The translations under genes were made by a program, and so were the position numbers. Below, in pieces: positions 1-57,794 of a DNA stretch of 57,794 nt. Source of the stretch: a virus; IMG/VR virus record IMGVR_UViG_3300050821_010701, positions 1 through 57,794 of that record. One strand, 5' to 3'. Position 1 is the stretch's first letter, and every line of letters starts with the position of its first letter. Below the pieces are notes generated by a model. It saw only the letters and a list, made by a program, of their open reading frames with translations, was not told the DNA's origin and made no database searches.

Positions 1-302
1 TCGGTGACGTAGGTCATCGCCGCGAGCGTCAGCGGCGAGATGCCGATCTCGGTCGAGCGCAGGATGATCGCCCAGCAGCCGCCGACGTTGCCCTGCAGCC
101 AGGGCGGCAGCAACGGACCGGCCGTGGCCATCAGCTTCGCCGCCTCCGCCATCTGGAACGCGTTCTCGAACTTCAGGCCGCCCTCGCGCATCGGCACCAT
201 CGAGGTGCGCTCGGCATCGAGCACCTTGCCGATCTTGCCCTCAGCGAGATCACGCCGGGTGACGCGACTGGTGTCTGGTTCGTTGTCGACGACGTCGTTC
301 AT
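1..302 (-). CDS. RecT-like single-strand annealing protein (3' part missing)
   Basis: The first 100 residues are present; the rest lies outside the left edge. RecT-family proteins anneal single-stranded DNA for phage recombination and end repair. The visible part has the family's N-terminal core: a run beginning LKFENAFQMAEAAKLMA, then LPPWLQGNVGGCWAI and a block ending ISPLTLAAMTYVT. This matches the usual pattern of a membership helix, a 'P-LQG---C-A' segment and the 'G--P-A---TYV' strand. The ATG overlaps the stop of the ParB-like gene by ATGA, so translation is probably coupled. A RecE-like nuclease lies two genes upstream, which supports a RecE/RecT-type pair. Family assignment is by recalled motif only. 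Confidence 0.8.
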   Translation of the reverse strand, partial: MNDVVDNEPDTSRVTRRDLAEGKIGKVLDAERTSMVPMREGGLKFENAFQMAEAAKLMATAGPLLPPWLQGNVGGCWAIILRSTEIGISPLTLAAMTYVT

Positions 303-1273
303 GATACGGCCCAAGCTGGTTTCGGAAACAACGGGTTTTCGATTTTCTCTTGGCGCAGCCGATCGCCGAACATCGCGCGCAGGCGGCGATAGCAGGGCAT
401 GCGATGGAAGTCGGTGAGGATGCGACCACCGAGCCAGTCGATGTAGTCGCCGTTCTCCGAAACCGCCATCAGGCACTTCTTGAACTGGTCCTGCGTAAGC
501 ACGGTGGCGCGCTTGCTGCGATCAGGATCGATCACAATGCGACGATACATCCACATGGTGATCCCGAGGTTGAGGCTGTTCCAGAGCCGACCGTAGGCGG
601 CGTCACGGCCCCAGGCTTGGTTCGCAACGTGCAAAATCTTGCAGAGGTTTGTGACTTCAGCATCGTCCATCTGCTTGGCGATCTGTGATGCAGTCTGTCC
701 ACTCAGACTCCGTGTCGGAGTTTCATTACGTGAGCCTGCCCAAAGCTGGACCGCATTCGACATCGAGAGGATCGGCGCGTACTCGTTGCCGCGCCGGATT
801 TGATCGTAGCCAACAAACGGGCACGTCTTGCGGATAACCTGCAGCGCGTGACTCGATGCCTCCTGGCCGCGCAAAACATCGTCGGGGCGCATGCGGACTA
901 GCACCTGCTGCTGCCTCACAAACTCTTCGGCCATCTCGGCGACGCTATCAAAGGTGCAGGTACGGACGTCGGCGATCGCCTCCGGCAGCTCCGTCATCTT
1001 GAACGCCTCGATGCGGTGCTGACCGTCGACGATGTAGGTCGTCTTGTCGTTGTGCAGCTTGCCGAGCGTAATCACGCCCTGGATGAAACCGCCGTTGATC
1101 TTTAACTCCTCGGCCACTGCGCGCACCTTATTGTTGACCATCAACGGACGCTGGAACGGCGGCACCACCCAGACCAGCGCGTCCTCGCGGGTGAACAGCA
1201 TGGTCTCCATCTTGGAGATCGCAGACTTCGGGATGGCGCGGCCAGGGCGCTTGGCAATTTGGGCTACTGTCAT
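299..1273 (-). CDS. ParB/DGQHR-domain protein between the recombination genes
   Basis: A 324-residue protein. Near residue 90 it has the motif YIVDGQHRIEAF, the signature of ParB/sulfiredoxin-fold and DGQHR proteins, preceded by a PPFQRPL segment typical of that fold. Such domains bind DNA or nucleotide and some are nucleases. The rest (a tryptophan-rich C-terminal half) is not recognised. The ATG at 1273 was chosen over upstream in-frame codons because GAGGA sits 5-6 bases before it. It starts 8 bp after the nuclease gene and overlaps the RecT start. The position between RecE-like and RecT-like genes suggests a role in recombination or replication initiation; this is inference. Confidence 0.7.
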   Translation of the reverse strand: MTVAQIAKRPGRAIPKSAISKMETMLFTREDALVWVVPPFQRPLMVNNKVRAVAEELKINGGFIQGVITLGKLHNDKTTYIVDGQHRIEAFKMTELPEAIADVRTCTFDSVAEMAEEFVRQQQVLVRMRPDDVLRGQEASSHALQVIRKTCPFVGYDQIRRGNEYAPILSMSNAVQLWAGSRNETPTRSLSGQTASQIAKQMDDAEVTNLCKILHVANQAWGRDAAYGRLWNSLNLGITMWMYRRIVIDPDRSKRATVLTQDQFKKCLMAVSENGDYIDWLGGRILTDFHRMPCYRRLRAMFGDRLRQEKIENPLFPKPAWAVS

Positions 1274-1281
1274 GCGGGTCC

Positions 1282-2214
1282 TCATGCTGCTTCGCGGAGC
1301 TGGAGCGCGATACGTTCGTCGATCTGCTTGCGCTTCCAATCCGGCAGGTCGATATATTCGGCGTCGGCGCGATCATCGCCAGGCCCCGGCCACACGCCGG
1401 AGGCGAGGCAATCAGCAAAGGCGCGGATCGCCACCCGATTCATCCTGGTGCCGCGCTGAATATCCTCGTCCTTCAACTGCTGCGCGCGCACGCAATGCGG
1501 CGGCTCGGTCTCCACCCACAACAGCGTGAAGGTCGATGCCTCGATACCGAGCGCGTCGGCACCTTCCATCACGAGTGCGGCCTGCTGCACATAGCCGTAA
1601 TTGGCGAGCGCGTTCTGCAGATCGTGATACATCACCGAGCGCGTCGTCTTCAGGTCGGAGAAGTCGCCGCTATCGTTCGGGATCGCGTCGGGCCGCGCCT
1701 TCAACCAGAGCCCGGTTTCCTTGTCCTTCCAGAACAGCGAGCGTTCGATCAGGCCGTCGAGCGCACCGGCCTTGAACAGCGGAAACTCGCCGAGCGCAAA
1801 TCCCATACCCCTGATCTGCTCGACCTGGCCGGAGGTGAGCACCGACTTGCCCTCGCGCTTCCTGGCCTTGAGCCAGTTCTTGCACTCCGTGCGATTGCCC
1901 TGCCATTTCAGGCCTTCGAGCGTTTCCGGCCGCACCACGAATTCGTTGGCGAAGTTGACCTGCTGGCAGATCAGGTGATGCGTGGCGCGGCCGAGGATGA
2001 ACGCCTCGCTCTCCTCTTCCTCAATCCGCTTCGGGTTGAGGGCCGATCGCGCCCAACAATGCGCCGGTGACTTGTCGAACAGGTGTCGGAGCGAGGTCGA
2101 CGATACGCTCGGGCCATCGGCGATGTCGCCGCGATGGTAATGCACCAGCGGCAGGTCGCGATAAATCCCCGGCGCGACAATAGGCGCGCCGTCCCATCGA
2201 TGTTGGTCGATCAT
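1282..2214 (-). CDS. RecE-like PD-(D/E)XK exonuclease
   Basis: A 310-residue protein resembling phage exodeoxyribonuclease VIII-type (DUF3799) nucleases. Visible elements are an N-terminal 'SSTSLRHLFDKSPAHCW' segment, FILGRATHHLI near residue 95, and the nuclease core LKARPDAIPNDSGDFSDLKTTRS near residue 170, where the D...DLK residues fit the PD-(D/E)XK active site. Enzymes of this type resect double-stranded ends to give single strands for the RecT-like partner encoded downstream. No clear Shine-Dalgarno precedes the ATG at 2214; the reading frame closes just upstream, so no earlier start is available. A GTC-type box lies 64 bp upstream. Confidence 0.75.
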   Translation of the reverse strand: MIDQHRWDGAPIVAPGIYRDLPLVHYHRGDIADGPSVSSTSLRHLFDKSPAHCWARSALNPKRIEEEESEAFILGRATHHLICQQVNFANEFVVRPETLEGLKWQGNRTECKNWLKARKREGKSVLTSGQVEQIRGMGFALGEFPLFKAGALDGLIERSLFWKDKETGLWLKARPDAIPNDSGDFSDLKTTRSVMYHDLQNALANYGYVQQAALVMEGADALGIEASTFTLLWVETEPPHCVRAQQLKDEDIQRGTRMNRVAIRAFADCLASGVWPGPGDDRADAEYIDLPDWKRKQIDERIALQLREAA

Positions 2215-2275
2215 GGGGAAGGGTACTCAAGGTTACACAAGTCGGCGCGCAGTCTGCGCAGAAAAAAAACGCCTG

Positions 2276-2449
2276 TCAGTTCAAAACGAGACTCTCGGAT
2301 GCAGATTCTTTCTCGGCCAAAACTTCAGCGCAAAGTTTTGTCTGCAGGTCGAGCACAACTTTCTGATCTTCGGCCAACCGCGTCCTAGCCCGCGTAATCA
2401 TTGCCTTTGCGAGGTCTCTGGCAATGGCGGCGACGGACTGGTCTGACAT
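2276..2449 (-). CDS. small helical protein, 57 aa
   Basis: Starts MSDQSVAAIARDLAKAMI and ends in SESLVLN. The sequence is almost wholly alpha-helical and charged, with no recognised domain. An AGGA element 8-9 bases upstream supports the ATG at 2449. It would be the first gene of the leftward recombination operon. The last codons coincide with a GTC-type regulatory box. An 8-bp perfect inverted repeat (2318-2325 and 2333-2340) lies within the coding sequence. Function unknown. Confidence 0.5.
   Translation of the reverse strand: MSDQSVAAIARDLAKAMITRARTRLAEDQKVVLDLQTKLCAEVLAEKESASESLVLN
2279..2292. promoter_or_regulatory. GTC-type box (GTTCAAAACGAGAC)
   Basis: One of six copies of a 14-bp motif, consensus GTCCAAAANNAGAC. 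It lies 64 bp upstream of the RecE-like gene. This copy is the only one whose orientation is opposite to the gene it precedes. The flanks (ACTCT after the box) match the copy at 50689. Confidence 0.45.
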
Positions 2450-2484
2450 GATGCGGTATCCTGAATGCGTTTTCGGCGGTGAAA

Positions 2485-2514
2485 ATATCTGCGCCGGATT
2501 TTTGGTTTTGGCAA
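2485..2514 (-). promoter_or_regulatory. possible leftward sigma70-type promoter
   Basis: On the minus strand TTGCCA (2514-2509) is followed after 18 bp by AGATAT (2490-2485), about 36 bp before the ATG at 2449. The match is partial; this is a guess from spacing and position. Confidence 0.3.
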
Positions 2515-2580
2515 CGGCCGGAGGCCGGGTTTATTTTCCCGTTACAGTCCGGAGTGCCGGATAGGCAAGCACCCGGCGAT

Positions 2581-2635
2581 CCTGTTAACCAATTACAGGT
2601 CTATCCAATCTGCCTAACACAGGCATCCCTGTTAG
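2581..2635. promoter_or_regulatory. paired dyad operators
   Basis: Two adjacent dyads: CCTGT (2581-2585) with ACAGG (2595-2599), and CTAACA (2614-2619) with TGTTAG (2630-2635). They share TGTTA/TAACA half-sites, so one regulator could bind both. Located between divergent early operons. Confidence 0.5.
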
Positions 2636-2695
2636 AGATTTAGTTACTACTGTCCGGGCGCACGCGCGAGTGCAGATTTCGTGCCACGCATCTTT

Positions 2696-2745
2696 GTTAC
2701 ATCCAAAACTTTTTATGTAACGCGCCGTCACGCGACAGATGTAAC
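2696..2745. promoter_or_regulatory. three GTTACAT half-sites
   Basis: GTTACAT at 2696-2702 and its complement ATGTAAC at 2715-2721 form a perfect 7-bp inverted repeat; a third ATGTAAC lies at 2739-2745, 24 bp further on. A related GTTACAG occurs at 2541-2547. These look like operators upstream of the Cro-like gene; the binding protein is unknown. Confidence 0.5.
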
Positions 2746-2900
2746 GGGTGGCGAAAATAGCCCAGCGAATAGTTGCATCGCCTTGGGCGCAAAAGAGAAA
2801 AGCCCATTACGCGCACAACTAGACACCTCGTGATGCTTGACGCTTCGCTCTTCGCTTCGGTAGGCGTGTGAGTCCCGCCTTCAACGATGAGGTCCTGCCG

Positions 2901-3161
2901 ATGAACGTCAATGGTGAAAGAAAACCGCCAGGACGCCCGGCAAAACCGCGCAAGGACCCCACCATGCGCTTCATCGCCAAGCGGCAGCTCTGGGATGCGG
3001 TCGCACTCCAGTGCGGCATCACGGTCACCGCCGTCCGTTGCTGGCGCCGTGTGCCCGCCGAACGCGTGCGCGACGTCGAACGCGCGATCGGCCGCCCCAG
3101 AAGCCAAATCCGGCCCGATCTCTACCGACGAAACCCCAACCCCGAAGTGAGGAGTGCGTAA
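2901..3161 (+). CDS. Cro/YdaS-like helix-turn-helix regulator
   Basis: An 86-residue basic protein. The block from about residue 30 to 70 (QLWDAVALQCGITVTAVRCW, then VPAERVRDVERAIGRPRSQIRPDLY) has the typical layout of Cro/YdaS-type regulators: a helix-turn-helix followed by 'R-P----D--Y'. The ATG at 2901 is preferred over a GTG at 2868 because GAGG lies 8 bases before it. It is the first gene of the rightward early operon, next to the dyads at 2581-2745, and probably controls them. The N-terminal 20 residues are Lys/Arg/Pro-rich. Confidence 0.75.
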   Translation: MNVNGERKPPGRPAKPRKDPTMRFIAKRQLWDAVALQCGITVTAVRCWRRVPAERVRDVERAIGRPRSQIRPDLYRRNPNPEVRSA

Positions 3162-3162
3162 C

Positions 3163-3549
3163 ATGGCGAAGCCCGCAACCGAGAACAGCAACACGCCCGA
3201 TCCTGTCGATGTGCAGGGCGCGGTCGCGTCGATCGAAAAACACCACTCCGATCTGCTGTCGGAGCGTGGCATCTACATGCAGAAATGCAAGCGAATTCGC
3301 GATTCGATGGCGGTCGATTATGAGCACGCGGGCGACAAGGGGATCAGCAAGAAGTTGCTGAAGACGATCATCAAAGAACGCGAGCTGGAGCGGAAGATCG
3401 CGGGACTAACCGACGATCTGGAATTCGACGAGCAGGCCGAGCGCGAGATGCTGATCGAGAAGCTCGGCGATTTTGCCAACCTGCCGCTCGGTCAGGCGGC
3501 GGTAGCGCGCGCCGACGGGAAGTCGACGCTGGCCGGTGTCGGTGCGTAA
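3163..3549 (+). CDS. GapR-like (DUF2312-type) DNA-associated protein, tentative
   Basis: A 128-residue, strongly helical charged protein. The segment around residues 60-110 (GISKKLLKTIIKERELERKI, then LDFA-like helices ending LPLGQAA) resembles the 'G-----LR-I---R' and C-terminal helix pattern of GapR, an alphaproteobacterial protein that binds overtwisted DNA. The match is loose and length is greater than that of GapR (about 90 aa). GAGGAG 8 bases upstream fixes the ATG at 3163. It starts one base after the Cro-like stop. Likely a replication or nucleoid accessory; function not proven. Confidence 0.5.
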   Translation: MAKPATENSNTPDPVDVQGAVASIEKHHSDLLSERGIYMQKCKRIRDSMAVDYEHAGDKGISKKLLKTIIKERELERKIAGLTDDLEFDEQAEREMLIEKLGDFANLPLGQAAVARADGKSTLAGVGA

Positions 3550-3552
3550 ACC

Positions 3553-4026
3553 ATGGACGCGATCCCGATGGCCAACCCGGCGGTCTTCCGCAACAAGACT
3601 GACCTGAAAAGATTTGTCCGACACCATGACGGTGCGTCGGACGATGCCTTGGTCGAGGCGATCAATATCAAGCTCAACCTTTCCGTCTCTGCGACGAACG
3701 AAGGCCGTCATCACCGGCTCGACGCCGGGCGCATGCTTCTGGACCTGCGTAAACAAATCGAAACGGAGCATGACGATTGGTGGAAGTGGCAGCGCGGCAA
3801 GTTCAACCGCAGCCGCAAGGACATCGAAAAGCTGATGGCGATGGCGCGCGCGAACGATCCCGAGGCGGCGGCGGAGGAGGTTAAAGCCAAGGATAGGGCG
3901 CGCAAGGCGGTTGGCGCGGAGTTCCGCGCCAGTCATCCCATCGACCATATTCTGAAATTGGTGCGCGCGCTCACCGATGACCAGCGCGCTGAACTGTTTA
4001 CCAAACTGAAGGAGGAGTACCAGTGA
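3553..4026 (+). CDS. DUF3102-like phage protein
   Basis: A 157-residue protein. The middle reads HHRLDAGRMLLDLRKQIE, then WWKWQRGKFNRSRKDIEKLMAMA, then DPEAAAEEVKAKDRARK. This order (a helix with 'AG--LL-LR', a W-rich step, then a 'SRR-I-KLM-IA' helix) resembles DUF3102-type proteins found in phages and plasmids, which have a presumed DNA-binding role. The first ATG after the previous stop was used; the ribosome-binding site is weak. Its stop overlaps the next start (GTGA). Confidence 0.55.
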   Translation: MDAIPMANPAVFRNKTDLKRFVRHHDGASDDALVEAINIKLNLSVSATNEGRHHRLDAGRMLLDLRKQIETEHDDWWKWQRGKFNRSRKDIEKLMAMARANDPEAAAEEVKAKDRARKAVGAEFRASHPIDHILKLVRALTDDQRAELFTKLKEEYQ

Positions 4027-4496
4027 AGCAACTTATCAGGAAAATAAAGACCGTCGAGACGTTGAAGTTTCGTGTCCACACCACGCAACAGGATATTTCG
4101 GACGGCGAGTGTCGCCTAGCAACCAAGTGCATGGAGAAGGTCGCGATCGCAAGGACACTGCAGAAGCATCTCAATCTCAGTGATGATGAGACCAGGCGGC
4201 TGCATGTACGCGTCGATGCAGGTCACGTCACCTTTAACCACGCCGGGTCGAAGTGGCAGGCAGATACACCCAGAGTCGCTAAAGACGCTCTGATCAAATT
4301 CGACATCGGGAAACACCACGTGAGGCCGCACAGTTACACCGTTAGCGCGACCAAAAAAGGCAAAGTTAGACCCATGACGGAGGAGCGGCAAAAACAGATC
4401 AGAGTCGCGCGCGCCAAGCGGGTCAGGGAAGGTCGACCTGACCGACCGTATTCTGATCGGGTCACCCTGCGTCATAGGATTGTTGGTTTCGCGTGA
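4023..4496 (+). CDS. unknown basic protein, 157 aa
   Basis: Begins at a GTG that overlaps the previous stop (GTGA). The protein is basic, with a C-terminal Arg/Lys-rich stretch (RVREGRPDRPYSDRV), and has no domain I recognise. Base composition is slightly more AT-rich than the flanking genes. It sits between the DUF3102-like and the resolvase genes, so a DNA-related role is possible. Confidence 0.6.
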   Translation: MKQLIRKIKTVETLKFRVHTTQQDISDGECRLATKCMEKVAIARTLQKHLNLSDDETRRLHVRVDAGHVTFNHAGSKWQADTPRVAKDALIKFDIGKHHVRPHSYTVSATKKGKVRPMTEERQKQIRVARAKRVREGRPDRPYSDRVTLRHRIVGFA

Positions 4497-4508
4497 GGTA
4501 ACCCCTTT

Positions 4509-5036
4509 GTGATTATTCTCGCCCTCGACCTCGCATCAACCTCGGGCTGGGCCGTCGGCGAGCCAGGTGGCACCCCGGCGCATGGATCGGTCCGCTTCGC
4601 CAGCGCGGGGGCCTGCCATGAGGCGATCTTCGCCAACGCGCTGAAGTGGGCGAGCGACAAGACCGCGTTCTACGAGCCATCGCTGATCGTCTGGGAGGCA
4701 CCGATGCCGACATCATTCCGAAGGGGCAACAGCAACGTCAACACCACGACGCTGCTATACGGGCTTCCCGCCGTGATCGGCGCGGTCGCCTACCTGCGCG
4801 GCGTCTTCGATATCCGGAAGGCGACGACGCGCGACGTGCGGCTCCACTTCATTGGCGAGAACCCGAAGGGCCACATTGGCAAGAAGCTCGTGATGCGTCA
4901 GTGCGCCGCGATGGGGTGGGATGTGACAGACGACAACGAGGCCGATGCGCTCGCGACCTGGCACTACATGTGCTCGCTGATCGAACCGAAGTTGGCGCTA
5001 CGGCCGACGCCGCTGTTCGGCCGAGCGCGTCTATGA
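4509..5036 (+). CDS. RuvC-like Holliday junction resolvase
   Basis: A 175-residue RNase H-fold protein. The first strand has the catalytic aspartate in ILALDLASTSGWAVG (residues 3-17). The second acidic position is VWEAP near residue 61, and the last is DDNEADALATW near residue 142, the usual C-terminal acidic pair. This is the pattern of phage RuvC-like resolvases that cut branched DNA before packaging. Translation starts at GTG 4509 with GAGG upstream. Its last four bases overlap the next gene (ATGA). Confidence 0.8.
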   Translation: MIILALDLASTSGWAVGEPGGTPAHGSVRFASAGACHEAIFANALKWASDKTAFYEPSLIVWEAPMPTSFRRGNSNVNTTTLLYGLPAVIGAVAYLRGVFDIRKATTRDVRLHFIGENPKGHIGKKLVMRQCAAMGWDVTDDNEADALATWHYMCSLIEPKLALRPTPLFGRARL

Positions 5037-5338
5037 AAATCACCTGCCCCTGCTGCCAAGGCTCTGGCGAGATCGAGGAGATGAGCCCCGTGTATCTGCC
5101 GCCGCTACAATATCGGGTATGGGACATCGTGCGGCGGGCTGGCGCAGGCATCCCGATGGCGACGCTGGTCGACAAGGTCTACGCAGACCGCGTCAACGGC
5201 GGCCCGACCCACGGGAAGACGTCGGTCTATGTCTCGATCTACCACCTCAATCAACGTCTGAAGGAAACGGGCCAACGGGTTTCGATCCGAGGCTCGGTCT
5301 GCCGTCTTGAAACAACGCAACCCGTGCGCAATGGTTAA
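5033..5338 (+). CDS. zinc-finger plus winged-helix-like small protein
   Basis: 101 residues. The N-terminus MKITCPCCQGSGEIEE holds a CxxC pair of the kind seen in short zinc fingers. The remainder (LQYRVWDIVRRAGAGI through VYVSIYHLNQRL) looks like a winged helix, with a conserved 'V---I--LN--L' recognition helix. Overlaps its neighbours on both sides by 4 and 1 bases (ATGA, TAATG), so it is translated with the resolvase and primase-helicase genes. Probably DNA-binding. Confidence 0.65.
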   Translation: MKITCPCCQGSGEIEEMSPVYLPPLQYRVWDIVRRAGAGIPMATLVDKVYADRVNGGPTHGKTSVYVSIYHLNQRLKETGQRVSIRGSVCRLETTQPVRNG

Positions 5339-7302
5339 TGAGCATCACGCCACAAAGCGGGAGCCACCCGTTTGACTCCGCCATGCCCGAGGTCGCCGAG
5401 GCTCTCCTCGGCACGCCGAACGGGCAGTTGTCGCGCGAGGGGCACCTGCGCTACGGCACCCACGGCTCGCTGCACATCGATCTCGCTACCGGCACCTTCT
5501 ACGATCACGAAACCAAGAGCGGCGGCGGCGTCCTCGATCTGATCTCCAGAGAGACCGGGCGCGACCAGAAGGGTGCCGTCGAGTGGATGCGCGAGCACGG
5601 CTACCTCGAACCGGAGAGTCGGCCGTTGAACGGCAAGAGCGCACCGACTCTCGGCAAGCTAGTCGCCACCTATGACTACACCGACGAGAATGACGAGCTG
5701 ATCTTTCAGGTTGTGCGGTATGAACCGAAGACGTTCCGGCAGCGGCGCCGGGATGAGACCGGCGCCTGGTCGTGGTCGGTGAAGGGCGTGCGCCAAGTGC
5801 CCTACCGGTTGCCCGCACTGATCGAGGCCATCGCCAATGACAGGACGGTCTTCATCGTTGAGGGAGAGAAGGATGCCGACAACCTTGCCAAGTGGAACAT
5901 CCCCGCTACGTCCAACGCTGGTGGCGCTGGAAAATGGCACGCTGAATTTGCCGAACTGTTCCGTGGCGCAGATGTGGTTGTTATACCGCACAATGACCAA
6001 GCAGGGCGCGATCATGCGACGATGGTTTGCGCCTCTCTGCTTGGTGTTGGGCGTCAAATACGGTGTTTGGCGTTGCCAGGACTGCCCGAAAAGGGCGACG
6101 TGTCCAGTTGGATCATGGATGGTGGGACGGTCGAGACGTTCCACGCGTTGGTAGCGCGCGCACCCGAATGGTCGGCCAACGCCTTCGTCTCAAAATTCGG
6201 CGCGCTGCGGTGGGAGCAGATCGGCACCGGCGACGTCGCGGGCCTCTATCCATGGCTGATCGAGGACATTATTCCGCTCAACGATATCTCGATGGCGTTC
6301 GGCCACACCGGCACCGGGAAAAGTTTCAATATGTTCGACATGGCGATGTGCGTGGCGCGCGGCATCCCGTTCAACGGCCGCAATGTCGAGCCGGGCCTCG
6401 TGATCTATGTCGCGGCCGAGGCGGGCAAGGGATTCGCCAAGCGCAAGATCGCTTACGCGGTTCACCATCAACTGCATCCAACCGATCCGATCCCGTTCGT
6501 GCTGATGACCAAGCGGCCGAACTTCTTTCAGGACGATGCCGATGTGATGGCGCTGATCGCGGAGATCACCACGATCGCCGCAACCTATCAGGTGCGGCTG
6601 GTCCTGATCGTGGTCGACACCATGTCAGCCATCACCCAGGGCATGGACGAGATTTCCGGCCGGGATCAGTCGATGGTGCGCAAGCGGCTTCTCATGCTGC
6701 AGGAGCATTTTGGAGCCGCCGTGGTCGTCGTGCATCACAAGCCGAAGGACGGCAACGGGCCGCGCGGCCATGGCTCCCAATCGGCGGACATCGAGACCAC
6801 CATCGAGTTCGAGACCCTGGATGAGCGCCATCGCGCCACCGTGCGCAAGCAGCGCGAGGGCAAGAAGGGCATCACCTGGGAATTCCGGTTGTCCGTGGTT
6901 GAAGTGGGAAGGAACCGTTGGGGCAACCCGGAAACATCGTGCGTCGTGCTGCCGCTGCGGTCCGATCGCAAGGCCGAGGTCACCGGCTTCCGCGCCACCC
7001 CGACCGAGCTGCTCTTCATGCGCGCGCTCTTTGACGCGCTGGTCGATCATCCATCTCCCCCTCCGGCGGGCCTGCCGCCATCTATCACCAAGGTGGTCGA
7101 GCAGCGCCACGTCCGCGTCAACATGCGCGAGCGCGTGATCCCGGCGCATGAGGATTCATCTATCGCCGACGGACGCTTCCGCACCGCGTTCTCCCGCGCA
7201 GGAGCAAAACTGCGCGATGGCGGGGTGATCGGGGTGCAGGGAAATTTGTTGTGGCCGACGGGGAAGCCGGTGCATGGTCTCACCGTGGGACCGATGCCGT
7301 GA
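5338..7302 (+). CDS. Toprim primase-helicase (AAA/RecA-fold)
   Basis: A 654-residue replicative protein. The N-terminal part (about 1-90) resembles the fold around phage primase zinc domains but lacks a clear Cys4 motif. Toprim motifs follow: VFIVEGEKDADNL near residue 168 and ADVVVIPHNDQAGRDH near 210. A RecA-like ATPase follows, with Walker A FGHTGTGKSF near 322, a Walker B-like LVLIVVDTMSA near 425 and VVVVHHKPKDG near 465 (RepA/AAA_25 type). The C-terminal 100 residues look like a winged helix. It would prime and unwind DNA at the fork. It starts one base inside the previous stop. Confidence 0.85.
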   Translation: MSITPQSGSHPFDSAMPEVAEALLGTPNGQLSREGHLRYGTHGSLHIDLATGTFYDHETKSGGGVLDLISRETGRDQKGAVEWMREHGYLEPESRPLNGKSAPTLGKLVATYDYTDENDELIFQVVRYEPKTFRQRRRDETGAWSWSVKGVRQVPYRLPALIEAIANDRTVFIVEGEKDADNLAKWNIPATSNAGGAGKWHAEFAELFRGADVVVIPHNDQAGRDHATMVCASLLGVGRQIRCLALPGLPEKGDVSSWIMDGGTVETFHALVARAPEWSANAFVSKFGALRWEQIGTGDVAGLYPWLIEDIIPLNDISMAFGHTGTGKSFNMFDMAMCVARGIPFNGRNVEPGLVIYVAAEAGKGFAKRKIAYAVHHQLHPTDPIPFVLMTKRPNFFQDDADVMALIAEITTIAATYQVRLVLIVVDTMSAITQGMDEISGRDQSMVRKRLLMLQEHFGAAVVVVHHKPKDGNGPRGHGSQSADIETTIEFETLDERHRATVRKQREGKKGITWEFRLSVVEVGRNRWGNPETSCVVLPLRSDRKAEVTGFRATPTELLFMRALFDALVDHPSPPPAGLPPSITKVVEQRHVRVNMRERVIPAHEDSSIADGRFRTAFSRAGAKLRDGGVIGVQGNLLWPTGKPVHGLTVGPMP

Positions 7303-7362
7303 CAAACCCGCTCGAACCTCTTGGACTTTCATCTGGGCCGCGAGCCATTGAAGGAGGATGCG

Positions 7363-7644
7363 ATGAGTCTGAAACCGCAAAACCTGATCCAGGCCGCCGA
7401 GGCCGACCTCCGGCGCCGCGAGCGCAATGTCGCTCGCCACAAAGGGCTTCCGTTGGGCGGCTTCGGCCTGAAGACCGAGCAATACGCCTTCCATGCGCCG
7501 CATGTTCGAAGGGCGAGGGATGCGAAGCATCTCTTGGAGATGGCGCTCAAGCGGCCGGGTGCAGCCAGCAAATCGACGAAGAGAAATACCCGCCTGATCT
7601 ATGGTGACGCGGCTCTCCTCGCCCATGCGATCGGAATCGCGTGA
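7363..7644 (+). CDS. unknown basic protein, 93 aa
   Basis: The start at 7363 follows a strong AAGGAGG six bases upstream, which decides against an in-frame TTG at 7321. The N-terminus is a basic helix (MSLKPQNLIQAAEADLRRRE), followed by a Gly-rich segment and another basic helix. No domain recognised. It lies 60 bp after the primase-helicase and closes the replication group. Confidence 0.6.
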   Translation: MSLKPQNLIQAAEADLRRRERNVARHKGLPLGGFGLKTEQYAFHAPHVRRARDAKHLLEMALKRPGAASKSTKRNTRLIYGDAALLAHAIGIA

Positions 7645-7726
7645 AAGCATGTTTTGAAATTATTTTCTTCAATGATCTCGGTCGAGAGTCGCCGCTAAGT
7701 CATTGATGTTTGTCGCACGCGAAAAA

Positions 7727-7750
7727 GTCCAAAACGAGACATGGTATAAT
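7727..7750 (+). promoter_or_regulatory. promoter with GTC-type box and TATAAT
   Basis: GTCCAAAACGAGAC (7727-7740) is followed after 4 bp by a perfect -10 hexamer TATAAT (7745-7750). There is no good -35 hexamer at the right spacing; the box occupies that place. This is expected if the box binds an activator or alternative factor, or a repressor that covers the -35 region. It lies 74 bp before the gene at 7815. Confidence 0.6.
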
Positions 7751-7814
7751 ATCGGTGTCGAACGAGATTCCCTCGCTCGACGGGTTGTTTGAAATTCAAA
7801 TCAGGAGAACCGGT

Positions 7815-8048
7815 ATGCAATCGGATATGATGACGTCTATCCGCAAATACTTCACGGTTGAGACCGCGCCGCGTCAGCCGAAGAAGTGGCTCGTGACCTG
7901 CGAAAAGTGCGACAGCATGTGGCACCTCGACAAGGACTCAAAGCACCCCGGCAATGTGCTCCATCTATTGAACCACGCCAGGAGCCACGACGTAAAGAAA
8001 CCGAATGGCAAGCGTAAACAGGCCGCTCTGGATGCACTCAACGAGTGA
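7815..8048 (+). CDS. small Cys/His zinc-finger-like protein, 77 aa
   Basis: AGGAGA six bases upstream supports the ATG at 7815. The protein has CEKC near residue 29 and a later HLLNHARSH, a CxxC...HxxxH arrangement that could bind zinc. It has its own promoter, with a perfect TATAAT, and its own terminator, so it forms a single-gene unit at the boundary between early and late regions. Function unknown; a regulator is plausible. Confidence 0.65.
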   Translation: MQSDMMTSIRKYFTVETAPRQPKKWLVTCEKCDSMWHLDKDSKHPGNVLHLLNHARSHDVKKPNGKRKQAALDALNE

Positions 8049-8056
8049 TAACCAGC

Positions 8057-8087
8057 CCCGCGCCCTCACCGGCGCGGGTTTTTATTT
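8057..8087 (+). terminator. Rho-independent terminator
   Basis: Perfect 8-bp stem CCCGCGCC (8057-8064) and GGCGCGGG (8071-8078) with a 6-nt loop, followed by TTTTTATTT. It ends the rightward early transcript 9 bp after the stop at 8048, and the convergent late operon ends within it. Confidence 0.9.
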
Positions 8088-8195
8088 CCGCTTCCGCCAC
8101 TCCCACCATTCCTGCAGCCCCGCCGCCAGCATGAGCAGCGCCACCACCCCGAGAAACGTGACGATCCACGGCAGCCAATAGAGCGTTTGGCTCAC
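8082..8195 (-). CDS. small single-pass membrane protein, 37 aa
   Basis: A GTG start overlaps the previous stop (GTGA at 8195-8192). The sequence begins MSQTLYWLPWIVTFLGVVAL and has one hydrophobic segment, then a Trp/Lys/Arg-rich tail (EWWEWRKRK). It is the last gene of the late transcript, after other small membrane proteins of the lysis region. A lysis accessory is possible but not shown. Confidence 0.55.
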   Translation of the reverse strand: MSQTLYWLPWIVTFLGVVALLMLAAGLQEWWEWRKRK

Positions 8196-8497
8196 GGATA
8201 TTCGCCATCAACACCGCTCCGACTTCCCCTCACATATCCCTCGCCGCGCCGAAGCTCGTCGTACCATTTCATGAGAAGGCTGATCTGCACCTCCTGGATG
8301 CCGACCTTCTTCAGGGTCTCGCCGAAGGTCTTGAACTCGGTCTTCATCTCGGCGAGCTGCTCGGTCAGCGCGCGCAGCGTGATCTCGATCGCGATCTCCT
8401 TAGCACCCCGCCGATACAGGAATCCGCCAGCGACCACCACGGCGCCGAGCAAAGTTAGGACATCACCGGCCCGGACGGTCCATTCGAAGGTAGGCAT
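8192..8497 (-). CDS. membrane-anchored coiled-coil protein, 101 aa
   Basis: One transmembrane segment (about residues 10-28, VLTLLGAVVVAGGFLYRR) is followed by a helical region (LTEQLAEMKTEFKTFGETLKK). A GAGGTAA ribosome-binding site precedes the ATG. The topology recalls small phage lysis or spanin-like accessory proteins, but there is no lipobox or signal peptide typical of spanins. Confidence 0.6.
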   Translation of the reverse strand: MPTFEWTVRAGDVLTLLGAVVVAGGFLYRRGAKEIAIEITLRALTEQLAEMKTEFKTFGETLKKVGIQEVQISLLMKWYDELRRGEGYVRGSRSGVDGEYP

Positions 8498-8553
8498 TGT
8501 TACCTCTAGCAGCCACGACAGATCGATGGCGGTGGTGGCGGATAAGGCGGGAG

Positions 8554-8567
8554 ATCAGGTACCTGAT
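8554..8567. repeat. 14-bp perfect palindrome
   Basis: ATCAGGTACCTGAT in the 72-bp gap between two membrane-protein genes, with partial extension on both sides (GAG/CTC). It could be an operator or a short RNA hairpin without a loop. No partner copy was seen. Confidence 0.4.
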
Positions 8568-8569
8568 TC

Positions 8570-8788
8570 TCACCCGATCCTTGGAAAGTGAACAGCGCCG
8601 CCGCCTCCAGACAGCAGCGTCAGCACGCCGATCAGACAAAGGATGAGGATAACGATCCAGACCGCCTGCTCGATGCGCTCGGGGATCGCCAGGAACATCT
8701 TCAACACGTAGAGCGCAAACCAGACAATGGCGCACAAGATAATGACGCCGATTAGGAGCCAGAGAATTCCGATTGCAAGTGCTATCAT
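8570..8788 (-). CDS. two-pass membrane protein, 72 aa
   Basis: Two hydrophobic stretches (residues about 2-28 and 43-61) are separated by a charged loop (FLAIPERIEQAV). The ATG overlaps the upstream stop (ATGA). Small size, two membrane segments and position in the lysis cluster would fit a holin or antiholin, but there is no sequence signature. Confidence 0.6.
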   Translation of the reverse strand: MIALAIGILWLLIGVIILCAIVWFALYVLKMFLAIPERIEQAVWIVILILCLIGVLTLLSGGGGAVHFPRIG

Positions 8789-9015
8789 GGTGTCCTTCCT
8801 TCGCGAGGATTGTCCTCGCCGTGCTTCAGCCCCTCGGCGTATTTCTGCTCGCCGGTCACCTTAACCAGCTCGTCCTTCATGCTGTTCGTTGCGAGATGCA
8901 CCAGCTCGATCCTGCGTCCGTTGCGCGCGCTCACCACGACGCCGACGGCGGAGCCAACCGCCGCAACCAGCGAAGAGACCGAAGTGATGACGGCAGCGAT
9001 CTCGATTCCGGTCAT
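8785..9015 (-). CDS. membrane protein, 76 aa
   Basis: The N-terminus MTGIEIAAVITSVSSLVAAV is a membrane segment; the remainder is basic and charged. It starts with an ATGA overlap on the holin-like gene and ends overlapping the two-pass membrane protein. Part of the lysis cluster by position. Confidence 0.6.
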   Translation of the reverse strand: MTGIEIAAVITSVSSLVAAVGSAVGVVVSARNGRRIELVHLATNSMKDELVKVTGEQKYAEGLKHGEDNPREGRTP

Positions 9016-9422
9016 GACGTCTTCCGCGTGAACCACATCTTTCCGAGGCCCATCACCGTCGGCGCGCCGAACAGAAAATAGATCACCGATTGCGCCCAGC
9101 TCGCGACCTGCCCGGACACCTCGTCGGTCGAGCCCCAGCCGAGCATCTTGTCCCAGACGATCACCTTCCACTCGAACCCGACGATCGGGATCGCCATAGC
9201 GACCAAGAGGATGGTGAGCAGCTTGTTGCTCGCGATGATGCCGAGCCGCGTGGTGTTCTCGTGCTCCTGTTGGGCCGCCGCCTGTACGAGCTTCACCGCG
9301 ACATCGCGGTCCCCACCGATCTTGGCCTGTGTGATCTGCACTTTGGCATTGAAGAACGCCGTGGTGATCGAGGAGACCAACGACGACAGGCCGGGGATGA
9401 GCGCGAGCAGTGCGGCGAACAT
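9012..9422 (-). CDS. holin-like protein (three membrane segments, GTA-holin type)
   Basis: 136 residues. An N-terminal hydrophobic segment (MFAALLALIPGLSSLVSSI) is followed by a charged helix with repeated Gln/Glu, then a pair of hydrophobic segments (LLTILLVAMAIPIVGF and SVIYFLFGAPTVMGLG). This order resembles the three-segment holins described for gene transfer agents. A strong GGAGG five bases upstream decides the start at 9422; longer in-frame extension is unlikely. Directly downstream of the endolysin group. Confidence 0.6.
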   Translation of the reverse strand: MFAALLALIPGLSSLVSSITTAFFNAKVQITQAKIGGDRDVAVKLVQAAAQQEHENTTRLGIIASNKLLTILLVAMAIPIVGFEWKVIVWDKMLGWGSTDEVSGQVASWAQSVIYFLFGAPTVMGLGKMWFTRKTS

Positions 9423-9424
9423 GG

Positions 9425-9697
9425 TTACCTCCCCGGCCTGCCGGGTGTCATGGTGTCGGTCAGATGCCCGTCGTTGTCCTGCGTGGACCGGCGGCGGCGG
9501 CAATATTCGGTGGCGACGCCTTGCGCAAACAGGATACCGCACAACGTATATTGCTGTCGGGTCGGCATGGTACCGGTCGCGAGCGGCGACCAATCGAAAG
9601 AGACCGCCACCGCACCGACCAACGACATGAACACCTGAAGCCTAGCGAGGAAGATGACCTCGCTATCCTTGAAAAACTTGACGATCCTGTTCCACAT
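9425..9697 (-). CDS. unknown protein with one membrane segment, 90 aa
   Basis: Starts MWNRIVKFFKDSEVIFLARL, includes a hydrophobic segment near 22-38 and ends in an Arg-rich tail (EYCRRRRSTQ) and a polar segment. The ATG lies across the preceding stop (TGATG). Probably a lysis accessory, on position only. Confidence 0.55.
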   Translation of the reverse strand: MWNRIVKFFKDSEVIFLARLQVFMSLVGAVAVSFDWSPLATGTMPTRQQYTLCGILFAQGVATEYCRRRRSTQDNDGHLTDTMTPGRPGR

Positions 9698-9846
9698 CAG
9701 AGCTTCGCCTTCAGCGCAGCGACCTGCGCTTCCAACCTCTTGGCGTAATTCTCCGTGCCGGTCGCCATCATCACGACGTTGTCCTTGGTGAACCAGCACA
9801 GCGCGTAACCGAACACGATGCAAAGAGAGCCGAGAAAAATATCCAT
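9697..9846 (-). CDS. small membrane protein with a short coiled coil, 49 aa
   Basis: Starts MDIFLGSLCIVFGYALCWF, a single membrane segment. The C-terminus (YAKRLEAQVAALKAKL) is a heptad-like helix. Two bases after the endolysin stop and overlapping the next start. The shape recalls small i-spanin-like proteins, but it is too short to assign. Confidence 0.55.
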   Translation of the reverse strand: MDIFLGSLCIVFGYALCWFTKDNVVMMATGTENYAKRLEAQVAALKAKL

Positions 9847-9848
9847 AG

Positions 9849-10493
9849 CTATGTCCTTCTGAAGATGGAGCCGAGAATGGAGATGATCGAGGCAATCACC
9901 GATTTCTTGCTCGGCACAGGAGACGGTGTGGGTAGGGTCACGGGCGGCCCGCCCGGCGGAGCAGGGAAAGCGATAGACGGAGGCCGCGTCGGTGCTTGCG
10001 GCATCGGCCTGTCGACCGTTGTGACATGTGCGCCAGCCAACCGCAGCGCCTGCTGCACCTGACCTACATACATTAGCCGCTCGGCTTGGCGCCGCCGCGT
10101 TAGACCATCCATCTGGCGACCACCGGCGTGGTCGTACATCAACAGCGTACTCATCGCAGCGGTTGGATTTCCCGCGTTGATCTTGGTCGCGATGGAAGAA
10201 TGCCCGAGCGCTCCTGTATTGAAATCAAACGACACCAACGCATCGAACTGGCATTGGACAATCGGGATGGTGATGTGGGCCGTTACGTTGCGCTCAACGG
10301 CGGCGAGATCGGCGGCGAGGATGCTGTCACACTCCGCATCCGTGATGGTCTGGCCATGATAGACCGGTGGTGGTCCGGCAGCCGACGTATGGCCGTAGCC
10401 GATCGTCAGAACGCCAGTGCCATCATCGTAGGTATGAAGGAACTTGCCTTCAAAGGCTTCGATAAAGCTGCGGCCGTCTGCCGATGTCTTCAT
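9849..10493 (-). CDS. endolysin, GH24 lysozyme
   Basis: 214 residues. The N-terminal 150 residues carry the T4-type lysozyme pattern: catalytic Glu in FIEAFEGKF (residue about 14), then YDDGTGVLTIGYGHTS with the Asp/Thr part of the E-D-T triad. FDALVSFDFNTG follows, as in GH24 enzymes. A Pro-rich linker leads to a hydrophobic C-terminus (VIASIISILGSIF) that could tether it to the membrane; this end is unusual. No signal peptide. There is no Shine-Dalgarno: a GTGAG dyad ends only 3 bp before the ATG, so the message may be very short-leadered. Confidence 0.85.
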   Translation of the reverse strand: MKTSADGRSFIEAFEGKFLHTYDDGTGVLTIGYGHTSAAGPPPVYHGQTITDAECDSILAADLAAVERNVTAHITIPIVQCQFDALVSFDFNTGALGHSSIATKINAGNPTAAMSTLLMYDHAGGRQMDGLTRRRQAERLMYVGQVQQALRLAGAHVTTVDRPMPQAPTRPPSIAFPAPPGGPPVTLPTPSPVPSKKSVIASIISILGSIFRRT

Positions 10494-10496
10494 GAT

Positions 10497-10512
10497 GCGA
10501 GTATTATCTCAC
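10497..10512. promoter_or_regulatory. GTGAG-N6-CTCAC dyad before the endolysin
   Basis: Plus-strand GCGAG, TATTAT, CTCAC: one mismatch from the perfect dyad. It ends 3 bp from the endolysin ATG. The minus strand of the spacer contains a -10-like GATAAT. Confidence 0.55.
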
Positions 10513-10526
10513 ATCAAACGCCTTGG

Positions 10527-12149
10527 CTATGGGCCTACGAAAGGATACGGCCCCTGCATGAACGGGCGCAGCATCCCCGCGCCGCGCCCCACGTCGGAGA
10601 TGGCCGAGCGGACGCCGGTAGTCGGACGCACGTAGCGGTTCAACAAGGCCATCGACGGCCGCAGATACGGCGTCGACGCCGCGCCAATGCCTGCGAGAAC
10701 CTTCGGGCTGAGATAGCCCAGACCTCCGCCTGCAGCGATGCTGGCCATGAGCCGCCCAGGCGTGCCAGAGTCCGGGACCTTGCTCGGCAACACCTTCTGT
10801 CCGGCCTCGGCAAAATCCTGCATCAGGGCATCACCACGGGCGAACGAGCCATGGCGGACCGTTCGGTCACCGCGCTTCACCGCACTCAGCAATTGCGAGG
10901 GCATGAAGACCCCGGCGCCAGTGGTGTTGGCGGCGGCATCCTGCATCCGCGCAAACATCGCCCAACCATAGTTCATGTTCGCCAGTTCATTGGCATGGGC
11001 TGGGTTGGATCGCTCCAGATTGGAGCGCATCGCCTGCACGACATTGCGGAGCGCATAGCCCATATCGCGCTGCGCCGCATCCGAGGAAGCGCCATAGCGG
11101 GAGCCGAGGTTGGTGAGTTCACTCTCGATCTTCTTGAACATGGTGCCATTGATCGGTGCTGGCGGTCCGAGCTTGGCGGCCAGGATACGCTCGAACTGGT
11201 CAATCTGCGGCTGCGGCAGTAACTGCACCTCGTTCTGCCAGATATGATTTAGGTCGTTGGCATACTGCCGGTCGGGGATGAACTGCAGACGCGGTTTGAG
11301 CGTGTCGTAGGCCGCGCCGAGCTTTTGCTCGACCTCGGCAACCATCTCATGTCCGGCGGGCGTGCCACGTTCGAGTCGCTCACCAATTGGTTCGAGCGCC
11401 TGATTGGCCACCGCCTTGTTGAATGATTCGACCGAGCGGCGGCGACCAGAGTTGATGAAGTCGCCAAGGATCGGCACCGAGGAGAGCTTGTCTTCAACAC
11501 CCTTGGCGAAGCCGCCGATGAGCTGGCCGGGCGTCATCTGCGTCACCCCGGCATCTGCAAGCGCCTGTTGCGCCGGGGCAAGCTGCGGTTTGAGCGTGCG
11601 CGCGGCGAGCGGGCCTGCGATAAGCGCGCCAGCGGTGCGCGCCGGACCTTCAAGGCCGGTATCCTCCGCTGCTTCTCCGGCCGCTTCCGAGCCAGCACCG
11701 CTTCCTACGGCCATCAGCCATTTCCGAAGCAACCCACCGGGACCGAAATAGCTCGCGGGGTTGCCGAGAAATTCGCCGATTGTGCCGGTGTAGCCCGGCT
11801 TCGGGTCCTCGATCCCGGTGCCGTGCGCGATCTGCGCACCATACGGCGCTTCCGGCTTTGGCCTCTCGCCGAGGCCGAGATCGGCCATCAGATTCCCAGC
11901 GTGATGCGACGGGCCGAACGGCCCCATCGCCGCTTCGCCGAGATCACCGATAAACCCGGCGAGGCCGCGCCCGAGACCTTTCGCGCCTTTCTCCGTCTGC
12001 GACATCTCCGGTGAGCCAACAGGATGGATAGAGATACCCGCTGTTTTTGTGGCTGCAAACTCAGCCGGGTCAAAACCGCCCGCCGCTGGCGGCGGTGCGG
12101 CCTGCGCCTTGAAGGCAGAGAACTCGGCCGGATCAAAGGTGTCCGCCAT
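10527..12149 (-). CDS. putative DNA-ejection (internal virion) protein, 540 aa
   Basis: The N-terminus has two copies of a FDPAEFxAxK repeat (residues 5-14 and 25-34), a feature often seen in ejection proteins of short-tailed phages, followed by Gly/Ala-rich predicted membrane-interacting stretches (LIAGPLAARTL, AGIGAASTP) and long helical segments. It lies directly after the 1000-residue protein and before the lysis cluster, which is the usual place of ejection genes. TGATG overlap links it to the preceding gene. Function is from context and composition. Confidence 0.55.
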   Translation of the reverse strand: MADTFDPAEFSAFKAQAAPPPAAGGFDPAEFAATKTAGISIHPVGSPEMSQTEKGAKGLGRGLAGFIGDLGEAAMGPFGPSHHAGNLMADLGLGERPKPEAPYGAQIAHGTGIEDPKPGYTGTIGEFLGNPASYFGPGGLLRKWLMAVGSGAGSEAAGEAAEDTGLEGPARTAGALIAGPLAARTLKPQLAPAQQALADAGVTQMTPGQLIGGFAKGVEDKLSSVPILGDFINSGRRRSVESFNKAVANQALEPIGERLERGTPAGHEMVAEVEQKLGAAYDTLKPRLQFIPDRQYANDLNHIWQNEVQLLPQPQIDQFERILAAKLGPPAPINGTMFKKIESELTNLGSRYGASSDAAQRDMGYALRNVVQAMRSNLERSNPAHANELANMNYGWAMFARMQDAAANTTGAGVFMPSQLLSAVKRGDRTVRHGSFARGDALMQDFAEAGQKVLPSKVPDSGTPGRLMASIAAGGGLGYLSPKVLAGIGAASTPYLRPSMALLNRYVRPTTGVRSAISDVGRGAGMLRPFMQGPYPFVGP

Positions 12150-15100
12150 CAGTAGCCCTCCTGATGCAGCTTGGTGTAGGCGTCGGCCTTCGACAGGCCG
12201 CTCGCGGTCAATTGCCCGAACCGTGTCGCAGCATCAGGCCTCGCAGCAGGCGCCGCCGCCGCAGGCGCGGCCGAACCATCGGGCCTGATATTGATTCCGT
12301 TGATGCGATCAAACACCTCCCGCGTGCGCGGCTTGATAAAATCCTGCGGCGCGTGGTTGGTTCGCATGCCGTCGTTGTATTGCTCGGTGAGCGAGTTGAG
12401 CCGACCCTGGATCAGCTTGGTCACCTCCTGCAATTTGGCCTTCGTTACGCTGGCCGGGTTGGCCGGACTGAACTTTTCTTCCCAGGCAGCGCGATCGGCA
12501 AGCGCGCTGTTGGTCCCAGCGAAGACCTTCGCGCCCTCGTCGCCGACCGCCTTGCGCGCGACCTCGTAGGCCCCGAGCTTGTCCTGAATTTCCTTTTTGC
12601 CGTAGCCATGCTCGGCCAGATAGTTTTTCACCTCGTTCCATGTGGTGAACTGGCCAAGGTTCAATTCCTGCGACAGACGAAACAACTCGTCGGCGTGTTG
12701 GCCAAAGGTGTTCATGGCGGCGATGTTCTGACCGCCGCCGCCCTGGGTGCCAACCGCGAAGAAATTTTGCACCCGCGATCGGCGCGAGAATGCCCCCTCA
12801 TCCGCAGCCGGGTCATACTCGTTGACCTTGTCCATGATGTAGCGGTTGTAGGCGTTGTTGCGGGTGAGCGGCAGGAATCGCTGCCTGCCTTCGGCAATCG
12901 CGCGCACCTTGTTGGCGTCGGATGGCTTCATCCCGGTGAGAGCATCAGGGTTGACGTCAGCCGGTGGCGGAGTCTTTCCGGCCGCATCAGATGCAAACGT
13001 GCCGGTCGAGAGGTTGAATCCTTGGCCTTCCGTCGGCGTCGCGTTTGGCGGCATCGTTGTATCGCTGACCACAGTAGTGCCGGTCGCTGTAGGCGGTGGC
13101 GTCGATACACCCGGCGCGGATGCCGCAGGCGCATTAGGATCAACCGGAGGCACATTGGTCGGCGGCGTATGCTTGATGATCTCATAATCGCCGGTCTGCG
13201 GATTGCGCTTGGCCATGATCGGACGACCATAATCGTCCTGGCCAACCTGCACCGGTTTGAGCCCTTCCATCTTCTGCTTTTCTACGGCCAGCTCATTCGA
13301 CGCCTTCTGGTAGGGCGTCATCTTGGTATATTGATCCTCGTGGAACTTCGCCTCCTGCGCCAGACGCTTCGCCGCCTGCGCAATGGTTTCATCCTTCTGG
13401 CTTGCGGCACGCTGCTCTTCGAGTGTCTTCACGCCCTGCAGACCGCCACGGCCGATATTGACCAGCGGGAACGGCGAGGTGCCCCCGGCAATGCCGAGGC
13501 CCGCCGCCATTAGCGCCATCCACGGCGATTTGGCAAAATCCGACGTGCCGTCCGGAGCCTCGGTAGAGGCCTGTGAGGCATTGTTCACATCATTCGACGT
13601 CGCAGAAGGGATGGCGGGGGGCGCCGCACCAGCGGGGCTTGCGCTGTCATCTGCGGCCATCACAGGCACCGTCTGTCGTGGGTTTCCTTCGCGCTCGGCT
13701 TGGACTTCCTCTGCTGACGGCATTCGGATTGGATTGAAATCTGACCCGGCCGGATATTTCTCCGCATCGAGCGGCGAAGAAGGCGGGATCGCCGTGACCG
13801 GTCCGACGCTGGTCATCGCCGGGAAGCGATCGTTGAAGTCGGGAGTCCCGCCTTCGGCGTAGCCGGGCTCAACCTTACGACTCGGCTCATATGGCATAGG
13901 TCTTGGCCTGAGTTCGGGCGGGATGAATGAGTCAAGCTCTGTTCTAGTAGCTGTATCGAAGTCCGGATATGCCGTGATTTTTTCGTCGGGGTTAACATCA
14001 CCACCACGGACATACCGGATCGCGCCGCCGCGCTTGGCAAACATCATCGCGATCTTCGCGACGTCGGCTCCCATCTTGAGCGCATCACCGGCGCCGCCGC
14101 CCTGCTGCCCCGAGGCGGCGGGTGGGTTAAGATTGAGCTGCGGGATGTTCGGCCGAATCGGTGTGAGTGGTTCGTTCGGCACAATCGAGGGAGAGTCCTC
14201 GATCGGCGTGTCGGGGACACCGCCTTGCGCAAAGCCATAATCGGAATTCGGACCCGTGCCTCCGACAAGGCCAGGAAGAGGATTGGCCGCGCTACCGCCG
14301 TAGGCGTCTCCCGTGAGTGGACTGCCGCCACCATAGGACGCGCCCTTGTTGCCATTGAACGCCCCTGCCGCTCCGGCGGCACCAACCCCGGCGGTGCCGA
14401 GGCCCAAGATTTGCGAGAGCATGCTCGGCGTTGGGCCGGTCGTCGTGCCCTGGCCGGTCGTGGTACCGCCGAGGCCGGGTGCGAGCGCGCCGGTAATCCC
14501 GGCATTGAACTGCGCGGTCTGGAACGGATAGGCGAGCCGGGCGAGCGTGTTCTGATACGGCGCATTGAGCTGCGCCTGCGAGAGTTGTTGCTGCAGGCCG
14601 CCGGTGCCAAGCTGCGCCTGCGCGCCCTGCAGCGCCGCGTTCTGCGCCTGCGAGCCAAGACCGGCGGTGCCATAGCCAGCGGACTGAGCCTGCTGCACCG
14701 CGTTGTTGTAGAGACCAGAGAGCGTCTGCCCTGCGGCAAGGCCCTGCTGCTTGGCGAGTTCGGATTGGCCGACCGCGATACGGTCGGCACCGACGCCGCC
14801 TGCAGCCTGCGTGAGTTGTCCGGTCGCCTGCGATTGCTGCTGGCCGAAGACGTCTTGCAATCCGGCCATGACGTTCGCGGCATACGGATTCAGGAATGAC
14901 TGCGCGCCCTGCGGCGAGAAGTAGTTGGCGGCCTGGTTGATGTAGGGCTGCGCCATGCCCTGCGCGTTATTGACGTTATGAAACGCAGAGAGCTGATCCT
15001 GCGAGAAGCCCGCGACCGGCGCGACCGGCTGCGCGAACGGAGTCTGCGCCGCCGACTGGCCCTGCTGCAGGGCATTCTGGATATAGCCCGAGCCTGCGGG

Positions 15101-15151
15101 ATTATAGGTCTGCGCCTGTTGCGTGGTGGTGGTATTAGAACCCTTGCCCAT
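12149..15151 (-). CDS. large putative ejection/internal virion protein, 1000 aa
   Basis: The N-terminal 230 residues are Gln/Ala/Gly-rich with repeated 'QLGTGGLQQQLSQAQ'-like segments. The middle is Pro/Ser/Thr-rich and looks disordered, and the C-terminal 300 residues are helical and charged (a domain from about 760 on). There are no enzymatic motifs. Size, composition and position between the acetyltransferase-like gene and the 540-residue protein suit an ejection protein of a short-tailed phage. The start ATG has no strong ribosome-binding site and lies one base after the previous stop. Being Gln-rich, it could form extended structures inside the capsid. Confidence 0.5.
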   Translation of the reverse strand: MGKGSNTTTTQQAQTYNPAGSGYIQNALQQGQSAAQTPFAQPVAPVAGFSQDQLSAFHNVNNAQGMAQPYINQAANYFSPQGAQSFLNPYAANVMAGLQDVFGQQQSQATGQLTQAAGGVGADRIAVGQSELAKQQGLAAGQTLSGLYNNAVQQAQSAGYGTAGLGSQAQNAALQGAQAQLGTGGLQQQLSQAQLNAPYQNTLARLAYPFQTAQFNAGITGALAPGLGGTTTGQGTTTGPTPSMLSQILGLGTAGVGAAGAAGAFNGNKGASYGGGSPLTGDAYGGSAANPLPGLVGGTGPNSDYGFAQGGVPDTPIEDSPSIVPNEPLTPIRPNIPQLNLNPPAASGQQGGGAGDALKMGADVAKIAMMFAKRGGAIRYVRGGDVNPDEKITAYPDFDTATRTELDSFIPPELRPRPMPYEPSRKVEPGYAEGGTPDFNDRFPAMTSVGPVTAIPPSSPLDAEKYPAGSDFNPIRMPSAEEVQAEREGNPRQTVPVMAADDSASPAGAAPPAIPSATSNDVNNASQASTEAPDGTSDFAKSPWMALMAAGLGIAGGTSPFPLVNIGRGGLQGVKTLEEQRAASQKDETIAQAAKRLAQEAKFHEDQYTKMTPYQKASNELAVEKQKMEGLKPVQVGQDDYGRPIMAKRNPQTGDYEIIKHTPPTNVPPVDPNAPAASAPGVSTPPPTATGTTVVSDTTMPPNATPTEGQGFNLSTGTFASDAAGKTPPPADVNPDALTGMKPSDANKVRAIAEGRQRFLPLTRNNAYNRYIMDKVNEYDPAADEGAFSRRSRVQNFFAVGTQGGGGQNIAAMNTFGQHADELFRLSQELNLGQFTTWNEVKNYLAEHGYGKKEIQDKLGAYEVARKAVGDEGAKVFAGTNSALADRAAWEEKFSPANPASVTKAKLQEVTKLIQGRLNSLTEQYNDGMRTNHAPQDFIKPRTREVFDRINGINIRPDGSAAPAAAAPAARPDAATRFGQLTASGLSKADAYTKLHQEGY

Positions 15152-15152
15152 G

Positions 15153-15671
15153 TCAGCTACTCACCGCCGCAATTTGAAACGGCAGCGAGCCCTTCGGGCC
15201 GAGGAAAAAGAATTCGCCGATCTTGGTGAAAGAGCGCCGGTACAGACGGCATTTTGCCTCGGTGCGCGCGTTCGACATGATGCCGGTGACGAGCGGCAGG
15301 TTGGTCACCTCGACCTGGTGGCGCATCCATTCATGCAGCGCATGCGCGTGACCCGGCGGCCTGCGGCACTCCGGGTCGGTGAAGACGATGAACTCCTCGA
15401 TGTGTTTGTGGCGCGTGTACCAGTATTCGCCGAGCACCACGAAGACGAGGCCTTCCAGAGCGCCGACCGGACCGATCACGCCGATCGCACCGCGCAGGCC
15501 GTTGTCCCACTCCGGAATCATCTCCGGGTGCAGTGCGCGGTTGATGAACCAGTCGACCTTTTCGGGAGCGAGCGGGAAGAGTCCGTTCTCGCGGTGGCCC
15601 TGCAAAAAGAGCCGCCAGATTTCGGTGTGGTCTTCCGGCTTTGCGACGCGGACCACGGATGGACAGGTCAT
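15153..15671 (-). CDS. GNAT-like acetyltransferase fold protein in the virion gene block
   Basis: 172 residues. The layout (VRVAKPEDHTEIWRLF, then GAIGVIGPVGALEGLVFVVLGE, then HIEEFIVFTDPECRRPPGHA, then a final F-F strand) matches the beta-alpha order of GNAT folds. The acetyl-CoA 'Q/RxxGxG/A' loop is replaced by CRRPPGHA, so activity is uncertain. Proteins of this fold occur near internal virion genes of T7-like phages. It is placed directly upstream of the 1000-residue protein. Confidence 0.6.
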   Translation of the reverse strand: MTCPSVVRVAKPEDHTEIWRLFLQGHRENGLFPLAPEKVDWFINRALHPEMIPEWDNGLRGAIGVIGPVGALEGLVFVVLGEYWYTRHKHIEEFIVFTDPECRRPPGHAHALHEWMRHQVEVTNLPLVTGIMSNARTEAKCRLYRRSFTKIGEFFFLGPKGSLPFQIAAVSS

Positions 15672-15672
15672 G

Positions 15673-16308
15673 TCAGTCCTTTCGCGGCGGCTTCAGTTTG
15701 CGCAGCGTCTTGACGTGGTTCTTGCGTGTCTCGACCACCCACTGGTCGAGCGCCTTGTGGCCATGGTCGAGATCGCCGAACCTCTCGATGATTTTGTGCG
15801 GCGGGATCACGATCTCGCCACCGGCGGCGACGATCGGCGTCGGCTTGCCGTGGCCCTCATGACCCCCTTCGGCAAACTTCGGTGCCTTCGCTGCCAGATT
15901 GAGATGCGGGATATGTGCGCCGGTGCCCTTGAGCGCAGTCGGGCCGGAGCCATAGGGTCCCATCTTGAACATCTTGTTTACGATGTTCGCCCCAGCGAGG
16001 CTGTTGCCCTGACCCAAGGCGGCGACATGATCGGCGGGCAGAACGTAGGCCCCGCCGGAGACCGAGATCGGCAGCTTATCGGTCCGGCCAGGGACCGAGG
16101 AGTGCAGAAAACCCTCGTGGAATAGCTGCCGCGAGGCGTAGCGCTCGCCGAGCGGCGGGGCGAAGCCACCCCCCGCCATGTGCGCCCCATACTTCCGGGC
16201 GTTGGAAAGTGCCGCCGCCACCGCCTGGTTTTGGGGGTGGCCAGCATGCACCATTTCCGATATATTTTGGCTTACGGCAGCGCGACTGCCGGATTTGATC
16301 AGCGGCAT
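15673..16308 (-). CDS. virion-block protein with VLPADH/GEIVIPP segments, 211 aa
   Basis: Contains [20 protein letters not shown] near residue 85 and [18 protein letters not shown] near 170, segments I associate with short-tailed phage structural clusters, in a His/Gly-rich background. No enzymatic motif. It is the first gene after a dyad (16315) that lies 6 bp before the ATG. Divergent from a plus-strand membrane gene. Exact virion role unknown. Confidence 0.55.
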
Positions 16309-16314
16309 AATGCC

Positions 16315-16330
16315 GTGAGTTTATTCTCAT
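16315..16330. promoter_or_regulatory. GTGAG-N6-CTCAT dyad between divergent genes
   Basis: GTGAG, TTTATT, CTCAT; one mismatch. It lies 6 bp from the leftward start at 16308 and 31 bp from the rightward start at 16362, so it may control both. The GGCAT/ATGCC mini-palindrome (16304-16314) directly abuts it. Confidence 0.55.
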
Positions 16331-16361
16331 ACCTTAGACAATTCAACTGGGAGCCGTTTCA

Positions 16362-16679
16362 ATGATTCTTCTCGTTATCATTGCCGCTGCCTTCATCCTC
16401 ACCGCCATGACCCTGTTGGCTGTCGCTTACTGGGTGATATTTGATCTGCCTGATGAAAACACCATGCGCAGCAGAATCACTCGCGGGCTAGATCGCCTCC
16501 GTCGTTTCCGCGAGCTTCCGCCGGAATTGCAATTCATCCGCCTCACCATGGGACGGTTCGGCACCACCCGGACGCGGCTATGGGCAATTGAATTTTTGCG
16601 CCAGCAAAAGATTCAAGAAATGGCCGATACAGGAGCCTTTGGGCGTCCTCCTTCGATTAAGCCGCCCGGATCATGGTGA
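16362..16679 (+). CDS. plus-strand membrane protein within the late block, 105 aa
   Basis: A lone gene facing against the late operon. The first 27 residues are a strong membrane segment (MILLVIIAAAFILTAMTLLA then VAYWVIF); the cytosolic part is basic and helical (SRITRGLDRLRRFRELPPEL). GGGAG lies 8 bases before the ATG. Its last 23 bp overlap the tail-fibre gene tail to tail. Its own orientation and the shared dyad suggest separate control, as for a moron or a superinfection-exclusion gene; that role is speculation. Confidence 0.6.
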   Translation: MILLVIIAAAFILTAMTLLAVAYWVIFDLPDENTMRSRITRGLDRLRRFRELPPELQFIRLTMGRFGTTRTRLWAIEFLRQQKIQEMADTGAFGRPPSIKPPGSW

Positions 16680-17586
16680 TGCCGCTGATCGTGGTCGGCG
16701 GCATATTGGTGTGCAGATTGCCGCCGACAGACGAGTTAATGGTAACCGAACCACCAAAGGAGACAGCTTGACTAGTATTGAACGGTTGAGTTGTGGTGGC
16801 ACCGCCGCCCGCGTTTGAACCAGCCCAAGGAGCAGTCGGAAGATAATATGTATTGCCACCGCCGTTCAAGGCAACCTGTCCAGGGATATTGGCTGGAATT
16901 TGCGAAGTTGCCAGCGTAACCTGATCCGCGCCGCCACGCGAATAGTTAGTGTTGCCATCAATGCCACAATTCGACGAATTGATTCGGCCGGTGCCTTGGT
17001 TGAGGGCTGCGCGTGACGTGCCGCGAATGTCGGGCAGCGTTGTACTGCCGAGAATCACAGCAAGCGCCGGATAGGTGGCGGCTGAGAACGCTGTACCATC
17101 GCAGTTAAGATAAGGCGGCACCGTGCACGCACTGACCCACGCCGGGACGCTCGATCCACCGTAGTCCCAATATTTGCCGATGCGATCGAGGTTCTTGAAC
17201 TTGAGGTTGGTGCCGTCGTTAAAGCAGTCAATGGTCTCGCCCGGCGCGGCGCAGATCGCCTGTCCTCCAGCGGCCGTAGTCGTGAGCGTGATGATGAACG
17301 CGCTACTCCCGGTGCAGAGGTGTTGAATCTCATAACTTTTGGTGAAGCTGGTCGGGAATGTAATGGTCACGCTACCGGTCAGCGTCGAGTTAAACGTGAT
17401 CTGCTTCGATCGAAACTGCGCGGCGCTCAAAACAACATTGCTATTGTTCAATCCGATGGTCGCGATGGCACCGGTGACGAGATCGATCAGCGTGCCGTTG
17501 TTGTTGACCGGCGTATCCCAGGTGCCGACATCATCATTGCGCGCCGGTTCTTCCCACTGAATGTTCGGAGTAAAGGTCGAGACCAT
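16657..17586 (-). CDS. tail-collar-domain fibre protein
   Basis: 309 residues. The N-terminal part (NIQWEEPARNDDVGTWDTPV) is of the kind that joins fibres to the tail. A phage tail collar domain follows near residue 150: PAWVSACTVPPYLNCDGTAF, then ATYPALAVILG, then TTLPDIRGTSRAALNQG. The C-terminus ends NMPPTTISGITMIRAA, the usual end of such proteins. It is Ser/Thr/Gly-rich. Likely a receptor-binding or short fibre protein of the virion. It follows the nozzle gene. Confidence 0.75.
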   Translation of the reverse strand: MVSTFTPNIQWEEPARNDDVGTWDTPVNNNGTLIDLVTGAIATIGLNNSNVVLSAAQFRSKQITFNSTLTGSVTITFPTSFTKSYEIQHLCTGSSAFIITLTTTAAGGQAICAAPGETIDCFNDGTNLKFKNLDRIGKYWDYGGSSVPAWVSACTVPPYLNCDGTAFSAATYPALAVILGSTTLPDIRGTSRAALNQGTGRINSSNCGIDGNTNYSRGGADQVTLATSQIPANIPGQVALNGGGNTYYLPTAPWAGSNAGGGATTTQPFNTSQAVSFGGSVTINSSVGGNLHTNMPPTTISGITMIRAA

Positions 17587-17594
17587 GGATCACC

Positions 17595-17816
17595 TCAAGG
17601 CAGAAAGAGCGGAACTTTGTAGGTCCCGCCAGAAGAAGTTGTCACCGTGCCGAACTGCGACGGCTGCGATGAATTGAATGTGAGCGTCCCGGTCGTCGCC
17701 GAGGATGATAGCGCGCTGATATTCGGGAATGTGTTCTTGATCTGCACGGTCAGCGCATTGATCGCCTGTACGCCCTGTTGCAACGTCTGCAAGATGTCGC
17801 CGAGACCGAACGCCAT
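17595..17816 (-). CDS. small structural-block protein, 73 aa
   Basis: Begins MAFGLGDILQTLQQGVQAIN, an amphipathic helix, then a Ser/Thr-rich beta-like half. AGGAGA six bases upstream decides the ATG at 17816. It is located between tail nozzle and tail fibre genes and could be a fibre-attachment or trimerising segment. Not recognised. Confidence 0.6.
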   Translation of the reverse strand: MAFGLGDILQTLQQGVQAINALTVQIKNTFPNISALSSSATTGTLTFNSSQPSQFGTVTTSSGGTYKVPLFLP

Positions 17817-17818
17817 CT

Positions 17819-19855
17819 CTATCTCCTGCCCGACTGGCCGAACCGGAAACGGATACGTCCAATCCGCCAGAACTCGCTGCTTGCATTGCTCTGGATGAAT
17901 GCGGAAAGAAGCCGATTGCGGACGCGACAATTGATGAACTGCGTCGTCGATGTCACCGCGAAGGGGCCATAGGTCGTCTTCGGTCCACCGGGATAGTCGA
18001 CCCCAAAGAAGGTGATGTTGATCGACGCGTTCGGCAAACCAGACCGGGTTCCAAAGATAAAGTCCGGAATGATCATGTCAACGAACGGAAAATCCTGCCC
18101 CTCGGCAATGGCGAAGTAGCCGGTCTGGAAATTCGGCAAGCCTGCGCCGGTGATCGCGGTCCCACTCTCATGCTGCAAGGTCTGTCCATTGGCATCAACA
18201 CCGATCGGCATGCCGAGGATGGAGACATCGGTCCATGCCGTGCGCGACAGCGTGCCAAAATCCCATTCATATTCGCTGCCCTCGATATGGGCTTTCACAT
18301 AAGAATCGTTCTCGCCGGTCGAGTTGGCCGATGGATAAAACCATGCCACCTCGTTGAACGCGGAATTCACCGCGACGCGCACTTTGCCCTGGTTCGCGGT
18401 CGACAGGTTCTGGAACACCTGATCCCATACCGTACAAGGCAGCGGCGTGACGCCGTTGGCACCAAGCGTGAAGAAATTATTGTTGCTCATCCAGTACGGA
18501 TTGCCCGCCAAGATGCCGCAGGCATGCGAGCTGATCCAGCCGCAGCCCCGGCCGACCTGCGTATGGTTGAAGATAACGGCGCCACCGGCATAGGTCTGCG
18601 TGTAGACATCGACGTCGGTGGAGATGAGCCCGAATTGCGGACATTGAATCCCGCCAACAATGATCGAGCCGGTCGAAAGGCGGAACGAGCCTGCGGTGGT
18701 CTGGTTGGAGACGGTCCAGTTGGTGTAGTCGCCCGCATTGCACCAGCGGATGAGAAGCGGGTCCTGCACCCCGGTCGATTGCACACTGCCCAAGGCGACG
18801 AGAATCTGCTGCGGCATCGAGATGTAGATGGCGATGTTGAAGAACGGGGCCTGGTTGATTACCTGCGCGTTCTGAAATCCGAAGTCCGGTGACCACACAT
18901 AGATCGCCCCGCCGGTCGGACATGAGATGTAAATCTCGCCCCAATTGTCAGTGGTCCAATCCGTCGTCGTGATCGGCGTGCCAGCGGCACCTGCCGATCC
19001 GGTGCCGGTACCGAATCCGCCGGAGCCGAAGCCGCCCGCACCAAATCCGGACCCAGTCGTATTAGGGCCGAGCGTGATGTAGTAGACGAACTGCGCGTTG
19101 CCGCCGTTCATGGTCGCGGTGGCAGTCGTGCTCGCCTGCGTCACCGCCGTGATGGTAAAATTGGTGGAGTCGATGACGGACGCGATCTGGTACTTGCCTT
19201 GCACCACGAGGCCTTGGCTCGATCCAACCGTGGTCGGCGCGATGAATTGCTGGAACAGCCCGGTGATCGATTGGAAGCCGTTGTTCGGCAGGGTGACCGT
19301 CACCGTCGCCGAGCCGGACGAGGTGTTGAAAATCGGCAGCTTGCCGCTGCTGTTGATCGTGGTCGACGCCGCGATCGAGGACAGGATGGTATAGATCGAG
19401 GAACCGCCGACGGTGGCGATCGGGTAGGCCCCGTTGAGCAAGAGATTGCCGATCGCGACCGGCGTATTGAAATAGACGGTATTGAACACACTCGCGCTCG
19501 AACCGCCGTCAACGATGGTGACGGTTTTCGATCCCGAGGAGATCGAAAAGTTCGGTGCCGGGTTGGTGGTATTGGTCTGCGGCGTGATGTCCTGATAGCT
19601 GCCCGCCGTGATCACGCCGAGGTTGCCCGTCGCGGCGACGCCGAGATGCTTCACCCCGGCGATATCCTGCCACGGATGCAGATCACGCACGGTGGACGCG
19701 ATTGTGAGGTTGGCAAAGTTCTGCCACCCACCGACAGTCTGGATCAGTTGCTCCTTGTAGCGGATGAGCTGCGAGGCCGAGACGCCCGCCTGGTTGGCAG
19801 ATAGCGTCTTCTGCACGTTCACACCCGGGATAAGTTGAATGGCCGCCTCGGTCAT
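17819..19855 (-). CDS. tail nozzle (tubular B-like) protein
   Basis: 678 residues, mostly beta-strand. The N-terminus IQLIPGVNVQKTLSANQAGV, then SQLIRYKEQLIQTVGGWQNF and IRDLHPWQDIAG-like segments match the pattern (IPGV, RxxxGLxQxxGGW, then W.D..G..H) of nozzle proteins of short-tailed phages. Size is in range (about 650-800 aa). It directly follows an adaptor-like gene and precedes the fibre. Located at the tip of the short tail by analogy. Confidence 0.7.
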   Translation of the reverse strand: MTEAAIQLIPGVNVQKTLSANQAGVSASQLIRYKEQLIQTVGGWQNFANLTIASTVRDLHPWQDIAGVKHLGVAATGNLGVITAGSYQDITPQTNTTNPAPNFSISSGSKTVTIVDGGSSASVFNTVYFNTPVAIGNLLLNGAYPIATVGGSSIYTILSSIAASTTINSSGKLPIFNTSSGSATVTVTLPNNGFQSITGLFQQFIAPTTVGSSQGLVVQGKYQIASVIDSTNFTITAVTQASTTATATMNGGNAQFVYYITLGPNTTGSGFGAGGFGSGGFGTGTGSAGAAGTPITTTDWTTDNWGEIYISCPTGGAIYVWSPDFGFQNAQVINQAPFFNIAIYISMPQQILVALGSVQSTGVQDPLLIRWCNAGDYTNWTVSNQTTAGSFRLSTGSIIVGGIQCPQFGLISTDVDVYTQTYAGGAVIFNHTQVGRGCGWISSHACGILAGNPYWMSNNNFFTLGANGVTPLPCTVWDQVFQNLSTANQGKVRVAVNSAFNEVAWFYPSANSTGENDSYVKAHIEGSEYEWDFGTLSRTAWTDVSILGMPIGVDANGQTLQHESGTAITGAGLPNFQTGYFAIAEGQDFPFVDMIIPDFIFGTRSGLPNASINITFFGVDYPGGPKTTYGPFAVTSTTQFINCRVRNRLLSAFIQSNASSEFWRIGRIRFRFGQSGRR

Positions 19856-20586
19856 CAGGCCCTCGGCGGTGTTGCAGGATTCGGCAATTGTTCGGTCCAG
19901 GCCTGCGACTGAAACTTCATGCGGAAAGAGTCGGTGAGCGCCGATTTGAGCAGGCTGTCGTAAATCCCCTTCCAGCTCTGGGCCATTTGCGGGTTGTCGC
20001 TCTGTGCGCCGAAGTCACGCATGAAGCCAGCGGCGGCGATCATGCCTGCGGCAACGAGAAGCTCCGGAAGATTCTGCGACAGCCAGGTCGAACTGTTCGC
20101 GGCCGACAGCGGCGCGGGTCTGATGGTCGCGATTATCTCGGTACCGTAGGCCTGATCCGGCGTCGGCCCGAAGATCAGGGTGTTGTCATTCACGCGCGCG
20201 AAAAATTCAGGCTGACCGGTGTTCGACGACGCGGCCGACGGATAGATCGCGTTGACCACTGCCACCGACGTCGGCGTCAACGGCAAGCGCGTCGCGAACG
20301 ATGAGGCGGCACCGGCCGAGGTCAGGAGGTTGACCGTCTCCAGCACGAGCAGCACGCCCTGCGTCGTCGACGTCGCAATGCTGCGCACGCCGGATGAAAG
20401 GCTCACGCTGGTGTCGGTCACACGCACGACCGGCAGATCAAGGTCGCGGTAGCACATGCCCTCGGCCTGATCGATGATCTGGCCCATCACGCCCTGGAAG
20501 TTGTTGTCGCCGTTGACGAGCACGGTCGACGAGATCACCGTGAGCGTGGCGATCTCGGAGACGAACGATGCATAGGTCAGACTCAT
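19855..20586 (-). CDS. head-tail adaptor-like protein (tubular A-like)
   Basis: 243 residues. A helical N-terminus (GVMGQIIDQAEGMCYRDLDL) is followed by a beta-rich core and helical segments (LPELLVAAGMIAAAGFMRDF, then SWKGIYDSLL). This resembles adaptor proteins that sit between portal and nozzle in podovirus-type tails. The stop overlaps the nozzle start (TGATG). Assignment rests on layout and position. Confidence 0.6.
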   Translation of the reverse strand: MSLTYASFVSEIATLTVISSTVLVNGDNNFQGVMGQIIDQAEGMCYRDLDLPVVRVTDTSVSLSSGVRSIATSTTQGVLLVLETVNLLTSAGAASSFATRLPLTPTSVAVVNAIYPSAASSNTGQPEFFARVNDNTLIFGPTPDQAYGTEIIATIRPAPLSAANSSTWLSQNLPELLVAAGMIAAAGFMRDFGAQSDNPQMAQSWKGIYDSLLKSALTDSFRMKFQSQAWTEQLPNPATPPRA

Positions 20587-20592
20587 GGTGCC

Positions 20593-21456
20593 TCAGATGT
20601 CGTTCGGTGCGCCGTCGGAGATCGCGATCGATAGACCTGCAACCGCGACCGTTGAGATGCCATCGCCCTGCAGCGCAAACCGGTGGTATTGGAAGCTCGC
20701 GCCCGAGGTGGTGTTCACGATCAGCGTCTCCCCGATTGTCCCGGCAGTGGTGCCGGAGGAGAGCGTGGTCCAGTTCGCACCGTCGGCGCTCCCCTGGAAC
20801 AGGAAGCCGGTCGCACCGCTTCGCAGAAATGGTTGGTCGTTTGGCGCGAAGGCCGCGAAGCCCGACACCACATGCGTAACCGCAGCGACCGTCGATGGCG
20901 TCGTGACCGTGATGTTGCTCGGAAACGCGTTCCAGTTCTTGCCCACCGTGTTCTGGAAGCTCGAATTAGAGACCGACAGCGCCGCGCACATCTCGGCACG
21001 CTTATTGACCAACGGCGCGGTATTCGGGGCAAAAAGCGCCACCGTCGATGTCGAATTGAATGCAGAGGACTGCACACTGATGTTGAACGCCGCATCAACA
21101 CCGGCATTGTGGACCATGTTGCCGATGTTTCCGGTCTGCGGCGGGAAGGGGAGAAAATTATCGGCGGTGTTGAAGCCGAGCGCGGAAACCGGATTGTCGG
21201 CGAGGACGTAGTTCTCCGGACGCGGGTTGGCGATCGGCACTGGGTCCGGCGGCAGCACGATGGTGCGGCCATTCTCCTGCGGGATGTCGAGACAGGTGCG
21301 GCAGACCAGGATGCGTTTGTTAAAGAGGCGCGGTCCCTGCAGCCAATCCCACTGCCATGCCAGTTCGTCATGGTTGTAGGTAAAGCCGCAGCGGTCGCAG
21401 ATCGCCAGGGCTCGCGGAGCCCGCTCGCTGATCTGTGCGTTTCCATACGGACGCAT
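20593..21456 (-). CDS. zinc-ribbon plus beta-rich structural protein
   Basis: 287 residues. Near residue 20 it has CDRCGFTYNHDEL, and near residue 52 VCRTCLDIPQ: a four-cysteine zinc ribbon seen in small phage structural proteins. The remaining 180 residues are Ser/Thr/Asn-rich beta (decoration-like), including a segment GFLFQGSADGANWTTLSSGT. So it may be a fusion of a zinc-ribbon protein and a carbohydrate- or capsid-binding beta domain. Placed between two adaptor-like genes. Confidence 0.6.
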   Translation of the reverse strand: MRPYGNAQISERAPRALAICDRCGFTYNHDELAWQWDWLQGPRLFNKRILVCRTCLDIPQENGRTIVLPPDPVPIANPRPENYVLADNPVSALGFNTADNFLPFPPQTGNIGNMVHNAGVDAAFNISVQSSAFNSTSTVALFAPNTAPLVNKRAEMCAALSVSNSSFQNTVGKNWNAFPSNITVTTPSTVAAVTHVVSGFAAFAPNDQPFLRSGATGFLFQGSADGANWTTLSSGTTAGTIGETLIVNTTSGASFQYHRFALQGDGISTVAVAGLSIAISDGAPNDI

Positions 21457-21457
21457 C

Positions 21458-22174
21458 TCATCGCCTCCAGTAACCGGAGAGCGACGGCGTCACGTACATC
21501 GGTACCCACTCAGTATCTTCCGCCGCCGCGATCATCCATGCCTCATCGCGGTCGGCCTTGCGGAGCTGTTCCAGCTCGGGCCGGTAGAGGCGCGAAAGCC
21601 GATGCGCGAGGTCGGCGGTGATGGCGTCGAAGAACCTCGTCGGCAGTTCGAGATTCTGGCCGCCGGAAATGGTGGCGTCCTGAATCTGGCGCGCGCGGTA
21701 ATAGAAGAAATCATAGGACAGCGCGCCATCCGGCACGAGATAGAAGGTGATGGTCGGGGAAATGAGCCGGTCAAACCAGTATTGCGACGGGAAACCCTGC
21801 TGGCTCTTGGTCGAGATCGCCGCATATTCGTCGCGGCCGATCGGGAACATGTAGCGGTCGAGCGTCGGATTGGTGCCATAACGGATAAAGGCCGAGAGGA
21901 TCATGCGGGTCTCGGCCGGGATCGAATAGGTCGCGGCGCCCTGTACGAGCGGGATCGACTGCAGATCGATGGTCCACAGGTTCTGACCTGGCATAGTGTT
22001 GAAGCGGGTGAGCGCGAGATTCAACTCCATCACCGCGCGCTGCATCTGGGTCTGCTCGATCTCGGTCGGCCTGATCTGGATGCGATCGAACGCGTTGAGG
22101 ATGAACTCGCCGCCGGACGGGTTGAAGTTGAAGGTGCCGCTCGTCACCACGACGGGGTTGAAGGGATTGCTCAT
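21458..22174 (-). CDS. second head-tail adaptor-like protein
   Basis: 238 residues. Starts with a short Ser/Asn/Phe-rich beta leader and continues ILNAFDRIQIRPTEIEQTQM and AVMELNLALTRFNTMPGQNL, then YSIPAETRMILSAFIR, and ends with helices containing RLYRPELEQLRKADRDEAW. It resembles head-tail connector/adaptor proteins of short-tailed phages. It overlaps the gene before it (ATGA-type, 4 bp). Together with the gene at 19855 it would give two ring components. Confidence 0.6.
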   Translation of the reverse strand: MSNPFNPVVVTSGTFNFNPSGGEFILNAFDRIQIRPTEIEQTQMQRAVMELNLALTRFNTMPGQNLWTIDLQSIPLVQGAATYSIPAETRMILSAFIRYGTNPTLDRYMFPIGRDEYAAISTKSQQGFPSQYWFDRLISPTITFYLVPDGALSYDFFYYRARQIQDATISGGQNLELPTRFFDAITADLAHRLSRLYRPELEQLRKADRDEAWMIAAAEDTEWVPMYVTPSLSGYWRR

Positions 22175-22455
22175 GAATGCACCCTCAAGGTTCCGGTAGT
22201 CGGCGTCGCTTGGCCTGGCGCGGAGACCGAGAAGCTCGACAACCCGAGCGCGGCGACGCCACTGCCCCAGTTCGCGGTGAAGAACGAACCGGACGGCGAC
22301 ATCGCAATGGCGCAGGAAGCCGTCGTCAGCGGGCTGGACGATAACGGATAGCTAATTGTGATGGTCGCACTGCTCGGAACCGTCAGAACGTTGTTGCTGT
22401 CGAAAAACTCGACAGTGAACTCGATCGTTGATCCCAGTGAAACGTTGAACGGCAT
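22171..22455 (-). CDS. beta-rich structural-block protein, 94 aa
   Basis: Begins MPFNVSLGSTIEFTVEFFDS and is entirely Ser/Thr/Val-rich, like an immunoglobulin- or bacterial-type decoration domain. The ATG lies in one arm of an 11-bp inverted repeat and has no Shine-Dalgarno, so the start may be controlled by RNA structure. It opens a late sub-operon downstream of the dyad at 22478. Confidence 0.6.
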   Translation of the reverse strand: MPFNVSLGSTIEFTVEFFDSNNVLTVPSSATITISYPLSSSPLTTASCAIAMSPSGSFFTANWGSGVAALGLSSFSVSAPGQATPTTGTLRVHS

Positions 22456-22477
22456 GCGCTAGGATATAGCGCATGCC
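22451..22477 (-). repeat. 11-bp perfect inverted repeat over a start codon
   Basis: GGCATGCGCTA (22451-22461) and TAGCGCATGCC (22467-22477) with a 5-nt loop. The start codon at 22455 lies in the arm. It directly abuts the dyad at 22478. In the leftward transcript it would form a stable hairpin that buries the start codon. The GGCATAATGCC at 16304-16314 looks like a shorter form of the same element. Confidence 0.7.
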
Positions 22478-22493
22478 GTGAGTTTTGTCTCAC
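22478..22493. promoter_or_regulatory. perfect GTGAG-N6-CTCAC dyad
   Basis: GTGAG, TTTTGT, CTCAC. It is 22 bp from the ATG at 22455, separated by the 11-bp inverted repeat. It lies in the 112-bp gap (22456-22567) after the repeat-protein gene; no clear terminator was seen in that gap. Confidence 0.65.
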
Positions 22494-22567
22494 ACTTTAA
22501 GCCAGCCGAGGCGATCCGGGCCGGGACTAGCCGTTCCACTACATTCCAGTGCGTTACGCGAGCGACT

Positions 22568-23446
22568 CTATATAGCACGAATTGAAACATGCGCCGAGGT
22601 GATCATTGCCACCGGCGACCCGGTCATAGGCGCCGCTGTCTGCTCGATCACGCCCGAGGTACCTGCGGACGCGGCCTTCTCGACGACGCCGATCTCGGCC
22701 CCGGTGAAATTCTGCTCGATCAGCCCTATCTCGCCGGAGATCACGCGGTTGAAGATGCGGGTGCTGCCGAGGAACACATCCTTGATTTCGAGCGCGGAGA
22801 GCACGCCGGAGATGTTTGCGTTCGGCCGCAGTTGTGGTGGCCCAGTGTAGGCCTGCTGCAGCGATGGCAGAAGCCCGAGCTTGATCCGCACCGGCTCAGA
22901 AAGTGGCGCGAACCACTCCATCAACTTCGTGGTCGGGATAACGGTGGTGTCGGTAGTAAAGAACGACTGCAGCGCGGCATTAAGGCCAGGCTTCTGACGC
23001 ACCGGCTCGGATAGCGGGCTGTACCAACCGGTAGCCACAAATGGCGATGGCGATGGCTGGAAGAAATAGTTTGGATAAAGCGCCGCTGGATTCCGTGGTG
23101 GCACACGTACCGGGTCGGACAACGGGGTGAACCAACCCGTGGCGACGAACGGTGATGGTGATGGCTGGAAGAAGAAATTGTCGTAGATCGCGGCCGGGTT
23201 TCTCGGCTTCTGGCGCACGGGCTCGGACAATGGCGCAAACCATTTGTCGACGGTAATTAGTTCGCCAAGCTGCTGCGGGCAGTAGAACAGGCCGCTCGCC
23301 ATCAGCGCGATGGCCAGGCGGCCGTTTATCTTCTGCCGGACGGGCTCCGACCAAGGTTGATGCCAGCGGCTCTCGGTCACCGTCTCAGGTGTTGCGAGCA
23401 CCGGCTGTGTCTTGACCTGATATTGGAAGAGCGGGTTGAAGGGCAT
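22568..23446 (-). CDS. repeat protein with five W-PLSEPVR units
   Basis: 292 residues. Five imperfect units of about 30-50 residues each begin with a core like W(F/Y)xPLSEPVRxKP followed by N(P/A)AxxxxF; they span residues 28-205. Two units are nearly identical (NPAA-Y-N-FFQPSPSPFVATGW), which suggests recent tandem duplication. The C-terminal 80 residues are different and Ile/Val/Glu-rich. Such repeats are probably beta or solenoid elements of a virion protein. No function can be named. Confidence 0.6.
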   Translation of the reverse strand: MPFNPLFQYQVKTQPVLATPETVTESRWHQPWSEPVRQKINGRLAIALMASGLFYCPQQLGELITVDKWFAPLSEPVRQKPRNPAAIYDNFFFQPSPSPFVATGWFTPLSDPVRVPPRNPAALYPNYFFQPSPSPFVATGWYSPLSEPVRQKPGLNAALQSFFTTDTTVIPTTKLMEWFAPLSEPVRIKLGLLPSLQQAYTGPPQLRPNANISGVLSALEIKDVFLGSTRIFNRVISGEIGLIEQNFTGAEIGVVEKAASAGTSGVIEQTAAPMTGSPVAMITSAHVSIRAI

Positions 23447-24597
23447 CAGTAACCCACGACTCGAATTTTACTTACAAACGTCTGAGGGAAGTCGGTGCCA
23501 AAGAAAAATATCGGCGTATACGAGACGACAATTAGTCCCTGGCCGCCGCTTCCGGCGCGAACAGTTGAATTATTCTGCGCGACAGCGCCACCGCCACCAC
23601 CGTAGAGACCGCCGCTGCCAGCCGTGCCAGAAAGAGCGCCGCCACCGCCGCCCCCAGCTCCGGTGCTGTGAACCGTATCAATTTCTGTGCCGTTACTGCC
23701 GTTGGTTGCGGTGCCACCGCCACCGCCACCGGTATTATTGTCACCGTTGCCGCCAGAGCTATTTGTATTAGTTGGGGAGGTAGCTGTTCCACCGACTCCG
23801 TTCGGCCCGGCAGCACCCCCACCGCCACCAGCCGCAGCAGAGACAGAAGCAGTTGCGCCACCGCCATTGCCACCGTTGTTGGTCGACGAGCCAATATTGA
23901 CATTGCCGCCCGTGCCACCCCCTTGGGTGCCGGTCCCGGCAGCACCGCCAGTGCCTGCACTGCCGAGCGCGCCCTGTGTTGAGTTAGCTGGCGCAGTTGC
24001 GCCGCCGTCAATCCGCATCCAAGTGTTAGAACTTGAACCACCATTGTTTGAGGTACCGGCAGTGGAGAGCGGACCATTCGCACCGACATTGAGAAGGAAA
24101 GTTGCGGTGCCATTGGGCGTTAAACCGGCATTGACAACTTGGCCCCAACCGCCAGCTCCGCCACCGCCAGCAGAAACGGTGGCGCTGGCGAGGCCAGAGG
24201 CCCCGGCTGCGCCGCCAGTTCCGATGCACTGGATCGCATTGTTACCTGGATTGAAATCGGCCGGGACATTGAACGTCTGGTTCGCGGCGTTCGTCGAAGT
24301 GATCGAATTGAACGTGACAAAGTCGTAGGTGACATCAACCCACTCTGCTGGCTCCCAGCGAGGATTCGGAAGCCGCCAAAGCTCCTTCTCGTACCGAAGC
24401 GACCCGGTGATGGCGGCATAGAGAAACGCCTGTGCATCGTCGCGATCACTAAACCAGAATGTGCGATATACGCCACCATCGTGCAGGCGTTCGCGGATGC
24501 GATAGCTACGGCTGATGCCATGCTCCGTCGAAAGCAGGAGACGGTCAGTGCGGGAGAGCGGCTGGAGGACCCTATGTCGGCCGTTATCGGTAAACAT
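23446..24597 (-). CDS. glycine-rich putative tail-tip or adhesin protein
   Basis: 383 residues. Residues 1-100 form a mixed domain with Trp/Arg (FWFSDRDDAQAFLYAAITG). Residues about 130-360 are extremely Gly/Ala/Thr/Ser/Asn-rich, with recurring GGxGG runs of the polyglycine II type. The C-terminus (LIVVSYTPIFFFGTDFPQTF) is hydrophobic. Polyglycine-II lattices are found in receptor-binding adhesins of some phages, so a host-binding role is possible. The ATG at 24597 overlaps the previous gene by 14 bp; a longer start is possible but would run through that gene. Confidence 0.55.
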   Translation of the reverse strand: MFTDNGRHRVLQPLSRTDRLLLSTEHGISRSYRIRERLHDGGVYRTFWFSDRDDAQAFLYAAITGSLRYEKELWRLPNPRWEPAEWVDVTYDFVTFNSITSTNAANQTFNVPADFNPGNNAIQCIGTGGAAGASGLASATVSAGGGGAGGWGQVVNAGLTPNGTATFLLNVGANGPLSTAGTSNNGGSSSNTWMRIDGGATAPANSTQGALGSAGTGGAAGTGTQGGGTGGNVNIGSSTNNGGNGGGATASVSAAAGGGGGAAGPNGVGGTATSPTNTNSSGGNGDNNTGGGGGGTATNGSNGTEIDTVHSTGAGGGGGGALSGTAGSGGLYGGGGGAVAQNNSTVRAGSGGQGLIVVSYTPIFFFGTDFPQTFVSKIRVVGY

Positions 24598-24883
24598 AGG
24601 AGCGCAGCATCCTATCTTTTTCTTCCTGCGCCTCAACCTTCTTCATGAATGGGATGCAGGGATGATCGGCACAGGCCGGACAGATGCGCGACATGCAATT
24701 GCGGCAGAAAAAATAGTCATCCTTCGATCGCACCGGCGCATGAACCTGCGCGTTACAATGAACGCAGGCATAGGTGTCGGCCTCATGTTTGTCCGATGTG
24801 ATCCTGAACATCTTGCCGAATTCGAACGCCGCAACCGTGCCGCTGCCACCTTCGATCACCGCGTATCCGCCAGGGCGTAGCAT
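24584..24883 (-). CDS. cysteine-rich zinc-binding protein, 99 aa
   Basis: Has CVHCNAQVHAPV near residue 40, then FFCRNCMSRICPACADHPC, together forming four or more CxxC/CxC pairs that suggest two zinc sites. The C-terminal helix is charged (KKVEAQEEKDRMLRSY). ATGA overlap with the previous stop. Located between tail genes, so it may be a structural cofactor of the virion. Not otherwise recognised. Confidence 0.6.
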   Translation of the reverse strand: MLRPGGYAVIEGGSGTVAAFEFGKMFRITSDKHEADTYACVHCNAQVHAPVRSKDDYFFCRNCMSRICPACADHPCIPFMKKVEAQEEKDRMLRSYVYR

Positions 24884-25221
24884 CAAATCACCGACAGTTC
24901 GAGACTGGCCATCTTCTCCGGCGGGATCGCAACGGGGAATCGTTCGATCAACTCCCAGCCCCACTTCATGAACGAATCTTCGTCGCGCGGATTTTCCGGC
25001 ACCTTGTCCCAGGCATAGATCGCCATCGTCGCGTCGTTGAAACGCACACGCGATTTCCAGCCTGGCCTGCCTGCGAACGCGCGCGCATTCTCCGGCGATT
25101 CCGATGACGGAAACATCTCTTGCGGTCCAGAAAAGGAGTTCGGGTCGATGTAGTGCTCCGCCGCGAATAGCGTCGTCCACGTCTTCGTCTCGACGTTATA
25201 TCGGTCGACAAAGAACGTCAT
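24883..25221 (-). CDS. unknown structural-block protein, 112 aa
   Basis: Begins MTFFVDRYNVETKTWTTLFA and contains aromatic-rich strands. No motif known to me. It is overlapped at its stop by the zinc-binding gene and starts directly before the stop of the next gene upstream. Part of the late operon. Confidence 0.6.
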   Translation of the reverse strand: MTFFVDRYNVETKTWTTLFAAEHYIDPNSFSGPQEMFPSSESPENARAFAGRPGWKSRVRFNDATMAIYAWDKVPENPRDEDSFMKWGWELIERFPVAIPPEKMASLELSVI

Positions 25222-25767
25222 TCACTGCTCCTGCACCAATGTGGTGGCAGTCGCGGTGCCGGTGTAACCGCCGGAGCGCACACGAACGGAGAGGGCGTTG
25301 GTGCCGGTGGTCGAGGAGTTCGCGGGATAGAGGATTTCCGAGCCAGGCGCGGCAACCCAGCGATAGGAGGCGCGCTGGTTGAGGCCGATGTACCACTTCT
25401 CGGTCAGGGCCGCGATGCCGACCTCGGCGGTCGAGTTGATGAGCAACGCTGCGACGAATGCGTTGTCAGCCGGGTCAAGACCGAAGGTCGAGGACAGGCT
25501 CGAAATCTGCGTGCCGGTGATGCCCGACGGCGTCGTGCCGAGCGTGATGGTGGTGCAGTCAAACTCCATGAAGTTGTCGGCCGGGGTGCCGTTGGTGCCG
25601 ATCAGGATGTCGTACAGCTTGCCGCGCCGGAACGCGCCGCCGCCGACGGTCGCCGTGGTCACCGAGGAGTTGCCGGTGACGATCAGCGACTTATAGGTCG
25701 CTGCCACCGCTTGCTGGACGTTGCCACCGCCGATGGCGGTGGAATTGGTGATCGCAAGGTTAGCCAT
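25222..25767 (-). CDS. beta-rich virion protein, 181 aa
   Basis: Nearly all Thr/Ser/Ala/Gly with beta periodicity (TGNSSVTTATVGGGAFRRGK, then NAFVAALLINSTAEVGIAA). Size and composition suggest a decoration or minor capsid/tail protein; a similar-sized companion lies at 26768. The last 8 bases of the upstream gene overlap its start. Confidence 0.55.
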   Translation of the reverse strand: MANLAITNSTAIGGGNVQQAVAATYKSLIVTGNSSVTTATVGGGAFRRGKLYDILIGTNGTPADNFMEFDCTTITLGTTPSGITGTQISSLSSTFGLDPADNAFVAALLINSTAEVGIAALTEKWYIGLNQRASYRWVAAPGSEILYPANSSTTGTNALSVRVRSGGYTGTATATTLVQEQ

Positions 25768-26767
25768 TTTGGCTCTCCGTTGTGCCGCTCTCGCTTAGGA
25801 GCGGCGCTTGCTGGAAGACACTGTAGGTCTGGAATGTTTGAAGCGGCGCGCTAACCGTGTTTGCTTTCAACTGTTCGATCTCGGCCTTGAGCAGCGCGTT
25901 CTCCGCCGTCATCAGACCGACCTCATTGGCGACGCCAGCCCAGATGCTCTCGAAATAGTCGAGGTCTTCCTTGGCGCCCTGCAGGTAGGTGATCGAATGG
26001 TTGAGCTGGTCGCGCTGCTGGATCATCGGGCCGATGCGGCCGTCGACTTCCTTGGTGCGCGCTCGGATTTTGCGACCGAGCGGGGTGGAGTCGACATAGG
26101 CGTAGAGCGCCGGGCTCTGCATGATGTCGGATTCGTGTGGTGCGGAGACCTTGATGCCGCGCTCCCTGGCGCGCTGGCGGAAGTAGTAAAATCCCGGCCG
26201 CTGCAGGATGTACTCGTCCCGGCTCGCCATATCGATGCCGTAGAGCGCGATCTCGACCGCGCCCAACTTCATGGCGAGCGCCATCTGCCAGGCGAAGCTC
26301 GACGTGAAGAAGTCGGAGCCGAATTCTCGGACCAGCTCGACCATCGGGAATACGACGGCGTTCGAAATGAGCGACTGGTCCTGCATGTAGACCGGGAACG
26401 CCTGCGCCTTCAGCCATTCGATATACGGCTTGCCGTACTGCTCATGCTCCGGCCAAAGTAGGTTGGAATGCAGCTCGAACCACGCATCGACGCGCGGCAG
26501 GATGTTCATATTGCCGGGCGAGCAGCCCCAGATCGTCCAGCTCTTGTCGTTGTACGGCGCGAGCATGCGCGAGGATGGCGCGGTGCCCACCATGGCTACC
26601 TTGAGAGGCCCCGCAAGGGCCGCCGGTGCGTCAACAGGGGCTCCGGGTGAAGACGGCACCTGCGGTATCTCACCTTCACGGGTGGGCTCGTGCGCGGCAA
26701 TGATGTGAGGCCCGGCCGCGCCGTTGGTTTTGAGTTGATCAGCAAAATTGGGCGTGAGGATCGTCAT
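25760..26767 (-). CDS. Rossmann-type phage protein with GTAPS motif (possible transferase)
   Basis: 335 residues. The first 50 are Pro/Ala-rich. A Rossmann-like core begins at residue about 54 with LKVAMVGTAPSSRMLAPYND, followed by IWGCSPGNMNILPRVDAWFE. The motif 'VG-(A/G)PS' then a hydrophobic strand and 'VDxWF' recalls DUF115/MptE-like and phage glycosyltransferase-like proteins. EIALYGIDMAS and a YxYxD-type stretch follow, then a coiled coil (residues 240-300). Whether it transfers a sugar is unknown. It is of special interest because a nonulosonate pathway is encoded in this phage. Confidence 0.5.
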   Translation of the reverse strand: MTILTPNFADQLKTNGAAGPHIIAAHEPTREGEIPQVPSSPGAPVDAPAALAGPLKVAMVGTAPSSRMLAPYNDKSWTIWGCSPGNMNILPRVDAWFELHSNLLWPEHEQYGKPYIEWLKAQAFPVYMQDQSLISNAVVFPMVELVREFGSDFFTSSFAWQMALAMKLGAVEIALYGIDMASRDEYILQRPGFYYFRQRARERGIKVSAPHESDIMQSPALYAYVDSTPLGRKIRARTKEVDGRIGPMIQQRDQLNHSITYLQGAKEDLDYFESIWAGVANEVGLMTAENALLKAEIEQLKANTVSAPLQTFQTYSVFQQAPLLSESGTTESQNG

Positions 26768-27151
26768 TCAGTTCCCCGTAATGCTGGCGGCCGTGATCGC
26801 CACGGTCTGACCGGCCGAAATGATGTTGGTGGGAGCGAAGATGATGTCGGCGGTCGAGCCCGGCGTTGACGCCGAGAGGCCGGAGATCACGATGGTGCCG
26901 GTACTATCCTCAATCCGGCCGCCTGCGATGGTGCCGCCTGCTGCGGCGGCCGGATCGATCAGGGCCAGACCATTGAAGGTGGCTATGCCGTTGAGAACGG
27001 TCGCGCTCGGTCGTGCGAGTTGCAGCGAGGAAAGCACATTGCCGAGCGGATCGAGCAACCGCAGAAAACCGCTGCTCGGGCCAGCGTCAATCGCGTTGAT
27101 CGCCTGCTGAAGCCGGTTGGTGCGGACGGTGACGTTGTAGTTGACCGACAT
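26768..27151 (-). CDS. structural-block protein, 127 aa
   Basis: The N-terminal 40 residues (RTNRLQQAINAIDAGPSSGF) are typical of small phage proteins with an 'R-N---AI---IDAG' opening; the remainder is beta-rich, with repeated Gly-Ala-Ile strands. GAGGG lies just before the ATG. It begins 15 bp after the dyad at 27167. Confidence 0.6.
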   Translation of the reverse strand: MSVNYNVTVRTNRLQQAINAIDAGPSSGFLRLLDPLGNVLSSLQLARPSATVLNGIATFNGLALIDPAAAAGGTIAGGRIEDSTGTIVISGLSASTPGSTADIIFAPTNIISAGQTVAITAASITGN

Positions 27152-27166
27152 GCGCCCTCATTTGAC

Positions 27167-27182
27167 GTGAGCACATCCTCAT
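27167..27182. promoter_or_regulatory. GTGAG-N6-CTCAT dyad
   Basis: GTGAG, CACATC, CTCAT; one mismatch. It sits 15 bp before the start at 27151 and between that gene and the stop at 27187. Confidence 0.5.
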
Positions 27183-27186
27183 ATCA

Positions 27187-27444
27187 TCAACTAGATGGCG
27201 TTGTCACCTGTGCCGCTGCCACCGCCGCATCGAGCTTGGCCTGCGATGCCGAAAGTTGCGAGGTCAGCGCGGCAAGCTGGGTCGCATCGCTCGACCCGCG
27301 ATCGAGGATGGCGACGGCAGCGTCGACAGAGGCCGCGATCTTGGTGACTTCGGTGGTTAGGTCGGCAAGCGCGCTCATAATCATCTCCTGGTTGGCAAGA
27401 ACAAATTCAAGGTCGCGGCGCCGTCGGTTGAACGGCCAGATCAT
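27187..27444 (-). CDS. small coiled-coil protein, 85 aa
   Basis: Starts MIWPFNRRRRDLEFVLANQE and is then a long helix with heptad-like Ala/Leu spacing (ALADLTTEVTKIAASVDAAV). The N-terminal Arg cluster after a Trp/Phe segment might sit at a membrane or nucleic acid. The stop of the gene before overlaps its start by 4 bp. Common in structural blocks of this kind, but of unknown role. Confidence 0.6.
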   Translation of the reverse strand: MIWPFNRRRRDLEFVLANQEMIMSALADLTTEVTKIAASVDAAVAILDRGSSDATQLAALTSQLSASQAKLDAAVAAAQVTTPSS

Positions 27445-27779
27445 CCGATCCCCGCCTGTAGGATGGTCGCCGTCACCTTGCCGCCAGCCGAGGAAAGCGC
27501 GTTCATGGTCAGCCGGATCGCAGCAACCGGCGTCGACAAGGTTGCGTAGGTCGCGGTCGAGGAACCGTTGGTGGTCGAATAAACGGTGACGCCGGAAGAG
27601 CCGAGCGTCGGATTCGGGAATGCGCCCGACGGATCATCCACGGTGTAGTCGATCTGCCATGTCGAGGTGCTGTTGCCGACCACGCTGACGCCGATGTTCA
27701 TCGGCCCGGTGCAATGCCAATTGGTCTGCTTCCATGGCGAAGAGCCAGACGATGTAAGAACGAGATAGACCGGCTGCAT
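27441..27779 (-). CDS. beta-rich structural-block protein, 112 aa
   Basis: Begins MQPVYLVLTSSGSSPWKQTN and is Thr/Ser-rich throughout, with 'WQIDYTVDDPSG' in the middle. Typical of small phage decoration or head-tail proteins; not recognised precisely. Its ATG overlaps the stop of the upstream frame (TAATG), which supports that frame as translated. Confidence 0.6.
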   Translation of the reverse strand: MQPVYLVLTSSGSSPWKQTNWHCTGPMNIGVSVVGNSTSTWQIDYTVDDPSGAFPNPTLGSSGVTVYSTTNGSSTATYATLSTPVAAIRLTMNALSSAGGKVTATILQAGIG

Positions 27780-28021
27780 TAGTGGTGCATCCCCTTCAAT
27801 GTCTTGGCGAGGCCGACCATCCGTCGCACGCGCCCGCTGTCGGAATGCGAGGCCTGCGCCATTTTCTTCGCGGGGATTTTCTCGCCTTCAGGAACATGAA
27901 GCGCCCGGTGCAGGGCACCGGGATGCTTGATCGCGCCCTTGATCCAATGATGCGTACCGCCGCCGGAGGCAAAGTGATCGTCGTCTACTCCGCCTCGGTG
28001 CTCGCGCGATACGCCGAACTG
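27779..28021 (-). CDS. frame without a start codon, candidate -1 frameshift extension
   Basis: This frame encodes GGGTHHWIKGAIKHPGALHR, then VPEGEKIPAKKMAQ and a basic C-terminus, a pattern I associate with small phage structural-block proteins, so it looks real. But upstream there is no ATG, GTG or TTG in frame before the heptamer. The gene at 28224 carries the heptamer C CCT TTC (minus strand, 28027-28021) with the codons CCT TTC in frame. A -1 slip there joins the two frames: 68 residues of the first plus 80 of this one, 148 in all. A true indel in the genome or assembly would look the same. The stop overlaps the next ATG (TAATG). Confidence 0.5.
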   Translation of the reverse strand, partial: QFGVSREHRGGVDDDHFASGGGTHHWIKGAIKHPGALHRALHVPEGEKIPAKKMAQASHSDSGRVRRMVGLAKTLKGMHH

Positions 28022-28224
28022 AAAGGGTGTTTGTCGCTGCCGACACCGCCTCCACGCGCCTTGTGGACCCGGTGCTTGCCCTTGTGGCCATGCACCTTGC
28101 CATGCTCGTGGACCGCGCCGCCGTGCTTCTTCTCGTGCACCTCTTTCATCTCGTTGGAGCCCTGCGCGTCATACTCGACGCGACCGCCCTTCGCCTTCTT
28201 GTGATGCTTGTGCCGATGAGCCAT
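27985..28224 (-). CDS. His/Lys/Gly-rich small protein, 79 aa
   Basis: Starts MAHRHKHHKKAKGGRVEYDA and continues with alternating basic, His and Gly stretches, as in the gene at 34035. Such proteins are seen in head clusters of short-tailed phages and may bind DNA. The in-frame product ends about 11 codons after the heptamer at 28021; see the overlapping frame for a possible longer product. The start follows the stop at 28240 by 15 bp with no obvious ribosome-binding site. Confidence 0.55.
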   Translation of the reverse strand: MAHRHKHHKKAKGGRVEYDAQGSNEMKEVHEKKHGGAVHEHGKVHGHKGKHRVHKARGGGVGSDKHPFSSAYRASTEAE

Positions 28225-28239
28225 GTGTTGCGTCTCCTA

Positions 28240-29235
28240 TCAGACGGACGAAAATTGCAGTTGGCCGACGATACCAGCCGGATAGCTGGAACCAAGCGAG
28301 ACGCCCTGCAGGTTCTGCGCGCTCGGCGAAATGAACATCACGATCTTAAAGTTCGACGAGTTCGATACCGAGCCGACCGTGCTGCTGCCGAGGGTGCCGC
28401 GAACGTCACCCGTAGTCGACGTGGGAGTAGCAGTGACCGCCAATGTGTGGATGCTCGCGGACGATGCGGTGATAAGCGTCGCGCTCGATGTCGCGCCAGC
28501 CCAAGCGGTGACATAGCCAGGATGGTCGACGCGCAGCGGGAAGCCGAACACGTCATTGGTGCCGACCGTGACCAAGGTCGAACCGATCGAGCCGTTCACG
28601 GTCGACGGCACGATCGAGGCAATATATTTGTAGGCCTTCTTGGTCGACGCACCGACGTTCGAAGACTGGCCTGTCGATGCGCCGAGCACCAGTTCGGTCA
28701 TCTTCTGGCCGTAGATGTCCCGGCCAGCAATCGACCAGGCCTCGGCCGAGGAGCCGTTCGATGATCCGAAGAAGGTGAGCGTGCGGCTGATCGCCGTCGT
28801 TGGGTTCCACAGGTTGATGCCGCCAGAGATGCCGAAGGCGAGGCCGGTCATCGCGCCGTCGATCGGGCGCACCGTCGCGGTGCCGCCTTCGTAGGCGTTG
28901 ATGGTGACGGCCGCACCAAACCCCTGCGAGGTGTTGGCGTTAAGGGTGAGCGCAGTGCCACCGACCGGGACCTGCGTTGCCGCGATCACGTTCGTCGACG
29001 TCGCGGACGGCGCCTGATCAACGACCGGGCCGCCGAACAAACCTGCCCAGGCAAAGAACGGCTTTGACGACGCCTGACCGGGCGCGAACATAAATGGCGG
29101 GCGCGGGTCGAGCAGGCCCTCGCCGAGATCGGCGACCGAGGGGCCGCGATCAGGATTGTGCTCCAGATCGATGCCGCACGAGGTGAGCGTAATGCCGAAC
29201 GTGACCTGCGGGCCGGATAGCGTTGAGACAGCCAT
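28240..29235 (-). CDS. structural protein downstream of the major capsid gene, 331 aa
   Basis: Begins MAVSTLSGPQVTFGITLTSC. It is Ser/Thr/Gly/Ala-rich and beta-like, with SGGINLWNPTTAISRTLTFF near residue 140. No enzymatic motif. GAGGTAAC before the ATG is a fair ribosome-binding site. Its size and position next to the capsid protein suggest an abundant minor head or decoration protein. Confidence 0.6.
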   Translation of the reverse strand: MAVSTLSGPQVTFGITLTSCGIDLEHNPDRGPSVADLGEGLLDPRPPFMFAPGQASSKPFFAWAGLFGGPVVDQAPSATSTNVIAATQVPVGGTALTLNANTSQGFGAAVTINAYEGGTATVRPIDGAMTGLAFGISGGINLWNPTTAISRTLTFFGSSNGSSAEAWSIAGRDIYGQKMTELVLGASTGQSSNVGASTKKAYKYIASIVPSTVNGSIGSTLVTVGTNDVFGFPLRVDHPGYVTAWAGATSSATLITASSASIHTLAVTATPTSTTGDVRGTLGSSTVGSVSNSSNFKIVMFISPSAQNLQGVSLGSSYPAGIVGQLQFSSV

Positions 29236-29243
29236 GCGTTACC

Positions 29244-30158
29244 TCACGAGGTCGGGTACGTGCCGTAGATATGCCGCCAGTCGTAGTAAGACGGCACGTA
29301 GCGCTGGTAGCCCTTGACCAACAGGTTGTCGGTCGAGAACTCGACGCTCATGTCGGTCTCGAACGGCTTCCGGTTGAAGAAGACGAGGCCCGGAATGTTG
29401 GTCAGCACGAACCATGCGAACGCGGAGGTCAGATAGTCGTAGACCATGTAGCCGTCCTTGAAGGACTGCTCCATTTCGCGGATCGCGTTGATGTCGTTGT
29501 TGCCGGTGCCGACGCGCAGTTCCGAACGGAATAGCCGCGAGGCGATCGGTTCAAGGTTCGCAGGCACGATGAGCTTCTGGCCGCGCGCATGCACCTTCAA
29601 ACCGGCGTTGTTCTTCCAAGTGCTGCGGATGGTGATCGCGGCGTTGAGCAGCGAGGTCTCGTTGAGGCTCGCATCAGGCGACGGCTGGTTGGCAATGGTG
29701 GTGCCGTCGATCGGATGCGCGACGTTGATCAGGGAGACTTGATCGCCAACCACCTGCGGGTTGAAGGTGGTGCCGCTGTTGAGGATGTTGGCGGCGTAGA
29801 CCTCTTCGGTCTCCTTGAACGACTCCATCAGACCGTCGTTGTTCGGACCGAACTCGGCCTTATACAAATTGTCATCGATGGTCGGTCTTGTGATCGCGTA
29901 CATTAATGCGATCTCAAAATGTTGCGCGTTATAAACGAACCGCTGGCCCATGTTGTTGTCGGTCGCGCTCGGCGCGCCTTCGTTCTTCAACTGCGCGTAA
30001 CCGAGGAAGCGCATCGCGGCGCGACGCTCCAGCGACATGTTGGAGTCGACCTGCTTGAAAATCTGCGGCCACTGCCGCTCGATCATCGGATAGCGGCCAT
30101 CGATGCCCCAGAGGCCCGGAAGCAGCAGGTCCTTGATCTGTGAGAGTGCGACGGGCAT
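29244..30158 (-). CDS. major capsid protein (HK97-type, gpT-like)
   Basis: 304 residues. Its first part (MPVALSQIKDLLLPGLWGID, then YPMIERQWPQIFK) and its ending (FFNRKPFETDMSVEFSTDNLLVKGYQRYVPSYYDWR) fit major capsid proteins of the HK97 fold seen in Mu-like and short-tailed phages. The middle has GQKLIVPANLEPIASRLFRS, the common 'P-L---A--L--S' strand of capsid subunits. AAGGAGG 7 bases before the ATG is the best ribosome-binding site in the late block, as expected for the most abundant protein. No protease-type propeptide is visible. Confidence 0.75.
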   Translation of the reverse strand: MPVALSQIKDLLLPGLWGIDGRYPMIERQWPQIFKQVDSNMSLERRAAMRFLGYAQLKNEGAPSATDNNMGQRFVYNAQHFEIALMYAITRPTIDDNLYKAEFGPNNDGLMESFKETEEVYAANILNSGTTFNPQVVGDQVSLINVAHPIDGTTIANQPSPDASLNETSLLNAAITIRSTWKNNAGLKVHARGQKLIVPANLEPIASRLFRSELRVGTGNNDINAIREMEQSFKDGYMVYDYLTSAFAWFVLTNIPGLVFFNRKPFETDMSVEFSTDNLLVKGYQRYVPSYYDWRHIYGTYPTS

Positions 30159-30170
30159 GTGCGTCCCTCC

Positions 30171-30866
30171 TTACGAGCTGCGAGCCGTCAGAGAGAGACG
30201 GTCGCAATTGTTGAAGCGGACGACGACGATGTTCGCCGGGTTGCCGTTGTCCAAGCCATTCACCGTGTTGGTTAGGCTCGAACCGAAGTTCGGCCCCAGC
30301 AAACCGCCAGGCGGCGCATAGGCCGAATAAAAATCGACCAGCCGGAACGGCATTGAGGAATTCGCCAACACCGCTGTCGATTCCACGGTGACGTTGGAAT
30401 AGCCGCTGACCGTATTGCCGGTGGTGGTGTTGAAGGTGATGCCGATGTTGAGGCCGATCATCGAGGAAGCGATGGTGCCCTTGGTCGAGGCCTGGACGAT
30501 GAACAGCTCGTCCGGGTCGTCGACGATGTAGGCCTTCACGTCGCCGGTCGAGCCGGTGACGGTGCCGTTGTAGAAATTGCTCCAGACCACGCGACCTGCG
30601 GCCGGTTGAAACTGATAACAGCCCTGGAAAATGCCTCGGACCAGAAAACCCGCGCTCGACGTGTTCACGGTGTTGATGCCGGTGATATAGGCGCCGGACA
30701 GGTTGGTGCCGGGCGAGGTCGATGTAACGACAGGATCGCCTCGGAAGATCAGACCAGCGTCGGTCGACGCGATCCACACCGGCGTCATGCCTGCGGTCGG
30801 TGAACCACCATCGCTGTGACCGAAGGTCGCAAAACCTTGCGTCGGGGAGTTGAGGGTATTGACCAT
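30171..30866 (-). CDS. structural protein upstream of the capsid gene, 231 aa
   Basis: Begins MVNTLNSPTQGFATFGHSDG and holds a beta-rich core (VTSTSPGTNLSGAYITGINT, then GIFQGCYQFQPAAGRVVWSN, then PDELFIVQASTKGTIASSMI). This resembles small head proteins or cement proteins encoded before the capsid gene. GGAG six bases before ATG 30866 decides the start; it leaves a leader of about 110 bp to the dyad at 30976. Not assigned to a named family. Confidence 0.6.
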   Translation of the reverse strand: MVNTLNSPTQGFATFGHSDGGSPTAGMTPVWIASTDAGLIFRGDPVVTSTSPGTNLSGAYITGINTVNTSSAGFLVRGIFQGCYQFQPAAGRVVWSNFYNGTVTGSTGDVKAYIVDDPDELFIVQASTKGTIASSMIGLNIGITFNTTTGNTVSGYSNVTVESTAVLANSSMPFRLVDFYSAYAPPGGLLGPNFGSSLTNTVNGLDNGNPANIVVVRFNNCDRLSLTARSS

Positions 30867-30926
30867 GGGCGGCTCCAAAAATGGCGACCAGCCGCGACAA
30901 TCGCGTTCCTGGTCATCACCTGTGAG

Positions 30927-30954
30927 CCTCCACGGCGTGCGGAGGGTATTTTTT
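30927..30954 (+). terminator. hairpin with a T-run in the capsid operon leader
   Basis: CCTCC (30927-30931) and GGAGG (30941-30945) flank a 9-nt loop and are followed on the plus strand by TATTTTTT. On the plus strand this would be terminator-like, although no plus gene ends here. In the leftward leader it would be a plain hairpin near GGACC/GGTCC. It may act on antisense transcription. Confidence 0.3.
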
Positions 30955-30975
30955 GGACCTGCGTGGTCCAATGAT

Positions 30976-30991
30976 GTGAGGTTTATCTCAC
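30976..30991. promoter_or_regulatory. perfect GTGAG-N6-CTCAC dyad, capsid operon
   Basis: GTGAG, GTTTAT, CTCAC. It lies 109 bp before the ATG at 30866 and just after the endonuclease stop at 31014. It would drive or control the capsid genes. Confidence 0.65.
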
Positions 30992-31013
30992 TATATAACA
31001 GATTGCAAGGGCT

Positions 31014-31469
31014 CTAGCAGCCGAACGATCCTAACCCACTTGACCATCCACCCCGATCGTCGGAGTTACCTTTCAAATATTCGATAGCGGATGTTAGCGT
31101 TTTGATGCTCTCGCGGGCATAACCGAGCATTGGGTTGCACCGCTTACACAAAATCCCTCGGATTTTGCCGGTATCATGACAATGATCAACATGCCAGCCA
31201 TGGATGCCGACCATGGGCACCCGGCAAATCCGACATCGGCCGTTCTGTTGGGCCAGCAAGGTCTCGAACTGCTCTACCGAAATGCCATAGCGCCGCTTTA
31301 GGTGGCACTTCCTCTGAGTTAGCTTATTCGCATTACGATTGCGTCGCAAACGATCTGCAATCTTGTCTCGATTATTGGCATAATATATGCGAGAATTTAA
31401 TCGGCAACATTCGCGACAATACCCATTTTGGTCTCGCCCCGAGACATGCCCTCGCTTACATGGGTTCAC
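31014..31469 (-). CDS. endonuclease VII-type nuclease (T4 gp49-like)
   Basis: 151 residues. A Cys-rich start (CKRGHVSGRDQNGYCRECC) is followed by RRYGISVEQFETLLAQQNGR and CRICRVPMV, then the catalytic HVDHCHDTGKIRGILCKRCN and NPMLGYARESIKTLTSAI. The 'G--C-IC-----HVDH-H-TG--RGLLC--CN-----' pattern is that of the recombination endonuclease VII family, which cleaves branched DNA. GTG at 31469 was chosen because GGAG lies about 7 bases upstream and homology begins directly there. A weak dyad (31491) and a terminator (31530) lie upstream. Confidence 0.85.
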   Translation of the reverse strand: MNPCKRGHVSGRDQNGYCRECCRLNSRIYYANNRDKIADRLRRNRNANKLTQRKCHLKRRYGISVEQFETLLAQQNGRCRICRVPMVGIHGWHVDHCHDTGKIRGILCKRCNPMLGYARESIKTLTSAIEYLKGNSDDRGGWSSGLGSFGC

Positions 31470-31490
31470 GCCTAGACTCCGATTTATGGT

Positions 31491-31506
31491 GTGAGACTTG
31501 ATTTCA
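31491..31506. promoter_or_regulatory. weak, degenerate copy of the GTGAG dyad
   Basis: GTGAG is intact but the opposite half reads TTTCA with 6 bp spacing (or TTCAA with 7), so it is the poorest member. It lies between the terminator at 31530 and the endonuclease gene. Confidence 0.3.
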
Positions 31507-31529
31507 ATTCTTGACGGATTGCAAGCGGC

Positions 31530-31556
31530 CAAAAAAGAGGCCGCCCAGAGGCGGCC
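31530..31556 (-). terminator. Rho-independent terminator of the packaging/head operon
   Basis: Perfect 7-bp stem GGCCGCC (31539-31545) and GGCGGCC (31550-31556) with a 4-nt loop; read leftward it is followed by TCTTTTTT. It stops transcripts coming from terminase and portal genes before the endonuclease and capsid genes. The 208 bp between it and the stop at 31765 hold no gene that I can support. Confidence 0.85.
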
Positions 31557-31764
31557 AGTTTGGGAGGTTTGTTATAAAAGGGAGGATGCAGCAACCACGA
31601 TTACGGCAGGCACCTCACGTGACGGGGTCTCCGATCAGACAGCGGGCCGTCGCCCTTTCGGCACTCGGTCTCCCACAGGGCCGCGCGCGGCTTGCCGTGG
31701 TTTGCGACTTAGTGAGCGTTACCGTTAACTGTCACCTGTTTCCCGGCTGCATCCGGCCGAAACT

Positions 31765-32376
31765 TTACTCCGGAATCTCGATCCGCTCCATGGTCTTGTT
31801 GATCGTGTTGCCGCGCGTCGCGGTGGGATGGTTTCCGCCGGAGACGTTGATACCGGTGGTCTTCATCTGGGATTCGATGATCTGGACCCGGCCATTGGCC
31901 TCGCGCTTCTCCACCATCTTGGCCTTGGCCTGAATCTCGATCGGCCTGACCATCAGGATGCAGTCGTCGACCACGATAGGCTCGTCGAGCCCCTTCGGCA
32001 TGAAGTCACCGTCGAGTAGGCCGCCGAAGTCGGATTGATGAAGCGGTGTCCAGCCGCCCTTGGTCATCTTCGACATTTCCTGCGGCATATCCTGGCCGCG
32101 CACCGACTTGGTGCACCATTGCAGCGCATAGCCGTCGCGGTGGATCGCGGCGAGCTTGTCCGGTGCGACCTTAAGTCGATCGACATCGTCGAAGCCGACG
32201 CCGATATAGTCCTCGCTCTCCCAGTTCGGCCGCGCCTTGATCTTGGGTCGCTCGGCGCGATCAGCCGCCGCCTTCACGGCCTCCGGCGCAATCTTCACCT
32301 TCTGGGTGCGCGGCTTGCCCTTGGGCCAGCCCTTGCGCTTCGGCTCTGCCGTCTCGGTCATGATCTCTTCGCTCAT
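31765..32376 (-). CDS. head-cluster protein with an AT-hook-like N-terminus, 203 aa
   Basis: The N-terminal part has GWPKGKPRTQKVKIAPEAVK, an AT-hook-like basic motif, followed by GVGFDDVDRLKVAPDKLAAI and a beta-rich C-terminus. It may bind DNA or a capsid partner. Overlaps the upstream stop (ATGA). Last gene before the terminator. Confidence 0.55.
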   Translation of the reverse strand: MSEEIMTETAEPKRKGWPKGKPRTQKVKIAPEAVKAAADRAERPKIKARPNWESEDYIGVGFDDVDRLKVAPDKLAAIHRDGYALQWCTKSVRGQDMPQEMSKMTKGGWTPLHQSDFGGLLDGDFMPKGLDEPIVVDDCILMVRPIEIQAKAKMVEKREANGRVQIIESQMKTTGINVSGGNHPTATRGNTINKTMERIEIPE

Positions 32377-33437
32377 CCGGTCTGCTCCGTGGTCTGGCGA
32401 TAGCTGCCATTGGCGCGCATCGCATGCAGCTTTCGCTTGTTTTGCGCGTAGATGTATTCCTTCTGCTCGTTGGTCAGGTTCGGCATGTCGGGCCGGTCCA
32501 TGATCGAGGTGCGGGCGATCTTCCGCTCCTCCTCGGTCAGGGTCATGGTCTGGGACTGCCGGACGCCCGTCGCAGACGGGACGTCGCGGGAAACGGGCGC
32601 GCTCACGGGCATGCTCCTTCGCTGGGGTTGCGGGGCGGCTTGCGGTGCAGGGGCCGCCGTCTTGAAACCGAACTCCTGGTCGAGCGCGTCGAAATAGGCC
32701 GTCGAGAAAGCCTGCACGCCCTTGTTGTCGGTGAGATACATGTGGGTCGCGTTGATCTTCTTGTTCAATGCGGTGTCGTTGACGAATTCGGGATGGTTGC
32801 GCAGCCAGGTTTTGGCGTTCTCCGGCAGGTCCCTGATCTGGTGTTCGAAACCGGTCGGCGCCGGTGCTGCCGTCTTCTGCACCGGCGGCGCGGTCTTGGC
32901 CGCCTCGCGCTTGCTCTCGAACGCCTGCTTACCGTCTTCAAGTCGATCGAGGCGCGCGGCGGCGCCCGCCATCAGACGCTGCGCGGCGGCAGCCGCCGTC
33001 CAGTCACCGGCCTGCGCATGTGCGGCATAATCGGCTTCGGCCTTGGCAATGGTCGATTGCTCCGCCGCGATTGCGGTCAGCACTGAATTGTACTGTGCGT
33101 CCTGTCGATCGCCGCGCTCGCGCTCCAGCTCCTCGGCGCGCTCATTGGCGAGCCGCAATGCATCGTCGCGTTCGCGCTGTAGCCGTTCGGTATTCTGGCG
33201 CTGCAGTTCCTCGGCGCGCTGCTGGTCGACCAGTGCCTTCTGGAGCGGGCTGTCGTCCTGTGCCTTCGGCTTCGGTGCGGGTTTTGGTTCCGGCGCGGGC
33301 GGGGCGGCGAGGTCGATCGTCGTCTCGCCTGTACCCTCATCAGGGAGATGGATTTCAATATCGCCAACCGGCGGCTCGTGATCCTCGACGATCGGCTTCG
33401 GCTCTTCTTTGGTGGGTGGCGGTTTCAAGCGCGGCAT
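32373..33437 (-). CDS. putative scaffolding protein, 354 aa
   Basis: Acidic and Pro-rich N-terminus (residues 1-70), then a long coiled coil (LVDQQRAEELQRQNTERLQR, further RLANERAEELERERGD), an Ala-rich helix, and a short C-terminal basic segment (NEQKEYIYAQNKRKLHAMRA). High charge, coiled coil and a basic C-terminus are features of phage scaffolds. It lies between portal-side genes and capsid genes. The start overlaps the stop of the co-chaperonin-like gene (TAATG). Confidence 0.55.
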   Translation of the reverse strand: MPRLKPPPTKEEPKPIVEDHEPPVGDIEIHLPDEGTGETTIDLAAPPAPEPKPAPKPKAQDDSPLQKALVDQQRAEELQRQNTERLQRERDDALRLANERAEELERERGDRQDAQYNSVLTAIAAEQSTIAKAEADYAAHAQAGDWTAAAAAQRLMAGAAARLDRLEDGKQAFESKREAAKTAPPVQKTAAPAPTGFEHQIRDLPENAKTWLRNHPEFVNDTALNKKINATHMYLTDNKGVQAFSTAYFDALDQEFGFKTAAPAPQAAPQPQRRSMPVSAPVSRDVPSATGVRQSQTMTLTEEERKIARTSIMDRPDMPNLTNEQKEYIYAQNKRKLHAMRANGSYRQTTEQTG

Positions 33438-33856
33438 TAGAACACCATTGACGGGTTAGGAATCTGCATGCGGATTTTGTCGTAGGCGATGACGCGGCAC
33501 GCGGTGCCATTGATCTGCATCGGCCAGGCGTCCTTGATCTGGTAGACCACCCATGAATGCAGTTTGGCCATCTCGCCGGTCTCGGTATCCTCCGTCTCGG
33601 TTTCCCAATTCGCATAGGCGATCGGGCCTGCCTTCAACACGAGGCCAACCTTGCCCTGGTACTCGTCTTCCTTGAGCACTTCGGTCGGGCGGATGATGCC
33701 GCCTGCGGTCTTCTCGTTGCGGATATAGGTCCCGAGCAGCACGAGATCGGCCGCGACCTTGACGCCGCTTAGATCGCCGACGGCCGTGATGATCGCGGCG
33801 CGCGGATCGTTCGACTGGCTGATCTGCGTGATCTTACTCGCACTCAATACGCTCAT
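33437..33856 (-). CDS. GroES-like co-chaperonin
   Basis: 139 residues. The core VAADLVLLGTYIRNEKTAGG-IIRP-TEVLKEDEYQGKV-GLVLKAGP matches the GroES barrel: 'KTAGGIxxP', the mobile-loop region, then 'KExxYQGxVxxxGP'. A later VVYQIKDAWPMQINGTACRV takes the place of the roof and second strands, ending in an AYDKIRMQI strand. Phage co-chaperonins (such as T4 gp31) reprogram the host GroEL for capsid folding. It is located beside scaffold and portal genes. An insertion of about 20 residues with Glu/Thr follows GPIAY, so the loop is longer than in GroES. Confidence 0.75.
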   Translation of the reverse strand: MSVLSASKITQISQSNDPRAAIITAVGDLSGVKVAADLVLLGTYIRNEKTAGGIIRPTEVLKEDEYQGKVGLVLKAGPIAYANWETETEDTETGEMAKLHSWVVYQIKDAWPMQINGTACRVIAYDKIRMQIPNPSMVF

Positions 33857-34038
33857 TCAGGTTCGTCTCCACTCAATTTGAAATCGGCCTCTTCGGAAAG
33901 TTTCAACGCCTCATCAAGGCCACGGATTCTGCCGATGAGTCCGGCGACGTCGGTCGACCCGGCGATCATCGCCTCAACATGCGCCTGCCGACGCTCGGCA
34001 ACGAGCTGCTCAAATAGGCGCGTGTGCTGGCTCTTCAT
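33853..34038 (-). CDS. small helical protein, 61 aa
   Basis: Starts MKSQHTRLFEQLVAERRQAH; predicted to be two helices with a charged C-terminus (SEEADFKLSGDEPE). ATGA overlaps on both sides. Likely a head-assembly accessory by position. Confidence 0.6.
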   Translation of the reverse strand: MKSQHTRLFEQLVAERRQAHVEAMIAGSTDVAGLIGRIRGLDEALKLSEEADFKLSGDEPE

Positions 34039-34640
34039 TTTCCTTTGCGCTTCATGTGCTCGGCCGCCTCAAGACGGCCGACACCGGTTGTTGCACCGGC
34101 GCGATCGATCACCTTCGGCTTCACGAAGCCGCCCTTGGCGTAGCTGTTCTTCGCCGCGCGCTTGCTCCACTTGCCGATATTGGCCTTGGTCGACTCGCCG
34201 TCGATATGCACGCCGCCGCCGCGCGCTCGCATAGGCATGCCCGGAGGCATGCCGGGAGGACCACCCATCGGCGGACCACCAGGCGGCGGCATCATCGGAG
34301 GTTTTGCCATCGGAGGTGCCATTGGCGGGCCACCTGGCGCTGCCGGGATCGGGCCGCCTGCCGGAGCACCGCCACCAGGATGCGGAGGCACCACGATCGC
34401 GATGTTCGTATGGTGACCCTTTTCCTTGCCCTTGACCTTGCCGCCACGCGCGTAGCGCTTCATCTGCTTCGAACCGGCGACAAAGCCGTCATGATGCTCG
34501 GCCGCCGTCTTGCTCGTCACCTTGGAAAACGCGTGGCTCTTGCTGTGCTCCTTCGCACCTGCAGGTTCGTCCTTCAGGATGTGATGGACACGCCGATGCG
34601 AAACCTGGTGCTCGCGGTGCATGTGGTGTGAGTGGGCCAT
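34035..34640 (-). CDS. His-rich protein with a Pro/Gly/Met segment, 201 aa
   Basis: The N-terminal 70 residues are His/Arg/Lys-rich (MAHSHHMHREHQVSHRRVHH). A central segment of about 60 residues is almost all Pro, Gly, Met and Ala (PPGGPPMGGPPGMPPGMPM). The C-terminus is basic with Lys/Gly. It resembles other basic, low-complexity proteins in this head cluster (28224) and may bind DNA or metals. Disordered; role unknown. Confidence 0.55.
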   Translation of the reverse strand: MAHSHHMHREHQVSHRRVHHILKDEPAGAKEHSKSHAFSKVTSKTAAEHHDGFVAGSKQMKRYARGGKVKGKEKGHHTNIAIVVPPHPGGGAPAGGPIPAAPGGPPMAPPMAKPPMMPPPGGPPMGGPPGMPPGMPMRARGGGVHIDGESTKANIGKWSKRAAKNSYAKGGFVKPKVIDRAGATTGVGRLEAAEHMKRKGK

Positions 34641-34870
34641 CAGTCGTTCTCCCCTCTGACATTGCCGTGGTTGGAGACCTGGCGCGCGGGCGCGCCGATC
34701 CAGCTTTCCTCTTCGGGCGAGGCGGCATCGCCTTGCGCCGATGCGCTGACCTTGACGCCAGCGATGCGTGAGGCCCGATCCATCGGATGTTCCCCGCGCG
34801 CGCCGGTCATGGCGTCGAGCTTATCGCCGTGCGACCGGCGGACGTCGTCTCTGTGTTCATGCGGCATCAT
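34640..34870 (-). CDS. small head-cluster protein, 76 aa
   Basis: Begins MMPHEHRDDVRRSHGDKLDA; charged and probably helical in its first half, with a Ser/Gly/Asp-rich end. It overlaps the portal stop by ATGA and the next gene by TGATG, so it is translated in step with them. Role unknown. Confidence 0.55.
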   Translation of the reverse strand: MMPHEHRDDVRRSHGDKLDAMTGARGEHPMDRASRIAGVKVSASAQGDAASPEEESWIGAPARQVSNHGNVRGEND

Positions 34871-37557
34871 TTGCCTCCTGCCGGTTTCGGCTTGTTCATT
34901 GCCTTGACCTTCGCGTCGGCGAGTTTCTTGCTCGTCTCAAGTTCGACCTTGTGCTTCTCGCCCTGACGCTCGTGCGTCTCTTTGTCGATCTTCATCTGCT
35001 GCTCGTGCTTCTCGCCCTCGCGATTAGCGCGCTCCTGCTCCGCAGGTCCGATCGCTTCGGCCTTGGCCTCGGCCATCTTCTTCTGGTTTTCGAGCGTGGC
35101 CTGGTGCTTCTCGCGTTCGAGCTGAATCTGTTGCGCCTGACGCTCGCGCTCGGCCGTAAGGGTCTGCTCGTGCTTCTGGCGCTGCGCCGCGATCTCCTGC
35201 TGGTGCTTCTGCGCGTTGGCCGTGATTTCAAGCTGATGCTTCTGCGCATCCTGATGTAGCTGCGCCTGGCCCTGCACATGATCGGAGATGATGTCGTGCT
35301 GCGCGGTCATCTGCTTCACCGCCATGTCTGACTGCGCCGAGACATTGTCGCGATGAATGTCGTGGGCATGGATGATCATCTCGGCCTGCACCCGCATCTG
35401 TTCGAGCTGCATCTCGAACTGCTGCATGCGCTCCTTGAAGGCGCGCTCGGCCTGTTTGTCGGCGAAGTTGGCCTGCTGGCTCTGCGCCTGGATGTAGACC
35501 TTGGCCTGGTCGATCTGCGCCTTCATCTGCTCGGCCTGCGCCTTGGCCTGGATCGCAACCATGCGCGGATCAGGCGGCGGCTGCGCGGTCTGGCTCTTCA
35601 TCAGGCCTTCGCTGTCGATGTCGGCAATCCGCAGGATGCGTTTCAACGAATTGCGCGCGTCCATGTCCTGCGGATATTTCGTGACCAGCATGTCGATGAT
35701 GGTCGCCTTCGCAATGCGATGCAGGCTCGTCGGATTGTTCGGATCGGCGACCGGCACCAGCTCGCGCTCGTCGAGCGCCTGCTTGAACTGCTCCACCGTC
35801 CATTGCCGCGACGGTTTCTTGTTGTGGCGCCAGAACGCCTCCGGGTCCTCGCGGAATCGCTCCTTCAGGAGGCCAAACTCCTCGGCCTGCGCCGCATGGA
35901 GGCGCTTGTGCACGCTGTCCATGATCTTGGTGGCCTGCTCGATCAGCGCCATGGTGGTGCCGACCGGTACGTCCTGCTTGCCCTCACCGATGTTGAGTTC
36001 GGCGGTCTGGCCAAGCCGCTGACCCACTTCCTCGATATGGGTGGCGAGATTGGTAAAGGCGGCGCCGGTTTCCTTGTAGGGAAGCGGCATGAACGCATCC
36101 TGGATTTTCATGCCGGGCGGTACGTCAACCGGCATGCCGCCGCCGACCGGGACGCGAAACTGGTTGGTCTTCTGACGACCGGCGCCCTGCGCGAATAGCC
36201 AGCCGGGAAAATTCGAAAACATGCCGTTGTCGATCATGATGCGCCAGATCGCGGTCAGCGCCATCGTGACATTGCCGAGAATGTGGATCAGGCCGAGACC
36301 ATAGAAGCCGAGCCCCCGGATGAACGGGAACTGGACAAAGAACTGCTTTGCGAGCGCCTGCTCATCGTCCTCTTCCCAGTTGCGGGTGACGGCGAGCACC
36401 TGACGGCTGTTCTTTTCGAGCGTGACGACGAACGGAAGCGGGAGCCCTTCGCCCTTGAACTGCTTCGGCGCGAACTCATCAAGATCAAGCTCGCAATAGC
36501 ACTCATAGATTTCGTACTCGGAATCCTTCGGCTGCTGCGGCAGTGGCTTATACCCGCCGATCTCGGCCTTGGCCTTCTCGACCGGCGTCACCTGCAGGTC
36601 CGATGAAGGCTCGCGCAGCTCGACATCGCGGTAGGCACCGGCGAGCTGCATCCGCTTCAGCATTGAGGGCCGCATCTTGATGCGGTGGGTAAACCGCGCG
36701 CAGTTGCGGATGTCGGTCGCCGCGTTCGAGACGATGATGTCCTCGGCGTCGACCGATTCCGACACCGGGCGCCGCTTCAAAATGTGGTTATAGACCTTCT
36801 TGAACCCGTCACCGCCAAAACCGATGTAGAACAGCATGCGGTCGGTGTCCGGCACATATTCGGTCGCGGTCACCGTGAGGTAGTGATTGAAATCCTTTTC
36901 CAGCGCGGCGCCGAGGTCGTCCATCGCCTGTCCCTCGGGTGCGGGGGATGCGCCGATACCGGGGGGAGGTGCTGCTGCAGGACCCGGTATCGGCGACTGC
37001 GCAGGCTGGCCGGGAGTCGTAGGGCCTGCGGTTGGTTGCGGCGTATCGGGCCGCATGGGTTGATCATTGCGAACTTTCACCGGGCCGGATGCGGGCAGAA
37101 ACTCACCGCGCGCGGTGGCCTGAAACCGGATCGTCGCCTCCAGAAGGAGCGGGTGGCGCACCGTCGACATGCCTTCCAGCGGCGCCGATGCCGTACCGGT
37201 GTCGCCGCGCGGTTCCTCGATCTTGAGGCCCAAGAGCCGGATGCCGGTCTGGCGAGAGTCCATCCAGTCCTTGCGCGAGGCGATGTCGAGGTCGATGCCG
37301 GTCAGAAGATCGGAGGCGATCCGCGAGAGTTCATCCTGCGGGATCGCGTCGGCGAGGTTGCGGTAGAAGTCGTTAGGGTCGCCAACGTCGTCGCGACCGG
37401 GATTTTCGTCATAGGTGGCGCTGCCGTCGCTATGCTCGTGCATAACGACGCCATCTTGAACGGCGATGGCGTGGTTGCCCTCGTCAAGGTCGATGTCCCG
37501 AGAGGAGAGATGCTCCTCCGGCTGCTCCGGGTCGACAAGGCGAAGGGTCGTGGCCAT
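34867..37557 (-). CDS. portal protein with a long coiled-coil C-terminus
   Basis: 896 residues. The central part (about 60-560) has the helical-rich layout of large portals of short-tailed phages, including a Pro/Ala-rich insertion at about 165-205 and DFNHYLTVTATEYVPDTDRM, GGDGFKKVYNHILKRRPVSE and VRHPLLLEATIRFQATARGE segments. The C-terminal 250 residues form a coiled coil rich in Gln/Glu/Ala/Lys (EEIAAQRQKHEQTL-like repeats), longer than usual. It forms the DNA entry ring of the head. It follows the terminase gene at only 40 bp. A dyad lies 15 bp before its start. Confidence 0.75.
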   Translation of the reverse strand: MATTLRLVDPEQPEEHLSSRDIDLDEGNHAIAVQDGVVMHEHSDGSATYDENPGRDDVGDPNDFYRNLADAIPQDELSRIASDLLTGIDLDIASRKDWMDSRQTGIRLLGLKIEEPRGDTGTASAPLEGMSTVRHPLLLEATIRFQATARGEFLPASGPVKVRNDQPMRPDTPQPTAGPTTPGQPAQSPIPGPAAAPPPGIGASPAPEGQAMDDLGAALEKDFNHYLTVTATEYVPDTDRMLFYIGFGGDGFKKVYNHILKRRPVSESVDAEDIIVSNAATDIRNCARFTHRIKMRPSMLKRMQLAGAYRDVELREPSSDLQVTPVEKAKAEIGGYKPLPQQPKDSEYEIYECYCELDLDEFAPKQFKGEGLPLPFVVTLEKNSRQVLAVTRNWEEDDEQALAKQFFVQFPFIRGLGFYGLGLIHILGNVTMALTAIWRIMIDNGMFSNFPGWLFAQGAGRQKTNQFRVPVGGGMPVDVPPGMKIQDAFMPLPYKETGAAFTNLATHIEEVGQRLGQTAELNIGEGKQDVPVGTTMALIEQATKIMDSVHKRLHAAQAEEFGLLKERFREDPEAFWRHNKKPSRQWTVEQFKQALDERELVPVADPNNPTSLHRIAKATIIDMLVTKYPQDMDARNSLKRILRIADIDSEGLMKSQTAQPPPDPRMVAIQAKAQAEQMKAQIDQAKVYIQAQSQQANFADKQAERAFKERMQQFEMQLEQMRVQAEMIIHAHDIHRDNVSAQSDMAVKQMTAQHDIISDHVQGQAQLHQDAQKHQLEITANAQKHQQEIAAQRQKHEQTLTAERERQAQQIQLEREKHQATLENQKKMAEAKAEAIGPAEQERANREGEKHEQQMKIDKETHERQGEKHKVELETSKKLADAKVKAMNKPKPAGGK

Positions 37558-37572
37558 CGGCCTTCCATTGAC

Positions 37573-37588
37573 GTGAACTTTCGCTCAT
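37573..37588. promoter_or_regulatory. GTGAA-N6-CTCAT dyad before the portal gene
   Basis: GTGAA, CTTTCG, CTCAT; two mismatches. It lies 15 bp before the portal ATG and 10 bp after the terminase stop. Confidence 0.5.
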
Positions 37589-37597
37589 ACCATGTCG

Positions 37598-39286
37598 TCA
37601 AACTGGATACAATGCGCCGGACCTCGGCCGGTAGCGGGTCTCCTGGGCCTCGCTATAGGCCACCTCCTGCTTCTTCATCGCCCAGCCGGAGCGCCTGAGG
37701 TAGAGCAGCGCCATGCTGCAGGTGTCGGCGAGGTCATCGTGCAGCGAGCGGGGAACGAGCGCGCACTGCTTGATCATCTCATCCGCCCATTCCTTGTCCG
37801 GCGCGTGGATCAGGCCCTCGGCGAACAGGTGCACCACCGTCTGCAGCCGCACCACCTTGTCATGCGATTTGATGAAGCCGGTCCTCGGGTCAACAATCTC
37901 GATGCCGAAGTCGAACGAGCCGAACAGTCGCGCCAGCTCGGTCGAGATCGGGATACCCGCCGTCTGGTTCTCGATGATCAGCCGGTCGACCTTGAACTTC
38001 TTGCAGTCGCTCCCAACCCGCGACACCAGCTCATGGAAGCGCAGCCGCTCGGCCCAGCAATACATCAGAAAAATCTTCGGGTTGCCCGCCTTGTCGCGAA
38101 AGATGCCCCAGATCGAGAGCGCCGACGGGTCGTTCTCCTGCTTCTCGGTGTAGGCGGTGTCGACGGCGGCAAGGATGTATTCGAAGCCGGGGTAGACCTC
38201 CTTCTTCACCACCTTGCCGGTGACCTCGTCCTTGACTTCAAGGAACGGGGTGCCGTGCTCGTTGGCGATTTTCTCGTCCCAGCCCTGCCACCATTCCCGG
38301 CGGATGATGCCACCGCCGCGCGGCGCTGGCTCCTGCTGGTATTGTCCGGCATAGGCGTAGGGGCCGAGTTCGCGTTCGAGGTTGTCGACGTCGCTCGGGG
38401 GAAACCGCTGCGGCCAGAGCAGCTCGCCCTCCTCGCTTCTCCGGTCGACCCAGAAAATGTCGTCGTCGTCGACATCATCTACATCGTCGCCGATGAAGGT
38501 CTTCACCCTGTCGCCGACCCAAGCGTTGACATGCTGGCACGGGACATAGGACATCGGCACGCAGAAATGCACGTAGCCGCCCTTGCGCAGGATGTCGCCG
38601 GAAAGGTCGCCCTCGTGCACGCGCTGCATCACCACGATCATGGCGCCGGTGTTGCGGTTGTTGAGGCGGCTCGGCATGGTTTCCGACCACCACTTCACGG
38701 TGTCCTCGCGGACGTCGTCGGACTCCGCCTCCTTGACCAGGTGCGGGTCGTCCGCGACTAGCACGTCGGCGCCAAAGCCGGTCGCCTTGGCGTCGACCGA
38801 CGAACACATCCGGTAGCCGCCTTTGTTGTTTTCGAAATGGCCCTGCGTCTCGCGGATCAGCCGGAACCGGTGGCCCCAACGCTGCTGGTACCAGCGTGAC
38901 TCGATCAGCCGCTTGCACTTGATCGAGTGTTCGAGCGAGAGCTTTTCGGCATAAGAGGCATAGAAGAACGACACCTGCGGCCCCATCAGCGGGCCTTTAT
39001 GGCGCTGCGCCCAGACCCAGGCGCAGAAGCAGATCGAGACGATGAAGGTCTTGCCGGTGCGCGGCGGCTCGTTGAGCAGCAGACGCGGGATGTAGCCGTG
39101 CGCTACCGCCTCCATGTGGTGGCAGATGTCTTCCAGATGCCAGTTCGGGACGAATTCGGCAGGATCGATGATCGGCCAGGCCGCCTTGCAAAACTCGTAA
39201 AAACTCTCTTCGAGCTTTTCCGCGTCCTTGATTTCCTTGATGCGGCGGGCCGCCTGCAGCGCCCGCACAAGTGTTTGTTGCGACAT
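37598..39286 (-). CDS. terminase large subunit
   Basis: 562 residues. The ATPase part has an adenine-binding region, the Walker A-like NEPPRTGKTFIVSI near residue 69 and a Walker B-like VLVADDPHLV near residue 180, with MQRVHEGDLSG further on. The nuclease part has AAVDTAYTEK (first Asp) near residue 375, IIENQTAGIPI, and the last acidic cluster HDDLADTCSMA near residue 535. This matches large terminases of the headful type. The ATG at 39286 replaces an in-frame GTG at 39331 that would lie in the dyad. It cuts and pumps DNA into the head. The small subunit is not next to it but at 54994. Confidence 0.9.
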   Translation of the reverse strand: MSQQTLVRALQAARRIKEIKDAEKLEESFYEFCKAAWPIIDPAEFVPNWHLEDICHHMEAVAHGYIPRLLLNEPPRTGKTFIVSICFCAWVWAQRHKGPLMGPQVSFFYASYAEKLSLEHSIKCKRLIESRWYQQRWGHRFRLIRETQGHFENNKGGYRMCSSVDAKATGFGADVLVADDPHLVKEAESDDVREDTVKWWSETMPSRLNNRNTGAMIVVMQRVHEGDLSGDILRKGGYVHFCVPMSYVPCQHVNAWVGDRVKTFIGDDVDDVDDDDIFWVDRRSEEGELLWPQRFPPSDVDNLERELGPYAYAGQYQQEPAPRGGGIIRREWWQGWDEKIANEHGTPFLEVKDEVTGKVVKKEVYPGFEYILAAVDTAYTEKQENDPSALSIWGIFRDKAGNPKIFLMYCWAERLRFHELVSRVGSDCKKFKVDRLIIENQTAGIPISTELARLFGSFDFGIEIVDPRTGFIKSHDKVVRLQTVVHLFAEGLIHAPDKEWADEMIKQCALVPRSLHDDLADTCSMALLYLRRSGWAMKKQEVAYSEAQETRYRPRSGALYPV

Positions 39287-39315
39287 GTCGCGACCATAGC
39301 CATTTTGGTGATAAC

Positions 39316-39331
39316 GTGAAAGGTCCCTCAC
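39316..39331. promoter_or_regulatory. GTGAA-N6-CTCAC dyad between terminase and the sugar operon
   Basis: GTGAA, AGGTCC, CTCAC; one mismatch. It sits 29 bp before the leftward terminase start and 41 bp before the rightward gene at 39373, so it could control both divergent units. Confidence 0.55.
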
Positions 39332-39372
39332 ATCATGATGACAACGCGCGCACGCCGTGGTAACCGCTGCGC

Positions 39373-39531
39373 ATGCAAGAGGATCGTCATAGGGTGCCTT
39401 GGGCGGCGCGGATCAACATCCGGCCGCTCGCGCGCGAGGCGATCCAGCGGATCGCCCAGAATGAGCGGATCGCCGTGGCGACCGCGATCGGCAACGCGAT
39501 CGATGACTACGTCACTGCGAGGAGCACATGA
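39373..39531 (+). CDS. ribbon-helix-helix-like small protein, 52 aa
   Basis: Reads MQEDRHRVPWAARINIRPLA then REAIQRIAQNERIAVATAIGNAIDDYV. A beta-strand-like 'ARINIRP' followed by two helices, the second ending 'VATAIGNAIDDYV', is the classical ribbon-helix-helix layout (Arc/MetJ/antitoxin type). It is the first gene of the plus operon and could regulate the divergent promoters at 39316. Starts of the downstream genes overlap (ATGA), so it is co-translated. Confidence 0.6.
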   Translation: MQEDRHRVPWAARINIRPLAREAIQRIAQNERIAVATAIGNAIDDYVTARST

Positions 39532-39686
39532 ACCGGGAAGAGATGGCAATGCTGCGTAAGACCATGTTCGCCATGGTCGAACGTCTGCGCAAGGTCGGCG
39601 ACTACGGCGCGGGCGCCGCCGACATCCGCCTCACCGCCGAGGTGGTGCTCAAGCTGATCGACCATTGGCTGGAGCGGATGAAATGA
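39528..39686 (+). CDS. small helical protein, 52 aa
   Basis: Begins MNREEMAMLRKTMFAMVERL and ends VVLKLIDHWLERMK; two amphipathic helices with several Met. ATGA overlaps with both neighbours. Not recognised. Confidence 0.6.
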   Translation: MNREEMAMLRKTMFAMVERLRKVGDYGAGAADIRLTAEVVLKLIDHWLERMK

Positions 39687-39886
39687 AGCACGGCAAGAGC
39701 GAGGTGCACTACTCCTCCGGCATGCTGCACTCGCATTGCGGTCCGACCTTCCACGACGACAAGTATTATTGCCGCCATTTCATACCGGGCACCGGCCGCA
39801 GCGGCCAATGCGACACAGTCGAGGGCGCGATCATGCCGGAGATGTGGTGCGAATTATATAAGCGAACGACCAAAGCATCGTCATGA
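39683..39886 (+). CDS. small Cys/His protein, 67 aa
   Basis: Begins MKHGKSEVHYSSGMLHSHCG. It contains C.......YYCRHF and TGRSGQCDTVEG then MWCELY, four cysteines and several histidines, so a metal site is likely. Similar small 'HC---F-P----G-C-LV-G-I' proteins are found in phage and bacterial genomes without known function. ATGA overlaps on both sides. Confidence 0.6.
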   Translation: MKHGKSEVHYSSGMLHSHCGPTFHDDKYYCRHFIPGTGRSGQCDTVEGAIMPEMWCELYKRTTKASS

Positions 39887-40398
39887 CCCCGTCGATTCCG
39901 ACCGAACGCCTCGTGCTGCGCCCGCTCTCCAAGGTCACCGCGCGCCAGGTCGCCTGGCTCAACGACCCCGAGGTGGTGCGGTTTAGCGAGCAGCGCCACC
40001 GCGAGCACACCATGTTCTCGCAGATCAACTTCATCAACAGTTTCAACGACAACTCCCACCTCTGGGGTATCCATCGCATCGATACCAACGAGCACATCGG
40101 CAATTTGAGCGCCGACCACGACCCGCCGAACAATGTCGCCGACGTCGGCATCATGGTCGGCGAGACGCGCCATTGGGGCCAGGGCTATGCCACCGAGGCG
40201 TGGCGCGGCGCCTGCACGTGGTTGCTCGACAAGGAGGGCGGCGGCATGCGGAAGCTGGAAGCCGGATGCATGCGCGCTAACGAGGCGATGGTGAGGATCA
40301 TCAGGGGCAGCGGGTTTGCCCAGGAGGGCGAGCGCGCCAACCATTTCTGGCTCGGCGGCGGCCCAGTTGGGATGGTTCTATTCGGGAGGTTCCGGTGA
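39883..40398 (+). CDS. GNAT acetyltransferase, RimJ/RimL type
   Basis: 171 residues. The start SIPTERLVLRPLSKVTARQV and the core HIGNLSADHDPPNNVADVGI and then ETRHWGQGYATEAWRGACTW (acetyl-CoA loop 'GxGYATEA'), ARANEAMVRIIRGSGFAQEG-type ending, are the classic pattern of this family. Substrate unknown; candidates are an amino sugar or a protein terminus. First recognised enzyme of the sugar operon. ATGA overlap with its neighbour before. Confidence 0.8.
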   Translation: MTPSIPTERLVLRPLSKVTARQVAWLNDPEVVRFSEQRHREHTMFSQINFINSFNDNSHLWGIHRIDTNEHIGNLSADHDPPNNVADVGIMVGETRHWGQGYATEAWRGACTWLLDKEGGGMRKLEAGCMRANEAMVRIIRGSGFAQEGERANHFWLGGGPVGMVLFGRFR

Positions 40399-40574
40399 GC
40401 GAGGACGAGATCATCAAAAAAATCCGTGACGTCCGGTATGTGAACAATCTGCATTGGATGAAATTGCTTCAGATCGCACTCAAGCATGCGCCGATCGAGA
40501 CGAAGAAGGTTCTGCAGGCGATCAACGATAACGACCGGGTGGTCTCCGGTCTTCTCGCGGAGCTGGCAAAATGA
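40395..40574 (+). CDS. small helical protein, 59 aa
   Basis: GTG start overlapping the stop of the GNAT gene (GTGA). Reads MSEDEIIKKIRDVRYVNNLH, then WMKLLQIALKHAPIETKKVL; two helical units. Its stop overlaps the methyltransferase start (ATGA). No match known. Confidence 0.6.
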   Translation: MSEDEIIKKIRDVRYVNNLHWMKLLQIALKHAPIETKKVLQAINDNDRVVSGLLAELAK

Positions 40575-41176
40575 GACAGGCCGACATCTTCCTCGAAAGC
40601 GAAGGGAACGCCTGGTTTGAGCGCAACCGGGACAAGCCGCGTATCGACCATGTGACGCACTGCATCGCAGCGTATATCGGGCGGCGGCCGAATCGTGTGC
40701 TCGAAATCGGCTGCGGCGCAGGGTTCACCCTCGCCGCGATCCGCGAGTTATACGCCTGCGAGGTGCTTGGGATCGAGCCAAGCATAAAGGCCGGGATCGA
40801 GGCCGCCGGACGAAAGGTGCCGGTCCTCCAAATGACCGCATCCACACTGCCGGAGCACGGGCAGTTCGACCTCATCATCTACGGCTTCTGTCTCTACCTC
40901 ACCGATCCCGGTGACTGGTTCAAGATCGTGGCCGAGGGCGACCGCGTGCTTGCGATCGGCGGTCATATCATCATCCACGACTTCGGCGGCGATCTCAGCC
41001 TGCACGGCGTGCCCTATGTCCACGATCCACGCATTACCTCATGGCATTACGATTGGGCAAAACTCTGGCTCGGCCATCCGGCCTACGAAATGACCCACCG
41101 ACATTGGACGACAGGCCACGGTCATCCAGACCAGCAGTGCATCACGATCCTGCGCAAGAAGGAACTCAAGCCATGA
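40571..41176 (+). CDS. SAM-dependent methyltransferase
   Basis: 201 residues. Motif I is VLEIGCGAGFTLAAIRE near residue 43; motif II is VLGIEPSIKAGI; later motifs DLIIYGFCLYLTDPGDWFKI and GGHIIIHDFGGDL are also typical of class I methyltransferases (type 11/12). The C-terminal YDWAKLWLGHPAYEMT then HRHWTTGHGHPDQQC may hold the substrate pocket. It would methylate a sugar, lipid or protein; no target is clear. Overlaps both neighbours by 4 bp. Confidence 0.75.
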   Translation: MRQADIFLESEGNAWFERNRDKPRIDHVTHCIAAYIGRRPNRVLEIGCGAGFTLAAIRELYACEVLGIEPSIKAGIEAAGRKVPVLQMTASTLPEHGQFDLIIYGFCLYLTDPGDWFKIVAEGDRVLAIGGHIIIHDFGGDLSLHGVPYVHDPRITSWHYDWAKLWLGHPAYEMTHRHWTTGHGHPDQQCITILRKKELKP

Positions 41177-42072
41177 AGGTCGGCATCGTCGGCTACGGTT
41201 CTATCGGTAAGCGGCATGCCGACAACGCGCAGGTACTCGGACACGAGATAGTCGTCTATGACCCGCTGGTGCGCCGCGACGTCAAGTTCGAGCGCATGAT
41301 CTACGAACAATGCGACGTGGTCGTGGTGGCGACGCCGTCGCCCGCCCACGAAGGCCCGCTGCGCGCCGCGATCGAGCACCGTAGGCATGTGCTCATGGAG
41401 AAACCGATCTCGACCTCGGTCGGTATGCTCCCCATCCTGCTTGGGGACGCCACAGAGAAGAACCTCGTCGTCATGATGGGCAACAACCTTCGCTTCCATC
41501 CCTGCGTACAGCAGGCCAAGGAATGGATCGACGATGGCAAGATCGGCACGCCGGTATGGGCGCATTTCATCTGCGGCCAGGAAAGCACCAAGCCGCTCTA
41601 TCTCTCCGACGGTGTGATCCTCAACACCGGCGCGCACGAGGTCGACATGGCGCTACACCTGCTCGGGCCAGCGAAGGTGGCCTATGCCAATTCCTGCACA
41701 AAACTCCGGGCCGGGACAGCCGACAGCGACGTCAACGTCTTCTTCACCGAAGACATCGCCGACTTCATGCTCGTCCACGACAACGGTTGCCGATCGACTT
41801 TCCATCTCGACTTCATCACCCCTAACCAGATCAGGGAGGCGTGGGTTGTCGGCAGCGAAGAGAAGATCGGGATCGAGCTGCGCAACCGCACCTGCTCCCT
41901 CGGCGGCGAGGCCCGTGCCAGGCCCGGCAATTTCGATGGCGATTACTTCTCCGAGATGACGGCGTTCTTCGACCGCATCAAGGGCGAGACCACACCCGGC
42001 GCGACAGGGTGGGATGGTCTTGCGACGCTTCGCGTCCTGCTCGACGTTCGGAAGATGGCGGGGCTCGTATGA
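41173..42072 (+). CDS. Gfo/Idh/MocA-family oxidoreductase
   Basis: 299 residues. Rossmann NAD(P) motif GIVGYGSIGKRHADNA at residues 4-19, VVVATPSPAHE near 55, the EKP motif in LMEKPISTSVG near 77, and the catalytic-region NTGAHEVDMALHLLGP near 155. The C-terminal beta-sheet domain is present. This family oxidises or reduces sugar nucleotides and related substrates, and it is often part of nonulosonate or surface-sugar clusters. ATGA overlaps both sides. Confidence 0.8.
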   Translation: MKVGIVGYGSIGKRHADNAQVLGHEIVVYDPLVRRDVKFERMIYEQCDVVVVATPSPAHEGPLRAAIEHRRHVLMEKPISTSVGMLPILLGDATEKNLVVMMGNNLRFHPCVQQAKEWIDDGKIGTPVWAHFICGQESTKPLYLSDGVILNTGAHEVDMALHLLGPAKVAYANSCTKLRAGTADSDVNVFFTEDIADFMLVHDNGCRSTFHLDFITPNQIREAWVVGSEEKIGIELRNRTCSLGGEARARPGNFDGDYFSEMTAFFDRIKGETTPGATGWDGLATLRVLLDVRKMAGLV

Positions 42073-44198
42073 AGGTCGTCGCAGTCATTCAGGCCCGGAT
42101 GGGTTCGACCCGCCTACCTGGCAAGGTTATGATGGAGCTTGGCGGGCACCGCGTCCTCGCCTGGTGCCTCCGCGCCGCGCGCGCCGCGCCTGGCGTCGAC
42201 GAGGTCTGGGTTGCGACAACCACGCTCGAATCCGATGATATGATTGCGGACTGGTGCAGGCAGCGTGACGTCAACTGCTGGCGCGGGTCGGAAACCGATG
42301 TCCTCGATCGCTTCCGCTCCCTTGCCTTCCAAATCTACCCGAACGTGATCCTGCGGCTAACGGGCGACTGCCCGTTCCTCGACCCACAGGTGATCGGTGC
42401 GGTAGTCCGGCTGCAACGCCAGACTGGCGCAGAGTATTGCAGCAACGTCAGCCCGCGCACCTATCCCGATGGCCTCGACGTCGAGGCCATGACCATCAAC
42501 GCCTTGGAGCACGCCCACGTCGAAGCGACGCGGCCGATCGACCGCGAATGCGTTACCACATGGATCGAGCGCAACCGCTCGCGCTTCCCGGCCGAGACGT
42601 TGATCAACCCTATCCCAGGCCTGCAGGACGAGCGGTGGGTGCTCGACACCGAGGATGATTACGAGTTCTGCAAGGCCCTCGCGCACCGCTGGCCGTGGGA
42701 AAAGGGGCCGCCGTCCCAGCTCGACATCCTGAACATCCTCGACAAGGAGCCGTTGCTCCGCATCCCCAACACCCAAGAGAAGATGAACGAGCGTCATTTC
42801 GCTGCGCTCGCGGAGGAGCCGATCCATGAACGGAAATACGAGAGGTCGCAGGCGCAGTTCGAAAAAGCCAAAGCGGTCATCCCGCTCGCCGCGCAAACCT
42901 TCAGCAAAAGCTATCTCCAGTACCCGCAGCCGTCGCCGCTCTTTGTCAGTCACGGACAGGGAGCCTTGGTATGGGACATCGACGGAAACGAATATATCGA
43001 TCTTGTGTCCGCACTGCTCCCGACCGTTCTGGGCTATCGTGACAGCGAAGTCGATGCGGCCATCCGGCGACAACTCAGTTCCGGTATATCTTTCAGTCTC
43101 GCTACAGACCTTGAAGCGACGCTTTCCGAAACACTCTGCCGCCTCATCCCATGCGCGGAAGCGGTCCGGTTCGGCAAAAGCGGCACGGATGTCACAACGG
43201 CAGCGATAAGGCTCGCGCGCGCCCACACCGGTCGTGACCGTATCCTGATCTGCGGCGGCTACCATGGCTGGGCCGACTGGTCCGCCGATGCCATGCGGCA
43301 TGTCGGCGTGCCGGACATTGTGAGAGGCCTGACGACGCGAATTCCGTTCGGCCAAACTCCTTGGGGCACGAAGCTCGCCGCTGCCGTCATTGTCGAACCG
43401 GAAAGCAACCCGCAATACCTGCAGGAGCTGCGCGAGTATTGCGACAAGACCGGCACCGTCCTCATCTTCGACGAGGTGATCACCGGCTTCCGCTTCGACC
43501 TCGGCGGCGCGCAGAAGCTCTACAACGTCACCCCTGACCTCGCATGCTTCGGTAAGGCGATGGCCAACGGCATGCCGCTGTCGGCACTTGTGGGCCGCAA
43601 AGACATCATGAAGCGGATGGAGCCGCCGGATAACATCTTCTATTCCGGCACGATGTTCGGCGAGACCTTGTCGCTCGCAGCCGGGATCGCGACCATCGCC
43701 AAGATGGAACGCGACAATGTTCCATACAACCTCCGTATATCCGGCGGCTGGCTCTCCTCTCAGGTCGAAGAGATGGTCGAGGATCATGGCTTGGAGGATG
43801 CGATTGAATTGTCCGGCGACGCGGTATTCAAGCGCCTCAAATTCCGCGATGACCAGATCGCCGCTCTCTTCCGCAAGGAGATGATCGCGAGCGGCACCTT
43901 GATCATCGCGTCGCATAACATCTGTGCCGCACATGGGCTCAACGACCTGAAGCGTGTTCTCAAGAGCTATAGCCACACGCTTCCCATCATCGAGCAGGCG
44001 GTCCGCAACGGCGACATCGAGCAGCGGCTCGCCGGGGCCACGGTTGCGCCGACGGTGCGAGATGGCCTTCGCATCACAAGCAAAGGTCCGAATGGGCCGG
44101 TGGTGGGCGATGGCATCGCCCTCACATCGATGGAACATCCGGAAGGTCTCATCGACAAGATCGCCGACGCCATCAAAAGTGGGAAATTGAAGTCGTGA
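42069..44198 (+). CDS. fusion: SpsF/NeuA-like cytidylyltransferase plus class III aminotransferase
   Basis: 709 residues. Residues 1-235 are a nucleotidyltransferase: VVAVIQARMGSTRLPGKVMM at the N-terminus, LRLTGDCPFLDPQVIG near residue 97, and YCSNVSPRTYPDGLDVEAM. This matches SpsF and CMP-sugar activating enzymes. Residues 280-709 are a PLP enzyme of the glutamate-1-semialdehyde aminomutase type: YIDLVSALLPTVLGYRDSEV, VRFGKSGTDVTTAAIRLARA, GGYHGWADW, VLIFDEVITGFRF and CFGKAMANGMPLSAL (PLP lysine near residue 495). A linker with 'EKMNERHFAALAEEP' joins them. In other bacteria these two are usually separate genes. It would activate a sugar with CMP and transfer or move an amino group. Confidence 0.8.
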   Translation: MKVVAVIQARMGSTRLPGKVMMELGGHRVLAWCLRAARAAPGVDEVWVATTTLESDDMIADWCRQRDVNCWRGSETDVLDRFRSLAFQIYPNVILRLTGDCPFLDPQVIGAVVRLQRQTGAEYCSNVSPRTYPDGLDVEAMTINALEHAHVEATRPIDRECVTTWIERNRSRFPAETLINPIPGLQDERWVLDTEDDYEFCKALAHRWPWEKGPPSQLDILNILDKEPLLRIPNTQEKMNERHFAALAEEPIHERKYERSQAQFEKAKAVIPLAAQTFSKSYLQYPQPSPLFVSHGQGALVWDIDGNEYIDLVSALLPTVLGYRDSEVDAAIRRQLSSGISFSLATDLEATLSETLCRLIPCAEAVRFGKSGTDVTTAAIRLARAHTGRDRILICGGYHGWADWSADAMRHVGVPDIVRGLTTRIPFGQTPWGTKLAAAVIVEPESNPQYLQELREYCDKTGTVLIFDEVITGFRFDLGGAQKLYNVTPDLACFGKAMANGMPLSALVGRKDIMKRMEPPDNIFYSGTMFGETLSLAAGIATIAKMERDNVPYNLRISGGWLSSQVEEMVEDHGLEDAIELSGDAVFKRLKFRDDQIAALFRKEMIASGTLIIASHNICAAHGLNDLKRVLKSYSHTLPIIEQAVRNGDIEQRLAGATVAPTVRDGLRITSKGPNGPVVGDGIALTSMEHPEGLIDKIADAIKSGKLKS

Positions 44199-45037
44199 GT
44201 TCGGTCCTGATCACCGGCGGCAGCGGTGCATTCGGCACCGCACTCGCGCGGGAATTGCTCACCTGGGAGAATCCATATGAGCGAATCATCGTCTTCTCAC
44301 GTGGCGAGCATCGCCAGGCCGAGATGGCGCGCGAGATCGCAGACCCCGATCAACGACTACGCTTTTTCATCGGCGACGTCCGCGACCGTGACCGGCTGCT
44401 TCGTGCCATGGCAGGTGTCAATGTCGTCATCCATGCGGCAGCCCTAAAGCGTATCGAGGTAGGAGCCTACAACCCGCTTGAGGTCATGAAGACCAATATC
44501 CTGGGTGCTGCAAACGTTATTGAGTCTGCGACCGACGAGGGCGTTGACAAGGTAGTCGCACTCTCGACCGACAAGGCATTCCAGCCGGTGAGTCCATATG
44601 GCACGTCGAAGGCATTTGCGGAATCGCTCTTCCTCGCCGCCAACAACACGCGCGGCTGGCACGGTCCGCGCTTCGCCATTGTGAGATATGGCAACGTGTG
44701 GGCAAGCACCGGCAGCGTGGTGCCAACCTGGCGCGAGATATTGAAGACCTCAGACACGGTGCCGGTGACCGATCCGGAGTGCACCCGGTTCTTCATGACC
44801 ATGGATGAGGCCGTGCAGCTCGTTCTTTCGACGGCCGAGACCATGAATGGCGGCGAGATCGTGATCCCGACACTCCCCGCTTACCGCCTCGGAGACCTCG
44901 CGGAAGCCCTTGGCGCGAAGATGCAGGTGATCGGGCTCCCGAAATGGGAGAAGCTCCACGAGAGCATGGCGGAAGGCAACAGCAGCGACAAGGCGCGGCG
45001 CATGAGCGTAGCGGAGCTGCGGGAGAAACTGCGATGA
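44195..45037 (+). CDS. PseB-like UDP-sugar 4,6-dehydratase (SDR)
   Basis: 280 residues. NAD-binding VLITGGSGAFGTALARELL at the N-terminus; ALSTDKAFQPVSPYGTSKAF near residue 125 supplies Thr-Asp-Lys and the YxxxK pair; RYGNVWASTGSVVPTWREIL and TDPECTRFFMTMDEAVQLVL follow. This set (RYGNV..S.GSV.P, TDP..TRF.M) is the signature of the FlaA1/PseB inverting 4,6-dehydratases, which take UDP-GlcNAc to a 4-keto-6-deoxy sugar, the first step in making pseudaminic acid. Shorter than usual by about 40-50 residues. GTG start overlapping the previous stop. Confidence 0.8.
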   Translation: MSSVLITGGSGAFGTALARELLTWENPYERIIVFSRGEHRQAEMAREIADPDQRLRFFIGDVRDRDRLLRAMAGVNVVIHAAALKRIEVGAYNPLEVMKTNILGAANVIESATDEGVDKVVALSTDKAFQPVSPYGTSKAFAESLFLAANNTRGWHGPRFAIVRYGNVWASTGSVVPTWREILKTSDTVPVTDPECTRFFMTMDEAVQLVLSTAETMNGGEIVIPTLPAYRLGDLAEALGAKMQVIGLPKWEKLHESMAEGNSSDKARRMSVAELREKLR

Positions 45038-45492
45038 TTGATATGAGGCCCGCCACCATGGCCGACACCGACCTGCTCCTCTCCTGGCGCAACGATCCGG
45101 TGACCTGCGCCAACAGCAAGAGCACGGCGACCGTGAGCCGGGAGGATCACGAGCGCTGGATGAAGTTCAACGTCGCGCAGGGCTATCCGCAGCACATGGT
45201 GATGATCGCGAATAGCCAGGTAAGCGGGAGCATCGGCGTAGTCCGTTTCGATGCGGAGAGGAGCGACGTCATGAAGTACGAGGTCTCCATCACGATCGCG
45301 CCGGAGCATCGCGGCTGCGGCCTCGGGCGCCCGGTTTTGGCGACCGCCTGCGCCCACATGCCGGACGTGTCGCTCTCCGCCATGATCCGGAAAGAGAACA
45401 CCGCCTCGCGCCGGATATTTGAGGAGTGCGGGTTCGAGGAGACCGACGGCGAGCATGGATTTGTTACCTGCCGCAGGGAGCCGCTGTCATGA
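45034..45492 (+). CDS. GNAT acetyltransferase, PseH-like
   Basis: 152 residues. Core motifs: MIDMRPATMADTDLLLSWRN, then YEVSITIAPEHRGCGLGRPV (acetyl-CoA loop HRGCGLG), and SAMIRKENTASRRIFEECGF. PseH-type enzymes acetylate the 4-amino group of the sugar nucleotide after the PseC aminotransferase. In this operon it lies between PseB-like and PseC-like genes. It overlaps both by 4 bp. Which sugar is acetylated is inference. Confidence 0.7.
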   Translation: MIDMRPATMADTDLLLSWRNDPVTCANSKSTATVSREDHERWMKFNVAQGYPQHMVMIANSQVSGSIGVVRFDAERSDVMKYEVSITIAPEHRGCGLGRPVLATACAHMPDVSLSAMIRKENTASRRIFEECGFEETDGEHGFVTCRREPLS

Positions 45493-46592
45493 TCGGCCCG
45501 ATCAAGCCGTTCAAGTCGATCGGTATCGAAGAAATGATGGAAGTCGCGGAGGTTATGTCATCGCCGCTCTCAGGATACCTTGCAGGACAAGAACGCGGCG
45601 GTGCCCGCGTGCGTGCGCTGGAAGATGCGTGGGCCAGAACCTTCAAGGTCAAACACGCCATCGCCTGCAACAGCGCGACAAGCGGATTGATGGCTGCAGC
45701 ATTCGCGGTCGGACTCAGGTCCGGCGATCAGTTTATTTGTCCGGCGATGACGATGTCGGCGACATGCGCCGCACCGATGTTCACCGGCGCGACGCCGATC
45801 TTCTGCGATGTGAGAGATGATGATTTCGCGGCGTTCAGCACCGGTTACCCACCGCCAAAAGCCAATTTTGTGACCAACCTGTTCGGCCATCCAGCGAAAC
45901 TCCGTAACCTCCGCGACATCGCGGACATGTACGGTACCTATCTCATCGAGGACAACGCGCAGTCGCCGTTCGCGATGACCGACATGCTGTCCGAAAGTCG
46001 ATACACTGGCACCATCGGCTACATCGGCGTCTTCTCCCTCAACGTGCACAAACCGATCCAGTGCGGCGAGGGTGGGGTGGTGACCACGGACGATGACGAT
46101 CTCGCCAAGCGTTTGAGAAACTTTATCAATCATGGCGAAAACGCCGGTGACCGGATCGGCCTCAACCTGCGCATGCCCGAGGTCTGCGCGGCCATCGCGC
46201 TGGTGCAACTACGGCGCGGCCCAGAGATTATCGCAGGCCGGGTCAAACAGGCCGAGGCGATCCTGGCCGCGATCCGCGACATCCCAGGGATACGGCCACC
46301 GATCACGCGCGAGGGCTGCACGCACGTCTACTACGCGATCCCGTTCCTGATCGAGACGAAGCGCGCCGCCTTCTGTGCGGCCCTCCGCGAGCAAGGGGTG
46401 CCGATCGTGGAGGGCTACGTCCCGCCGCTCTACCGCCTGCCCGCATTCTCTGCGTTTGCGCGATCGTGCCCAGTCGCGGAGGACCTGCACGACTGGCGAC
46501 TCTTTTACTTCGAGAACTGTGCCTATGATCCGACGCCGGAGCAGATGGAGCAGATCGGGGATGCGTTCCAGAAGGCGGCCAAGGCGTTGTGA
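45489..46592 (+). CDS. DegT/DnrJ/EryC1-type aminotransferase (PseC-like)
   Basis: 367 residues. SPLSGYLAGQERGGARVRAL near residue 30, CNSATSGLMAAAFAVGLRSG near 60 (PLP phosphate loop), FICPAMTMSATCAAPMFTGA, LIEDNAQSPFA near 155 (PLP-binding Asp-Asn-Ala-Gln) and GVFSLNVHKPIQCGEGGVVT near 185 with the catalytic lysine. These are all hallmarks of the DegT family of sugar aminotransferases. The partner would be the 4-keto sugar from the PseB-like enzyme. ATGA overlap on both sides. Confidence 0.8.
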   Translation: MIGPIKPFKSIGIEEMMEVAEVMSSPLSGYLAGQERGGARVRALEDAWARTFKVKHAIACNSATSGLMAAAFAVGLRSGDQFICPAMTMSATCAAPMFTGATPIFCDVRDDDFAAFSTGYPPPKANFVTNLFGHPAKLRNLRDIADMYGTYLIEDNAQSPFAMTDMLSESRYTGTIGYIGVFSLNVHKPIQCGEGGVVTTDDDDLAKRLRNFINHGENAGDRIGLNLRMPEVCAAIALVQLRRGPEIIAGRVKQAEAILAAIRDIPGIRPPITREGCTHVYYAIPFLIETKRAAFCAALREQGVPIVEGYVPPLYRLPAFSAFARSCPVAEDLHDWRLFYFENCAYDPTPEQMEQIGDAFQKAAKAL

Positions 46593-46840
46593 ATATCATC
46601 TTCCCGTCAGGTTACCGTGTCGAAGTAAGCCGCCTGCGGCAGCAACTCGATGAGGCGCACTTCGCCTGGTGGAAGGAATGGAAGGCACAACAACCGGAGT
46701 TCAAGATCGAGAACGTCCGATTCAAACATGTCGCTGGCTGGAATCAGAAGTTCTTCAGTATTCAGTCGGCCCATGACGGCAACCACCCGATATGGAAGGC
46801 GACACGCCTGATCTGGTTCTCCATGGGAGGTTCGATATGA
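46589..46840 (+). CDS. unknown protein, 83 aa
   Basis: GTG start overlapping the aminotransferase stop (GTGA). Begins MNIIFPSGYRVEVSRLRQQL and is Trp/Lys/Phe-rich (FAWWKEWKAQQPEF). No known domain. It breaks the run of sugar genes but keeps the overlapping-stop arrangement. Confidence 0.5.
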   Translation: MNIIFPSGYRVEVSRLRQQLDEAHFAWWKEWKAQQPEFKIENVRFKHVAGWNQKFFSIQSAHDGNHPIWKATRLIWFSMGGSI

Positions 46841-47064
46841 GAGACCGAAAATATGACTGGGCTTTGGGTCCATCCGACGCAGCCGCGAAACAATATAGCG
46901 AGGACTGCGCGATGATGGATTGTCTCAACACAGAACTGTCCGGCTATGGCAGGGCCGAGAAGCGCAAGGACAGAGACCCCAAGGCTTGCCCGATGTGCGA
47001 TGGCCATGGCTGCATCGACTGTCACGGCAGCGGATATTTTAACAGGTGGGTATCACAACTATGA
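46837..47064 (+). CDS. DnaJ-type zinc-finger protein, 75 aa
   Basis: Ends in ACPMCDGHGCIDCHGSGYFN: the CxxCxGxGCxxCxGxGY unit resembles one half of the DnaJ central zinc-binding domain. The first 50 residues are polar. No J-domain is present. Such short single-unit forms are seen in phages and may chaperone or bind RNA. Overlaps both neighbours. Confidence 0.6.
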   Translation: MRDRKYDWALGPSDAAAKQYSEDCAMMDCLNTELSGYGRAEKRKDRDPKACPMCDGHGCIDCHGSGYFNRWVSQL

Positions 47065-47690
47065 CCGAGATCGTCGCCGAGATTTCAGGGAATCATGGCG
47101 GGTCGCTCGACAACGCGTTCAAGCTCATCGATGCGGCGGCTGAGGCAGGTGCCGATGCGGTTAAGTTTCAATGTTTCCAACCTGAACGCCTTGCGCGGCG
47201 ACGCGCGAACAACCCCGATGTGCTTCGTCTTGCGGGCGGCGTCCCCCTTCTCGACCTCTATCGCAAAACATATACGCCGATGTTCTGGTTCCCCCAGATG
47301 GCGCAGCGCGCAAAGTGGAACGGGATCGAATGGTTCTCGTCGGTCTTCGACCCCAATGATGTTAGGTTCCTCGAAGGTCTTGAATGCCCGCGTTACAAGA
47401 TCAGCGCGTTCGAGATGCTCGACTGGGACATCATCAAGGCCGTGCGCGACACCGGGAAGCCGATCGTCATCTCGGTCCGGCCGATCCCTGGCGTCACCGT
47501 GATGCAGGTGACCGACTATAACGGCGAGATGGTGCCGCTCGGTCTCTCCGCCCACGGCGCGATCCTGCCCGCGCCTGATAACCCGATGGTGGAGTGGCAC
47601 CTGAAGCTCCCAGGCGTCGAGACGCCGGATAGCGACTTCTCGCTGACGCCGGAGGAGATGGCCAGGCTCGTTAGGAAGATAAAGAAATGA
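47061..47690 (+). CDS. shortened NeuB/PseI-like nonulosonate synthase
   Basis: 209 residues against about 340 for usual NeuB enzymes. Residues 1-45 (EIVAEISGNHGGSLDNAFKL, then IDAAAEAGADAVKFQCFQPE) are the canonical TIM-barrel start; FDPNDVRFLEGLECPRYKIS and FEMLDWDIIKAVRDTGKPIV are also NeuB-like. Then about 40-60 residues of the barrel (the HCVS.YP region) are missing; the protein resumes with PLGLSAHGAI, then MVEWHLKLPGVETPDSDFSL and TPEEMARLVRKI. The C-terminal antifreeze-like (SAF) domain is absent. NeuB condenses an N-acylmannosamine-like sugar with phosphoenolpyruvate. Whether this form is active is uncertain. Confidence 0.7.
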   Translation: MTEIVAEISGNHGGSLDNAFKLIDAAAEAGADAVKFQCFQPERLARRRANNPDVLRLAGGVPLLDLYRKTYTPMFWFPQMAQRAKWNGIEWFSSVFDPNDVRFLEGLECPRYKISAFEMLDWDIIKAVRDTGKPIVISVRPIPGVTVMQVTDYNGEMVPLGLSAHGAILPAPDNPMVEWHLKLPGVETPDSDFSLTPEEMARLVRKIKK

Positions 47691-48031
47691 TCCAACTCCC
47701 GAAGATCGAGGTTGATCTCGATGTGCAGTTCAAGCCTGAAGACCTGATCGTGCGCGCGTTCGAACGATATACCTTCTCGTTTAACGATTGGCGCGGTATC
47801 TGGGGGACCTACGAGACCACGCTCGCAGCGCCGCACATCTGGGTGCCGAAGCTAACGCTACCGCAGGCCGTCGCGGTCGGCGCGGCGGCGGCGATCATCA
47901 AGAACCCCGTGATCACGCGCCGGTTCTGGGCAGGTTGGACGACGCCTCGCGCAGCGCCGCCTTGCGTTCCTTCTTCCAGAACACCCGCTTCCATTTCCGT
48001 AGGTGCTTCCACCACTGCGGTGAGCGCGTGA
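47687..48031 (+). CDS. unknown protein at the end of the sugar operon, 114 aa
   Basis: ATGA overlap with the NeuB-like gene. Residues 1-84 look like a real protein (MIQLPKIEVDLDVQFKPEDL, then TLPQAVAVGAAAAIIKNPVI). Residues 85-114 are low-complexity Pro/Ser/Ala and lie antisense to a minus-strand gene, so that end may be an accidental extension. No domain recognised. Confidence 0.5.
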   Translation: MIQLPKIEVDLDVQFKPEDLIVRAFERYTFSFNDWRGIWGTYETTLAAPHIWVPKLTLPQAVAVGAAAAIIKNPVITRRFWAGWTTPRAAPPCVPSSRTPASISVGASTTAVSA

Positions 48032-48056
48032 GAATGCCTTTTTTGATCGTCGCCAT
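47913..48056 (-). CDS. small basic protein, 47 aa
   Basis: Begins MATIKKGILTRSPQWWKHLR and is strongly basic with several Trp. Its ATG overlaps the stop of the gene at 48056-48571 (TAATG), a link that supports it. Its last 119 bp overlap antisense to the plus gene ending at 48031. Basic, short and Trp-rich, it may bind nucleic acid or membrane. Confidence 0.55.
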   Translation of the reverse strand: MATIKKGILTRSPQWWKHLRKWKRVFWKKERKAALREASSNLPRTGA

Positions 48057-48571
48057 TAAGCCTCGATCAGATCAGTCACCGCGTTGACGACCTCCAGGGC
48101 CGCGTCGATCTCGTGAGGCTCGGCCTTGAACATGGCGACCATCTTGTCGCGCTGGACCGGATCGAAGTAACGGACGATTTTGATTTCGGTCGTTTCCCCT
48201 TGCGAGTTCTTGGTCGTGCCTTCCTTGAGACCGCGATCGGTTAGCAACTGCCACGTCCGCAGGTCGGCTTCGGCATACTCGCGACGACGCCAGACCCATT
48301 CGGCGATCGACTTCGTGACCGACTTTTCACCAAGCGTGATCGTGACCGTCGTTGCAAGGTTTGTTCGCGCAATCGAAATGAGGAGTTTGGCGTTATCCTG
48401 CGTTAGGTCGGTGCAGGATTGCAGCCACTCCGTAATTTTGGTCCCGGTCTCACTGCCGTAGACCGGCGTCTCGTAATTGAGTGCCGCGCAAAACTGGCCG
48501 ATCATGCGTTGTAGGTCGGCGATCTTATCCTTGTTCGCCTTAACCCGCTTCATCGCTTCAATGATTTTCAT
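48056..48571 (-). CDS. helical protein, DIP1984-like (tentative), 171 aa
   Basis: Begins MKIIEAMKRVKANKDKIADL and contains repeated helices (LLISIARTNLATTVTITLGE, KSIAEWVWRRREYAEADLRT, then a C-terminal FDPVQRDKMVAMFKAEPHEI). The layout of paired helices followed by 'ARTNLATTV' recalls the DIP1984/septicolysin-like family, but weakly. GGGAG 5 bases upstream decides ATG 48571. It is the second gene of a short minus unit. Confidence 0.4.
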   Translation of the reverse strand: MKIIEAMKRVKANKDKIADLQRMIGQFCAALNYETPVYGSETGTKITEWLQSCTDLTQDNAKLLISIARTNLATTVTITLGEKSVTKSIAEWVWRRREYAEADLRTWQLLTDRGLKEGTTKNSQGETTEIKIVRYFDPVQRDKMVAMFKAEPHEIDAALEVVNAVTDLIEA

Positions 48572-48845
48572 TTTTGCTCCCGTTTGAATGCGCCACCTGC
48601 ATAGGAAGCCCAGGAAGTCCACTTTGAACATCGACTAAACTTGGCCTGGGTCGTTCTGATCGCATCCTTAACGCTTCACCCTTCTGCCTTTCCACTTTGA
48701 ACCTTGCAATCTTGCTCTCTTGATGCTTGCGCACTTGAGGGTTGTCTGTGCCATCGATCCCAAGTCGAAGGCCCGTGTTTGTGACGGGCATGCTATAGGG
48801 TTGACGCTCTCTGTGGTGTTTATCTCCATGCATTGGCAGTTCCAT
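48558..48845 (-). CDS. unknown protein, 95 aa
   Basis: Starts MELPMHGDKHHRERQPYSMP and continues with charged segments (HQESKIARFKVERQKGEALR). The start is uncertain: there is no good ribosome-binding site at 48845 or at the alternatives 48833, 48791 or TTG 48872. A GTC-type box lies 31 bp before ATG 48845. Its end overlaps the next start by 14 bp. Confidence 0.4.
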   Translation of the reverse strand: MELPMHGDKHHRERQPYSMPVTNTGLRLGIDGTDNPQVRKHQESKIARFKVERQKGEALRMRSERPRPSLVDVQSGLPGLPMQVAHSNGSKNENH

Positions 48846-48870
48846 TTGCACCGGGCTGGAGTCGATCGTC

Positions 48871-48891
48871 AACCCTGTTCAATTTTAGACA
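48871..48891. repeat. 21-bp direct repeat, left copy, with GTC-type box
   Basis: AACCCTGTTCAATTTTAGAC and one more A; 18 of 21 bases match the copy at 49881-49901. The box 48877-48890 is the variant GTCTAAAATTGAAC on the minus strand. The two copies flank the outer membrane protein gene and its terminator. Confidence 0.5.
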
Positions 48892-48922
48892 GCAGAAAGG
48901 GCGGGACCTTGCGATCCCGCCC
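48890..48922 (-). terminator. Rho-independent terminator after the outer membrane protein gene
   Basis: GGGCGGGA (48899-48906) and TCCCGCCC (48915-48922), a perfect 8-bp stem with an 8-nt loop; leftward it is followed by TTTCTGCTGTCT. It lies 18 bp after the stop at 48941. Confidence 0.8.
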
Positions 48923-48940
48923 CAGGTTGGTCTTGGGAGG

Positions 48941-49774
48941 TTAGTGCGCGCCGAAGTGGTAGTTCACACCGAGCCGAGCGATATTCTCGCGAACACGCAG
49001 ATCGGTCTGATAGGACGCTCCCGGCGAAACCTGCGGCGGCGAGCCGCAGAAAGGCAAATTGGTACAAGCCTGCGTGTACCCGGCCTTACCCAAGTCGACG
49101 AAGAGGTATTCCGCCTTGATCGACCATTGGGGAGCAATCATCCATTCGCCACCGCCGCCGACGGTCCATCCAACCCTGGTGTCGTCCAATGTACCAGCGT
49201 AAGTATCCCTTGTAGTAGTGAAAGAAACCGAACTCACCGACTTGACCTGACCGAACGCCAGACCGCCAGTTGCGTAAAGTAGCAAGCTCGGAGTGACGGT
49301 TAAGCCTGTGCGACCGCGCACCGTTCCGAACCACTGCAGCTTGTCGGTCTCCGAGTGGATGAAGTTCCCGGTGAGCGGGGCTGCGAGCGGGCGGTTGACG
49401 AAGTTGCTGTCATTGATGCCGAGAAAGTTGATATCAGCTTCAACACCGGCGACGAAATTGCTGATCTGCCAGTTGTAGCCTGCCTGGCCACCGCCGGTGA
49501 AGCCGGTGCCACTAAGGCGGACCGAATCAGAACGGAGATGGTTGAGGACGGTGCCCCCGCCGCAAGTGACGCTGGTGAGGAAGCAACCGGTCGGGGAGAC
49601 GTCATCGCGGGTATCATTCCAGGCCCCGCCCACGTTGAGACCGAGGTAGAACCCAGACCAGTCGTAGATGGGACGGACGGCTGGCATCGGCGCCGCCTTG
49701 AGCGGCATGTCGGCCGCAGCAGCCGGGACGATGGACAGCACGGCAAAACAGGCCGCGAGCAGATGCCTTTTCAT
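48941..49774 (-). CDS. Omp25/RopB-like outer membrane beta-barrel protein
   Basis: 277 residues. A signal peptide (MKRHLLAACFAVLSIVPAAA, cleavage after AAA) leads to DMPLKAAPMPAVRPIYDWSG and FYLGLNVGGAWNDT, the classical opening of small eight-strand barrels of alphaproteobacteria ('YDW-GFY-G-N-G'). Alternating strands and a final NIARLGVNYHF strand with a terminal aromatic complete the barrel. It is a host-type gene that stands alone with a terminator, between 21-bp direct repeats. Phage-borne barrels (as lambda lom) can alter the host surface or block superinfection. The gene may have been acquired from a bacterium. Confidence 0.8.
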   Translation of the reverse strand: MKRHLLAACFAVLSIVPAAAADMPLKAAPMPAVRPIYDWSGFYLGLNVGGAWNDTRDDVSPTGCFLTSVTCGGGTVLNHLRSDSVRLSGTGFTGGGQAGYNWQISNFVAGVEADINFLGINDSNFVNRPLAAPLTGNFIHSETDKLQWFGTVRGRTGLTVTPSLLLYATGGLAFGQVKSVSSVSFTTTRDTYAGTLDDTRVGWTVGGGGEWMIAPQWSIKAEYLFVDLGKAGYTQACTNLPFCGSPPQVSPGASYQTDLRVRENIARLGVNYHFGAH

Positions 49775-49878
49775 GATCTAAAAACTCCAGTTGGGGAAGT
49801 CGAATGAGTCGGAGGATAGACCAGAACCGGGACCGGGGGCGTCACCCGGAAGCCACACCTCGACGAAAATAATGGCGG

Positions 49879-50088
49879 TTAACCCTGTCTAATTTTGGAC
49901 ACCCATGTGGTCCCGCAAATCGGACATCGCATTTCCTGCGCGAACCGGCCCCAGGTGAGCCAGCGGCGCGGGAGAAGTACCAGATCGGGGTGCACGATCA
50001 TGGTGCCCGGCTCGGTCAGCCCACGCTGCCAGGGCGTCATCTCGGTGCAGTAGAAGGCACCATCTGGCAGGGCCATGTCATCTTCCAT
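49879..50088 (-). CDS. small zinc-ribbon protein, 69 aa
   Basis: Begins MEDDMALPDGAFYCTEMTPW and ends with RCPICGTTWVSKIRQG, a C-terminal CxxC plus a Cys earlier. GGAGG five bases before ATG supports it. It overlaps the HNH stop (TAATG). A GTC-type box lies in its last codons. Similar to the zinc-ribbon protein at 51197. Confidence 0.6.
   Translation of the reverse strand: MEDDMALPDGAFYCTEMTPWQRGLTEPGTMIVHPDLVLLPRRWLTWGRFAQEMRCPICGTTWVSKIRQG
49881..49901. repeat. 21-bp direct repeat, right copy, with GTC-type box
   Basis: AACCCTGTCTAATTTTGGAC and one more A. Its box (49887-49900, GTCCAAAATTAGAC on the minus strand) lies 112 bp before the outer membrane protein start and within the 3' end of the zinc-ribbon gene. 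Confidence 0.5.
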
Positions 50089-50459
50089 TACGTCCTCCCG
50101 AAGACCAACTCCGGCGGCACCACCACCGGCACCGGTGGCGGCGATCCCTGGCGCCTTTGGTGCCGCGCATGATTCCATGCCTTGGTCCGGCGCCTGCGCT
50201 CCCGCTTCGTCATCAGCCACCAGCCGGGGAAGAGCGCCATGTACTCGACCCACTCCTCCGGCATCATGTCCGACTTGATCGCGTTGCACTCCTGGCAACA
50301 AACCTGCGTCTTCTTCCCGCCCTTCGATCGCGGCACGACATGATCCCAGGTCGGCTGTAGCTTCTTGCTGTATTGCTCCATCACGCGGCGACAGTGCGGG
50401 CATTGCTTGCCCCGGAACATATTCCTATGCATGGACGCACCACACCGCCGATCAGTCAT
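50088..50459 (-). CDS. HNH endonuclease
   Basis: 123 residues. CPHCRRVM near residue 20 and CCQECNAIKSD near 53 flank the catalytic WDHVVPRSKGGKKTQV, so the fold is a zinc-containing HNH (DHVVP, then C-xxC-N). GGAGG 5 bases before the ATG is strong. It lies in the accessory block, so it may be a free-standing homing or restriction nuclease, or it may assist packaging as HNH proteins do in some phages. A hairpin with a 7-bp stem lies just upstream. Confidence 0.8.
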   Translation of the reverse strand: MTDRRCGASMHRNMFRGKQCPHCRRVMEQYSKKLQPTWDHVVPRSKGGKKTQVCCQECNAIKSDMMPEEWVEYMALFPGWWLMTKRERRRRTKAWNHARHQRRQGSPPPVPVVVPPELVFGRT

Positions 50460-50469
50460 CTGACCCTCC

Positions 50470-50490
50470 GGGAGAGAGGCTTGCTCTCCC
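50470..50490 (-). promoter_or_regulatory. hairpin in front of the HNH gene
   Basis: GGGAGAG (50470-50476) and CTCTCCC (50484-50490) with a 7-nt loop, immediately upstream of the Shine-Dalgarno. There is no T-run on either strand. It could shield the ribosome-binding site or end the previous transcript. Confidence 0.4.
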
Positions 50491-50501
50491 CCGGCCCTCG
50501 G

Positions 50502-50633
50502 TCAGAAGAACACAACGAACAGAAACCCAAGGATTAACGCAAACATCCCAATACATAAACTCACCGCAACAAAACAATCAAATGCCGCCGACGCAACCGA
50601 ATGGACGACGTCTCGTCCGAGCAATCGAATCAC
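50502..50633 (-). CDS. small membrane protein, 43 aa
   Basis: Begins VIRLLGRDVVHSVASAAFDC (with GTG start) and ends with a hydrophobic segment (GMFALILGFLFVVFF). A GTG (50633) with AAGGGA upstream is preferred; TTG 50624 with GGAGG is an alternative, and a longer frame from 50708 would run into the promoter. It has its own promoter at 50657. Confidence 0.5.
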   Translation of the reverse strand: MIRLLGRDVVHSVASAAFDCFVAVSLCIGMFALILGFLFVVFF

Positions 50634-50656
50634 CTCCAGTCCCTTGAGAGACTGGT

Positions 50657-50702
50657 TGTATCCGATGCAGATGCGCGTGATGTCAAGAGTCTCGTTTTGG
50701 AC
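50657..50702 (-). promoter_or_regulatory. promoter with GTC-type box upstream of -35
   Basis: On the minus strand, GTCCAAAACGAGAC (50702-50689), then two bases, then TTGACA (50686-50681), then 18 bp, then GATACA (50662-50657). A perfect -35 with a good -10; the box ends 2 bp upstream. This is a position in which an activator could contact polymerase. Confidence 0.65.
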
Positions 50703-50708
50703 AGTCAC

Positions 50709-51200
50709 TCAGCGCCCGGTTTGTGTCCCAAACTCCATCAGCTCGCGTGACCATCGCAACGGCGAGATCGCGGCCATGGTCTCCGGCCAGCGATCGATGA
50801 AGGTCGGCGGAGGCGGCACGGCTTCTGGCGGGCTGGTCCGCTCGCTTCCCACCCCGGCTTGGCCAGCGCTCTGGAGGTCATCGGGCTCTCGCCTGCCTCT
50901 GCTCTGCGCTGTTACCTCACGGGCCTTAGCCTCGTCCGACCGCCCACCAGAACTCCTTGGTCCGTTACCATCCCAGCAATGCGCGCCATCGTCGCGTGGG
51001 TGCCACCACAGATGCCGGTCTGGATGGACGCGGCGGGCCTGCGCCTGGGTCATGCAGGGGGAGGCCGCAGCGGCGGACAGCATCGCAATGGTGAAGCAGA
51101 CCGCGCCGCCGATGATGTAGAGCAGCAGGAGCACGAAGACGACCTTCTGCCATAGAGACTTCGGCGGTTCGAGCGGGCTGTTGTAGTCCCAATGTCTCAC
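50709..51200 (-). CDS. membrane protein with Cys/Trp-rich outer part, 163 aa
   Basis: GTG start overlapping the stop before (GTGA). Residues 18-40 (KVVFVLLLLYIIGGAVCFTI) are a membrane segment or signal. The following CMTQAQARRVHPDRHLWWHP and HCWDGNG segment is like small proteins of Bradyrhizobium-type genomes. The C-terminal 80 residues are Ser/Glu/Pro-rich. No enzymatic motif. Part of a seven-gene accessory run. Confidence 0.55.
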   Translation of the reverse strand: MRHWDYNSPLEPPKSLWQKVVFVLLLLYIIGGAVCFTIAMLSAAAASPCMTQAQARRVHPDRHLWWHPRDDGAHCWDGNGPRSSGGRSDEAKAREVTAQSRGRREPDDLQSAGQAGVGSERTSPPEAVPPPPTFIDRWPETMAAISPLRWSRELMEFGTQTGR

Positions 51201-51385
51201 TGCGGCAGCTCCTTGTCCCACTCATAGCCGCAGTTCGGACAGCGCATCGTCACGATATCACCACTCGGCCAACCATCACGCTGGTCACCAACCTCATGCG
51301 CGTCTGGATGCAGAAACATCACACCTGACGTTTGCGGTGTCCAAGGGTTTTCTTTCGTGCAGATAACGATAAGCGGTTCACTCAC
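51197..51385 (-). CDS. zinc-ribbon protein, 62 aa
   Basis: Ends TMRCPNCGYEWDKELPQ, a C-terminal CxxC ribbon; the first part is IVICTKENPWTPQTSGVMFL. Two cysteine positions make a zinc site likely if an earlier His/Cys completes it. Overlaps both neighbours by 4 bp. Confidence 0.55.
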   Translation of the reverse strand: MSEPLIVICTKENPWTPQTSGVMFLHPDAHEVGDQRDGWPSGDIVTMRCPNCGYEWDKELPQ

Positions 51386-51597
51386 GTTGTAGGCTCTCCC
51401 GCCGTTCGGCGCAGCCGTTCAAGCTCGACCTTCATCTCACGGAGGTCGGTATAGGCCTCGCACAGAAGCCGGTAACGGCAGGTGCCTTGATGGCGAAGCA
51501 TGAGCGGCGTGTCGGTGCCACAACTACACGATCCGGCGATCCCGATGCTCAAGCGGATGAGGAGATCGTTGGCGCGCAGGATTTGATCTGTTGTCAT
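51382..51597 (-). CDS. small Cys-containing protein, 71 aa
   Basis: Begins MTTDQILRANDLLIRLSIGI, followed by SCSCGTDTPLMLRHQGTCRY and a C-terminal helix (DLREMKVELERLRRT). ATGA overlap decides 51597. Four cysteines may bind metal. Unknown. Confidence 0.55.
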   Translation of the reverse strand: MTTDQILRANDLLIRLSIGIAGSCSCGTDTPLMLRHQGTCRYRLLCEAYTDLREMKVELERLRRTAGEPTT

Positions 51598-51857
51598 GCG
51601 ACCCTCGCAAGGTGGAGACACCGCTGGCGCACCTCTTCATATTTCGGACCGCCATTGTACGGGTGCCAGAGCAGCGCCAGCTTGATCGCCCGCTCGACAT
51701 CGGCGGCGCTAATCTCATCGTTGTTGGAGGCCATGGCCTGCAATGCCTCGACGACGCGTTTGATTTCGAGCCGTTCCTTCCCCGAGAGCGGACGATCCTG
51801 CGCGCAGCGGGAGAGCCAGTTGATCGCGAGCGCCATGGCCAGATCTGTGTCTTTCAT
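51594..51857 (-). CDS. helical protein, 87 aa
   Basis: Begins MKDTDLAMALAINWLSRCAQ and is all-helical (ERLEIKRVVEALQAMASNN). An alternative start lies 18 bp upstream at 51875. It begins 2 bp after the upstream stop. Unknown accessory. Confidence 0.5.
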   Translation of the reverse strand: MKDTDLAMALAINWLSRCAQDRPLSGKERLEIKRVVEALQAMASNNDEISAADVERAIKLALLWHPYNGGPKYEEVRQRCLHLARVA

Positions 51858-51859
51858 GC

Positions 51860-52054
51860 TCACACCATCTTCCATGTCTCGAATTCGCCGGGGACAAAAC
51901 GATCGCGCACGTAGATGCCGACCGGTCCGTCATTCCAGCTTACCTTTACCTCGTCGCGGTCGAGATACCGTTTTGCGGGAAAGATTTGCGTCACCTCGCC
52001 AACCCGCCGTGGCGCGCAACAAACAACGCGATCACCCATTCCGATTTCCTTCAT
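51860..52054 (-). CDS. small SH3-like protein, 64 aa
   Basis: Begins MKEIGMGDRVVCCAPRRVGE, then VTQIFPAKRYLDRDEVKVSW and YVRDRFVPGEFETWK. The 'GDRV----G-V--I----D-V-V-W' spacing resembles small KOW/SH3-like barrels. ATGA overlap decides the start. Nucleic-acid or protein binding is possible. Confidence 0.5.
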   Translation of the reverse strand: MKEIGMGDRVVCCAPRRVGEVTQIFPAKRYLDRDEVKVSWNDGPVGIYVRDRFVPGEFETWKMV

Positions 52055-52398
52055 GGATGCCTCCTCATTTGATCCTCCACCAGCGATGGACAGGGGAATC
52101 GAGCGTCCCGCCATCCCCTGTCGTAGAGATTCATCCAAACAGAGTAATCGATTGTCTTTGGCTTTAACCAGAATATATCGCGGCTCCCGTTCCACCTCGT
52201 GACGATGATCGGTTCGAGCATAGGATAGCGATCGATCAACCCATAGTCCGTCGGCCCAGGACGCGGGAGTCCGCCCGTTAGCTTTTTGGCCAGGTCGCAG
52301 AGACACTCCTTGGTCACCTGAACATTGCCATGCCGGTCGGCCATCTCGGCAAACTGATGCAGCGTTTTGGCAACCTCTTCAGGATAGAAATTCAGCAT
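52051..52398 (-). CDS. unknown protein, 115 aa
   Basis: Begins MLNFYPEEVAKTLHQFAEMA, has a helix-rich first half and a Trp/Arg-rich second (VTRWNGSRDIFWLKPK then MNLYDRGWRDARFPCP). The start is ATG 52398 or the adjacent GTG 52401. Unknown. Confidence 0.5.
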   Translation of the reverse strand: MLNFYPEEVAKTLHQFAEMADRHGNVQVTKECLCDLAKKLTGGLPRPGPTDYGLIDRYPMLEPIIVTRWNGSRDIFWLKPKTIDYSVWMNLYDRGWRDARFPCPSLVEDQMRRHP

Positions 52399-52682
52399 CA
52401 CTGACCTTCGGCTCGTTGAGGGCGCGACAATGAGGTGCGAAGCTCTCTTGCGCTAAAACGATGAAAGGCGGCTACCCTATGGGCACCTGCGATAGTTCCA
52501 GAATTGTCCCCGCAATGAAGTGAGTTCGTTTCCAATTCCGCGCGATGCTCATGCCACTTCGCACATTCCTCAACGATCGCATCGTATAGCGCGTAAAGCT
52601 TTGTGTTGGTGCCCCCATTGCCGAGAAACCATTCCGGCAAATCATGCTCGCGCCAAAGCGTCTCGATCGGATGTCGGCTCAC
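52398..52682 (-). CDS. unknown protein, 94 aa
   Basis: GTG start overlapping the stop before. The N-terminus MSRHPIETLWREHDLPEWFL and the following KLYALYDAIVEECAKWHEHR are helical; the C-terminal part is Arg/Ser-rich. Unknown. Confidence 0.5.
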   Translation of the reverse strand: MSRHPIETLWREHDLPEWFLGNGGTNTKLYALYDAIVEECAKWHEHRAELETNSLHCGDNSGTIAGAHRVAAFHRFSARELRTSLSRPQRAEGQ

Positions 52683-52873
52683 TTGTCACCTCGTTGTTGG
52701 AGAGGCACCGTGGGTGGTTCGTGCGGGCAAATCTGGTCGCGTGGCGGCTTGTGCCTGCCATAGCAATGCATACACAGCGTTGCGTAAGGACTCCCCTTCC
52801 CAAATTTGAGTGCGTTTTCCCATTCTATGTTCTGCTGTTCCAAAATGGATTCGATTTGGGTCGGCGTTCTCAT
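52679..52873 (-). CDS. small zinc-binding-like protein, 64 aa
   Basis: A short helical N-terminus (RTPTQIESILEQQNIEWENA) leads to ATLCMHCYGRHKPPRDQICP and HEPP; CxxC...C.H spacing suggests one zinc site. ATGA overlap decides the start. Unknown. Confidence 0.5.
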   Translation of the reverse strand: MRTPTQIESILEQQNIEWENALKFGKGSPYATLCMHCYGRHKPPRDQICPHEPPTVPLQQRGDK

Positions 52874-53238
52874 GTTTCACCCGATTGATTAGAGGAAACC
52901 GGTGTGTCCGAAGGGGAGGGTGCCAAACCTCCAATCTGGTCTGTTGCGCCAGTGCTCACGCTGCGTGTCGGACTAAAGTCTCCAGGCTCTTTCCACGCCG
53001 CCTTCGGATTCGTCAGTGAATAACAGGCTCGTCGCGTTTGATGGTTGGTATCCATTCGCTTAGATACTTTTGCGTCTCGCACAAGGCGATTTAATGTACC
53101 TCTGACCTTCTCAAGGTCTGCTGGGAATTGCAGACCCAGCGATGTGCAAATATCGCCAATCCACATTTCGCCACGCGAACCGAGCATTTCGAGAATTTTA
53201 TTTTCTCGCGCCGCAAGCTCTTGGTGAGACATCAACAT
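52870..53238 (-). CDS. winged-helix-like protein, 122 aa
   Basis: The part MSHQELAARENKILEMLGSR to VRGTLNRLVRDAKVSKRMD has the layout helix, helix-turn-helix (GDICTSLGLQFPADLEKVRG) and wing, so DNA binding is likely. The C-terminal 40 residues are Ser/Thr/Gly-rich. Its start overlaps the stop at 53238 (TAATG). It could regulate the accessory operon. Confidence 0.55.
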   Translation of the reverse strand: MLMSHQELAARENKILEMLGSRGEMWIGDICTSLGLQFPADLEKVRGTLNRLVRDAKVSKRMDTNHQTRRACYSLTNPKAAWKEPGDFSPTRSVSTGATDQIGGLAPSPSDTPVSSNQSGET

Positions 53239-53840
53239 TATCTTTCGCCTCGGTGAGTCGATGACACCGGGGTCGCCGCTATTCGCATGTCGGGAGGCGA
53301 TGAAAAGCCAACACCAATCCGTTGGTCACCCAGAAAAAGCATCGCGCGCCGGTGCCATTCGTTCGATATTTCGGCGTCGGTGTAATCCGATAAGTTACGC
53401 ATGGGTGTTTGGGCAACACCCGCGTCTTTCGCCCGCATAAGATCGATTACAGCTTTTGCAAAAATCATCATCCCCGGCTTTGGAAGCTCGATATCGATTC
53501 CGTCCTTCCAGACGGTTCTGAGCATTAACAAGCACTCATGCTCGGTGAAGGTCTTGAGGATAAGGTCTTTGACCTCTTCCTCTTTGATGGTCGGCAGATC
53601 GTCCCGTGAGGTCATGGGCACGGGTAATTGTTTTGCCGAAAGTGAAGCTTCGACGGCATCGCAGGCCGAGCAAAGGTCCTCATCCCGGCCAGCAACACCG
53701 CCTGATGTCCGCGCCATATCGACAAGCTTAGCGGCGGTCTTTTTTAATTCCGTAAGTTGCAAATGCGCGTCGGCATAGGCATTCATCCAGATTGCTACCG
53801 GATCGCGGACGCTAGTGTCAGGAGAACAGGGTGCCGTCAT
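53238..53840 (-). CDS. unknown helical protein, 200 aa
   Basis: Begins MTAPCSPDTSVRDPVAIWMN. A helix with repeats (YADAHLQLTELKKTAAKLVD) is followed by ARTSGGVAGRDEDLCSACDA and a long helical second half. GGAGAAG upstream of ATG 53840 supports the start. It lies 26 bp after a GTC-type box. First gene of the accessory operon (53840 to 50709). Confidence 0.55.
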   Translation of the reverse strand: MTAPCSPDTSVRDPVAIWMNAYADAHLQLTELKKTAAKLVDMARTSGGVAGRDEDLCSACDAVEASLSAKQLPVPMTSRDDLPTIKEEEVKDLILKTFTEHECLLMLRTVWKDGIDIELPKPGMMIFAKAVIDLMRAKDAGVAQTPMRNLSDYTDAEISNEWHRRAMLFLGDQRIGVGFSSPPDMRIAATPVSSTHRGER

Positions 53841-53862
53841 CACATCTTCTCCGCCGCCAGGA

Positions 53863-54930
53863 TCATGTCTCGTTTTGGACTCTTCCCGAAGACGCAGCTT
53901 CCCCCAAACGCGCGACGCGGTCAATCACGTTCGCCACCGCCTGACCAGACCATGGCGCCCCGGTCGCCGACCGGACCTTCATCCGGTTCAGCTCCCGCGC
54001 CACGGCGCGGACCGAGACCTTCGCACCAGGTGCGACCGTGCGAGCGACAATATCCTCGATCGCACCGATCACGCCCCTCGCAAACTCATCCGCCGCCGCG
54101 CGTTTCCCCGCCGCCGCACGCGCCCGCATCCCATCCATGTCCGGATTGCCAAGCACGGTCCCCCGCGCCTTCGCCGCCGCCAACGCCGCCTTGGTCCGCT
54201 GCGAAATGAGCGCCGCCTCCTTCTGCGCCACCGCCGCATAAATGTGGAGCATGAACGGGTCCACATCCGGACCCAGCTCCGTCACCACAAACGGAACACG
54301 CTGCGCCATGAGGCCGGAAATGAAATGAACATCGCGCGAAAGCCGGTCGAGCTTCGCAACCGCCACCTTGCAACCAACCCGCCGCGCAAGAGCGAGCGCC
54401 GCAACAAGCTGCGGCCTCTGCTCCAACGCGTCCGCACCCTTCCCCGTCTCCACCTCCACAAACTCGTGGATGAGGTTCAACCGGTGCTGATCCGCAAACC
54501 GCAGCAGTGCCGCACTCTGCGCCTCCAACCCAAGCCCGCTCCGCCCCTGCCGCTGCGTCGATACCCGGATGTACCCAACAACAGAACGGGTCCCCTCAGG
54601 AACACGGACTACCTCCTCCGCACGCGGATGGGACCCAACAGAAACCGGGTCCCCAGAAATATGGGTCCCATCGGAAGATGGAGGTACACCCCGCCCAGAA
54701 CCCGCCGTCACCGACAGGTCACGCTCACCGGTATTGCGAGACGCACCAAGCAGGCAGGGTGCAGATTTCCCTATACCGGAACAGGTCCCATTTGAAGAAG
54801 GGGGGGATAACGAAAATGAGGACCCGGCCCCATTAGCGGCCCCCGCCCCGCCGGACGGCTCCCCTGCGGGAGCGGCGGGGCGATCGGACCGGGCGGCGCG
54901 ACCGGGGCGGGCGGCAAGCGTGTGCGACAT
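53863..54930 (-). CDS. serine recombinase with a long disordered N-terminal extension
   Basis: 355 residues. The catalytic domain starts near residue 115 with [20 protein letters not shown] (catalytic Ser in RVS) and holds [20 protein letters not shown] (the 'LDRLSR' pair) plus [21 protein letters not shown]-terminal helix-turn-helix-like part ([20 protein letters not shown] then [12 protein letters not shown]) binds DNA. This is a small serine recombinase, usable for integration, inversion or resolution. Residues 1-110 are Gly/Ser/Pro-rich and low-complexity, which is unusual. AAGGGA lies 8 bases before the ATG. A GTC-type box overlaps its last codons. Confidence 0.75.
53867..53880 (-). promoter_or_regulatory. 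GTC-type box at the recombinase/accessory boundary
   Basis: GTCCAAAACGAGAC on the minus strand, followed by ATG, as at 7727. It overlaps the recombinase's last codons (Val-Gln-Asn-Glu-Thr) and lies 26 bp before ATG 53840. Confidence 0.5.
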
Positions 54931-54993
54931 GGCGAATCCCTTCGTTCGGTGACGTCAATCACCATATCGAGGGTTAAGATCGTTTGCAATGCC

Positions 54994-55503
54994 TCAATTG
55001 CGTGTGTTCGGCGCGTCGTGCGTCGGTTCGATCGCCGAGGCTTGCTCCTCCTCTTCCGGCTCGTCCCGCGCCAATGCCGCTGTAAGGGCCGCTGCTGCGC
55101 CTTCTCCAAGCTCGGACCGTATCACCGTCAGCACCTCGTCGACGGTCGTCAGGGCCGCGAAGTCTCCAGGCGCGCCGCTTTCCTTCCGATCAACGATCAA
55201 GCCGTGCAACTTACCCTTGGCCAGCGCGGCTTGCGTGATCGCGGGCGCGTTCTTCGTTTCCTTCGCGAGGGCGATCGCGTCGTTAAACTCGTCGGTCAAA
55301 GACTCAACGGTTACGCGTGTTTTCATGGCGATTGACCTGTTAAGCTCGGAGATGCGGCGTTTGGTTCGTACATTGTCGTACAGCCGATACGGCGCGTTGC
55401 GGCTCGGCTTGTAGCCAGCCATGGGATAGGCCCGATATGGTGGAATGCCGCGCTTCACAAGCTGGCAGAAGCGTTCCTGACGCGGGTTTGGCAGCGGTGG
55501 CAT
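54994..55503 (-). CDS. terminase small subunit
   Basis: 169 residues. The N-terminal MPPLPNPRQERFCQLVKRGI, PPYRAYPMAGYKPSRNAPYR and NVRTKRRISELN match the DNA-binding part of terminase small subunits (terminase_2 type: 'L---Q--F---V--G-----A---AGY-P--A---A----N--V--R---L'). A helical middle (FNDAIALAKETKNAPAITQA) and an acidic C-terminal tail (EPEEEEQASAIEP) follow. It recognises packaging sites and presents DNA to the large subunit, which is encoded 15.7 kb away. ATG at 55503 has no good ribosome-binding site, and an earlier in-frame TTG exists at 55539. Confidence 0.75.
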   Translation of the reverse strand: MPPLPNPRQERFCQLVKRGIPPYRAYPMAGYKPSRNAPYRLYDNVRTKRRISELNRSIAMKTRVTVESLTDEFNDAIALAKETKNAPAITQAALAKGKLHGLIVDRKESGAPGDFAALTTVDEVLTVIRSELGEGAAAALTAALARDEPEEEEQASAIEPTHDAPNTRN

Positions 55504-55554
55504 GGCGTGAAGATAGCGCGTCCTACGGCCTACTCGCAAGGCGTGATGGGCGTA

Positions 55555-55761
55555 TCACGGGATACGGCGGATCGGGTGCGACGAGGCCGCGTCGACGGCG
55601 GCTTGGCGCAACGAGGCTTTGTCGGTTGCGGGCGTGAGGCCTTTGCGTTTCAGGCGATGCAGGCGGGCGAGCTTGCGGCCTTGGGCCGGGTTCATTCGGA
55701 AGGGCAGCCAAGCCTTGCTTGCCGTGGAGAAAGTGTTTCCGGAGCCGCGCAATTTATCCAT
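55555..55761 (-). CDS. basic small protein, 68 aa
   Basis: Begins MDKLRGSGNTFSTASKAWLP, has a basic helix RKLARLHRLKRKGLTPATDK and ends DAASSHPIRRIP. It may bind DNA. It ends 52 bp upstream of the terminase small-subunit start. The start rests on ATG only. Confidence 0.45.
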   Translation of the reverse strand: MDKLRGSGNTFSTASKAWLPFRMNPAQGRKLARLHRLKRKGLTPATDKASLRQAAVDAASSHPIRRIP

Positions 55762-55855
55762 GATAGGCCTGTTACGGTATGGCTTGTTTTGGCGCTTGCC
55801 GCTTCGCGCACGATTCCAGCAAAACGCGCGTGTTTCAATTGCGTTTCTGCATCGT

Positions 55856-55871
55856 GTGAGCGAATTCTCAC
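55856..55871. promoter_or_regulatory. perfect GTGAG-N6-CTCAC dyad, right operon
   Basis: GTGAG, CGAATT, CTCAC, extended to TGTGAG/CTCACA on both sides, so it is the most complete copy. It lies 81 bp upstream of the -35 at 55952. Confidence 0.65.
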
Positions 55872-55951
55872 ATCTTTGGAATATCATTCCCCGTTTCGCC
55901 AATCTTTGGGAAATGTTTCCACGGCAAAGACTCGAGTCCATCGTTTTACGA

Positions 55952-55980
55952 TTGACAAATATCGGCGTTGTGAGAGGATA
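55952..55980 (+). promoter_or_regulatory. sigma70-type promoter with a GTGAG half-site in the spacer
   Basis: TTGACA (55952-55957), 17-bp spacer, AGGATA (55975-55980). GTGAG at 55970-55974 sits directly before the -10, so a half-site of the dyad family overlaps the promoter. It would drive the rightward gene at 56035. Confidence 0.65.
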
Positions 55981-56034
55981 CGCGCGGGGCGAAATCCGCC
56001 TTGCGTTTGCCACGCCAACCGAAGGGAATTCAAA

Positions 56035-56331
56035 ATGACAGACATAACCGATACGCACCTTGAGGCCGCGATAATCGACCAGTGCGTTGCAGGTGCGTTT
56101 CATGACCGGCCCTATGCGTTCGTTGCCGTGATCGACGAGTCCGGATGGCAGCTCGGCGTGGCCGTGGCAAATGAGCGGGGATATAATCCAATCGCTGGCA
56201 AGACGTTTGCAGCGCAGGCCGAGGCCAAGCAATGGGCGGACGGCCTTAACGCCCATATCGGCCGCGACGAGGATTCCGTTATCGCAATCATTTGTTCCAC
56301 CATGGGCGGCAATCGGGTGGAATTGATCTAA
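56035..56331 (+). CDS. unknown protein, 98 aa
   Basis: Begins MTDITDTHLEAAIIDQCVAG and has alpha/beta character with ESGWQLGVAVANERGYNPIA then GKTFAAQAEAKQWADGLNAH. No known domain. CCGAAGGGA leader 10-14 bases before the ATG. First gene of the right plus operon. Confidence 0.6.
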   Translation: MTDITDTHLEAAIIDQCVAGAFHDRPYAFVAVIDESGWQLGVAVANERGYNPIAGKTFAAQAEAKQWADGLNAHIGRDEDSVIAIICSTMGGNRVELI

Positions 56332-56364
56332 CCCGCATCTCCTGCAACGGAAGGGAATAGACTA

Positions 56365-56511
56365 ATGACAGAATATGAATCACGGTGGGATGGTGGGCGT
56401 TCCTTTTTTGCTTCTAAACGCGATGCAATCCGCGACGCGCAAACCCGTGGACCAACCGCTAGAGTCCTACATTGGGGGAACGGCGCAATCGTATGGGAGG
56501 CCAAGGCCTAA
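56365..56511 (+). CDS. small protein, 48 aa
   Basis: Reads MTEYESRWDGGRSFFASKRD and on to RVLHWGNGAIVWEAKA. It resembles short phage proteins without known function. GGAAGGGAA precedes it by about 10 bases, as for neighbouring genes. Confidence 0.55.
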   Translation: MTEYESRWDGGRSFFASKRDAIRDAQTRGPTARVLHWGNGAIVWEAKA

Positions 56512-56528
56512 CCCTCCTCACATCGCTT

Positions 56529-56571
56529 CTACGCCCGGCAGGTGCAAACCTTACCGGGCTTAAGGGCGTAG
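56529..56571 (+). ncRNA. folded leader element upstream of the 56611 gene
   Basis: CTACGCCC (56529-56536) pairs with GGGCGTAG (56564-56571); inside, GCCCGG (56533-56538) can pair with CCGGGC (56554-56559), and AGGT-GCAA-ACCT (56540-56551) forms a tetraloop hairpin of the GNRA type. The outer and middle stems partly overlap and so exclude each other, an arrangement that could switch. It lies 40 bp before an ATG and there is no T-run, so it is not a simple terminator. No known riboswitch class is matched by me. Confidence 0.45.
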
Positions 56572-56610
56572 GAGGCAATGCCGACTCCTGCAACCGAAGG
56601 GACAAAACCA

Positions 56611-57129
56611 ATGCTTACCAAAACCGACATAGCCGCCATTCGCAAAGCGGACGATATTTGCGTACACCTCGGCCCGCGCAATCCTCAAGGCCGCGTGCGA
56701 TTGATCAAGCGCAAGGGCTACAACGCGCAACCATTCGAAACCGATCAAGAGTACATCTTGGAGAACGCCAAGGTCGTTATGGAAACGAGCCTAGGCACAA
56801 CTGCGCTTGAGTCGGGCTCTGCCGACTGTTTCGCGATGGCCGGGATTTACCATGGCCAGCGTTCCCCTGTTTCATCAATCCTCAATACGCTTCGCATTGG
56901 TGACGAGGTGACGTTTTCTTTTTACCCGGACTGCCATTCCAACGGCTATGTCGCAGCCGCCGGGTTGCATGCCGATTGCCTTTACTTGCACGTGCGCCGA
57001 AACGGCAAGCGCCACACTTGGCAACTGACCGAGTCAATCTGCGCCAACAACTCGGCCCGGATGTGTCGCGGCGTTCCCAAGGGCCGCGACTATGATCACG
57101 CCGCAAGCGAAGCCCGCAAGATTGCGTAA
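56611..57129 (+). CDS. unknown protein, 172 aa
   Basis: Begins MLTKTDIAAIRKADDICVHL and has mixed alpha/beta structure, with FSFYPDCHSNGYVAAAGLHA and LYLHVRRNGKRHTWQLTESI (strand-rich). No domain recognised. CCGAAGGGACAA lies 10-17 bases upstream. A folded leader lies before it. Overlaps the next ATG (TAATG). Confidence 0.55.
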   Translation: MLTKTDIAAIRKADDICVHLGPRNPQGRVRLIKRKGYNAQPFETDQEYILENAKVVMETSLGTTALESGSADCFAMAGIYHGQRSPVSSILNTLRIGDEVTFSFYPDCHSNGYVAAAGLHADCLYLHVRRNGKRHTWQLTESICANNSARMCRGVPKGRDYDHAASEARKIA

Positions 57130-57335
57130 TGGGCGAGCTTTTCACCATAGCTGACATCATGCGCCTAGTTCTTGCCGACTGCGAATTAGAAGGCGGAATT
57201 AGGCCATGGTGCGACAATCGCGGCTTACATCCGTCGATTGTCGACAAGTTCCTATCGGGGCAGCGCGGACCTGCCCCGCAATTACTTGCCGCGCTTGGCC
57301 TGCAAAAGGTCGTTGCCTACCGCCGCAAAACCTAA
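57129..57335 (+). CDS. Cro-like helix-turn-helix protein, 68 aa
   Basis: Has the sequence MGELFTIADIMRLVLADCEL, then CDNRGLHPSIVDKFLSGQRG, then PAPQLLAALGLQKVVAYRRK. The 'VDKFLSGQR-P-P-LL-ALGL--V--YR' end is common in phage Cro/C2-type DNA-binding proteins. The start overlaps the stop before it. It may regulate the right operon. Confidence 0.65.
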   Translation: MGELFTIADIMRLVLADCELEGGIRPWCDNRGLHPSIVDKFLSGQRGPAPQLLAALGLQKVVAYRRKT

Positions 57336-57357
57336 CCAACCGAAGGGACAACCGAAC

Positions 57358-57621
57358 ATGACGAAATTCCGCGACCTGCCGATAGGCGAGACCTTTGATT
57401 TTGTTTCACCTGACCGGATGATGAATAGCTTCTACAAGCGTTGCACCAAGATCAGCGCGCGCCGCTACCGTGACGATACCGGGACAATGCACCGTGTTGG
57501 ATCGATCAATGCCGCCGTCTACCATATCGGTTCCGAACATGACGCGGCAATGGTGGAATTGGCCGCAACGTTCGCGGCGCAAGACTCAATGCCCAAACTG
57601 CGCACCGTCGGGGAGGGCTGA
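57358..57621 (+). CDS. unknown protein, 87 aa
   Basis: Begins MTKFRDLPIGETFDFVSPDR and has short strands and helices (AAVYHIGSEHDAAMVELAAT). No domain recognised. CCGAAGGGACAA lies 9-20 bases before the ATG. Confidence 0.55.
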   Translation: MTKFRDLPIGETFDFVSPDRMMNSFYKRCTKISARRYRDDTGTMHRVGSINAAVYHIGSEHDAAMVELAATFAAQDSMPKLRTVGEG

Positions 57622-57624
57622 ACC

Positions 57625-57794
57625 ATGGCGCGATTCAATCTAACTCCCGACGTCAATTGCCGATACGGCGCGCCCATGGGGCGCAAGTCGGACCATCTGT
57701 CCGGGCTTATCGTTTCCGAAACCGACTCGCGCTTCACCTTGCGGCGCGTTCCGATCAATAGCGGCGGGTATGACAGCGGCGGGGCTTATTGGGG
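57625..57794 (+). CDS. unknown protein, 5' part only
   Basis: Begins MARFNLTPDVNCRYGAPMGR, 56 codons visible, then cut by the right edge. The end (RVPINSGGYDSGGAYWG) is like a segment seen in other small bacterial and phage proteins. Starts 3 bp after the previous stop. No function can be named. Confidence 0.5.
   Translation, partial: MARFNLTPDVNCRYGAPMGRKSDHLSGLIVSETDSRFTLRRVPINSGGYDSGGAYW

Follow-up and report, generated by a model that had tools for sequence, protein, structure and literature searches.

The synthesis of nonulosonic acids of the pseudaminic type has been described for bacteria such as Campylobacter and Helicobacter, in which PseB, PseC, PseH, PseG, PseI and PseF turn UDP-GlcNAc into CMP-pseudaminate and the sugar serves in flagellin glycosylation. 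Phage genes that act on such sugars are known as well, but these edit a sugar that the host already makes, like the prophage genes EpaA/EpaB, a gene pair established to edit a host pseudaminic acid in Acinetobacter baumannii (PMC12053666), and the phage O-acetyltransferases of nonulosonates (PMC6586298). We analyzed a complete IMG/VR virus record of 57,794 bases (IMGVR_UViG_3300050821_010701; hereafter the window), in which a nearly complete set of genes for a sialic-acid-like sugar of the pseudaminic type is encoded beside the terminase gene. Literature searches, which were limited to open-access papers, returned no report of a phage-encoded nonulosonate synthesis pathway. The relevant features of the window are the following:

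34867..37557, minus strand: portal protein next to terminase (phrog_1216, 3.1e-26)
37598..39331, minus strand: terminase large subunit, divergent neighbour of the cassette at a fixed insertion place (phrog_38, 1e-87)
39665..39886, plus strand: u73, a small conserved ORF at the head of the cassette, with tblastn matches at the same place in the related loci L007, L009, L011, L012, L143, L145, L146, L149, L150 and L152
39883..40398, plus strand: GNAT1 acetyltransferase (Acetyltransf_3, 1.1e-20), first gene of the conserved cassette in relatives
40571..41176, plus strand: SAM methyltransferase (Methyltransf_25, 4.7e-10), conserved in most relatives but missing from L009 and L015
41173..42072, plus strand: Gfo/Idh/MocA oxidoreductase (Pfam GFO_IDH_MocA, 7.8e-13) with the EKP motif kept; the best NCBIfam match is UDP-GlcNAc 3-dehydrogenase (90.6 bits, below the cut-off of 450)
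42069..44198, plus strand: 709-aa fusion of an SpsF-type cytidylyltransferase (about aa 1-245; CTP_transf_3, 9.7e-26) and a class III, GSA-aminomutase-like aminotransferase (about aa 250-709; Aminotran_3, 6.6e-41), with the QARMGSTRLPGK and PLP-lysine (GKAMANGMP) motifs kept
44195..45037, plus strand: PseB-like UDP-GlcNAc 4,6-dehydratase of 280 aa (Polysacc_synt_2/PseB, 6.9e-79; TIGR03589, 310 bits against a cut-off of 407.75), TDK and YxxxK motifs kept; closest solved relative 2gn4 (9.4e-74), from the PseB structure set
45034..45492, plus strand: PseH-like GNAT acetyltransferase (best NCBIfam match TIGR03585, 43 bits against a cut-off of 93.1)
45489..46592, plus strand: DegT-type sugar aminotransferase, LegC/PseC-like (Pfam, 3.9e-54; LegC 138 and PseC 135 bits, far below the cut-offs of 420 and 424), K and GEGG motifs kept
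46589..46840, plus strand: 83-aa ORF with a 4-base overlap with the DegT gene
46792..47064, plus strand: 90-aa protein with a CxxC...CxxC zinc-ribbon-like motif and a weak match to phrog_1418, of unknown function
47061..47690, plus strand: mini-NeuB/PseI, a 209-aa reduced form of the nonulosonate synthase without SAF domain and, in alignment and predicted fold, without barrel helices 5-7
53863..54930: serine recombinase

An earlier note, made from the sequence alone, had described eight genes in one overlapping run (41173-47690), preceded by a GNAT and a methyltransferase, as a near-complete nonulosonic acid pathway without a PseG-like hydrolase. The gene content it reported is confirmed. The reading frames are real and intact, and the junctions at 41173, 42069, 44195, 45034, 45489, 46589 and 47061 overlap the previous stop by 4 bases, whereas the frame at 46792 overlaps its neighbour by 49. 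Pfam and NCBIfam profiles placed six of the eight frames in the families that had been named; the 83- and 90-aa frames are not sugar genes by any match, the former having lain outside the scan against family libraries. Two corrections are needed, however. The NeuB-like protein is a reduced form and not a full synthase, and none of the window proteins reaches the NCBIfam equivalog cut-off for PseB, PseC, PseH, PseI or PseF (for the latter two 139 of 340.25 and 21.7 of 205.7 bits, respectively), which makes them Pse-type enzymes rather than certified orthologues. In addition, the 'podovirus-like' character of the genome is supported only by two DNA-ejection-protein matches and the head genes.

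To see whether the cassette is peculiar to one phage, as the earlier note had treated it, IMG/VR was searched with the SpsF-aminotransferase fusion, which gave 20 loci (designated here, like the other loci, by L and a number). Most of these show the order GNAT - methyltransferase - Gfo/Idh - SpsF::aminotransferase - PseB - (PseH) - DegT - NeuB, at 33-81% protein identity to the window, although PseH is missing from several relatives (L004, L013-L019, L022). In those with enough flank, portal and terminase lie just upstream on the opposite strand, as in the window. As an independent test the viral collection was searched with terminase alone. Of the 12 contigs obtained one is cut inside terminase, and the other 11 all carry the cassette, or as much of it as the contig holds, next to terminase. 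In total the order recurs in about 24 other uncultured viral contigs, with dN/dS values of 0.09-0.42, which is far beyond chance. In the contig behind L144 (73,997 bases) the first 120 bases recur at the end as a direct terminal repeat and the cassette runs across the join, so that it belongs to a complete or circular phage genome. More distant phages in the annotated collection, like Manatee Spring phage (MW202675; terminase 37% and capsid 58% identical), have no cassette beside terminase, and the module thus marks a clade. Other relatives by capsid protein infect Caulobacter, Roseobacter and Pelagibacter, which together with an outer-membrane-protein gene related to those of an alphaproteobacterial order points to alphaproteobacterial hosts; this remains an inference. 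The best identity of the outer-membrane protein is 42-45% and provides only a lead. Scans for promoters and terminators gave results at or below chance level and were uninformative.

The NeuB of the window has 209 residues, about 60% of the normal size (the PseI model has 327 positions). The Pfam NeuB domain (PF03102) is recovered over its cut-off (106 against 22.1 bits; 2.4e-30), but only profile positions 1-120 are covered in one stretch. The first 139 residues align with NeuB/PseI throughout. Aligned with full-length phage NeuBs, the remainder keeps barrel strands 5 to 8 but lacks about 26-28 residues after strand 5, about 20 after strand 6, about 10 after strand 7 and the whole C-terminal SAF (antifreeze-like) domain. 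Residues equivalent to Glu25, Lys53, Gln55, Thr110 (as Ser), Phe112, Lys129, Glu134, Ser154, Tyr186, Ser213, His215, Glu234 and His236 of Neisseria meningitidis NeuB are kept, and all 13 are invariant in seven mini-NeuBs. Most of these are in the active-site list of PMC6795526. Lys53, Glu134, Ser154 and His236 also belong to the active site, and the two histidines are assigned as metal ligands. By contrast, Asn74 and Asn184 are not kept, and Phe288 and the substrate-binding Arg314 of the SAF domain are absent, the R314A change of which abolishes activity in N. meningitidis NeuB (PMC6795526). AlphaFold2 predicted a confident eight-stranded barrel with mixed alignment rows (pLDDT 92, pTM 0.89) and, as a control, with mini-NeuB rows only (85 and 0.83). 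In a Foldseek search with the model, the best solved-structure match was pseudaminic acid synthase of C. jejuni (8h2c; query TM 0.81, E 1.7e-15), followed by the DAHP and KDO8P synthases, relatives that lack the cap. The window NeuB has no match among 50,697 annotated phage records.

A NeuB tree of 111 rows puts nine mini-NeuBs in one clade (100/100) on a very long stem (1.84), nested inside an 18-row phage-only clade (100/99) with the full-length NeuBs of the same cassette. The two full-length forms that were tested, those of L015 and L011, pass the PseI equivalog cut-off (393 and 358 bits). The SAF domain is found in all nine records with a full-length NeuB and in none of the mini-NeuB records searched, and each phage has one NeuB, which excludes a separately encoded SAF or a second full-length NeuB for the records searched. 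A recent pseudogene or frameshift can be rejected as well, considering that the nine mini-NeuBs are of nearly equal length, form one clade and are under purifying selection (dN/dS 0.18-0.29). The terminase and DegT trees agree in outline, but place L011, with its full-length NeuB, among mini-NeuB carriers, and L144, whose terminase is 73% identical to that of the window, also has a full-length NeuB (the terminases of L011 and L144 are 73-75% identical to the window's). The two forms thus exchange in the same slot, which is the best available hint that they do the same job. Mini-NeuBs also occur in other settings, namely in L027 and L031, where the gene lies in the late operon before the portal gene, and in L006 and L030, phages of 85-87 kb, the latter of which adds the acetamidino-sugar genes WbuX and WbuZ/HisF. 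A bacterial mini-NeuB was not found among the best 80 hits in genome contigs, a list that is not exhaustive, nor in 297 genomes of one alphaproteobacterial order, where one short frame (L137) lies at a contig edge.

A PseG hydrolase was found in none of 19 records, the window included, although the contigs may be incomplete. A PseG hidden in the gaps of the cassette could be rejected, as the ORFs there are an ATP-grasp protein and a PIG-L deacetylase (by Pfam in L010, similar by eye in L009, L011 and L012) and, by eye, a methyltransferase (L004) and an RmlD-like reductase (L017). Such variation in tailoring genes is the pattern expected if the exact sugar is under diversifying pressure. No glycosyltransferase was recognized among the window proteins scanned, which did not include all small ORFs. 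Serine recombinases were found in the window and in 6 of 19 records, many of which are fragments; such a recombinase hints at a temperate life and hence at lysogenic conversion.

Based on the above, we propose that a lineage of uncultured, perhaps at least partly temperate phages, probably infecting Alphaproteobacteria, carries as a fixed module beside terminase a nearly complete pathway for a CMP-activated, further aminated nonulosonic acid of the pseudaminic type, and we put the probability of this reading at about 0.6. In this view, PseB would turn UDP-GlcNAc into a 4-keto-6-deoxy sugar, DegT would add the 4-amino group and PseH would acetylate it, after which UDP would be removed by a host PseG-type hydrolase, since none is encoded. 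The mini-NeuB would then condense the freed 6-deoxy sugar with phosphoenolpyruvate on a stripped TIM barrel and the SpsF domain would add CMP. Gfo/Idh and the class III aminotransferase probably act together, as they are adjacent in the phages and fused in a NeuB cluster of the bacterium L053, and with GNAT1 and the methyltransferase they would oxidise one hydroxyl, replace it with an amino group and cap it. Finally, a host glycosyltransferase would place the sugar on a surface glycan, leading to lysogenic conversion or superinfection exclusion, or less likely on the virion. A. baumannii prophages provide a proven precedent for lysogenic conversion at the level of sugar editing. What the analysis itself establishes are the gene families, the conserved order and place, the retained catalytic residues, the purifying selection, the predicted fold and the interchange of mini and full-length NeuB in one slot, whereas every reaction, including the condensation activity of the mini-NeuB and the formation of any CMP-nonulosonate, as well as the host-supplied steps, the acceptor, expression in a lysogen and the purpose, are inferred. 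The lack of PseG in the 19 records and of a recognized glycosyltransferase among the window proteins scanned leaves the pathway unclosed.

The interpretation of the earlier note is therefore supported in part. The genes do belong to nonulosonic acid families of the pseudaminic type (PseB over LegB by 310 to 62 bits and PseI over NnaB by 139 to 99 bits), the set does lie in a phage genome without PseG, and the pathway reading is strengthened by the full-length NeuBs that sister phages carry in the same cassette; the purposes that had been suggested, namely the blocking of superinfection, a change of the host surface or decoration of the particle, stay conjectural. A further possibility, which we consider as likely as not, is that the lineage has evolved the smallest known nonulosonic acid synthase, a catalytically active TIM barrel stripped of three outer helices and of the SAF cap and functionally interchangeable with full-length PseI in the same operon slot.

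Of the alternatives, the use of the sugar for the virion itself, by glycosylation of capsid or tail proteins, survives best but appears unlikely. The cassette sits beside terminase and portal throughout the lineage, and in L027 and L031 the mini-NeuB lies on the same strand shortly upstream of the portal gene. Moreover, an ORF directly after NeuB in the window encodes a copy of the C-terminal 39 residues of the major capsid protein, and capsid glycosylation has been proposed for mycobacteriophages (PMC11256854). On the other hand, in most relatives the cassette is divergent from the structural genes, no glycosyltransferase was found among the window proteins scanned, and the capsid-like ORF is not seen beside NeuB in other cassettes. 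Slightly less likely still is a cassette that stops at a UDP-2,4-diamino-2,4,6-trideoxy hexose that is used directly, with the mini-NeuB as a non-catalytic or regulatory remnant. The absence of PseG from the records searched, which is the step needed to free the sugar for NeuB, and the loss of the SAF domain and three barrel helices on a very long stem branch speak for it. However, a non-catalytic remnant need not keep all 13 mapped active-site positions, including both histidines, the dN/dS is about 0.2, sister phages without PseG keep a full-length PseI and a CMP-type cytidylyltransferase is always present. Mis-binned or wrongly joined bacterial DNA, suggested by the bacterial relatives that all families have in polysaccharide clusters, is refuted by the recurrence of the terminase junction in many contigs from independent metagenomes, the recovery of the cassette from terminase alone, the terminal repeat in the contig of L144 and the phage-only clade in the NeuB tree.

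What is new, as far as the open-access papers searched show, is that a nearly whole synthesis pathway is kept as a fixed module across a phage lineage, which suggests that remaking sugars is a built-in part of how these phages live. If true, the phages remake host (or their own) sugars as part of their normal life, which gives a testable model for glycan-based superinfection control, and the mini-NeuB offers a natural test of how much of a TIM barrel and its substrate cap can be removed without losing catalysis.

Compared with the bacterial CMP-pseudaminic acid pathway, the cassette has PseB-, PseC/DegT-, PseH- and PseI-type enzymes and a cytidylyltransferase in common, but it lies on a phage, lacks PseG, has a cytidylyltransferase of the SpsF type rather than the PseF type that is fused to a class III aminotransferase, includes Gfo/Idh, a methyltransferase and an extra GNAT, and in the window has a NeuB reduced to 209 aa. 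The extra module of Gfo/Idh, SpsF and class III aminotransferase is also found beside NeuB genes in bacterial nonulosonate clusters (e.g. L061 and L067), but there it is chromosomal, with the genes separate or, as in L053 with its Gfo/Idh-aminotransferase fusion, joined in another combination, and L053 has a PseG-like frame (judged by eye). EpaA/EpaB and the phage O-acetyltransferases share with the cassette that phage genes act on pseudaminic-type sugars, with lysogenic change of the host surface, which for the cassette is inferred, but here nearly the whole synthesis is encoded. Finally, NeuB proteins without a SAF domain, as judged by length, occur in Leptospira (6ncs, 290 residues) and among the bacterial rows of 273-293 aa in the tree, but by length these keep the whole barrel, whereas the phage form also loses helices 5-7, about 60-70 further residues.

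Three reading frames of the window that lie outside the sugar genes deserve mention here, the first two of which adjoin the cassette:

47687-48031, plus strand, the ORF directly following the mini-NeuB gene
48941-49774, minus strand, a gene for a host-like outer membrane beta-barrel protein
53863-54930, minus strand, a serine recombinase, possibly an integrase

The first of these encodes a 44%-identical copy of the last 39 residues of the phage's own major capsid protein (29244-30158, minus strand), fused to an unrelated tail, and it was not seen beside NeuB in other cassettes. The second (OMP_b-brl, 3e-18) is 42-45% identical to proteins of an alphaproteobacterial order, and a similar gene was found in the contig of L003, one of the related viral records. 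The family of the serine recombinase was recovered in 6 of 19 related records.

The setting of the mini-NeuB differs between some of the related viral contigs. In L027 (4248-13853) and L031 (5-499) it sits on the same strand shortly before the portal-like gene, in the case of L027 between terminase and portal, and in L027 SpsF and the aminotransferase are separate genes. In L006 and L030, contigs of 85-87 kb, the mini-NeuB occurs in an unlike phage group, together with a shortened DegT and a HisF-like gene, and L030 carries in addition WbuX (N-acetyl sugar amidotransferase, over cut-off) and a WbuZ-like gene.

The composition of the cassette itself also varies. In the viral contig L010 (12864-14350) an ATP-grasp ligase plus a PIG-L deacetylase are inserted between PseB and PseH, and ORFs that are similar, judged by eye, were observed in the related contigs L009, L011 and L012. 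Within the cassettes of the viral records L003-L030, two unlike PseB lineages occupy the same slot and these do not track the terminase tree. In L157 (9378-9956), the contig of L144 whose cassette is the one with terminal repeats, the full-length NeuB is followed by a frame that, judged by eye, is formyltransferase-like. Finally, a bacterial counterpart was found in L053 (2083-4329), an alphaproteobacterial NeuB cluster in which Gfo/Idh is fused to the class III aminotransferase, and which thereby provides a Rosetta-stone link between these two cassette enzymes.
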